Shown here: positions 1 to 29,424 of the stretch, piece after piece
Numbering within the stretch: the first letter of the stretch is position 1
How the letters are laid out: every line of letters begins with the position of its first letter
From: a virus
Reading direction: 5' to 3' (one strand)
Virus record (IMG/VR): IMGVR_UViG_3300032246_001721
Coordinates: 1-29,424 of that record
Length of the DNA stretch: 29,424 nucleotides
Program-made: the position numbers and the translations under genes
The notes under the pieces: model-generated
The model's database searches: none
Told to the model about the DNA's origin: nothing
Seen by the model: only the letters and a program-made list of their open reading frames with translations

Positions 1-134
1 AAATCACCAATGTGTTCGTTAAGAGCACGGGCATAACTGATCTCACCGTGCTCTTCTAGATACTTTTTAAGAGCACCTGCTAACATTGTTTTGCCGGCAC
101 CGGGTAAGCCCATGATTAAAATACGTTGTGTCAT
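1..134 (-). CDS. Adenylylsulfate kinase-like P-loop protein (N-terminal part, runs off window)
   Basis: Only the first 44 codons are present; the gene continues beyond the left edge. It opens MTQRILIMGLPGAGKTM, a textbook Walker A loop (GLPGAGKT, residues 9-16) directly after a first beta strand. The combination GLPGxGKT followed by LAxAL is typical of APS kinase (CysC) and related small-molecule kinases. APS kinase phosphorylates adenylylsulfate to PAPS, the sulfate donor used by sulfotransferases, and a sulfotransferase-like gene lies two genes upstream on the same strand. The start ATG (132-134) is 9 bases after the stop of the oxygenase gene, so the two are probably cotranscribed. The specific substrate cannot be fixed from 44 residues; another P-loop kinase is possible. 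Confidence 0.6.
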   Translation of the reverse strand, partial: MTQRILIMGLPGAGKTMLAGALKKYLEEHGEISYARALNEHIGD

Positions 135-143
135 TGTTGTTCC

Positions 144-803
144 TTAAATTTTATATGGTGATTGACTTCTTAGCACTCGTAAAAATTCTCTAGTTTTGTC
201 AGTGACCACTCCAGTCATTTGTAGAGTAATTCTTGAGCTGTGTCCTGCATTGGCTGTGGAGTGTGGAATATTTTGCCAATCAAATGTATGAACATCGCCG
301 GCATGCCATCCAGTATGAATATAATTACCGTAGCTGAAAAAGTGTCCTGGTTCATAATCTGTGAGTGCAATCATGACTCGCATGATCTTGCTGGGATCCT
401 CTGGATTCCACTTTTCTAACTTGTCTAGGTGCAAGTTCCACACCTGGCCAGGGCGTTGAACATGTACTCGCATCTTACTATTGTCCATGCCAAACCACAC
501 CAGCAGTCGATTGAACACTTCTGGGACTTCCCAGGTTAGGTCACCCACAATGTGATCTTTACCATAGCCAAACTGTTCAAGGTCATGGTCTTCTTGATCA
601 TATTCTTCTGACGGACGGTCAGCACCTTTGCCACGAGTGCGCCAGGTCTTGGGTTCAGCCAACTCTACAATGGTTGCTAGTTCTGATTTCCAAAAAGGCA
701 AGATGTTGCCCAGATGTGTAATCTTGTCTTGATCCGGATCAGTTCTAAAATTATCAAAGTGATACGTGCTACGTTGTCGTGTTATTTCCCAACTACCGTT
801 CAT
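144..803 (-). CDS. 2OG-Fe(II) oxygenase-like protein
   Basis: A 219-residue protein with the layout of a double-stranded beta-helix 2-oxoglutarate/Fe(II) dioxygenase. An HxD pair (H125-L-D127, in WNLHLDKLE) is followed about 55 residues later by a distal His (H181, in NIPHSTANAG) and an Arg ten residues on (R191) that would bind 2-oxoglutarate. The strand GDVHTFDWQNIPHS resembles the aspartyl/asparaginyl hydroxylase and cupin-like phage oxygenases. The substrate is unknown; such phage enzymes may act on protein side chains, nucleic acid or small molecules. It overlaps the upstream sulfotransferase-like gene by 4 bases, so the two are probably translationally coupled. Family assignment is good, function is open. 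Confidence 0.65.
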   Translation of the reverse strand: MNGSWEITRQRSTYHFDNFRTDPDQDKITHLGNILPFWKSELATIVELAEPKTWRTRGKGADRPSEEYDQEDHDLEQFGYGKDHIVGDLTWEVPEVFNRLLVWFGMDNSKMRVHVQRPGQVWNLHLDKLEKWNPEDPSKIMRVMIALTDYEPGHFFSYGNYIHTGWHAGDVHTFDWQNIPHSTANAGHSSRITLQMTGVVTDKTREFLRVLRSQSPYKI

Positions 804-1411
804 AATACTTTTACCCTTACTTTATTGTCAGCATACGTTTGTCTATATGGTTCTGGTGGCCCAGCTATGCCCAACCGCTCACATAGCTCAACATTGTCAT
901 ATACAAAACTGGCAAAATCCCAATGCTGTCGCATGTCGCTATTTTGTCTTTTGATTTCCACTGCCATTTGACGTAAATCTTTATAATACTTATTGTAGCT
1001 GGGGTAGGTAATGTTAAAATGTCCACACCGCACCCACCAACCTAAACAAGCATCATCGCCGCGATGTACTAAGATAATAGGAGAGTCGGGCCAAGTGTGC
1101 CGAATAAATCCTATGTTGTGGCAAAATATATGACTTTTAATAATACGTACACCTGTACCAGAGAACGGTTCATCAAAGCGTCGTTCTAGTTCTGCTTTGC
1201 TTAATGTAGTAATATCAGCGGGTAAATCAAATTCCATACCAGGATCAAAGTAAGCACCTTGATGCATCAGCAACATTTCTCCTGTGGCATCGTGATAATA
1301 GGTTCTGGCTTCGGTATGATCAGACTGATCAACATCTGGACTATAATAAATGTTTTTGGCTACGCTGCTCCATTTCGAGCCCGGGGCACCGGCCATAAAG
1401 ATATATTTCAT
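800..1411 (-). CDS. Sulfotransferase-like P-loop protein
   Basis: A 203-residue protein that begins MKYIFMAGAPGSKWSSVAK. The GAPGSKWSS loop sits where sulfotransferases carry their 5'-phosphosulfate-binding loop, which often differs from a classical Walker A. Further on, RIIKSHIF (residues 88-95) and PIILVHRGDDACLGWW (about 111-126) match the usual order K-(S/T)-H then a beta strand ending in R with downstream D, which binds the 3'-phosphate of PAPS. Similar short sulfotransferase-like genes are known from cyanophages. It would transfer sulfate from PAPS to a carbohydrate or protein acceptor, but the acceptor is unknown. It overlaps both neighbours by 4 bases. A nearby APS-kinase-like gene fits a sulfation role. 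Confidence 0.55.
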   Translation of the reverse strand: MKYIFMAGAPGSKWSSVAKNIYYSPDVDQSDHTEARTYYHDATGEMLLMHQGAYFDPGMEFDLPADITTLSKAELERRFDEPFSGTGVRIIKSHIFCHNIGFIRHTWPDSPIILVHRGDDACLGWWVRCGHFNITYPSYNKYYKDLRQMAVEIKRQNSDMRQHWDFASFVYDNVELCERLGIAGPPEPYRQTYADNKVRVKVL

Positions 1412-2373
1412 TCTTTGGTCAGGTCCACACGTTGACTAAGCGGAATCCAAGTAGCACGTAATCGTTCAATACCTTGGCTAAAACCATATGGCGTTAGTTC
1501 ACGCTTGTCTAAGAAAATTAAATTATCATCATAATACCGTTTAATTTCTGCGGACTCCAGTGCTGGAATAAAGTTGCGGGTATACCAAGCTACAATTTCA
1601 CTAGGAGTACCTGGCGGTAGTATTAGTGCCCACGCCGCAAACACATCAATATGTTTGCCATTCACTACAATAGGTTCTACTTTAGGATATGCTTTTACTT
1701 TGTGTTCGCCTGTAACGCCAATTAGTTTTACTTTGCCAGCATCGATTAGGGGTTTAGCAATAGCCACAGGCATAATACCAAACTCAAAGCCAGCATCGCT
1801 GGCCGTGGCTGTTACTGCTTGTAGTGGTCCGGGAAATTGTGATGTTTTAACTAGGTCTTTGTTGCCGTGAGCAATATACATAAAGTACTCAAACGTCATG
1901 CGATGTGCTCCACCGCCAATGGCAACAGTAACAGGCTTGCTAGTGTGTTGTACATAATCAACCAACTCAGGTACGGTATTGATTTTACTCCTTGGATTGG
2001 CAACAATACATAGTGGGCTTTTACCCATTCCGGTTACATTGGTAAAGCTGTCATAACGAAATTTCTTTTGATTTTTTTGCCAAATATCGTTTGTAACAAA
2101 AGTACTCATATAGGAAGGAATAGCAATAGTGTATCCATCTGGCTTCGCTTCATAAAGTGCGTTCATTGCTATTACACTATCAGCACCAGGCTTTAACTCA
2201 ATAACAAAGTTTGCATTAGGATTGTTTTTCATAACAACAGCACTGATAGCACGGAATCCAACTTCGTTACCAGAACCAGGTTGATTGCCAATCAGCACAG
2301 TGATAGGCCGGGTGGGTTCCCAGGCAAATGCCAAAAGCGGGACCATGAGAATGGCTAGTAATAATTTTTTCAT
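1408..2373 (-). CDS. TctC/Bug-family periplasmic solute-binding protein
   Basis: A 321-residue secreted binding protein of the tripartite tricarboxylate transporter (TctC, 'Bug') family. The start used here is the internal ATG at 2371-2373: an AAAGGA ribosome site lies 6-10 bases upstream, and the protein then begins with a clean signal peptide (MKKLLLAILMVPLLAFA, cleavage after AFA). A longer reading upstream would bury the signal. Family landmarks are RPITVLIGNQPGSGNE, the MNALYEAKPDGYTI segment, ILPPGTPSEIV and a conserved C-terminal half. In bacteria TctC hands a carboxylate to the membrane partners TctA/TctB; neither is seen here, so the phage protein would have to use host permeases or bind a ligand alone. 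Presence between phage genes marks it as a captured host gene. Confidence 0.8.
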   Translation of the reverse strand: MKKLLLAILMVPLLAFAWEPTRPITVLIGNQPGSGNEVGFRAISAVVMKNNPNANFVIELKPGADSVIAMNALYEAKPDGYTIAIPSYMSTFVTNDIWQKNQKKFRYDSFTNVTGMGKSPLCIVANPRSKINTVPELVDYVQHTSKPVTVAIGGGAHRMTFEYFMYIAHGNKDLVKTSQFPGPLQAVTATASDAGFEFGIMPVAIAKPLIDAGKVKLIGVTGEHKVKAYPKVEPIVVNGKHIDVFAAWALILPPGTPSEIVAWYTRNFIPALESAEIKRYYDDNLIFLDKRELTPYGFSQGIERLRATWIPLSQRVDLTKE

Positions 2374-2444
2374 AAAATGTCCTTTGTGTAAATAGTTATA
2401 GAAAATTACAGATAGAGGCAAAATTTTTAACCTCTTTGTAAAAT

Positions 2445-2450
2445 TATTTA
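2445..2450 (-). promoter_or_regulatory. Late-box-like TAAATA upstream of tctC
   Basis: GGGTAAATAATT on the minus strand, 72 bases before the ATG at 2373. It lies in the gap of tctC and the divergent methyltransferase gene. Confidence 0.35.
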
Positions 2451-2469
2451 CCCCAATAGGAAATTTTTA

Positions 2470-3204
2470 ATGAATACTAAAATTTTTAAGCTGATTACAG
2501 AAAATTTAACTGAAGCATTTGATTTACCAAAATACCAAGACATCGTAATTGATCAGGCTACTCAAGTGGATCAACTGCCCTGGACTCCTGCACGATATAA
2601 GAAATTTAAAGACGCCATGTGGGACGAGCTACAACTAACGTCGGACTATGTCGGCACTGTCAAAACTGTGGTTGCTGAACTCAGTGAAGCATACACTCAC
2701 AGATTCTTTGCTGAAATATGGAAACCCAGGACCGGCGAATATGATCATTCTGGCTGGGCCTTGGCTGAATCAATTGCCAAGCAAGATCCCAAGAATGTGT
2801 TAGACGTGGGCTGTGGATATCACCCGTTTAAAGGACGTATTCCTAATCTAATTGGTATTGACCCTTACAACAACTGTGCTGACTACGAAGTTGACATTTT
2901 AGAGTACAAAGTTAAATTAGAAAGCCACGATCATATTATTGCGTTAGGATCAATTAATTTTAATAGCCGAGATGAAATTGAAGAGCGTTTTGCACACTGC
3001 GTTACGTTACTACAAAAAGGCGGCAAGTTTTATTTGCGAGCCAACCCAGGACTATCACACAAGACTGGTCCGTATGTGGATATCTTTCCGTGGACGTTTG
3101 AAATTGTAAATGAATTTGCTGAAACATACAATCTTAAATTATTAGAATTTAAGAAAGAACCTACCGAGTTGGGCCGTTTGTTTTTTGTTTACGAAAAACT
3201 TTAA
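2470..3204 (+). CDS. Class I SAM-dependent methyltransferase
   Basis: A 244-residue protein on the rarely used plus strand. Motif I of class I methyltransferases is clear (VLDVGCGYHPF, residues 110-120), followed by IGIDPY with the acidic D131 that would bind the ribose of S-adenosylmethionine. The C-terminal half holds IIALGSINF and LLQKGGKFYLRANPG, matching the post-motif strands (GGxF before beta 5). No target-recognition domain or NPPY-type catalytic motif is visible, so a DNA base is not indicated; small-molecule, protein or glycan targets are possible. An AGGA ribosome site precedes the ATG. It is divergent from tctC and its stop overlaps that of the convergent gene at 3201 by 4 bases. 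It stands alone on its strand, suggesting separate acquisition. Confidence 0.65.
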   Translation: MNTKIFKLITENLTEAFDLPKYQDIVIDQATQVDQLPWTPARYKKFKDAMWDELQLTSDYVGTVKTVVAELSEAYTHRFFAEIWKPRTGEYDHSGWALAESIAKQDPKNVLDVGCGYHPFKGRIPNLIGIDPYNNCADYEVDILEYKVKLESHDHIIALGSINFNSRDEIEERFAHCVTLLQKGGKFYLRANPGLSHKTGPYVDIFPWTFEIVNEFAETYNLKLLEFKKEPTELGRLFFVYEKL

Positions 3205-3782
3205 ATTAATCCAGCTGCGGTTTGAATGGCCCGCATGGCCGGGTCGTCTTTTTCGTATATAGGTTTGGTAGGCATACCAGCCGCAATACGAACTTCATTG
3301 AGTTCTGAATCGTAACGCTTGCGATATTCTTTTGGAGTAAGTGGTACTGTTTTATCAAATGCATCACGGCTAAATGGTAAATCTTTACCTTTGTAGTGCA
3401 TGGACCAGTCTTCAGCTGATTCAAATTCTGTCAGTGTATTGAGATCATTTAATAGCGTTTCAACGTGGCCACCAGCTGTACTACGGCGACGAATTTCTAC
3501 ATAGACCAAGTAACGTCCAGGTTTGATTTCTCCTGGACTTTTATCAGCATCCAACACAAAATCGTAGCCCTTTTCAAACCACATCATTAGGTCTTTAGCG
3601 GCGTTAGGATCACGTACAAAGAAACTGACGACAATGATGTCATCATCGTCGCCCATTTTTGAACTAAATTCGTCCACGTGAATAGTGGGTTTAAGCAAAC
3701 CATCTAGGTCCTTGAAGCTAAGGCTTTCAGACAGCAGCGGGTTGTTGGAGAGTTTGTTGTGCATCTTGTGCCTGTTTGTCAT
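3201..3782 (-). CDS. Conserved phage-type protein of unknown function
   Basis: A 193-residue soluble protein without signal or membrane segments. It carries an acidic run (GDDDD, about residues 44-48), then a beta-rich centre (IIVVSFFVRDPNAAKDLMMW, KPGRYLVYVEIRRR) and a charged C-terminal part. I do not recognise the family. The first ATG overlaps the upstream gene by 56 bases and has no clear ribosome site; the ATG six codons later (3762-3764) is preceded by CAGG and may be the true start. The tight overlap with the next gene upstream suggests the two proteins are made together and may work together. Confidence 0.6.
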   Translation of the reverse strand: MTNRHKMHNKLSNNPLLSESLSFKDLDGLLKPTIHVDEFSSKMGDDDDIIVVSFFVRDPNAAKDLMMWFEKGYDFVLDADKSPGEIKPGRYLVYVEIRRRSTAGGHVETLLNDLNTLTEFESAEDWSMHYKGKDLPFSRDAFDKTVPLTPKEYRKRYDSELNEVRIAAGMPTKPIYEKDDPAMRAIQTAAGLI

Positions 3783-4311
3783 TTTGGTATGATTCTTGAT
3801 CTAGGTCCTGCTCATAGGCACGATCCAAATCTTCCAAATCAATTTCTTCATCTTCTAATTCAATACTGCCGGTGCGTATGTCGCTCATTAGGGCTTTGGG
3901 CATGGTAATTTCTACTAACCATACTTTCTTTTCCATAATTCTGGCTTTGTGTGTACCAGGGCGATAATCACTAGGATCTTCAATTTTCATGGGTACTTGC
4001 ATGTTGGTTTTTTTGTATTTTACATCGCAATCAAATGGCAACAATCTACGTCCACCGCGTGGATCTGGCATGAGTTTTTCAGGCCACATAAAAATACAAC
4101 TTACACGGTATTTGCCAATGGTAGGACCTTGAACCAACTCACCAATTTGCCAGTTACGAAATGCGTACAGATCTAGTTCATCTAAGACACGTTCAAAGTC
4201 TAATAGGGTTAACAAACTACCTTCACTAAGATAGATATCCTGAATATTCTGGGCTACTTGCCAGTAGTCAGCTCCATCTTTGAATATAGCTTGATCGATT
4301 GTTTTACTCAT
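3727..4311 (-). CDS. Conserved phage-type protein of unknown function, acidic C-terminus
   Basis: A 194-residue protein, not recognised. The N-terminal part is helical and the centre is beta-rich with several W/P/R motifs (WQIGELVQGPTIGKYRVSC, MPDPRGGRRLLPFD). A strongly acidic stretch (residues about 150-170, DEEIDLEDLD) follows, and a Gln/Ala-rich tail. No enzyme motif is visible. The ATG has no Shine-Dalgarno sequence; instead a TAAATACT box lies 5 bases upstream, which would put the transcript start at or next to the ATG. The 3' end overlaps the gene at 3201-3782 by 56 bases. A structural or head/neck assembly role would fit a late promoter but is only a guess. Confidence 0.6.
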   Translation of the reverse strand: MSKTIDQAIFKDGADYWQVAQNIQDIYLSEGSLLTLLDFERVLDELDLYAFRNWQIGELVQGPTIGKYRVSCIFMWPEKLMPDPRGGRRLLPFDCDVKYKKTNMQVPMKIEDPSDYRPGTHKARIMEKKVWLVEITMPKALMSDIRTGSIELEDEEIDLEDLDRAYEQDLDQESYQNDKQAQDAQQTLQQPAAV

Positions 4312-4316
4312 ATAAG

Positions 4317-4322
4317 TATTTA
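4317..4322 (-). promoter_or_regulatory. Late-box-like TAAATA at gene 3727
   Basis: Minus strand GCTAAATACTTAT and then ATG. Only five bases separate the core from the start codon, so there is no room for a ribosome site. Confidence 0.45.
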
Positions 4323-4979
4323 GCTCATTTTTAAATGTTGATAAAACTCAAACAGTTGTTGAGCTACAACTTGATGTCCTTCTTCTAAAAAATGCCCTCT
4401 TGGTCCTTGAGGTAATCCACGTGCCCATGTTTGAAAACTGTTGCTCCAATCTAAATAATGGGTCTGATCAATTTGATCAACTAAATGATTATATTTTTGA
4501 GAAATTAAAGGATTGATAGCATTGACAAAAATGTATTGTTGTTGGTGTTGTTTAAAATAACTTTGTAACCCTAGTACCTGGGCAAGCCATGTTTCTGTTG
4601 CATGCTCTACTGTGTAGTGATCTGAATAATATGTTTTGGCCCATGGCCACACAGGATTTCCAGCAGTAGTTACACATTCCTTGCCCTGATAAATGATGTC
4701 CATTCTTTCTAAACTTGTCCATGCACATACAACAAGATCATATGTATTAGTAGAACAGGCTTGAATGGTCCGCCTAAATATTCTGCTGTTACTGCCCCCT
4801 ACTAGTCCTAAATTTGTCACCGATTTCTGTAGTTTATTGCCCAATAATTGAGGCCACGCCAATAAACTAGGGTTTATCTGTTGGTTAGTATAATCGTTAC
4901 CAAATATTCCTAGGTCAGACGGAATTCCTGGCAACTCGGCCCCAAAAGTAAAACTATCACCTACTGCTAGTATTGTCAT
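4320..4979 (-). CDS. SGNH/GDSL-family hydrolase-like protein
   Basis: A 219-residue protein with the blocks of the SGNH hydrolase fold: block I GDSFTFGAE with nucleophile S9, block II VGGSNSRIFRR with G61 and N64, and a C-terminal block V PRGHFLEEGHQ with candidate catalytic H202. SGNH enzymes are esterases or lipases, often acetyl-esterases acting on polysaccharides, and phages use them on host surface glycans or to edit O-acetyl groups. No signal peptide is visible. Its start overlaps the stop of the oxygenase-like gene by 4 bases. Identity of the fold is solid; the substrate is unknown. A second SGNH-like protein lies at 22120-22989. Confidence 0.75.
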   Translation of the reverse strand: MTILAVGDSFTFGAELPGIPSDLGIFGNDYTNQQINPSLLAWPQLLGNKLQKSVTNLGLVGGSNSRIFRRTIQACSTNTYDLVVCAWTSLERMDIIYQGKECVTTAGNPVWPWAKTYYSDHYTVEHATETWLAQVLGLQSYFKQHQQQYIFVNAINPLISQKYNHLVDQIDQTHYLDWSNSFQTWARGLPQGPRGHFLEEGHQVVAQQLFEFYQHLKMS

Positions 4980-5551
4980 TGTGTTTGTGTCTTGTTAAAT
5001 CGTAGATAAATGCTGTGTCTTGTGTAACCTTCTGGAATATGATGATTCAATCCGTGTAGGATAGTTTGTGTGCGATCCATAAAATATCCAGTATTGGGCA
5101 TATAAGCTAGTTCAAACATGGGCTTTGTAGGTTCAGTGTAACAACAAGTGCCAATTACTCGAAAATAATGATTTACGTCTGGTGCATATATTTGTAAAGA
5201 ATATTCAAAACCAGGAGAATCGTAGTGTGGATGAATCTGGTAGCCTGGCAAATCAATCCACAAACTAACCCCGGAACAGTTAACCGAAAATCCTAAAACC
5301 TCTGTTAATTGTGCTTGCATTTCCTCTGCATTGGCTAGAGCTTGCACCTGTTGTGCTAGATCACAGGAACCGTTGTAAACTAGTCTGCCAGGTTGATGTG
5401 CGAATTCTGGAGGGCTGGGCCAGTTTTCTGGTTGGTCAGCGTAGGAATTAAATAATGCAACAGCTTCTGCATATAGTGTTTGCGGCAGTATATCTCCTAA
5501 CATAAACAAACGACTCTTGTTAGGAAAAATGACAGTTGAATTTATTTTCAT
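4976..5551 (-). CDS. 2OG-Fe(II) oxygenase-like protein
   Basis: A 191-residue protein with an HxD pair (H109-Y110-D111 in IHPHYDSPG) and a C-terminal H/R set: H166 in TILHGLNHH, and R178 in EGYTRHSIYLRF. This spacing matches small Fe(II)/2-oxoglutarate dioxygenases of the double-stranded beta-helix class. It is not closely similar to the first oxygenase at 144-803, so the window carries two different members. The 4-base overlap with the SGNH gene suggests a shared transcript. Upstream, TTAAATACG and TATAAT sit within 15 bases of the ATG and there is no Shine-Dalgarno, so a very short leader is likely. The substrate is unknown. Confidence 0.65.
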   Translation of the reverse strand: MKINSTVIFPNKSRLFMLGDILPQTLYAEAVALFNSYADQPENWPSPPEFAHQPGRLVYNGSCDLAQQVQALANAEEMQAQLTEVLGFSVNCSGVSLWIDLPGYQIHPHYDSPGFEYSLQIYAPDVNHYFRVIGTCCYTEPTKPMFELAYMPNTGYFMDRTQTILHGLNHHIPEGYTRHSIYLRFNKTQTQ

Positions 5552-5559
5552 ATTATACG

Positions 5560-5565
5560 TATTTA
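5560..5565 (-). promoter_or_regulatory. Late-box-like TAAATA at gene 4976
   Basis: Minus strand ATTTAAATACGTATAAT, then ATG. Eight bases separate the core from the start codon. Confidence 0.4.
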
Positions 5566-5664
5566 AATCTTTTGTATAAAGCTATAGAATTTTTAGCACA
5601 GTCTAATACTTATGCTGTTTTCAAATCATTTACTACCCATACTAAACTTTGATCAAATACACCG

Positions 5665-5670
5665 TAAATA
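5665..5670 (+). promoter_or_regulatory. Late-box-like TAAATA upstream of phoH
   Basis: Plus strand CCGTAAATATTTAGG, 54 bases before the ATG at 5725. Confidence 0.35.
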
Positions 5671-5724
5671 TTTAGGACAGCATGTCGTTGTCAGAAGTAA
5701 TCTAACCCACTACACGGAGTATTA

Positions 5725-6465
5725 ATGAGTAGACAAAAAGCAGTTAGTAAATCACAAAAGCGTCAGCAAATGACATATCAAGAAAACACCATAAGATTTG
5801 ATCAGGTAAAACCAGTAAAGCAGAAGCCCATTGAAATCGTGCCACGTTCACGCAATCAAGAACGCTTGGTGTTGGCTTTACAAAGTGCCGATCAACACAT
5901 TGTGGTCACAGCAGGGCCAGCAGGAACAGGAAAAACGTATTTGGCCATGCTGGCGGCAGTAAAGGCTTTTAGAGCCGGAGAAGTAGATCGTATTGTATTA
6001 ACACGCCCAGCAGTTGGTGTGGAGGATGAGAAGCATGGTTTTTTACCCGGAGATTTAAATCAAAAGATGGATCCATGGGTCCGTCCCCTAACTGATATAC
6101 TTAGAGAGTACTATCGTCAGCCTGACATACAGGCCATGATAGAGGAGCAAAAGATAGAGATTGCCCCGCTCGCTTTCATGCGAGGTCGTACTTTCAAAAG
6201 TGCGTATATTATAGCTGATGAGATGCAGAACGCAACTCCTAGTCAGTGCAAAATGCTGATGACCCGTATTGGCGAAGGCTCAAAAATTGTAATCACGGGC
6301 GACGTAGAACAAGCGGATCGCAACCGCGGCAACAACGGTCTGATGGACCTATGCCAAAGATTGCAGGAAGGGGGTGTAAAGGGAATAGCTGTGTGTCATT
6401 TAGACAATCGAGACATACAGCGGCATGCTATCATTGATAGTGTGCTTAACCTTTATGCCGACTGA
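5725..6465 (+). CDS. phoH: PhoH-like ATPase
   Basis: A 246-residue phage-type PhoH protein. The Walker A motif GPAGTGKT (64-71) is followed by TRPAVGVEDEKHGFLPGDL, a family signature, and by Walker B IIADE (162-166) with MQNAT and the TGDVEQADR segment. PhoH-like proteins are ATPases related to the helicase domain of PhoH; the gene is very common in marine and freshwater T4-like phages, and its role is still debated (RNA metabolism or phosphate stress). The N-terminal 40 residues are basic and low-complexity. The ribosome site is GGAG seven bases before ATG. It runs on the plus strand and its 3' end overlaps the convergent HAD gene by 13 bases. Confidence 0.9.
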   Translation: MSRQKAVSKSQKRQQMTYQENTIRFDQVKPVKQKPIEIVPRSRNQERLVLALQSADQHIVVTAGPAGTGKTYLAMLAAVKAFRAGEVDRIVLTRPAVGVEDEKHGFLPGDLNQKMDPWVRPLTDILREYYRQPDIQAMIEEQKIEIAPLAFMRGRTFKSAYIIADEMQNATPSQCKMLMTRIGEGSKIVITGDVEQADRNRGNNGLMDLCQRLQEGGVKGIAVCHLDNRDIQRHAIIDSVLNLYAD

Positions 6466-7061
6466 CCAGTTATCACCTCGTAAATGTGTTTCCAATTTTT
6501 TACGATGGTGATACCTTCATGATAGTAGTGCATGTTGTGGCCGTGTTCCACCAGCAGACATTTTAATCCTGCCTTGTAACCGGCTTCAGCATTTTCGGGC
6601 TTGTCTTCAATCCACCAAAGTCCAGTGCCTTCATATTCTTCCAAGGCTTCGTCTTTGTGGGCACCAGTATCTAAACATACAATCCGTTCAAATGCTGTTT
6701 CACCAAACAACTTGTGAATATTCATTTCACGTAGTTTGATGGCATTAGGATCTAAACTCACACTAGTAATAGCGTGGAACTTGTAGCCATGCTCTTCGTG
6801 TAAGCGTTTGATATAATACATGGCATCACGCTGTGCTGGTAAGAAACCAATTGCGGCACTTTCGTTGAACACTTTGATCAGTTTGACTACCTGGTCTCTG
6901 CTGATGCCATATCGTTTGCCCATGTCGTAGCTGAGTTTGCTTCCGGGCACTTCTTCGAAACCGTGCTCTTGCATCCAAACATTAAAGGCCCACTCCCAGT
7001 CAAGGCATACGCCATCACAGTCAGTTAGGATAATTTTTTTGTTTTTATATTTCGATTTCAT
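6453..7061 (-). CDS. HAD-superfamily phosphatase (5'-nucleotidase-like)
   Basis: A 202-residue HAD hydrolase. Motif I is LTDCDGV (nucleophile D14, acid D16), a helical cap follows, motif II lies near HAITSVS, and the acidic motif IV reads WWIEDKPENAEAG (about residues 149-161). The arrangement resembles the small phage and 5'(3')-deoxyribonucleotidase-like HADs, so nucleotide dephosphorylation is a reasonable guess. The start is striking: a consensus sigma70 promoter has its TATAAT box exactly six bases before ATG, so the mRNA should begin at or next to the start codon and no Shine-Dalgarno is present. Confidence 0.75.
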   Translation of the reverse strand: MKSKYKNKKIILTDCDGVCLDWEWAFNVWMQEHGFEEVPGSKLSYDMGKRYGISRDQVVKLIKVFNESAAIGFLPAQRDAMYYIKRLHEEHGYKFHAITSVSLDPNAIKLREMNIHKLFGETAFERIVCLDTGAHKDEALEEYEGTGLWWIEDKPENAEAGYKAGLKCLLVEHGHNMHYYHEGITIVKNWKHIYEVITGQSA

Positions 7062-7067
7062 AGTATT

Positions 7068-7096
7068 ATTATACTTGAAATGGATTTATTGGTCAA
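7068..7096 (-). promoter_or_regulatory. Sigma70-type promoter of HAD gene, leaderless spacing
   Basis: TTGACC (7091-7096), a 17-base spacer and TATAAT (7068-7073) on the minus strand. The -10 box ends six bases before the ATG at 7061, so the first transcribed base should be the A of the start codon. The -35 overlaps the stop codon of the gene at 7093. Confidence 0.75.
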
Positions 7097-7395
7097 CCGC
7101 TTGCAGGCTCTGTAGACACGGGCTCAGTTTTGCTCATATCAACATCATGTCCGTTTTCTTTAAATAGACGTTCCATGATAGCAGGATAAAATGGGTAGTA
7201 ATAACCCACAATACGATCCCAATCTTTAGGAATAGTTGTATCACGTAAACTTGCTTTGACGACTTTTAATTCTTTAAAGTCCAAAATTACGCTGGCAGTT
7301 TGTGAATCTTTAGTTCTAACTCGAGTGGCCACAGTCATGCCTTCGTCAATTTTACCATTGGCTTGGTAATAGTAAGTCAACATCAAGTATCTCAT
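7093..7395 (-). CDS. Small conserved protein of unknown function
   Basis: A 100-residue protein that I do not recognise. It looks soluble, beta-rich at the start (MRYLMLTYYYQANGKIDEGM, then RVRTKDSQTASVILDF) and has an aromatic stretch (IVGYYYPFYPAIMERLF, about 62-78). No cysteines are present and there is no signal peptide. It overlaps the radical SAM gene by 4 bases, so it is translationally coupled to it. It could be a partner of that enzyme, but there is no leader or core peptide motif of a modified peptide to support that. Confidence 0.65.
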   Translation of the reverse strand: MRYLMLTYYYQANGKIDEGMTVATRVRTKDSQTASVILDFKELKVVKASLRDTTIPKDWDRIVGYYYPFYPAIMERLFKENGHDVDMSKTEPVSTEPASG

Positions 7396-8537
7396 ACAAC
7401 ATGGTCCTTTTGATATTTTTTCATAATTGATTTATATGTATCTAAATTTTTTGCTTTAGGAGCACAAAGGCCACACAAGCAACTATATTTTTTACATTGT
7501 ATTACAGGCATGCTGTTTGTGTCAAGTTGTTTTTGCAAAGTAGATAAAATTTCTTTGGTATTATTTAAATTACCAATGGGGCCAACAGTACCGTCAAAGT
7601 TCATTTTGCAATCTTTGTTTACAAAAACTTCTCCGTTGACTTGTTTAACAAACAAGAAAAAATGATTTACACTACAATACCAATCTGGAAATTTGTTTTC
7701 AACATACACATGCCGCTGTTTGTAGTTTTGATTGGCACAAGTTTGACGGCCACCGCAACAGGCTCTACCAACGTTGGTCAAGTGACCAGATGATGACTCT
7801 TGTAACACAGACGACGGTTGTCCAAATGTTTTTGAATTGTAAAAGTTATCAAACCATTGTATCTGATTGTGATTGTAAATTCTATCTCCGACGACTCCGA
7901 CGACTCCGACGCTTCCGTCAAGTTGTTTGGGTAACATTTTAATATTGTGTTGTGACACCCATGCAATCATGTCAGTTGCATTTTGAAAAAGAGTTGGCTC
8001 CTGATGCATCATAATAATACATTTTTGTCGACGGCCAGCTCGAGCAATAGTTAATAAATTGTCTCGAAATTGTTGTTGTTGTTTTGCTGTGCTTTCTGCG
8101 TGATAGCTTACTGTAAATTCATCAATGTAGGGTATAATCTGTTGGAGTTTTTTGTCGGATATAATAGCGTTAGTTGTTGTGGTTACAGTTAAATGCCAAT
8201 GGTCAGCATATGGTTTATGTTTTTCTCTAACTTGACTCAGTATTTCTACAATATCAGGATGGTGCAAACTTTCGCCGCCGTATACATTAAGGATTACATA
8301 GCGAACACCACTGGGTTTGGTATTCATGTACAGATCCACATACGCAAACATAAAATCAAGTGCTGCCAAACATTCCAATGCAGGTGGATGTTTTGTACTA
8401 TTGTCGTGGCCACCATAAATGTCCGTAGGGCAATAGCTGCAATCAAGATTACACTTCATTGTCAGCTCCCAATCCAACAAAAAACTAATTCTGTTGTTGG
8501 GGTCTATAGCCGGTTCAAGTACTTCAAAATCAGCCAT
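7392..8537 (-). CDS. Radical SAM enzyme with C-terminal cysteine cluster (SPASM-like)
   Basis: A 381-residue radical SAM protein. The canonical CxxxCxxC motif that binds the 4Fe-4S cluster is C29-C33-C36 (MKCNLDCSYCP). NVYGGESLHH supplies the GGE that contacts the SAM amino group. The C-terminal third is rich in Cys (GRACCGGRQTC, DWYCSVNH, NKDCKMNF, QCKKYSCLCGLCAPK), as in SPASM/twitch enzymes that hold auxiliary Fe-S clusters and modify peptides or proteins. The substrate is unknown. It shares a base with the clamp-loader stop (TAATG) and overlaps the 100-residue gene by 4. An in-frame 9-base microrepeat encodes GVVGVVG near residues 210-216. An encoded Fe-S carrier elsewhere in the window could help mature it. 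Confidence 0.8.
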   Translation of the reverse strand: MADFEVLEPAIDPNNRISFLLDWELTMKCNLDCSYCPTDIYGGHDNSTKHPPALECLAALDFMFAYVDLYMNTKPSGVRYVILNVYGGESLHHPDIVEILSQVREKHKPYADHWHLTVTTTTNAIISDKKLQQIIPYIDEFTVSYHAESTAKQQQQFRDNLLTIARAGRRQKCIIMMHQEPTLFQNATDMIAWVSQHNIKMLPKQLDGSVGVVGVVGDRIYNHNQIQWFDNFYNSKTFGQPSSVLQESSSGHLTNVGRACCGGRQTCANQNYKQRHVYVENKFPDWYCSVNHFFLFVKQVNGEVFVNKDCKMNFDGTVGPIGNLNNTKEILSTLQKQLDTNSMPVIQCKKYSCLCGLCAPKAKNLDTYKSIMKKYQKDHVV

Positions 8538-9454
8538 TATAGATTGGTCAATTCCACTAGTGTAGCACTTAAATTAATTTCTTGATCTGCTACCATGGGT
8601 ACATTAACCAAGCCTTGGCGTATGATAATGATTGCTCGATCTTGTTTTTCTGTGTCCTTGCTCCACAATTCTAAATTGTCATACAACCAACGGAATACAT
8701 CTTCCATTTCTTCTGGACGTGCCTGACTACACATAAGTTTGCGAGCTTCATTGATACGGCCCTCTTTGAACAGTTCTACAGCACTGAGTTTCCAATCTCC
8801 AGTGCTACCAGCATCACCACTAGGAGCAATCAGTTGACCAGAGGAACTGTTCATTTGTAGTGTATTCAAACATTTACGCAGGTCTGGATATGCGGCTTTG
8901 ACGTAAGTGTCCAAGGTATCCAGATCAAATTCAACACTTTCTTCAACCAACACAGTAGCGGCTCTAGCAGTAAACTCTGTGACATCCACACGTTCAATGT
9001 GGAATCCTTGACAACGACTATGCAGTGCCGGAATAATTTTAGTAGGATAGTTACAAGTTAAAATAAATCTAGCAGTATGAGCATAGGTTTCCATTACTCC
9101 ACGCAGGGCGGCCTGTGCGTTTGGACTTAGATAGTCTGCCTCGTCCAACAACACAATTTTAAAGTCGCCAAATGGCATGGTTTCTACAAATGTTTGAATC
9201 TTAACACGAACATCGTCGACGCTGTTGGTGCGACTGGCATTGATTTCCAACACATCAAACTCATTTGTTTCAAGTTGATTGATTAGGATCTTGGCCAAGG
9301 TTGTTTTACCAATGCCAGCAGTGCCGCTGAATATTAAATGTGGGATTGCTCGATCTTTGATCCAACTTTCGATTTGTTCACGTTGTGCAGAATCTCGAAA
9401 CACATATCCATCGATTGTGCTAGGACGGTACTTCTCTACCCAAAGTTCCTTCAT
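8537..9454 (-). CDS. Sliding-clamp loader ATPase subunit (T4 gp44 / RFC-like)
   Basis: A 305-residue AAA+ clamp loader. It starts WVEKYRPSTIDGYV, the RFC/gp44 entry motif. Walker A is GTAGIGKT (44-51), Walker B is LLDEAD (102-107), sensor 1 is TCNYP (133-137), and the arginine-finger SRC motif is HSRCQG (145-150). The protein loads the sliding clamp onto primed DNA during phage replication. The partner gp62-type small subunit and the clamp gp45 are not in this window. The gene begins directly after the stop of the 63-residue gene and shares one base with the radical SAM start, so it belongs to a compact operon. Length agrees with T4 gp44 (319 aa). Confidence 0.9.
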   Translation of the reverse strand: MKELWVEKYRPSTIDGYVFRDSAQREQIESWIKDRAIPHLIFSGTAGIGKTTLAKILINQLETNEFDVLEINASRTNSVDDVRVKIQTFVETMPFGDFKIVLLDEADYLSPNAQAALRGVMETYAHTARFILTCNYPTKIIPALHSRCQGFHIERVDVTEFTARAATVLVEESVEFDLDTLDTYVKAAYPDLRKCLNTLQMNSSSGQLIAPSGDAGSTGDWKLSAVELFKEGRINEARKLMCSQARPEEMEDVFRWLYDNLELWSKDTEKQDRAIIIIRQGLVNVPMVADQEINLSATLVELTNL

Positions 9455-9646
9455 TTATACCAATTCCTCAGCAATACCTAACAGTTCTGCAATGGCAAAT
9501 AAAATTGCCGCAGTTTGAATTTCGTAGTATGCTAGAGCAAAGCAGGCACCAAGACGGAATCCACTTTTAAGAAAGCTAATAGCTTGATGTTTACGTGCAT
9601 TTGGATGTTTTTCAATTTGAGTTACTGTGGGTTTAGTTAGTGCCAT
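9455..9646 (-). CDS. Small protein with one hydrophobic segment, unknown function
   Basis: A 63-residue protein with a basic N-terminal half (EKHPNARKHQ) and a hydrophobic C-terminal half (about residues 33-58, GACFALAYYEIQTAAILFA onward) that could be one membrane helix. AAAGGA lies eight bases before the ATG, inside the end of the zinc-ribbon-like gene. It sits immediately in front of the clamp loader with abutting stop and start. The function is not recognised. Confidence 0.6.
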   Translation of the reverse strand: MALTKPTVTQIEKHPNARKHQAISFLKSGFRLGACFALAYYEIQTAAILFAIAELLGIAEELV

Positions 9647-9647
9647 T

Positions 9648-9827
9648 TTATTTTCCTTTAAAAAAATTAATTAAGTTTGTAAATCTTGTTTTGAACTGTG
9701 AGATATCAACTTGAGCTGAGTGATGCGGGCAACGACCTTGTCGATAATCACATGCAGGTGTGTAAGTTTGACCGCAGATTTGGCAGTCTATTTTTTTAGT
9801 ATCTCTAATAATCTTTCTTGTTCCCAT
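9648..9827 (-). CDS. Small zinc-binding (CxxC...C...CxHH-like) protein
   Basis: A 59-residue gene. The protein starts MGTRKIIRDTKKIDCQICGQ and then reads TYTPACDYRQGRCPHHSAQ. Two cysteines in CQIC, further C in PAC and GRC, and the HH directly after CP give a compact candidate zinc-binding site. The rest is basic with a hydrophobic end (LINFFKGK). It overlaps the upstream 73-residue gene by 40 bases in another frame. Homologues of this kind are common among small phage proteins. A nucleic-acid or protein-binding role is plausible but unproven. Confidence 0.65.
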   Translation of the reverse strand: MGTRKIIRDTKKIDCQICGQTYTPACDYRQGRCPHHSAQVDISQFKTRFTNLINFFKGK

Positions 9828-10009
9828 TTTTCTTCTCCGGCAAAAGTCGGTAGTTGACTATATCTGTCTTCTAACCAACATTTTAACAGATAAAGTTCTT
9901 CTTTACAACTCATTTGGATAAAACCGTCGTTGTACGGGCTGGATATTTCAGCTAAACTATGACGAATAGCAGTATAAACCATATCCAATGCTGGTTTGTT
10001 AAATCCCAT
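9788..10009 (-). CDS. Small helical protein of unknown function
   Basis: A 73-residue, mostly helical and acidic protein (SCKEELYLLKCWLEDRY, then EEKWEQERLLEILKK). No recognised domain. Its ATG shares a base with the stop of the preceding 49-residue gene (TAATG), which supports it as real. It overlaps the zinc-protein gene at its 3' end by 40 bases. Confidence 0.55.
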   Translation of the reverse strand: MGFNKPALDMVYTAIRHSLAEISSPYNDGFIQMSCKEELYLLKCWLEDRYSQLPTFAGEEKWEQERLLEILKK

Positions 10010-10158
10010 TAACTTGGAATCATGTGTGGAATGTAAGGGACGTTACGTGGCCCATAGCGTTGCTCAAGTAGTTTTTTTGCTTCTTGAGCATTTGGAGCAT
10101 ACACACGATCCTTTTTGGGACCTTCGGGTGTGCGAACTTCAGTTTCGTACATGGGCAT
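10009..10158 (-). CDS. Small conserved phage protein (49 aa)
   Basis: A short gene that starts MPMYETEVRTPEGPKKDRVY. The remainder reads as a helix (NAQEAKKLLEQRYG) and a Pro-rich tail ending in PHMIPS. Basic-acidic alternation and a TAATG junction with the next gene argue that it is translated. It starts two bases after the co-chaperonin stop. A second ATG two codons in is also possible. Function unknown. Confidence 0.6.
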   Translation of the reverse strand: MPMYETEVRTPEGPKKDRVYAPNAQEAKKLLEQRYGPRNVPYIPHMIPS

Positions 10159-10160
10159 GA

Positions 10161-10553
10161 TTATTCTCTAGTTTGTTTTGCCACGTGAACTGCTGTGCTC
10201 ATTGTGTCGTCTTGCGGCATTTCATCCGAATCTGAAATCAACAAAATGTCTGCTGGGTCAATACGTCTAATTGTGCATTTGCCGGATTCGTCTTCGATAT
10301 CTAATCCACGAGTCCAACGACCGTGTGCCACACAGATCCATTGCCCTACCTGTACATCTTGTTGTTTAGGTCCTACTGCATACACACGACCCCAACGTGG
10401 ACGAATGCCCAAGGTGGTGCCATTGTCATTCATCAAAATCAAACCGCTTTGTGTAATACGTTGATCAAAACTCATTTCACTAACTATGACATGGTCATGT
10501 AGAGCTTTGAGTTGTTGTTTAGATAGTTTGTGTGGGCTAAATGCTGGTTTCAT
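10161..10553 (-). CDS. GroES/gp31-like co-chaperonin
   Basis: A 130-residue protein with the Cpn10 fold pattern: LHDHVIVSEMSFDQRITQSGLIL corresponds to the first strands and the mobile loop that contacts GroEL, then RWGRVYAVGPKQQDVQVGQWICV matches the GxVxAVGxG...vkvGD signature, and ADILLISD is the last strand. T4 gp31 and cyanophage homologues replace host GroES to fold the major capsid protein. The loop here is longer than in GroES, in line with gp31-type proteins. An extra C-terminal tail of about 20 residues is polar. An AGGA ribosome site precedes ATG. Confidence 0.8.
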   Translation of the reverse strand: MKPAFSPHKLSKQQLKALHDHVIVSEMSFDQRITQSGLILMNDNGTTLGIRPRWGRVYAVGPKQQDVQVGQWICVAHGRWTRGLDIEDESGKCTIRRIDPADILLISDSDEMPQDDTMSTAVHVAKQTRE

Positions 10554-10561
10554 GTGTCCTC

Positions 10562-11050
10562 TTAGATTTTTTTCAGTCCTGCTTCTTGTGCTCGTTGTCT
10601 AGGTGTTTTTTCAAGTTCTTGTTTGATGGCTCTGGATCTTGCAATTGCTGCTGCCAAGCCTCCTTGTGGTGTTCCGGGTTCATCAACAGTCGGCGACTCC
10701 GGCTCGGCTACTGTTTCAGTAACTGATTCGGGTTCTTGGCTAACGACCAAGTCTTCTATGAGTGGATCTGCATCGGATTCATCTGCGGGCACTTCTTGAC
10801 GTGCTTGTTTTGCTGCCCGGGTACTGGTGTGAACTGTTGCATTGGCACTAGTAACTGCGACTGTTTGACGATTGTGCTGACGCTGGATCTGTCGATTTTT
10901 ACGATCAATTACTTGGTTACCGCTGTCTAGTAAATCGCCGCGAGCATTGACATTCATATTGCCTACTGCTCGTACCGCTTCGTTTTGCAAAAGCAAAGAA
11001 CCCAAATCAATGGCCTTTCCTTGGGCAGTTTTGTATACTTTTCGTGTCAT
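10562..11050 (-). CDS. Conserved phage protein, acidic/low-complexity centre
   Basis: A 162-residue protein with a well-defined N-terminal part (TAQGKAIDLGSLLLQNE, then AVGNMNVNARGDLLDSGN) and a long Glu/Ser/Pro-rich middle (about 85-130), ending in a basic helix. The N-terminal block resembles proteins seen repeatedly in aquatic T4-like phages, but I cannot give a function. The disordered acidic middle and helical end recall scaffold or assembly proteins. AAAGGA precedes the ATG and a TAAATA box lies 23 bases upstream, so late expression is likely. Confidence 0.6.
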   Translation of the reverse strand: MTRKVYKTAQGKAIDLGSLLLQNEAVRAVGNMNVNARGDLLDSGNQVIDRKNRQIQRQHNRQTVAVTSANATVHTSTRAAKQARQEVPADESDADPLIEDLVVSQEPESVTETVAEPESPTVDEPGTPQGGLAAAIARSRAIKQELEKTPRQRAQEAGLKKI

Positions 11051-11073
11051 GTTAATTCCTTTGAATATAACGT

Positions 11074-11079
11074 TATTTA
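11074..11079 (-). promoter_or_regulatory. Late-box-like TAAATA upstream of gene 10562
   Basis: Minus strand CGTTAAATAACG, a palindrome, overlapping the stop of the DnaE-like gene and 23 bases before the ATG at 11050. Confidence 0.35.
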
Positions 11080-11598
11080 ACGCAAGAACTCGTTGATGTC
11101 TAAATTATAATACATGGAATCAATTCGATGTACGCCCAATTTATATAATACATAACTGGCCACGCTCGATCCACGTCCTACACCCCAGATTACACGATTT
11201 TGTTTCATTACATCTACTAGATATTTCAGATAGCGTAACAGGTTAAACAAATCTCGTTCTTGATATAGTAGTAATTCTTGTCCGCATCTTTGTAATTCAG
11301 CTTCGGATTCACACAAGCCCAATACGTGTACCGCTATGTCTAACGTTTTGTATTCGTCGGGCATGTGCCAAGTCATTTGTTGTGTGGCATGAAACTCTGG
11401 CACAGAAGTTTCTGCACTGTACGGAAACGACCAAGTCAGTAATGAGTCAGGATGCTCAACAAGTCTGGCCAAATGTTCAATATCCACGGTTTGATCAACC
11501 ACAACATTTTTCAATGAATCAACAGTACGTCCTTGCATGAGCAAATTGCATACATCATTTTCTGAAAATACCAGTTCGCTAAATTTATTTTGTATCAT
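11077..11598 (-). CDS. DnaE-like stub: GRGS region of DNA polymerase III alpha without catalytic aspartates
   Basis: A 173-residue protein from the ATG at 11596-11598 (a longer reading starts inside the upstream gene). Its last 40 residues match the palm entry of family C polymerases: WGVGRGSSVASYVLYKLG followed by HRIDSMYYNLDINEFLR, compare GxGRGSAAGSLVAYxLGIT-DPxxxxLxFERFL of DnaE. The preceding part, with YQERDLFNLLRYLKYLVDVM, matches the helical region before it. The protein ends exactly before the PDxD segment with the catalytic aspartates, and there is no PHP domain. It therefore cannot polymerise by itself; it may be a decoy, a regulator or one half of a split enzyme. It overlaps its upstream neighbour by 14 bases. 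Confidence 0.6.
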   Translation of the reverse strand: MIQNKFSELVFSENDVCNLLMQGRTVDSLKNVVVDQTVDIEHLARLVEHPDSLLTWSFPYSAETSVPEFHATQQMTWHMPDEYKTLDIAVHVLGLCESEAELQRCGQELLLYQERDLFNLLRYLKYLVDVMKQNRVIWGVGRGSSVASYVLYKLGVHRIDSMYYNLDINEFLR

Positions 11599-12193
11599 CG
11601 GATTTTTTAAAGTCAGCAAATACCACAATGTTGCCAGACTCGTCACTGACAGTATCATCTGTCCAGTCTAACTCTAACTCTCGCCAAGGACTGATTTGGT
11701 GTATGGTTAGAACTTTTTCAGAATTGTCTGACACAAACTCGCTATGAGTTAAATCCGCAGTAGTCCACCACTCGGGTTGCACATATCCTACAGTGTTTTC
11801 TTCTTCACTGTGTAGATAAACCATGTATTCGCCCACAGCACTGGACAATTCGGTTTCATACACAATCATACGATTTTCCATCACAGCATTTAATTTATGG
11901 TACAGCATGATTCCAATTAATTGATCAACTGGGGCACCGGGCATGGTTGTAATATCTAGTCCTGCCTGCACATAACGATCACATTGTTCTGTTTCGGCCA
12001 CGTCAACAAAAATAGTACTTTCCATGCAGGTATAGATAAAACATTTAAGTCGTTCAAATGCCGTGGATTGATCGTCAGGATCTTCGCTAACAGTGGCCAT
12101 TAAAACCCTAAGGTTATAATTGTTCATGTAAAAACTGCCATGGTGATAAATGCCAGCAGTGAAGGTAAAGTCGTATTTGAGTCGCACGTTCAT
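11585..12193 (-). CDS. Conserved phage protein of unknown function
   Basis: A 202-residue acidic, beta-rich protein (YDFTFTAGIYHHGSFYM, LMATVSEDPDDQSTAFE, AGLDITTMPG). No motif for an enzyme is seen. It overlaps the upstream 72-residue gene by 4 bases and the DnaE-like stub by 14, so the three genes form one translational unit. The constant coupling to the DnaE-like protein suggests a joint function in replication or its control, which is inference only. Confidence 0.55.
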   Translation of the reverse strand: MNVRLKYDFTFTAGIYHHGSFYMNNYNLRVLMATVSEDPDDQSTAFERLKCFIYTCMESTIFVDVAETEQCDRYVQAGLDITTMPGAPVDQLIGIMLYHKLNAVMENRMIVYETELSSAVGEYMVYLHSEEENTVGYVQPEWWTTADLTHSEFVSDNSEKVLTIHQISPWRELELDWTDDTVSDESGNIVVFADFKKSDDTK

Positions 12194-12408
12194 GAAATGT
12201 CAATGACCTCGTCAAATGCTCCGCCTGTGCCGCGAAGCTTTTCTTGATATTTGTTGTTGTAACTTTCTAGGGCCATCCTTAATTGATTGCAAAGATGCCC
12301 GTTGCCAGTGCGATAGGCAATGCCTAATTTTTTGTTTAGTTCGGTAATTTTTTCTTGTAGTTCTTCAGCAGTCAAAGAATCTAGGCTAGAAATTAACGGA
12401 TGTTCCAT
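12190..12408 (-). CDS. Small coiled-coil protein of unknown function
   Basis: A 72-residue helical protein (SLTAEELQEKITELNKKLG with heptad-like spacing, then LCNQLRMALESYNNKYQEKL). No Shine-Dalgarno precedes the ATG; instead a TTGACT-17-TACAAT promoter places its -10 box exactly six bases before the start codon, predicting a leaderless mRNA. It overlaps the next gene downstream by 4 bases. It is the first gene of an operon that runs towards the co-chaperonin. Confidence 0.6.
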   Translation of the reverse strand: MEHPLISSLDSLTAEELQEKITELNKKLGIAYRTGNGHLCNQLRMALESYNNKYQEKLRGTGGAFDEVIDIS

Positions 12409-12414
12409 ATACCT

Positions 12415-12443
12415 ATTGTATATGATTACAACTGTAAAGTCAA
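12415..12443 (-). promoter_or_regulatory. Sigma70-type promoter of 72-residue gene, leaderless spacing
   Basis: TTGACT (12438-12443), 17-base spacer, TACAAT (12415-12420), then six bases to the ATG at 12408. No ribosome site fits between. Confidence 0.65.
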
Positions 12444-12453
12444 CTAGTTTTGG

Positions 12454-13344
12454 TTAGGCAAATACTACGCCGTTACTACCAATGCAAAACCATTTGGAAT
12501 TGATATACTGTAGTGTGCAACCATCGCCAATGTCATTAAATCTAATTGTGCCTGTGCCACTGGCTTTCCAGCCAGCGTTACTAACGGTAATAACCATATC
12601 TCCGCCGTCGGCTACCATCATAAAGGTTTTAATTTGTCCGTCGGCACCAGCAGCCAAAGTTGCTGTTTCTGCTGTAGCTGTTGAGAAATAACTAGCAGTT
12701 ACTCCTAAACTTGCCGCGGCACTTGGGGCTAAATCTTCACTGGTATAGTTAAATGGTGTAAGAATATTGTTGACCTGTGACAGTGAAATAGTACTGCCGC
12801 CATCGCTGGTCGAAAAAACAAAAGTATAGTAACCAGTGGCCGCAAATTCCATGGTATTGGTTGAAGTGCTAAGACCTTGAACACCAGCTGTGTTGATTGA
12901 AACGGCTGTTGGGAATGTGACAGTATGGGCAACGCTAGACACATAAACTTGTACAGCAACCGTGCCCAGAGCACCAGCAACAGGCCAGCTACCACTGGTA
13001 AATGCCAAACTGATTGGACCATTGGTAGTTACAGTTTGATAACTGCCGGCAGAATAGTTGATGGTAACTGTTCCACTAAGCGTTCCTAGAGCAACTCGTG
13101 TTTCACTCATGTCTTGTAGTTGAGCATTGCTCAATACGCTACCATTCATGTCATTGTTTAAAGTTGTTCCGGTTAAGGCACCTTTAAGAATTACATTGTT
13201 TTGCAAGTCAGTAATTTCGTCGGCTGCATAAGCAAAGTTGGTTTTCGTGTTGGTAAAATTATCACGAAAACCTTGTGAATTGTTATCTTGTCCGGCTACT
13301 GGGTAAGCACCGTCGATGTTGTTTGGGTTAATTGCACTGGTCAT
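12454..13344 (-). CDS. Tail-fibre / adhesin-type structural protein
   Basis: A 296-residue secreted-looking structural protein without cysteines in the body except near the C-terminus. The N-terminal part NNSQGFRDNFTNTKTNF is a module I recognise from fibre and baseplate-associated proteins of aquatic myophages, here with the R-x-x-F-x-x-x-x-x-N-F spacing shared by neighbouring fibres. The remainder is Thr/Ser/Gly/Ala-rich beta structure (TLSGTVTINYSAGSYQTVTT) ending in CTLQYINSKWFCIGSNG, a likely receptor-facing tip. AGGA precedes the ATG, and a GATAAATATT box 23 bases upstream looks like a late promoter. It is probably a virion-surface protein; the exact location is unknown. Confidence 0.65.
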   Translation of the reverse strand: MTSAINPNNIDGAYPVAGQDNNSQGFRDNFTNTKTNFAYAADEITDLQNNVILKGALTGTTLNNDMNGSVLSNAQLQDMSETRVALGTLSGTVTINYSAGSYQTVTTNGPISLAFTSGSWPVAGALGTVAVQVYVSSVAHTVTFPTAVSINTAGVQGLSTSTNTMEFAATGYYTFVFSTSDGGSTISLSQVNNILTPFNYTSEDLAPSAAASLGVTASYFSTATAETATLAAGADGQIKTFMMVADGGDMVITVSNAGWKASGTGTIRFNDIGDGCTLQYINSKWFCIGSNGVVFA

Positions 13345-13368
13345 AATATGTCCTAAGTTATCTGTAAA

Positions 13369-13374
13369 TATTTA
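13369..13374 (-). promoter_or_regulatory. Late-box-like TAAATA upstream of adhesin gene 12454
   Basis: Minus strand TTGATAAATATTTACAG, 24 bases before the ATG at 13344, with AGGA between. Confidence 0.45.
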
Positions 13375-13408
13375 TCAAAACTGTATTCTGCTTAAAAAAT
13401 CCTAAATT

Positions 13409-14644
13409 TTAAGCATAGTAGCTGATGGTTATACGGCCACCGCCACCTGCGGCATTTTGGGCACCTCCATTGGTACCGGGTCCTTGTGTTCCTCCTAGCG
13501 GAACTAGACTATTGCCAAGTTCTCCAGAATAAGCACCGTTATCTCCACCAGTCAATCCTCCACCAGCACCACCATTGTAGCCACCTCCACCTCCACCACC
13601 ACCACCACCATCGCCAGGGTTACTTTGTCCTCCAGCACCGGCTATAGCACCTGAACCGCCAACTCCGTTGTTGGCTATTCCGCTTGAATATTGGCCTGCT
13701 CCGCCACCGCCACCACCACCACCAGCAACTGCTTTAACAATACCGTTGACTGCTAGGGCTGTTGCACCACCACCACCGCCACCAGATCCAGAAGTACCAG
13801 ATGGCCCAGAATTTCCACCACCACCGCCGTAAAAACCGCCGTAAATGACTGCACCAATTGATGCAGGGCCCCCGGTATTAACACCATACACTCTCACACT
13901 GTGATTACCAGCAGTGACATAAAATGAATTGGTATATACATTTGTATATTCACCAATTGACAAGACTTCAACACCGTCTACATAAATTGCACCGTAATTG
14001 TCACAGGATCCAGAAACACTGTAATACGCACTAGTTGGAAAATTAATAGTGACAGTTTGATCAAACGGATTAGTAGGACCCCAAATACCATACGTATTTA
14101 AAAATCCACAATAGGTAGGATAAGTTGCACGGTAATTACCAGGAGTACTTAATAAATTCAAAGTAGACCATGGTAGCTGACCCGATAAACCTCCAGCTCC
14201 ACCTCCAGCACCGCTGCCATTGTAACCACCTCCACCACCTCCACCGATAGAAATAACCACACTATCTCCACCCACTGCTCCTGTTACATTTCCAGCAATT
14301 ACTCGCCCAGGAGATCCTGGATATCCAGATCCAAATCGATCAGGTCCTCCACCTCCACCTCCACCTCCACCGGCCATATCAGTAACAATAATATTTCCAG
14401 TAAACGATCCAGGTAAAATAATCGATTGGCTAGTGGTATAGGTATACGTGTATAAGGTAAGTTTACGAGCACCATAAAAATTACTCAGTGATATTGGACC
14501 GGATGTGGGTACGTTAGGAGCAGCACTAGATGGAGGCACATACGCACCGCCTTTATAATATTCGCTGAGACTGATTGGATCTGTTCCTCCAAACTCTGTT
14601 TGAATTTCGGTAAGACTGATTGGCCCTGAACTAGGCAACGTCAT
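13409..14644 (-). CDS. Glycine-rich tail-fibre adhesin
   Basis: A 411-residue protein in three parts. Residues 1-60 contain three related blocks, each carrying PISL (GPISLTEIQTEFGG, PISLSEYYKGG, GPISLSNFYGA). The middle and the last third are polyglycine tracts of up to about 10 Gly, alternating with short hydrophobic motifs (AGGGGGGGG, GGGGGGGYNGSG). Between them a domain around residues 190-270 (YCGFLNTYGIWG, then YVDGVEVLSIG) looks like a small beta-sandwich of PA14 type. Glycine-rich lattices of this kind form polyglycine-II helices in gp38-type adhesins that bind host receptors. The gene abuts the next fibre gene (TAATG at 14644), so both belong to one transcript. Confidence 0.7.
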   Translation of the reverse strand: MTLPSSGPISLTEIQTEFGGTDPISLSEYYKGGAYVPPSSAAPNVPTSGPISLSNFYGARKLTLYTYTYTTSQSIILPGSFTGNIIVTDMAGGGGGGGGGPDRFGSGYPGSPGRVIAGNVTGAVGGDSVVISIGGGGGGGYNGSGAGGGAGGLSGQLPWSTLNLLSTPGNYRATYPTYCGFLNTYGIWGPTNPFDQTVTINFPTSAYYSVSGSCDNYGAIYVDGVEVLSIGEYTNVYTNSFYVTAGNHSVRVYGVNTGGPASIGAVIYGGFYGGGGGNSGPSGTSGSGGGGGGATALAVNGIVKAVAGGGGGGGGAGQYSSGIANNGVGGSGAIAGAGGQSNPGDGGGGGGGGGGYNGGAGGGLTGGDNGAYSGELGNSLVPLGGTQGPGTNGGAQNAAGGGGRITISYYA

Positions 14645-15657
14645 TATAATGATCCAAATGCAGTTACATTGCCCTTGGCTGTAAAGTTACCGGCACTGTC
14701 TAAGGTAGCAATTGTAATGTTGTTATATTTGAAATACAGGATTCCACTAGCTTCGTTAATAGTAAAACTACCAGCCCTTACACTGTTGGCAATCAAAGCA
14801 TTACCGCAATTACCCACAACCAAATTAGCAGCAATACCAGTTAATCCAGAGCCAGATCCACTAAATGTTCCAGCTGTGACTGTTCCGGCTGTGCTGATAA
14901 TTGCAGCGGTAATATTTCCTGCAACACTCATGGCTGTGGCATTGACATTTCCAGCAGAATTGACATTGCCACCAATAACATTACCAGCGGCACTAACTGT
15001 ACCGGTTGTGGTAATTTCGCCGCCGTATATGGATCCAGATGCGGCAATATTTCCTGCAAGGTAAGCGTTGGTGATGTAGGCTGAGCCCCAATAATTACTG
15101 GTCCCGCCTAGGCTCAATGTGCCATTGGCTGTGGGAGTAATTGCAATGTTGCTTTGCCAACTTGTGGTTAAATTGTTAAATTGCCACTTGGCTATGTTGC
15201 TGGATCCGACTAATAAGCCGCCGCCATTTAGGGCAGAACCAGTGCTTTGATTGTTGCCAACTGTGATGGTTAAATCATTTGTTGTGATTGTGTTTGAATT
15301 CAAAGAAGTAGTGGTACCTTGTACTATCAAATTACCAACAATCAATCCATTGCCAGCCAGATATAAATTACCACCACGAACATTTCCAGTGCCACTTAAC
15401 ACACCAGTACCAAAATATACATTTCCAACAAAATTATTGCCAATCACATTGCCAGTAGCACTAACATTGCCTCCACGAACGTTGCCAGAAACACTCAGTG
15501 AAGTCAATGTGCCAACGCTGGTAATATTGGCCTGTGCATTACCCAACACTGTATTGGCTGTGGCGGCACTGGCTTTGCAATTGGCAAAATTTGCGTCTAA
15601 TTCACTCAGCGGTATAGGACCAACTTGGTCTGCAAAAATATATGGTACTGAAGACAT
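14644..15657 (-). CDS. Repeat-rich tail-fibre protein
   Basis: A 337-residue fibre protein with an N-terminal attachment-like block (GPIPLSELDANFANCKASAA) and then a series of GN(V/I)xGGN steps (GNVRGGNVSATGNVIGNN, VIGGNVNSAGNV, NVRGGNLYLAGNG), spaced by about 8-16 residues, as in triple beta-helical fibres. An STSLNSNTITTNDLTITVGN block is shared with phage fibres that carry paired strands. GSGSGLTGI near residue 275 matches the GDGSxLTGV motif of the large fibre. The C-terminus ITIATLDSAGNFTAKGNVTA resembles the end of similar fibres. A TAAATACC box lies about 80 bases upstream, inside the end of the Ig-like gene. Confidence 0.7.
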   Translation of the reverse strand: MSSVPYIFADQVGPIPLSELDANFANCKASAATANTVLGNAQANITSVGTLTSLSVSGNVRGGNVSATGNVIGNNFVGNVYFGTGVLSGTGNVRGGNLYLAGNGLIVGNLIVQGTTTSLNSNTITTNDLTITVGNNQSTGSALNGGGLLVGSSNIAKWQFNNLTTSWQSNIAITPTANGTLSLGGTSNYWGSAYITNAYLAGNIAASGSIYGGEITTTGTVSAAGNVIGGNVNSAGNVNATAMSVAGNITAAIISTAGTVTAGTFSGSGSGLTGIAANLVVGNCGNALIANSVRAGSFTINEASGILYFKYNNITIATLDSAGNFTAKGNVTAFGSL

Positions 15658-15701
15658 TAGATGGTTGTCCTATCTGGGTTAATGTTGTATTTTGTCATAA
15701 T

Positions 15702-18407
15702 TTACTCTAAAATATTGCGTTTGGGGAATACAAGGTATTTATCGTAGCCGGTGTAGCCGGTAGTGGTTGCGTACATGTCAACAGGTGCTATAAATTTCAA
15801 ACTATCACCGTCAAATACTGTGCCCGGAGGAGTAGCTGTGGTCCAAGTAGAAACAAAGTCGGGATCTCCTTGATCATAGTTATTGTTGTACCATTGTACC
15901 GGCTGGGCAATACTGTTCACCCAGGTAGATATAACTCCTTCAGTATCAAAAGTGGTATAACTTGGGGGAGTTGGTATCCAATGTGCTTCTGAATTTACAG
16001 TTCCGCCAGACACATAAATCCCAAGTGTTTTGTTTTCAGGTATTCGTAATATTACTTGAGTAGTTGTACAAGACGCCACATAATAACTACCGTCGTATGT
16101 TATTGGGTTTGCATTGGTAATAGTTACATTTTCACCTGGAACAAACGGTTCTGTAGGTTGTTCTGCATACTCTACAGTAAATTCTCCAATACCAACTGCA
16201 ACATTGATCATGTCAAGACTAAAGGTTGCAGGGTCCCAATTCTTGGTCAAAGCACGATCTACTTCATAACGATCTACTTCAAAATCTACCAAGTTCAATT
16301 TTTGTCCAAACTGTGTACGAATATAATAAGCAATTCTATCAGCTTGCCCGGGCTTGGTATAAGCTATTACCCAAGCTGGTGTGAATCCAAGTACTCGTCC
16401 GTCGACTTGTTTACTCAACATCCAAGTTGGTAGTAATTTGCTAATTTGCCCCACAGTGTCAATGACTTGGTCTCTCATGTCAACTAAACTATTGGGATAA
16501 ACCACAGCAATTTCTGTAGATTCTCCAGCGTCAATTGGGTAGGCCAATGTCACTTGTTTGCCAACACTTTCACCTTCATTGTTGACCAAGTCATCAATGA
16601 CTTCACTGTAGATTACTTCGTAAATTACATTGCCGCTGGCATCACGAGCCTGTGCAGTTTTGATTTCACCCAGTACTAAATTTTTCCAATAATGATTTTC
16701 GTACAGAGAAGAATAGTAATCCTCAATAGTAGAAGCAGTTAATCCATAAGCATGATTGTAAACTACATTGCGAGCAACACCAAAATTAAGATCTTGTGGA
16801 CGATAAATTAACTTAGGTTGGAATATGTCGGCATCTTGTAACAAGCTGTTGATCAGATCTCTATCGTCTTGTGGTGGCATACATTGTATGTAAAGATTTT
16901 CATAGGGCTCGTTATAAACTCGGTCTACAGTAATTGAAAATACTTTATTAACTCGAACCACACCGTTGGTACTGTAGGCTGTGACTGTAAAGGTATGTTT
17001 TAAATCAAAGGTAGTTTTGGTATTTTGATTAGAAAATCCTAGATCATTCATGGTTACATCAAAGGTTGTTGCACCCATGTCCAAGGCAAAGGTATCAAAA
17101 CTTACACGCCCAGCAATGTCTCCACTGGGCAAAAGTTGTAGACCTTGTGGTAAATTACTGGTACTACCGCTTAATAATTCATATTGTAATTCTAAGCCGC
17201 CGCGATTGACGGCTTTAACATACAAGGTGCTGGTACTACCATTGATAATGGTACCGAGATCACTGTCGGTTAACCAAACAATTTCACTGTCAATTGGACC
17301 TGTGACAGTTAGTGAATAATCGTAAGGATCACTGATTATGTCTAGATTATCTTTTTTGTAAACTCTAACCGAAAAATTGTAAATGTTTTCTGTAATGCCC
17401 AGATCGGGTATGTAGCCATACAACCAACCCGACTTGGGATCCAACGGTAATTCTCCACCATCAACTGCTGGAATACCAGATCCAGCAACTGGTAAGCCGT
17501 TGACGGTGTGGAATATGGTAAATTCAAATTGATCGCCGTCAAGATCCAATCCGTCAAATTGATAAGCAAAGAAGTTATCACTTCTGATACTGCCAATGGA
17601 TCCTTGCGGATTTAAAATAATTGGAACACGTATGGGCGAACCGTCAGCTGTGATAAATGTGTTATCGGCGGTGATAACATCGTTGTCTGCGGTCAGTGTA
17701 CTGCGACTCCAGACAAAAATACTAAATGTTCTCAGACTGGCAGCTTTACCGTCAGTGACTTCCAACACAAATTGATAGTTGTAATCAATACTTTGAGTGC
17801 TAAAATCAAAAGGATACATGTCGTAGCCTTGACCATCTCGACTAAATCCTGCAGTGGATTGTATGGTGGCATTGGGTGCAACAAATCCCGAAATCAATCC
17901 GGTAGGACTAAGTGTCAATCCGGGTGGCAGACTACCAGCAACCAGTTTGACTACAACTGTGTCGCCTGGATCAGTATCAGTGTATTCCAGTTGCAGACCA
18001 GATACTAGACTACCATCATATATTTGAGCAATTTGACCAGCTGGTGTAATCCATTCCGGAGCATCTTGTCCGGTGACTGTGAGTGTAAATGTGCGATCAG
18101 ATAATCGGTTGACTGTGCCATCAGGGTTGGTTGTGTAGACTCGTGCAGCAAATTTGCTGGTAACATCTCTGCTGACTTCTAACGGAACACCTTGAACACT
18201 GACCACGGCCTTGGGCACTCCTACAATGATTCCAGTGGCGTTGCATTGTATACCTGGAGGAAGACTGCCGGCTATGACTTCGTAACGAAGAGCATCTGGA
18301 TTATTGGGTTGGTCTGGATCGTAAGCCTGAATGGACAGTTGGAAAAACACACCTTCTGGTATGGTTCCCAAACTACCCGACGGAGTTACCCAAACTGGTT
18401 GTGCCAT
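15702..18407 (-). CDS. Large Ig-like (He_PIG-type) repeat structural protein
   Basis: A 901-residue protein. The first half contains several repeats of a putative Ig/cadherin-like domain marked by LPxGLxLxxxGxIxGxP motifs: GSLPPGIQCNATGIIVGVP near residue 47, GSLPPGLTLSPTGLISG near 158 and LPQGLQLLPSGDIAGRV near 415, each about 110-130 residues after D-x-D or P-x-x-DxDG loops. The second half (from about 500) is different and may be globular or fibre-associated, ending in YDKYLVFPKRN. Such proteins decorate tails or fibres and may bind surface carbohydrates. It starts 2 bases after the stop of the largest fibre. No signal peptide or enzyme motif was seen. Confidence 0.7.
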   Translation of the reverse strand: MAQPVWVTPSGSLGTIPEGVFFQLSIQAYDPDQPNNPDALRYEVIAGSLPPGIQCNATGIIVGVPKAVVSVQGVPLEVSRDVTSKFAARVYTTNPDGTVNRLSDRTFTLTVTGQDAPEWITPAGQIAQIYDGSLVSGLQLEYTDTDPGDTVVVKLVAGSLPPGLTLSPTGLISGFVAPNATIQSTAGFSRDGQGYDMYPFDFSTQSIDYNYQFVLEVTDGKAASLRTFSIFVWSRSTLTADNDVITADNTFITADGSPIRVPIILNPQGSIGSIRSDNFFAYQFDGLDLDGDQFEFTIFHTVNGLPVAGSGIPAVDGGELPLDPKSGWLYGYIPDLGITENIYNFSVRVYKKDNLDIISDPYDYSLTVTGPIDSEIVWLTDSDLGTIINGSTSTLYVKAVNRGGLELQYELLSGSTSNLPQGLQLLPSGDIAGRVSFDTFALDMGATTFDVTMNDLGFSNQNTKTTFDLKHTFTVTAYSTNGVVRVNKVFSITVDRVYNEPYENLYIQCMPPQDDRDLINSLLQDADIFQPKLIYRPQDLNFGVARNVVYNHAYGLTASTIEDYYSSLYENHYWKNLVLGEIKTAQARDASGNVIYEVIYSEVIDDLVNNEGESVGKQVTLAYPIDAGESTEIAVVYPNSLVDMRDQVIDTVGQISKLLPTWMLSKQVDGRVLGFTPAWVIAYTKPGQADRIAYYIRTQFGQKLNLVDFEVDRYEVDRALTKNWDPATFSLDMINVAVGIGEFTVEYAEQPTEPFVPGENVTITNANPITYDGSYYVASCTTTQVILRIPENKTLGIYVSGGTVNSEAHWIPTPPSYTTFDTEGVISTWVNSIAQPVQWYNNNYDQGDPDFVSTWTTATPPGTVFDGDSLKFIAPVDMYATTTGYTGYDKYLVFPKRNILE
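15736..15741 (-). promoter_or_regulatory. Late-box-like TAAATA inside the end of the Ig-like gene
   Basis: Minus strand CGATAAATACCTTG about 78 bases before the ATG at 15657; it also encodes YDKYL, so coincidence is possible. Confidence 0.3.
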
Positions 18408-18409
18408 AT

Positions 18410-20914
18410 TTAAATTATTACCGCTTCAATTACTTTTGTACCCTCGTTGGTATTTGTTTCAAGTGCTTTGGCAAATACTGCTAACGGATGCTCCTTACTA
18501 CGGCCCACGCTGGTTGCGTATCCAGGATTTTGGCCGGCTGTTACCAACAAATCTCCTTTGGTAACAGGACCAATAACTTGTACAGGAACACGACCACGTA
18601 ACGCCACTGGCAAGCCGTTGCTTCCAGAATTCATCAAGTATGCAGGATTGGTAGAAATTGCACCAGCGACACTGACATCAGCAAACGTGTTGGTAGTTGT
18701 AATCTCAGCTTTACCGCCAAATACAACCACTGTGCCAGGTGCATACTCGATATCACTGATATAATTTTCTGCCAAGTCAGCGTATTGTGCCGAAGTAGCT
18801 TTGGCAAATACTGTGTTGAAGTAAGTGGTTGAGCTACCAATGTTACCAACCCCGTTGGAATTTGAATTTACAATATTACCAACTGTGATTGTGCCGGTTC
18901 CGACCGATGAGTTGCCGCTAGTAATGTTACCTATAGCACTAATCAATCCACCAGTTAGAACATTGCCTCCGGTGATGTTAGCAACAGATGAAATTATACC
19001 GCCGGTTAGGATATTGCCACCAATAATGTTGGCTGTAGCAGTTACTTGACCGGCGGTAGAAATATTGCCACTAGTTACATTGCCTGTACTACTTATATTA
19101 CCACTAGTGAGTACGTTACCACCTGTGATGTTGGCTGTAGCCAAAATCAATCCACCGGTTAATAAGTTACTACCTGTGACATTACCGCTTGCACTGACAA
19201 CTCCAGTTACATATTCACCAGTTGAAGCAAACACGGCTACGTTGGCTGTTCCGCCCACTCCTACTGTGATGTTGCCACCAGAACTGACTACTGTAACATT
19301 ACTATTTCCTGAATTAATATTGGCTACACTTGTAATAACACCAGTTAATAGTGCACCATTACCAAGGATGTAATTACCAGTGATGTTGCCTGTGGCACTG
19401 ATCAACCCTGTGGTTAATACGTTGGCACTAACTAAATTTCCCAATGAACTTAAGGAACCGCCTGTGGTAATATTACCACCAGTGACGTTGCCTGTGGCCA
19501 GCACACGACCAGCTGTGTTTAAGTTGGCTGCACCAATGTTGCCTGTGGCTGTAATTAATCCAGCAGTGGTAATATTTCCACCAGTGACGTTACCAGTACC
19601 GATAACATTGCCGCCTGTGATGTTGCCTGTAACTACGGCCGCAGAAGTTATAGTAAGATTGCTACCAATTACATTACCAGCGGCTGATAAGTTTCCACTG
19701 GCATATACGGCACTGCTGGTATAAATGTTTCCTGTGGCACTAAGGTTGCCAGCATTGACATTGCCGCCGGTGACATTGCCTGTAGCACTTACTTGACCAC
19801 CTGTACGAATATTTCCACCTGTAATGTTGGCAGTGGCTGTAACATATCCAGTGACATTGGCACCAGTGCTAGTAAAGGTATAAACATTAACCACACCGTT
19901 GATATTGCCTATTACATTTCCGTCGGCTACTGGAATATTAAATTGACTAGTACCGTTGGCCAATTGGCTGGCAGAGCCTACATTGCCTGCAGCAATAACG
20001 CCAGTAAGTCCAGCACCATTACCAACATAATAGTTGCCAGTGATGTTGCCAGAAACGCTTAATGAGGTTCCAGTTATTATTCCAACACTAAGATTGCCGC
20101 CGGTGATATTGCCTGTGGCACTGATCAATCCACCCGTTAAAATGTTGCCGCCGGTAATGTTGGCTGTAGCACTTACTTGACCAGCATTAACGTTGCCACC
20201 GGTGACGTTGCCAGTAGCCGATACAATACCAACAGTTTTAACATTGCCACCAGAAATATTAGCAGTTGTTGTAATATTACCTGTGCCACTGATAGTATTG
20301 CTACCTAAATTACTCAACAAGGTAATTACATTACTGTTTCCGTAAGAACTTACAACACCAGTCAATTGACTGCCGTCGCCAATAAAGAAGTTGCCTGTGA
20401 TATTGCCAGTGGCACTAATAACACCGCCAGTTAAGACATTACCACCAGTGACGTTGGCAGTGGCACTAATTAGTCCTGTTGTTCTTAAATTACCACCTGT
20501 GACATTACCTGATGCTGATACATATCCGTTGACCAAGATTCCTTGGGATGTAACAGTAGACACATTAGCAGTGCCCCCAATTTGAAAAATAACGTTTGCA
20601 CCAGGAGACGGGATATCTACAACTGTGGTGCCATACAATAACTGAGTAGCACTGATGTTACCGGCTTGTGTTACTTGTCCCCAAATGTTAGTGGACCCAT
20701 CATAGTCAGCATAGCAGTAGTAAAAATTAGACGAATCATACGCATACATACCAGCAACGTCACCTAGCTGACCCGTTAAAGCCGCAGGTGGATCGGTTTG
20801 TGCTCGTGCATACAATTCATTGAAATTATCGTTGCATTTAATGAACGATGTGCGTATAGGGTTACCTTGCCCGTCGTTGGGTGCAGCACCTACATATATA
20901 ATCTGTTGGGTCAT
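18410..20914 (-). CDS. Long GGN-repeat tail fibre
   Basis: An 834-residue fibre. The N-terminus (GQGNPIRTSFIKCNDNFNEL) is a known attachment module of T4-like cyanophage fibres. The body has at least 14 (I/V)xGGN steps plus roughly seven degenerate ones (ATGNITGGNVLTGGLISA and similar), interrupted by GDGSQLTGV, GNGAGLTGV and GNGALLTGV, which mark turns of trimeric beta-helical fibres. The C-terminal domain (YADLAENYISDIEYAPGTV, then VVFGGKAEITT) is shared with fibres of aquatic myophages. It is probably a distal fibre that contacts the host. A TAAATACT box lies in a hairpin 20 bases upstream. Confidence 0.8.
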   Translation of the reverse strand: MTQQIIYVGAAPNDGQGNPIRTSFIKCNDNFNELYARAQTDPPAALTGQLGDVAGMYAYDSSNFYYCYADYDGSTNIWGQVTQAGNISATQLLYGTTVVDIPSPGANVIFQIGGTANVSTVTSQGILVNGYVSASGNVTGGNLRTTGLISATANVTGGNVLTGGVISATGNITGNFFIGDGSQLTGVVSSYGNSNVITLLSNLGSNTISGTGNITTTANISGGNVKTVGIVSATGNVTGGNVNAGQVSATANITGGNILTGGLISATGNITGGNLSVGIITGTSLSVSGNITGNYYVGNGAGLTGVIAAGNVGSASQLANGTSQFNIPVADGNVIGNINGVVNVYTFTSTGANVTGYVTATANITGGNIRTGGQVSATGNVTGGNVNAGNLSATGNIYTSSAVYASGNLSAAGNVIGSNLTITSAAVVTGNITGGNVIGTGNVTGGNITTAGLITATGNIGAANLNTAGRVLATGNVTGGNITTGGSLSSLGNLVSANVLTTGLISATGNITGNYILGNGALLTGVITSVANINSGNSNVTVVSSGGNITVGVGGTANVAVFASTGEYVTGVVSASGNVTGSNLLTGGLILATANITGGNVLTSGNISSTGNVTSGNISTAGQVTATANIIGGNILTGGIISSVANITGGNVLTGGLISAIGNITSGNSSVGTGTITVGNIVNSNSNGVGNIGSSTTYFNTVFAKATSAQYADLAENYISDIEYAPGTVVVFGGKAEITTTNTFADVSVAGAISTNPAYLMNSGSNGLPVALRGRVPVQVIGPVTKGDLLVTAGQNPGYATSVGRSKEHPLAVFAKALETNTNEGTKVIEAVII

Positions 20915-20926
20915 AGATCGGAGTCC

Positions 20927-20945
20927 TCTGGTAGTATTTACCAGA
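20927..20945 (-). promoter_or_regulatory. Late-promoter-like box within a 7-bp hairpin upstream of long fibre gene
   Basis: Inverted repeat TCTGGTA/TACCAGA (20927-20933 and 20939-20945) with a five-base loop. The minus strand reads GGTAAATACTACC in it. A second perfect palindrome, TAGACTAGTCTA, lies at 20951-20962. The TAAATA core fits the late box seen elsewhere. Confidence 0.5.
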
Positions 20946-20970
20946 TTTTCTAGACTAGTCTATGTGGGAT

Positions 20971-21297
20971 TTATTCTGGGCTAAAACTGCTTCCGCAACC
21001 GCAGGTGGTTACTGCTGTGGGATTTTTGATACTAAAAGTAGCACCGTATTGATCTTCTTTGTAGTCTACTTCTGCACCTTGAAGATAACCGCCGCTCATG
21101 CTATCAACCAAAACTTGAACTCCGTTGTAGTCTAAGTCCCAGTCATCTTCGTTTTTTACTTCGTCTAAGGTAAAGCCGTATTGCATACCGCTACAACCGC
21201 CACCCTGAACAAATACTCTAAGTTTAATATTAGGGTTATTTTCTTCGGCAATGATGTCTTTAATTTTTGCTACTGCGTTTTCGGTTATTGTAATCAT
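20971..21297 (-). CDS. ErpA/IscA-type iron-sulfur cluster carrier
   Basis: A 108-residue A-type Fe-S carrier. The three conserved cluster-binding cysteines are present: C35 in [11 protein letters not shown], and C99 and C101 in TTCGCGSSF. The tail is closest to ErpA/IscA of proteobacteria ([47 protein letters not shown]). The ATG at 21295-21297 overlaps the SOD stop (ATGA); a longer reading from 21312 lies inside the SOD gene and is unlikely. In bacteria the protein hands Fe-S clusters to apoenzymes. HesB-like genes are known from cyanophages, but here it is coupled to superoxide dismutase. Confidence 0.85.
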
Positions 21298-21836
21298 AGT
21301 CTTTCGTTGCAAATGTCCCAGTTAATAATTTTCCACATATTATCCAGGTACTTTTCTTTGTCCCATTGATAATCTAATGCCCAAGCGTGTTCCCACCAGT
21401 CCACGAGAACACAGATATCTGTTCTAACCTGATGATTTGGGATGGTTTTAATCGTGCCCGATGTGCTAAGATATACCCAGCCCGATCCCTGGATAGCCAT
21501 GGCCACTTTTTTAAATTCTGCCTTAAAGTCTTCATAGGTTTTAAAGTTGCTTTCAATTAGTTCTAGCACAGCACCTTTGGGGCGATTAGCACCCTTGGGT
21601 GGTTGCAATTGTGGAAAGAATTTGTTATGTAAAAATGATCCGGCACGGTTAAAATTGGCATTGCCTTCACCGGCATTGTAGCGTTTGGCATAGCCCTTGG
21701 CCAAGTGCTCATAGTGATATTCTATAGTCTCTTTGCTCATTACCGGATCCAAAGCCTTTTCACCATAGGGCAAAGGTGTGGTTTCCAGCTTGGCTGGTCT
21801 GGTACTGGCTTCAATTAGGTTGATTTCGTTACGCAT
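21294..21836 (-). CDS. Fe/Mn superoxide dismutase
   Basis: A 180-residue Fe/Mn-SOD family enzyme converting superoxide to oxygen and hydrogen peroxide. All four metal ligands are present: H41 (EYHYEH), H70 (SFLHNKFF), D146 and H150 ([13 protein letters not shown]). GSGWVYL (117-123) is also conserved. Second-sphere residues are mixed: a Gly lies where iron enzymes have the Gln of QVWNH, and NH replaces the NQ of manganese enzymes (residues 134-135), so metal choice is open. It is shorter than typical 190-210-residue bacterial enzymes. No signal peptide, so it acts in the cytoplasm. Fe/Mn-SOD genes are rare in phages. It overlaps the ErpA gene by 4 bases. Confidence 0.85.
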
Positions 21837-21844
21837 AATATTAC

Positions 21845-22063
21845 TTATCTACGTCGTGTAATACGCCCGCGAGTGAGATCGTATGGGCTGAACTCTAGTT
21901 CCACTATATCTCCAGCCAAGACTTTGATATTGTTCATACGCATACGTCCATTTAGATTGGCCAACACAGGCTTTTCAAAATTTTCAATTCGTACACGATA
22001 ACTGGTGTTAGGCAAAACTTCTTCGATTACACCTTCCATTTTTATAACTTCTTCTTTGGCCAA
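21845..22063 (-). CDS. infA: Translation initiation factor IF-1
   Basis: A 72-residue S1/OB-fold protein, the same length as bacterial IF-1. The alignment is continuous with E. coli IF-1: MAKEEVIKMEGVIEEVLPNT, then GRMRMNNIKVLAGDIVELEF and SPYDLTRGRITRRR. The start codon is TTG (22061-22063); the alternative ATG eight codons later would remove the conserved MAKE start. IF-1 occupies the ribosomal A site during initiation. Initiation factors have been reported in very large phages. An AGGAG lies 13 bases before TTG, longer than usual. The gene stands between the SOD gene and an SGNH-like gene, with a late-type box about 35 bases upstream. Confidence 0.88.
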   Translation of the reverse strand: MAKEEVIKMEGVIEEVLPNTSYRVRIENFEKPVLANLNGRMRMNNIKVLAGDIVELEFSPYDLTRGRITRRR

Positions 22064-22095
22064 AATTAGTAAATATCTCCTTTATATACTCAGTT

Positions 22096-22101
22096 TATTT
22101 A
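22096..22101 (-). promoter_or_regulatory. Late-box-like TAAATA upstream of IF-1 gene
   Basis: Minus strand ACATAAATAAACTG, about 32 bases before the TTG start, with AGGAG between the two. Confidence 0.35.
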
Positions 22102-22119
22102 TGTTGCCAGCAGTACAAA

Positions 22120-22989
22120 TTACAACCTTTTTTTAGGATTAAAAGTTTGAAAATCGTAAGGCTCGCCGGCCAACAACTGGGCCTCAATGTGTTTGATCCA
22201 AGCGTCAGTTTCTGGATCAATTGTGATATCCGGAAATATTTTTTTAACCACAGCAAGATGCGTTGATGGCAACGGATGATCATCTATTCCGTTTTTTTCA
22301 GCCATCTTCTTTTCAATTCGTTTGTTTTCTAATTCAAGGTGTACTAAAAATTCATCAATTTCTTTTTGTATAAAGCTGTCAGCAATTTCATAATCTCCGG
22401 ACAAGATTTCCTGCAGACTGGGCCAGCTTTCTCCAGCAAGTCGTTCATAAAGCAGTGCCTGGCGTTTTTCTAAATCATCATTATGACAAACACGATAAGG
22501 ATAACGATCTCGATTTAACTTAAAATCAACTTTTTCTATTTCATCATAGGTGCTTCTGTAGAGATTGACCACTTCCGAGTCATGGTCCCACCGATTCCAA
22601 CGCATGGATCTAAAATTGACGTTTTTGCTTTTGAGATACTGATGTAGAATGTAAGCGGATGCATAGGTAAAGATTTCTTGCCCAATAGGACAGTTGTAGG
22701 GCTTGTGATCAAACGTGTCCGGAAAGGCATTGTGTATGTGCGACCAGTGTCCAAATTGGTAACAGTCATAACGACTCAGTGCTGACCAAAGTATTAATAC
22801 CGTATCAGTCTCGGTAAATTGATTGCGTTGATCGCATTCAATTACACTGTTAAAAATAAATTGATTGCCGGCACCTTGGGTCCCCCAATTTTCGTAGTGT
22901 TGCCACTGTTTTCCCAAAATATCTGCCCAGGTTGGGTAGTGATATTTTGTCAGACTGCAACCAAATGTAAAAAGTCTTCCCGGAATCAT
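22120..22989 (-). CDS. SGNH-hydrolase-like protein
   Basis: A 289-residue protein with SGNH-like blocks: FTFGCSLTKYHYPTWADIL (block I, candidate nucleophile S12), a GNQFIFN block near residue 41, and DDHPLPSTH (about 236-244) resembling the DxxH block V. The centre has a long Lys/Glu-rich helical insertion. It could be an esterase acting on the host surface or modifying virion glycans. It overlaps the preceding 131-residue gene by 4 bases. The GCS in place of GDS makes the classification less certain than for the protein at 4320-4979. Confidence 0.6.
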   Translation of the reverse strand: MIPGRLFTFGCSLTKYHYPTWADILGKQWQHYENWGTQGAGNQFIFNSVIECDQRNQFTETDTVLILWSALSRYDCYQFGHWSHIHNAFPDTFDHKPYNCPIGQEIFTYASAYILHQYLKSKNVNFRSMRWNRWDHDSEVVNLYRSTYDEIEKVDFKLNRDRYPYRVCHNDDLEKRQALLYERLAGESWPSLQEILSGDYEIADSFIQKEIDEFLVHLELENKRIEKKMAEKNGIDDHPLPSTHLAVVKKIFPDITIDPETDAWIKHIEAQLLAGEPYDFQTFNPKKRL

Positions 22990-23381
22990 CTGCGCATTTT
23001 GCCAATGTCTTGGGCTTCTTCGTCTGAAAATACCGGCACAGCATTTGACTTGTGCATGGTGCCAATGCCTTTGATCTTGGTGCCAGTGTATTCTTGATCA
23101 TGCACTTTTACACAAGGAACCCAACCGGTGTCACGGCTGGCAATGTAGGGTGTTTCACGTCCAGGTGGTGTCCGGGGCATAACGTCGGCCAGCGTTTTCT
23201 TGGGTGCATTGTAAGGACCTGTACTAAAGCGTGGTGTCAATCTTTCAAATTCGATCAACTTGCGATCCCATTCAGCTCGTCGTTGTTCGGCTAATTTTTT
23301 AGCTTGGGAACTGGCCCAGCGACGCGGGCCTTTCTTTTTACCTGTGGTACTGAGCCACGGCCCTTCGAGATGCATGGTCAT
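22986..23381 (-). CDS. Conserved phage protein of unknown function (basic N-terminus)
   Basis: A 131-residue basic protein whose first 30 residues (MTMHLEGPWLSTTGKKKGPR) look like an exposed N-terminal arm and resemble a small protein family widespread in aquatic phages. The rest is polar with several P/G turns, ending in a helical tail (SDEEAQDIGKMRR). It may be a structural or DNA-associated protein. It overlaps the SGNH-like gene by 4 bases and starts one base after the stop of the 48-residue gene. Confidence 0.6.
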   Translation of the reverse strand: MTMHLEGPWLSTTGKKKGPRRWASSQAKKLAEQRRAEWDRKLIEFERLTPRFSTGPYNAPKKTLADVMPRTPPGRETPYIASRDTGWVPCVKVHDQEYTGTKIKGIGTMHKSNAVPVFSDEEAQDIGKMRR

Positions 23382-23382
23382 A

Positions 23383-23529
23383 TTAGTCCTCGATCAAATC
23401 AATGCCAAAAAAGGATTCAGGATGGCGAAGCCCATAGACGGAAAATCTAAGGGCTTCGGCAATTGTGTCAAAGTATTTTCTGTGACGTCCAGAGCCTGTA
23501 CAATAATAGGAAACTCTATATTTTTTCAT
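23383..23529 (-). CDS. Small basic protein (48 aa) behind consensus promoter
   Basis: A short gene reading MKKYRVSYYCTGSGRHRKYF and then a helix with LRFSVYGLRHPESFFGIDL. It is basic at the start and may bind nucleic acid. A perfect TTGACC-17-TATAAT promoter puts its -10 six bases before the ATG, predicting a leaderless mRNA with no Shine-Dalgarno. The promoter position is the main evidence that the gene is real. Confidence 0.65.
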   Translation of the reverse strand: MKKYRVSYYCTGSGRHRKYFDTIAEALRFSVYGLRHPESFFGIDLIED

Positions 23530-23535
23530 ACTACT

Positions 23536-23564
23536 ATTATAACAAATAACGAGTGTTTGGTCAA
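23536..23564 (-). promoter_or_regulatory. Sigma70-type promoter of 48-residue gene, leaderless spacing
   Basis: TTGACC (23559-23564), 17-base spacer ending ATTTGT, TATAAT (23536-23541), then six bases to the ATG. It shares the blocks GGTTGACCA and ATTTGTTATA with the promoters at 28055 and 28351. Confidence 0.8.
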
Positions 23565-23565
23565 C

Positions 23566-23880
23566 CTATTTGAACAAGATCATGGCCATGATAGTAGCCT
23601 GGATTATAAAGCCCAACCCAATGGTAACAATGTTTAGCATGTCTTTTAGCACTACAGCACGGGCAAACAGCAAACTCAACCCTGCCCACATGAACAGCAC
23701 AATATCCAAGTTAGGAACCGTGTCGCTGAGCCCTGTAAGCAAGGCAAACAAGGTAGGTATTGTGGCTGCGTGAATGATAACGACTGCAAGCCACCCTAAG
23801 GTTTCAGCACTTACCTTGGGCAAGTGTTGTTCTAACCAGGTCCTTAACAAATTTAAAAAAGTTTCTAATTTGATTATCAT
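23566..23880 (-). CDS. Three-helix membrane protein, holin candidate
   Basis: A 104-residue protein with three hydrophobic segments at about residues 28-50, 58-76 and 80-102 and a charged N-terminal helix (MIIKLETFLNLLRTWLEQHL). This topology fits a class I holin, which makes the lesion that lets an endolysin reach the wall or collapses the membrane potential that holds signal-anchored endolysins. Its start overlaps the stop of the SleB hydrolase by 4 bases, a common arrangement of lysis genes. No sequence family is recognised, so the holin role rests on context. Confidence 0.5.
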   Translation of the reverse strand: MIIKLETFLNLLRTWLEQHLPKVSAETLGWLAVVIIHAATIPTLFALLTGLSDTVPNLDIVLFMWAGLSLLFARAVVLKDMLNIVTIGLGFIIQATIMAMILFK

Positions 23881-24437
23881 ATTTTGTCCGCATAAAAAAT
23901 GTGTCTCCCAACTTTGGCCACTTGAGGTTTACCCCATTGTGGTTTGATATAATCTGCATGAAAATACAATGCAGTTTTCAAGCTGGGCAGTCGGAAACCT
24001 TCCAGCAAGACCTTTTTGGCCACATCCTCTGCTTCTTTCCATTGAGCAGGATAAATGGGCTTGATTCGGCTGGCACCATCACAGTTCCAGCTGAATTGAC
24101 AAATTACCTTGTCGTACACCACATTCTTTTGATAAACAACTCCGCAAATGTCCGATGCAAATTTTCCAGAATTCACACGGTTAATGGTGACCTGAGCCAC
24201 CGCTACTTTGCCTTCAAAAGGCTCCGTGGCACTTTCCCAGTAGATATTACGGGTCAAGCATTCTAATTGTTTGGTACGATCTGCTATGTTAGCAAATCCT
24301 TGTCGAGCCACTTCATTGGTGGCCTTGAGCGTGTCCAACTTGTTAGTGGTCACGGTGGTTACAGCAAATACTACCATTGTAAAACAAACTACTTTTACTG
24401 CTATACTACCTAAGTTGGATATTGAGATAAGTTTCAA
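23877..24437 (-). CDS. SleB-type cell-wall hydrolase with signal anchor (endolysin)
   Basis: A 186-residue protein. A hydrophobic stretch at about residues 10-31 (SIAVKVVCFTMVVFAVTTVT) without a good cleavage site looks like a signal-anchor-release segment. The C-terminal two-thirds match the SleB/Hydrolase_2 domain: TRNIYWESATEPFEGKVAVA with candidate catalytic E68, INRVNSGKFASDICGVVYQ, CQFSWNCDG and ALYFHADYIKPQW. These enzymes cleave the peptidoglycan glycan strand. The start codon is TTG (24435-24437), supported by AAGGAGA six bases upstream. It overlaps the holin candidate at its 3' end. A long structured region lies directly upstream, so a regulated leader is possible. Confidence 0.75.
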   Translation of the reverse strand: MKLISISNLGSIAVKVVCFTMVVFAVTTVTTNKLDTLKATNEVARQGFANIADRTKQLECLTRNIYWESATEPFEGKVAVAQVTINRVNSGKFASDICGVVYQKNVVYDKVICQFSWNCDGASRIKPIYPAQWKEAEDVAKKVLLEGFRLPSLKTALYFHADYIKPQWGKPQVAKVGRHIFYADKI

Positions 24438-24795
24438 TGTCTTCTCCTTGACGTAATACTGTACGCATCAGCAGAGGTGTCCAGGATGGACGCATTGACA
24501 GGTGGTTATAGAATGGAGACAGATCAAGACCTCGGGCCTCAGTGCCATACTCTCTAAGCGGTGCTTTGTTTCTCGCACGGCTCATACCATTTGTCAATGA
24601 AGAGGATTTCCGAAGTCCTCTTTTACTACTGCCTGCTTCACGGCACAGGCCAATCCGTTGTGGAGTAGATCTAGATTGTAATCCTCCGCTGTTCGAACAA
24701 ACGACAGCCTGGTTGTGTTTTCTACTCTCTAAAATACTTAGCTCGGGTGCAAAGTCCCGGGCTAATAACTCCAAATTTTGATCGGTTTTTACCAT
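24406..24795 (-). other. Doubtful open frame (129 codons) behind a strong promoter
   Basis: The frame stays open from an ATG at 24793-24795 to a stop at 24406, inside the SleB start. The predicted protein (LLARDFAPELSILESRKH, then SNSGGLQSRSTPQRIGL) is Ser/Arg-rich and unlike any family I recognise. A promoter starts transcription about five bases before this ATG, and no Shine-Dalgarno is present. The DNA is also dense in inverted repeats, which argues for an RNA or leader role. It is left as an open question, not called as a gene. Confidence 0.3.
24452..24764 (+). ncRNA. Candidate structured RNA or structured leader
   Basis: Eight stems were found by eye: 24452-55/24462-65; 24477-83/24487-93; 24493-505/24587-99 (13 pairs with two G-U); 24600-09/24613-22; 24631-35/24646-50; 24662-69/24721-28; 24688-93/24703-08; 24739-47/24756-64. 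In six of them the Watson-Crick core is extended only by G-U pairs of the plus-strand RNA; the minus strand would have A-C mismatches there. That favours a plus-strand RNA, although the only clear promoter (24807-24835) reads the minus strand. No tRNA, tmRNA or RNase P consensus was recognised. Alternatives are a structured leader of the SleB gene or a replication-related DNA element. Confidence 0.35.
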
Positions 24796-24806
24796 AATAT
24801 ACATAC

Positions 24807-24835
24807 ATTATAGCAAATAATACAATTTTAGTCAA
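24807..24835 (-). promoter_or_regulatory. Sigma70-type promoter upstream of structured block and SleB gene
   Basis: TTGACT (24830-24835), 17-base spacer, TATAAT (24807-24812). The predicted start is near 24800, giving a leader of about 360 bases before the SleB TTG codon unless the short open frame is translated. Confidence 0.7.
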
Positions 24836-25283
24836 TCGCAGGCGGCGGCATGGCTTTCAAACGGTCCCATGTGGCCTGTTTATCTTTGATTTGCTGTTCA
24901 AGTTCTCTGTACTTGCGACCCAATTCGTACAGTTCTTCCCATTCCTTTTCTAGGGCAGTGTTTGGTTGCAAGATATTAAGTCTATTCTGTATTTCCTGCA
25001 TGGTCTTGAGCAAGCTGATTCCGTTGACTTCGATGTCAGCATCTTCGCCATCTAGTTTGATCTTTGAGCTTGCTGTAGCACCGTACCAGGGGCTATTAAC
25101 ACCAGCACCGCCACTAATAGTAAATGGTCCAAGACTTCCGCTAGTGGTGTATACACTAGGGCTACTAATACTAACATTTGGATAATGGTTATAGTTTAAC
25201 GAATTTAACGTAACGGTGTCAACTGATGCGTCAGGATCGTCTTCAAATGTAATATAGTCATCTAATTTTATGTTAGGTTCCAT
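24828..25283 (-). CDS. Conserved phage protein with C-terminal coiled coil
   Basis: A 151-residue protein. The N-terminal part is acidic (MEPNIKLDDYITFEDDPDAS), the middle is Ser/Gly/Pro-rich (SGSLGPFTISGGAGVNSPWY), and the C-terminal half is helical with heptad spacing (ADIEVNGISLLKTMQEIQNR, then ELYELGRKYRELEQQIKD). The ADIEVNG...LLKTMQ...IQNRLNIL block is a pattern I know from phage proteins of unknown function. An AAAGGA ribosome site precedes ATG. It may be a virion-associated or assembly protein. Confidence 0.6.
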   Translation of the reverse strand: MEPNIKLDDYITFEDDPDASVDTVTLNSLNYNHYPNVSISSPSVYTTSGSLGPFTISGGAGVNSPWYGATASSKIKLDGEDADIEVNGISLLKTMQEIQNRLNILQPNTALEKEWEELYELGRKYRELEQQIKDKQATWDRLKAMPPPAID

Positions 25284-25295
25284 TGGATTCCTTTA

Positions 25296-25320
25296 GAAAC
25301 AGAGTGGGCGAACCCACTCT
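25296..25320 (-). terminator. Terminator-like hairpin with UUCG loop
   Basis: Minus strand AGAGTGGG-TTCG-CCCACTCT (25301-25320) followed by GTTTC. It is an 8-bp perfect stem with a stable UUCG tetraloop just after the stop of the gene at 25326. The short U-run makes it weaker than the one at 26087. Confidence 0.6.
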
Positions 25321-25325
25321 CCTAA

Positions 25326-25514
25326 TTACTTGGCTGTGGCCAATGCTTCTTTTTCAGCGGTAATTTCTTTGCGACGCTCTTTGATACCTTTGCTCATTTC
25401 TTGGAGAGCTTTGCGAGCACGAGCAGCTGATGCTTTAACACCTTTGGTTGTGAATTTTTCGTTCTCTGCGATGTAGTTGTTGAATGCTTCTACGATAGCG
25501 TCATGTTGTGACAT
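25326..25514 (-). CDS. Small Lys/Ala-rich DNA-binding-like (histone-like) protein
   Basis: A 62-residue helical basic protein (TKGVKASAARARKALQEMS, then KGIKERRKEITAEKEALATA). The composition and the ARARKAL and KERRKEI motifs resemble small nucleoid or histone H1-like proteins that bacteria and aquatic phages carry. It would coat or bend DNA, but no specific fold is certain. It has its own promoter (TTGACA-16-TATAAT) and terminator, so it is a monocistronic, probably early and highly expressed gene. Confidence 0.6.
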   Translation of the reverse strand: MSQHDAIVEAFNNYIAENEKFTTKGVKASAARARKALQEMSKGIKERRKEITAEKEALATAK

Positions 25515-25552
25515 TTTATTTCCTTTATTGTAAAGTGCCTAAGCACCAGTTA

Positions 25553-25580
25553 ATTATACACTATAAAGGTGGTTTGTCAA
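25553..25580 (-). promoter_or_regulatory. Sigma70-type promoter of histone-like gene
   Basis: TTGACA (25575-25580), 16-base spacer, TATAAT (25553-25558) on the minus strand; leader of about 30 bases, with an AAAGGAA ribosome site before the ATG at 25514. Confidence 0.75.
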
Positions 25581-25819
25581 ATATTTACATGCCGTTTTGC
25601 CCAAGGATCCCAAATGACCACGTGGTCCCAACCGTGTGCCCAGGTCATTAAGAACAAGCTGAAGGTATTGTGATCGTATATGTGCATACGGTTGTCCTCT
25701 ACACGGGCTTGTATGCTACGACTGGTGGCAGACCATTTGGTCAAGCGATCCCGGGCAACAGAGTCTCGATGTATAACTGTGAACAGTGGTTCAGAAGAAC
25801 GATAATTTGATAATGACAT
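25577..25819 (-). CDS. Small protein of unknown function
   Basis: An 80-residue protein (SLSNYRSSEPLFTVIHRDS; TWAHGWDHVVIWDPWAK), rich in aromatic residues and His at the end. No family recognised and no membrane segment. It starts one base after the stop of the gene at 25820, so both share a transcript. Its 3' end overlaps the promoter of the histone-like gene by four bases. Confidence 0.55.
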   Translation of the reverse strand: MSLSNYRSSEPLFTVIHRDSVARDRLTKWSATSRSIQARVEDNRMHIYDHNTFSLFLMTWAHGWDHVVIWDPWAKRHVNI

Positions 25820-26056
25820 TTAATGTAGAGTTTGATCAACGGGCCTAGGCTCGTTAATTTGTTCTACATATTTAACAAAATCATCGCTTAGTTCGACCAA
25901 TTGATTATCGTAGACTTCGGCTTTGGTATTTGATATGCCAAGTATTCGCATGAGCCCACCAAGATGTATTTCTTTAATTCCGCAATCATACAGTACCACC
26001 ATGAGATTAAGAAGTGCCAATCGAATACTTTCTTCAAGTTTAATATCGTCTAACAT
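25820..26056 (-). CDS. Small helical protein of unknown function
   Basis: A 78-residue protein beginning MLDDIKLEESIRLALLNLMV at the ATG 26054-26056. A longer reading from 26098 would start inside the terminator hairpin of the upstream gene, so it is rejected. The rest (VLYDCGIKEIHLGGLMRILG; SDDFVKYVEQINE) is helical and acidic. CTAAGTATT directly upstream resembles, imperfectly, the TAAATA late box. Function unknown. Confidence 0.55.
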   Translation of the reverse strand: MLDDIKLEESIRLALLNLMVVLYDCGIKEIHLGGLMRILGISNTKAEVYDNQLVELSDDFVKYVEQINEPRPVDQTLH

Positions 26057-26086
26057 AAAAATACTTAGCACAGAACTTTTGGTCGT

Positions 26087-26110
26087 AAAAAAGCTCACCG
26101 AAGTGAGCTC
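26087..26110 (-). terminator. Rho-independent terminator with UUCG loop
   Basis: Minus strand AGCTCAC-TTCG-GTGAGCT followed by TTTTT (stem 26092-26109, U-run 26087-26092). It lies just after the stop of the gene at 26131 and closes that unit. Confidence 0.85.
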
Positions 26111-26130
26111 TTTGTCTTGCTTCCTAATTA

Positions 26131-26454
26131 TTAAGCTGTTACTTTTTCTGCTGATTTTGCAGAAGTCTTAACTGCCTTGACCTTTACTTCGCCTTTCTTG
26201 GCGATCTTGGTCTTTTCTGCAAGTTTGTTGGCTACTGCATACCCTGCATCACCAGTGACCCCTTGCTCTGTCAAATACTGAAGAGCTTGCAATTTTGTCA
26301 TTGGGCTTGGGAGCTCAATCAAATTGATTTCGGTGCAACCTGCTTTGTTCAAAATCTTAATACGAGCCACCAAGTCGTTTGCAAAACGAGCTTTAGTAGT
26401 ACCATTAGGATTTGTTGCTGTACCTGCTACTGTAAATAATTTTTCTACTGACAT
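26131..26454 (-). CDS. Conserved phage protein with Lys/Ala-rich tail
   Basis: A 107-residue protein with a globular N-terminal part (MSVEKLFTVAGTATNPNGTT, then RFANDLVARIKILNKAG) and a basic tail (AKKGEVKVKAVKTSAKSAE), which would suit nucleic-acid binding. I recognise the pattern from aquatic phages but not its function. It is monocistronic, between a consensus promoter at 26515 and the terminator at 26087, and therefore probably an abundant early product. Confidence 0.65.
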   Translation of the reverse strand: MSVEKLFTVAGTATNPNGTTKARFANDLVARIKILNKAGCTEINLIELPSPMTKLQALQYLTEQGVTGDAGYAVANKLAEKTKIAKKGEVKVKAVKTSAKSAEKVTA

Positions 26455-26514
26455 GATGTTGCCTTTCTAAGTTGCCTATTAAGTTGATTTAAACTACTAC
26501 TCACTACAATAACA

Positions 26515-26543
26515 ATTATACTTGAATTCGGAATAGAAGTCAA
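26515..26543 (-). promoter_or_regulatory. Sigma70-type promoter of gene at 26131
   Basis: TTGACT (26538-26543), 17-base spacer, TATAAT (26515-26520) on the minus strand; leader about 55 bases. Confidence 0.75.
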
Positions 26544-26577
26544 TCATAATTGCTATATTTGGTTTGCCAAAACTGCC

Positions 26578-26706
26578 TTATTTGGCAGCTTCTTTGGACA
26601 CTTCTTGGACTTTGGCTACACCATTGTCCAGGATTTTGGCGATTCCAGATAATCCAACGGTGCAGATCAAAATACCAAAAACGGTTCCTAGCACAAATGC
26701 TTTCAT
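26578..26706 (-). CDS. Tiny membrane protein (42 aa)
   Basis: A short gene reading MKAFVLGTVFGILICTVGL and then an amphipathic helix (AKILDNGVAKVQEVSKEAAK). One N-terminal membrane helix and a charged tail; this type of very small membrane protein is frequent in T4-like marine phages. It overlaps the stop of the 218-residue gene by 4 bases (ATGA). Function unknown. Confidence 0.7.
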   Translation of the reverse strand: MKAFVLGTVFGILICTVGLSGIAKILDNGVAKVQEVSKEAAK

Positions 26707-27359
26707 ACTGCCTCCTCTACGAGTTTGACACGGTTGAGTTGAGTGCTACGGTCATTGTGTCGTTTGACCGTGCCACGAATAGTTACATGAGTATCTGGGC
26801 GAATCTCTTCGCGATATGCAAAATAAACCGCATAGTTATCTGTGGTAATTGCACTTACAAACCAAGTGTTGAATTTGGCACTGTAGTTGTTGCGAACAAT
26901 TTCTACGGCCAACTCAATCTTGTCACCTAGCTTGCCCACTGTGCCCTGACAACGAGCTAACCTAGCATCCACACTTTCTTTCTTCAGTTGCTTGACGTAA
27001 CTGTGTGGCATGGCTGTGATTACTGAAAAATCATACATGCTATCAACGGTATCTAGGTCACAGACCTTGGCAGTAATCCGTGCCCATTCACCAAGTTCGG
27101 TCCGGAGAGCTTGCATGGTCACAGAAGTGGCCATGTGTCTACGACAGTTCTGGGCCATATCACGGTCTGCATCAGTGATCAATTCTGGATTAGCTAATGC
27201 CTGACGCACAATTTCGCGGTTGGTAGGACGAATCACTTGATCACCAATGACCTCTGGAGACTTAAGGTAACCCGAGTTCAAGCGATATGCTGTGCAAGCC
27301 GCTGACCATACTAGGTCTGCGTTGACTGCATCAATTGAGTCGTGATTTTTCTTTCTCAC
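26703..27359 (-). CDS. Conserved phage protein with OB-fold-like C-terminal domain
   Basis: A 218-residue protein starting with GTG (27357-27359), four bases inside the end of the 54-residue gene. The first 100 residues are helical (NADLVWSAACTAYRLNSGYL). The C-terminal part (FVSAITTDNYAVYFAYREEI, then HVTIRGTVKRHNDRSTQLNR) reads as a beta-barrel of the OB type with a V-K-R-H...TQLNRVKL ending typical of nucleic-acid-binding folds. It may bind single-stranded DNA or RNA. No enzyme motif visible. Confidence 0.6.
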   Translation of the reverse strand: MRKKNHDSIDAVNADLVWSAACTAYRLNSGYLKSPEVIGDQVIRPTNREIVRQALANPELITDADRDMAQNCRRHMATSVTMQALRTELGEWARITAKVCDLDTVDSMYDFSVITAMPHSYVKQLKKESVDARLARCQGTVGKLGDKIELAVEIVRNNYSAKFNTWFVSAITTDNYAVYFAYREEIRPDTHVTIRGTVKRHNDRSTQLNRVKLVEEAV

Positions 27360-27520
27360 ACTGGTTCCTTTGTTTCGGCCATGAATACATTTACCGCTAG
27401 TCTTTGCTCAACTGACAAGGTCCGGTAGTTCTTAACCATCAACTCAATGCCGCCTAGGCTATCCGTACCATGGGCCACACTGTAACTAATAATTTCTGCT
27501 AGTGCTTGATCTATGTTCAT
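27356..27520 (-). CDS. Small helical protein (54 aa)
   Basis: A short protein reading MNIDQALAEIISYSVAHGTD, then LGGIELMVKNYRTLSVEQRL. It is joined to its neighbours by a TAATG (27520) and a GTGA (27356-27359) junction, which makes it a credible member of the operon. No known domain. Function unknown. Confidence 0.6.
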   Translation of the reverse strand: MNIDQALAEIISYSVAHGTDSLGGIELMVKNYRTLSVEQRLAVNVFMAETKEPV

Positions 27521-27867
27521 TAGTCTAACCTCGATCCTGCATAAGCACGGAAACCATACTTTTCAAAAACCTTTGCGGCTGCTTCTGCACCTGCTTCAAG
27601 GGTATCAATATTTTGTACAGCAATACCAGCTGGATTCCAGATTTGATAGCTACCGGTGTAGCTCTTACGGATACCTGCGGCTTTGAAAGCCTTGCCCAAC
27701 CGGGTATTGCCTTTGACACCGTAGATCTCAACCCAAGCGAAGCCACACGAGTATTGATCTTTTCCGCCCAACTTCTCTTGAAAGAATTTTTCAGCGGCTT
27801 CGCGGGCGGCCTGTTTGGCCTCGTTTACAATGGTATTAACTTGAATAATATTATTAACAGTTGTCAT
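27520..27867 (-). CDS. Conserved phage protein of unknown function
   Basis: A 115-residue protein. The start is the ATG at 27865-27867, preceded by GGAG seven bases upstream; a GTG four codons earlier lies over that site and is less likely. Ala-rich helix (NEAKQAAREAAEKFFQEKLG), then a compact part (QYSCGFAWVEIYGVKGNTRL; KSYTGSYQIWNPAGI) ending in AEAAAKVFEKYGFRAYAGSR. It resembles widespread phage hypothetical proteins. No clear catalytic motif. Start and stop overlap neighbours. Confidence 0.65.
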   Translation of the reverse strand: MTTVNNIIQVNTIVNEAKQAAREAAEKFFQEKLGGKDQYSCGFAWVEIYGVKGNTRLGKAFKAAGIRKSYTGSYQIWNPAGIAVQNIDTLEAGAEAAAKVFEKYGFRAYAGSRLD

Positions 27868-27868
27868 A

Positions 27869-28024
27869 TTAAACTCCACAAGCGGTTAAGAAACGGTTGG
27901 TATCAAATCTTGAATTAACTCCACGAGCTACCTGGGCAAATGCCTCGGCCGCAATACGAGCCGATTTACGGTCTGTCATTTGGGCGATTTCTTTTGCCAT
28001 TGCAATAAAATGTTTACGGGTCAT
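27869..28024 (-). CDS. Small conserved phage protein (51 aa)
   Basis: A short gene reading MTRKHFIAMAKEIAQMTDRK and ending FDTNRFLTACGV. The NxRF(D)xxRFLxACG ending is a recurrent feature of a very common small phage protein family. AGGAG lies seven bases before ATG, behind a consensus promoter (28055-28083). It is the first gene of the operon down to 26578. Function unknown. Confidence 0.75.
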   Translation of the reverse strand: MTRKHFIAMAKEIAQMTDRKSARIAAEAFAQVARGVNSRFDTNRFLTACGV

Positions 28025-28054
28025 ATCTGCTCCTAATTTTTAACTATATGTAAT

Positions 28055-28083
28055 ATTATAACAAATTGGGTATTTCTGGTCAA
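28055..28083 (-). promoter_or_regulatory. Sigma70-type promoter of 51-residue gene operon
   Basis: TTGACC (28078-28083), 17-base spacer (with CCCAATTTGT), TATAAT (28055-28060). Its flank and spacer resemble those of the promoters at 23536 and 28351. Confidence 0.8.
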
Positions 28084-28089
28084 CCGTTT

Positions 28090-28320
28090 TTAGAAGTGTG
28101 GGTCCATGTACTCATGCACACCAGGAATCAAATAACAGTAACGGCAACGGGTCTGGGTGTAGTAAGTATCGCCATTTGGTGCTACCTTTTGAGTGTATTT
28201 CATACCACGATCAGAAAAGATAAACCGTTTGGTGATTCTAGCAATTTTACCATCGTAGTAACGATCACCACCAATTGCGTAACTGATATCGTCACCAACT
28301 TTATAATTTACTGTAGTCAT
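28090..28320 (-). CDS. Small beta-rich protein of unknown function
   Basis: A 76-residue protein from the ATG at 28318-28320, which has AAAGGAG nine bases upstream; a longer reading to 28341 covers the ribosome site and is less likely. It reads VNYKVGDDISYAIGGDRYYD, then IARITKRFIFSDRGMKYTQK, and ends with RCRYCYLIPG. The V-G-D-x-I/SYxxGGDRYxDGxI pattern recalls small SH3-like barrels (KOW/Tudor type). Function unknown. Confidence 0.65.
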   Translation of the reverse strand: MTTVNYKVGDDISYAIGGDRYYDGKIARITKRFIFSDRGMKYTQKVAPNGDTYYTQTRCRYCYLIPGVHEYMDPHF

Positions 28321-28350
28321 CTTCTGCTCCTTTATGTTCACTATAATAAT

Positions 28351-28379
28351 AGTATAACAAATCGGGCATTTTTGGTCAA
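28351..28379 (-). promoter_or_regulatory. Sigma70-type promoter of gene at 28090
   Basis: TTGACC (28374-28379), 17-base spacer (with CCCGATTTGT), TATACT (28351-28356) on the minus strand; leader about 25 bases. Confidence 0.75.
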
Positions 28380-28396
28380 CCTTTTGGTAAACCCGT

Positions 28397-28419
28397 AAAA
28401 AACCCCCTTTTACGGGGGT
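28397..28419 (-). terminator. Rho-independent terminator after glycosyltransferase gene
   Basis: Minus strand ACCCCC-GTAAAA-GGGGGT followed by a run of T. Stem about 28403-28418, U-run 28397-28402. It closes the glycosyltransferase transcript and isolates the early promoter at 28351. Confidence 0.85.
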
Positions 28420-28434
28420 CTAAAAGTGTTGTTT

Positions 28435-29424
28435 TTACGCTACAGAACAGTCTATTAGATTTTCTTCAAAAATACGCCAACATTCGGCCCAGGTCCAACA
28501 TAAACTAGCATCTTCTACCGCCGCACGGTCTAGGGTCAAGCATTGTTGTACTGCTAACCGTAAATTGTCATTCAGGAACCCGGTCAAGCCAGGCTCAACA
28601 ATATCCTTGGGTCCAGGCACGGGATATGCCGCTACCGGAGTGCCGCAGGCTAGTGCTTCGATATTGACCACGCCAAATGTGTCAGCACGGCTGGGAAAAA
28701 CAAACACATCGGCTTGAGCATAGTAGCGAGCCAGGTCTGTGCCTTTTTTGGCACCCACAAATTCTATGTCAGGATATCTGCGTTCAAGTTCTTTGCGATA
28801 TGGCCCATCACCTACTACAATTTTGGTAGCACCGGGAATGTTTAGTTTGCAAAAATCATCAAGTCCTTTTTCGACACTTACACGTCCCACTGATAATAGC
28901 ACAGGATAGCCTGCTACAGTTTCTACTCGATGACTGCTGTTGAAGATGGTTCGGTCTACACCGCGAGTCCAAACACGTAGATTGGCGAATCCACGTGACA
29001 CTAAGTCTTGCTTAATGCTTTCTGTAGTGACCAATACCCTGTGACTGTTCTTATGGAACCAACGCAGGTACCACCAGGTCCAAGACTCAGGCACACAATA
29101 CATCCGGTTCAAGAACTTGGCAAAATCAGTATGATAACTAGTATTGTAAGGAATATGATTCCGCTCACACCACCACCTCGCAAATAAACCTACTGGCCCT
29201 TCGGTCGCAATGTGAATATACGACGGCTGTATCGCCTTAATCTTCGTACTAATCCCGTGTGGCCAGCAGATTTTAACTTCAGGATAACCAGGGCAAGCAA
29301 AATGAGGGAACTGCCTGGGATTAATATATACAATATGATGCCCGTTACTACTAGCGTGATCTTCCAGGGCTTTGAAAGTTGTGACCACGCCATTGATTTG
29401 ATCTGGGACATTATCGGTTACAAC
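28435..29424 (-). CDS. Family-4-type glycosyltransferase (GT-B), N-terminus beyond window
   Basis: At least 330 residues, in frame to the right edge. The partial N-terminus (VVTDNVPDQINGVVTTF) matches the IxTDxxxPQxNGVVxT opening of GT4 mannosyl- or sulfoquinovosyl-transferase-like enzymes. The C-terminal Rossmann domain has VLLSVGRVSVEKGLDDF, KIVVGDGPYRKELE, and the E-x7-E nucleotide-sugar site in SRADTFGVVNIEALACGTPV followed by GPKDIVEPGLTGF. It would transfer a sugar from a nucleotide donor to a lipid or glycan acceptor. Together with the methyltransferase, sulfotransferase-like and SGNH genes it suggests glycan modification. A terminator follows the stop. Confidence 0.85.
   Translation of the reverse strand, partial: VVTDNVPDQINGVVTTFKALEDHASSNGHHIVYINPRQFPHFACPGYPEVKICWPHGISTKIKAIQPSYIHIATEGPVGLFARWWCERNHIPYNTSYHTDFAKFLNRMYCVPESWTWWYLRWFHKNSHRVLVTTESIKQDLVSRGFANLRVWTRGVDRTIFNSSHRVETVAGYPVLLSVGRVSVEKGLDDFCKLNIPGATKIVVGDGPYRKELERRYPDIEFVGAKKGTDLARYYAQADVFVFPSRADTFGVVNIEALACGTPVAAYPVPGPKDIVEPGLTGFLNDNLRLAVQQCLTLDRAAVEDASLCWTWAECWRIFEENLIDCSVA

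Follow-up and report, generated by a model that had tools for sequence, protein, structure and literature searches.

What function is served by a compact block of inverted repeats lying directly upstream of a phage lysis gene? The question is raised by a 29,424-base virus record, analyzed here in full (the window), where the folded block is flanked by the gene for a 151-aa protein without known function and by a Hydrolase_2 endolysin gene, all three on the minus strand. A first-pass annotation had left three readings side by side, namely a plus-strand noncoding RNA antisense to the endolysin leader, a folded endolysin leader controlling the timing of lysis, and a replication element. The lysis genes concerned are the following.

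23877-24437, minus strand: endolysin, Hydrolase_2 (PF07486, domain match E 4e-24), with a TTG start at 24437
23566-23880, minus strand: 104-aa hydrophobic protein, holin-like by its apparent membrane segments and conserved position, with no Pfam or PHROG match

The dense inverted repeats are present as described, at about 24451-24762, and include the stem with distant arms (24493-24506 and 24586-24599, 14 nt, 86% complementary, 79 nt apart). As a conserved element, this 13-bp long-range stem was not supported: its ACCACC extension is limited to some members, being absent from many homologues, and its central 8 bp show no covariation. Folded against dinucleotide shuffles, the block performs better than its controls on both strands, with a z-score of -2.1 on the plus strand (1/100 shuffles as good) and -3.2 on the minus strand (0/100).

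The first relatives came from searches with the endolysin and with a 129-codon frame that overlaps the block, and further ones from DNA patterns built on the conserved core; most loci were found by RNA-pattern scans alone. A structured RNA of ~350 nt was identified on 50 IMG/VR contigs, making 51 loci with the window, in several diverged classes. Among the 50 contigs, L003 holds the 3′ end only, and L017 and L069 duplicate L016 and L059 in sequence, respectively. L079-L081 were excluded as chance pattern matches and L053-L057 as irrelevant loci. The class names were coined in this analysis, and the grouping was made without a tree.

Class I: window-like members
Subgroup Ib: L031, L037, L039, L045, L046, L052 and probably L061 and L064
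Class II: L059, L062, L066, L069, L075
Class III: L058, L063, L065, L067, L070, L071, L073, L076
Class IV: L077, L078, L082, L083
Single forms: L060, L068, L072, L074

Relatives with the RNA lie on contigs of up to 349 kb, suggesting that its carriers, which are uncultivated, are often large-genome phages. At the sensitivities used, it was found neither in 50,697 named phages (INPHARED; blastn, and tblastn of the frame) nor, by two patterns, in 84,980 cellular genomes. The parts of the window copy are given below.

24436-24799, minus strand: structured RNA, starting just past the presumed transcription start and reaching the start codon of the endolysin (25 homologues, covariation, 51 loci)
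24741-24762, minus strand: PA, a variable 5′ hairpin, paired in only 68% of cells
24663-24727, minus strand: PB, pairing 24722-24727 with 24663-24668 and enclosing PC; GAGUAG/CUACUC becomes GAACAG/CUGUUC in L031
24688-24708, minus strand: PC hairpin, with changes on both sides at 3/6 pairs and 100% of cells paired
24631-24650, minus strand: PE hairpin, with a conserved GUGCCG loop and changes on both sides at 4/6 pairs
24600-24622, minus strand: PF hairpin, a core element invariant in class I, with a near-invariant UUCGGAA-type loop
24555-24584, minus strand: PH hairpin, the most variable in sequence and the best in covariation (changes on both sides at 8/9 pairs)
24526-24540, minus strand: PI hairpin, GAGGCC-CGA-GGUCUU, a near-invariant core element conserved in sequence in almost all classes
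24479-24491, minus strand: PJ hairpin, with changes on both sides at 2/4 pairs and 100% of cells paired
24472-24657, minus strand: P0, a predicted long-range closing helix (24654-24657 with 24472-24475, CGGA/UCCG), from fold prediction and near-invariant

In an alignment of 25 homologues (A1), 94% of cells are paired according to a 61-pair structure with 11 helices, a percentage that is biased because the structure was partly drawn from the same sequences; for versions of the structure slid along the alignment, it is 48% or less. That origin does not explain the double changes, which affect 27 of the 61 pairs. They total 147 cells, whereas shuffles give 53 and slid controls at most 42. Compensatory changes are plentiful, and the block is a conserved structured RNA. 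The RNAalifold consensus fold has a z-score of -6.8 relative to column-shuffled alignments and reaches -47.0 kcal/mol on the minus strand vs. -36.1 on the plus.

The strand can be read from G-U pairs, which the first-pass annotation had found to extend six of its eight stems only in a plus-strand RNA. The two plus-only G-U pairs of the long stem belong to the window sequence; across the 25 homologues, the conserved helices contain 139 G-U cells when read as minus-strand RNA and 16 when read as plus-strand, a count that leaves out one pair that would favor plus, the C-A mismatch by which the PF loop of class I is closed. Judged by this comparison, the structured RNA belongs to the minus strand rather than to the plus. 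A plus-strand RNA antisense to the endolysin leader could appeal to the plus-strand fold of the window and to its few plus-only pairs, but the G-U bias and the covariation of the homologues contradict it, its consensus energy is the weaker one, and no plus-strand promoter in the block exceeds 9/12 matches. Nothing in the analysis supports a DNA replication element, and we regard both readings as extremely improbable.

Individual helices differ in how they are supported. Compensatory changes in PA occur in several members of class I, and its pairing is not kept in all. The PH stems are wholly different in classes II and III. PF, PI, and P0 fall outside the covariation test within class I because their sequences do not vary there; for PF, support comes from classes II and III, where the stem is rewritten (GGA/UCC, AUC/GAU, ACU/AGU) with the pairing kept and the loop unchanged. 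P0 is absent in L015. The near-invariant loops are UUCGGAA, UUGACAA, and GGCCCGAGGUCU. L015 and L072 both lack the PB-PE domain, which is therefore peripheral; as natural forms without PB-PE, these two would be useful minimal versions for structure work.

In 51/51 loci, the gene on the 3′ side of the RNA, directly adjoining and on the same strand, encodes a Hydrolase_2 endolysin or a second Hydrolase_2 paralogue; where a different hydrolase paralogue lies downstream (L031, L039, L045, and L046), the RNA is still found ahead of it. A hydrophobic, by position holin-like protein of ~100 aa usually comes next after the endolysin, in most loci. The gene on the upstream side varies between groups. 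More distant endolysins (52-60% identical, L020-L024) have another gene upstream and lack the RNA. In L031, L039, and L061, two successive Hydrolase_2 genes follow the RNA, and the product of the first has a hydrophobic, signal-like stretch at its N terminus.

At its 3′ end, the RNA meets the translation start of the endolysin gene through three elements.

24451-24471, minus strand: H-type pseudoknot supported by covariation, stem 1 pairing 24469-24471 with 24459-24461 and stem 2 pairing 24462-24466 with 24451-24455
24444-24449, minus strand: Shine-Dalgarno site AAGGAG of the endolysin, 1 nt past the pseudoknot
24421-24438, minus strand: start-codon hairpin AUUGA...UCAAU over the UUG start (pairing probabilities, 20 relatives)

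The gap between the end of the pseudoknot and the Shine-Dalgarno site is 0-7 nt. Stem 1 alternates in class I between GCUG/CAGU and GGUG/CACU and never loses its pairing, the variable pair being C-G in 13 sequences and G-C in 12, and stem 2 takes many sequences in the same class (e.g., GCGUA/UACGU, CGGUU/AACCG, CAGCU/AGCUG, CGAUC/GAUCG, and GAGCC/GGCUC). A pseudoknot of this kind can also be drawn for class IV and, less well supported against shuffles, for class III; the element is weak or ambiguous in class II (L059, L066, and L075). In the start-codon hairpin of class I, the UUG is paired with codons 5-7; its mean probability of being unpaired is 0.06 in 20 relatives vs. 0.44 after synonymous recoding, a contrast to be read with single sequences rarely significant alone and the relatives not independent of one another. 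Such hiding of the start codon extends to most of class I and is weaker in class IV; it was not seen in class III (L058, L063, and L067) and fails in L045, L064, and L075. An anti-Shine-Dalgarno pairing with the 3′ arm of PB, considered by eye, was dropped because it showed no covariation.

Transcription toward the endolysin would start from a promoter that the first-pass annotation had already called strong.

24807-24835, minus strand (read from 24835 to 24807): sigma70-like promoter TTGACT-17-TATAAT with an extended -10 (TGCTATAAT), 11/12 matches

The arrangement TTGAC-17-TATAAT is conserved in most class I relatives, and the usual -35 element is missing in L031, L037, L039, L046, and L052. 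In L037, L046, and L052, a TATAAT directly precedes the conserved ACUAAGUAUUUU instead, which may point to a shifted start site. The window contains no terminator-like site between the RNA and the endolysin gene, and no T4-type late promoter (TATAAATA). A second strong sigma70-like promoter (TTGACC-17-TATAAT) was noted at 23536-23564 on the minus strand, just past the holin-like gene.

Most likely, the structured RNA forms the start of the endolysin message and controls when the endolysin is made; put in coordinates, the minus-strand RNA 24436-24799 is probably the 5′ leader of the endolysin mRNA, controlling translation of the lysis cassette. Its place directly upstream of the endolysin in every locus, with no terminator between, argues that it acts in cis. 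Transcription would start at the promoter at 24807-24835 and run into the endolysin and holin-like genes, and the leader would fold into several hairpins ending in the compact pseudoknot that touches the Shine-Dalgarno site, with a further hairpin covering the endolysin start codon in the commonest class. So folded, the leader may hold endolysin translation low, the same sequence features being equally compatible with enhancement, until a later signal changes the fold and the endolysin is translated, so that lysis would not come too early. The signal could be ribosomes that translate the overlapping frame and stop near the endolysin start or, equally possibly, a protein or a small ligand or metabolite bound by the near-invariant loops. 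Of the earlier suggestion of a folded leader that times lysis, the leader part is favored by strand, promoter, position, pseudoknot, and hairpin, as the comparison of loci gives them, whereas timing, like repression and its trigger, is what we infer. Counted against the leader reading are a length of ~350 nt with near-invariant loops, which far exceeds what hiding one start codon would need, and the start-codon hairpin, pseudoknot, and PB-PE domain, each of which is missing or weak in some members.

The same size and near-invariant loops, together with modular peripheral domains, resemble those of large noncoding RNAs, and the RNA has its own promoter in class I. It could accordingly be a trans-acting noncoding RNA, processed off the transcript and merely sharing its promoter with the lysis genes. 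However, the RNA lies directly upstream of the endolysin in 51/51 loci and has its pseudoknot 0-7 nt from the Shine-Dalgarno site; moreover, no terminator marks its 3′ end, and no pattern scan listed a second copy on any contig. We consider this alternative rather unlikely.

A second layer is added by an open reading frame that runs through the whole RNA and would send ribosomes through the structure, which the leader model leaves unexplained.

24406-24795 (24804 at widest), minus strand: 129-codon frame, from a conserved AUG through the entire RNA, its stop overlapping the endolysin start

The AUG is conserved as UWAUGNNAAAA, a few bases past the presumed transcription start. Stops are absent from this frame (frame 0) in 15/15 class I members examined and 6/8 of class III, as well as in L015, L074, and L075. 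In classes I and III, the other two frames (1 and 2) average about six stops apiece; in addition, indels in L001, L004, and L006 restore frame 0. These features could be those of a small-protein gene whose mRNA is structured by chance. However, no purifying selection on its amino acids was detected by pN/pS, which is 0.96 in class I (other frames, 1.06 and 0.75) and 0.77 in class III (0.72 and 0.62), values like those of the other frames. The first-pass annotation had set purifying selection on this frame, with no compensatory base changes, against a folded RNA; the homologues have the compensatory changes and lack the selection. AlphaFold predicted no fold for the product (mean pLDDT 51, pTM 0.12), which has no Pfam or PHROG match, the C termini of the frame products are unrelated, and the frame is broken by stops in subgroup Ib, most of class II, and class IV, where the RNA is kept. 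A protein gene as the main function of the block was rejected on these grounds, and we hold it to be quite improbable.

A stop-free frame with no constraint on its amino acids is what would be expected if ribosomes entered at the 5′ AUG and stopped near the endolysin start, opening or closing it, the peptide itself being unimportant. For most of class I, the stop falls between +32 and -31 nt relative to the endolysin start, which it overlaps as UUGA in L001, L004, L015, and L068, and in nearly all lineages that keep the frame it lies within about 70 nt. Conversely, the RNA is kept in the classes where the frame is broken, and the stop lies 51-52 nt upstream of the endolysin start in class III and 68 nt upstream in L007 and L011. 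A translated leader of this kind is possible though doubtful; it is a sub-form of the endolysin leader favored above, and its probability overlaps with that of the leader as a whole. The upkeep of the frame in several classes suggests that translation through the RNA matters, and we read this as selection, in some lineages, for unbroken translation regardless of the peptide. It is the least understood feature of the RNA. An RNA fold that maintains an open frame but not the encoded protein is an unusual case.

The view that no known RNA class fits holds up: no Rfam 15 family reached its gathering threshold, nothing came near it (best chance match, greA, 18 bits against 60), and ARAGORN returned no tRNA or tmRNA. 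No description of the RNA was found in the literature on structured RNAs in viruses, of which our coverage was incomplete. Fremin and colleagues have reportedly published a large prediction set of structured RNAs in viruses, and an earlier computational listing is conceivable.

As a kind, the endolysin leader belongs with the structured leaders of phage lysis genes. Repression of a lysis gene by leader structure has a documented precedent in T4 gene e, encoding lysozyme, which has one short hairpin whose 5′ arm the use of late promoters removes (PMC3014915). Both leaders place structure at the translation start of a lysis gene, with the start region in a helix, and a delay of lysis is plausible for both. 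Here, in contrast, ~350 nt form about ten helices and a pseudoknot, the sequences are unrelated, and the RNA has its own sigma70-like promoter with no TATAAATA late promoter within a 5′ arm. The gene 32 leaders of T2, T4, and RB69 likewise contain an H-type pseudoknot, used there for translational control, which is placed 67 nt before the start and serves to nucleate gp32 binding (PMC3014915); here the pseudoknot abuts the Shine-Dalgarno site, and the gene is a lysis gene. GOLLD, ROOL, and OLE are large, highly conserved, structured ornate RNAs, some of them in phages (PMC12286853). The RNA described here is smaller than these, lacks an Rfam match, and occupies an mRNA-leader position in every locus found. 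As an RNA, it represents a new family absent from Rfam 15, larger and more elaborate than known phage lysis-gene leaders.

Pseudoknot riboswitches beside a Shine-Dalgarno site are also known, preQ1 and SAM-II being examples. The endolysin leader shares with this type a compact H-type pseudoknot touching the Shine-Dalgarno site and differs in its much larger aptamer-like part and in having no Rfam match. We tentatively suggest, at odds well short of even, a new class of large sensor RNA for the phage lysis decision, the conserved core of which would sense a ligand, a protein, or ribosome traffic on the overlapping frame and free the endolysin start via the pseudoknot. If true, this would give large phages an RNA-based lysis clock. 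How lysis is timed in phages with very large genomes is largely unknown, and a conserved RNA located solely before the lysis enzyme offers a testable handle.

Several neighboring genes were recorded. Not far downstream of the lysis genes, the window encodes a 72-aa translation initiation factor IF-1 (PF01176, E 2e-19; 21845-22063, minus strand), which is conserved in relatives (e.g., L001, 1953-2171). IF1 genes are already known in huge phages (PMC7162821). As a regulatory lead, the proximity of this gene to the structured RNA may be worth bearing in mind, a functional link being conceivable at most. The minus strand of the window also encodes an iron-sulfur cluster biosynthesis protein (PF01521, E 3e-20; 20971-21312) and a glycosyltransferase (PF00534, E 1e-22; 28435-29388). 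In L001, the neighbor of the IF-1 gene encodes a radical SAM protein (PF04055; 2174-3313), and cysteine-rich proteins resembling it were seen close to the lysis genes of L002 and L004.
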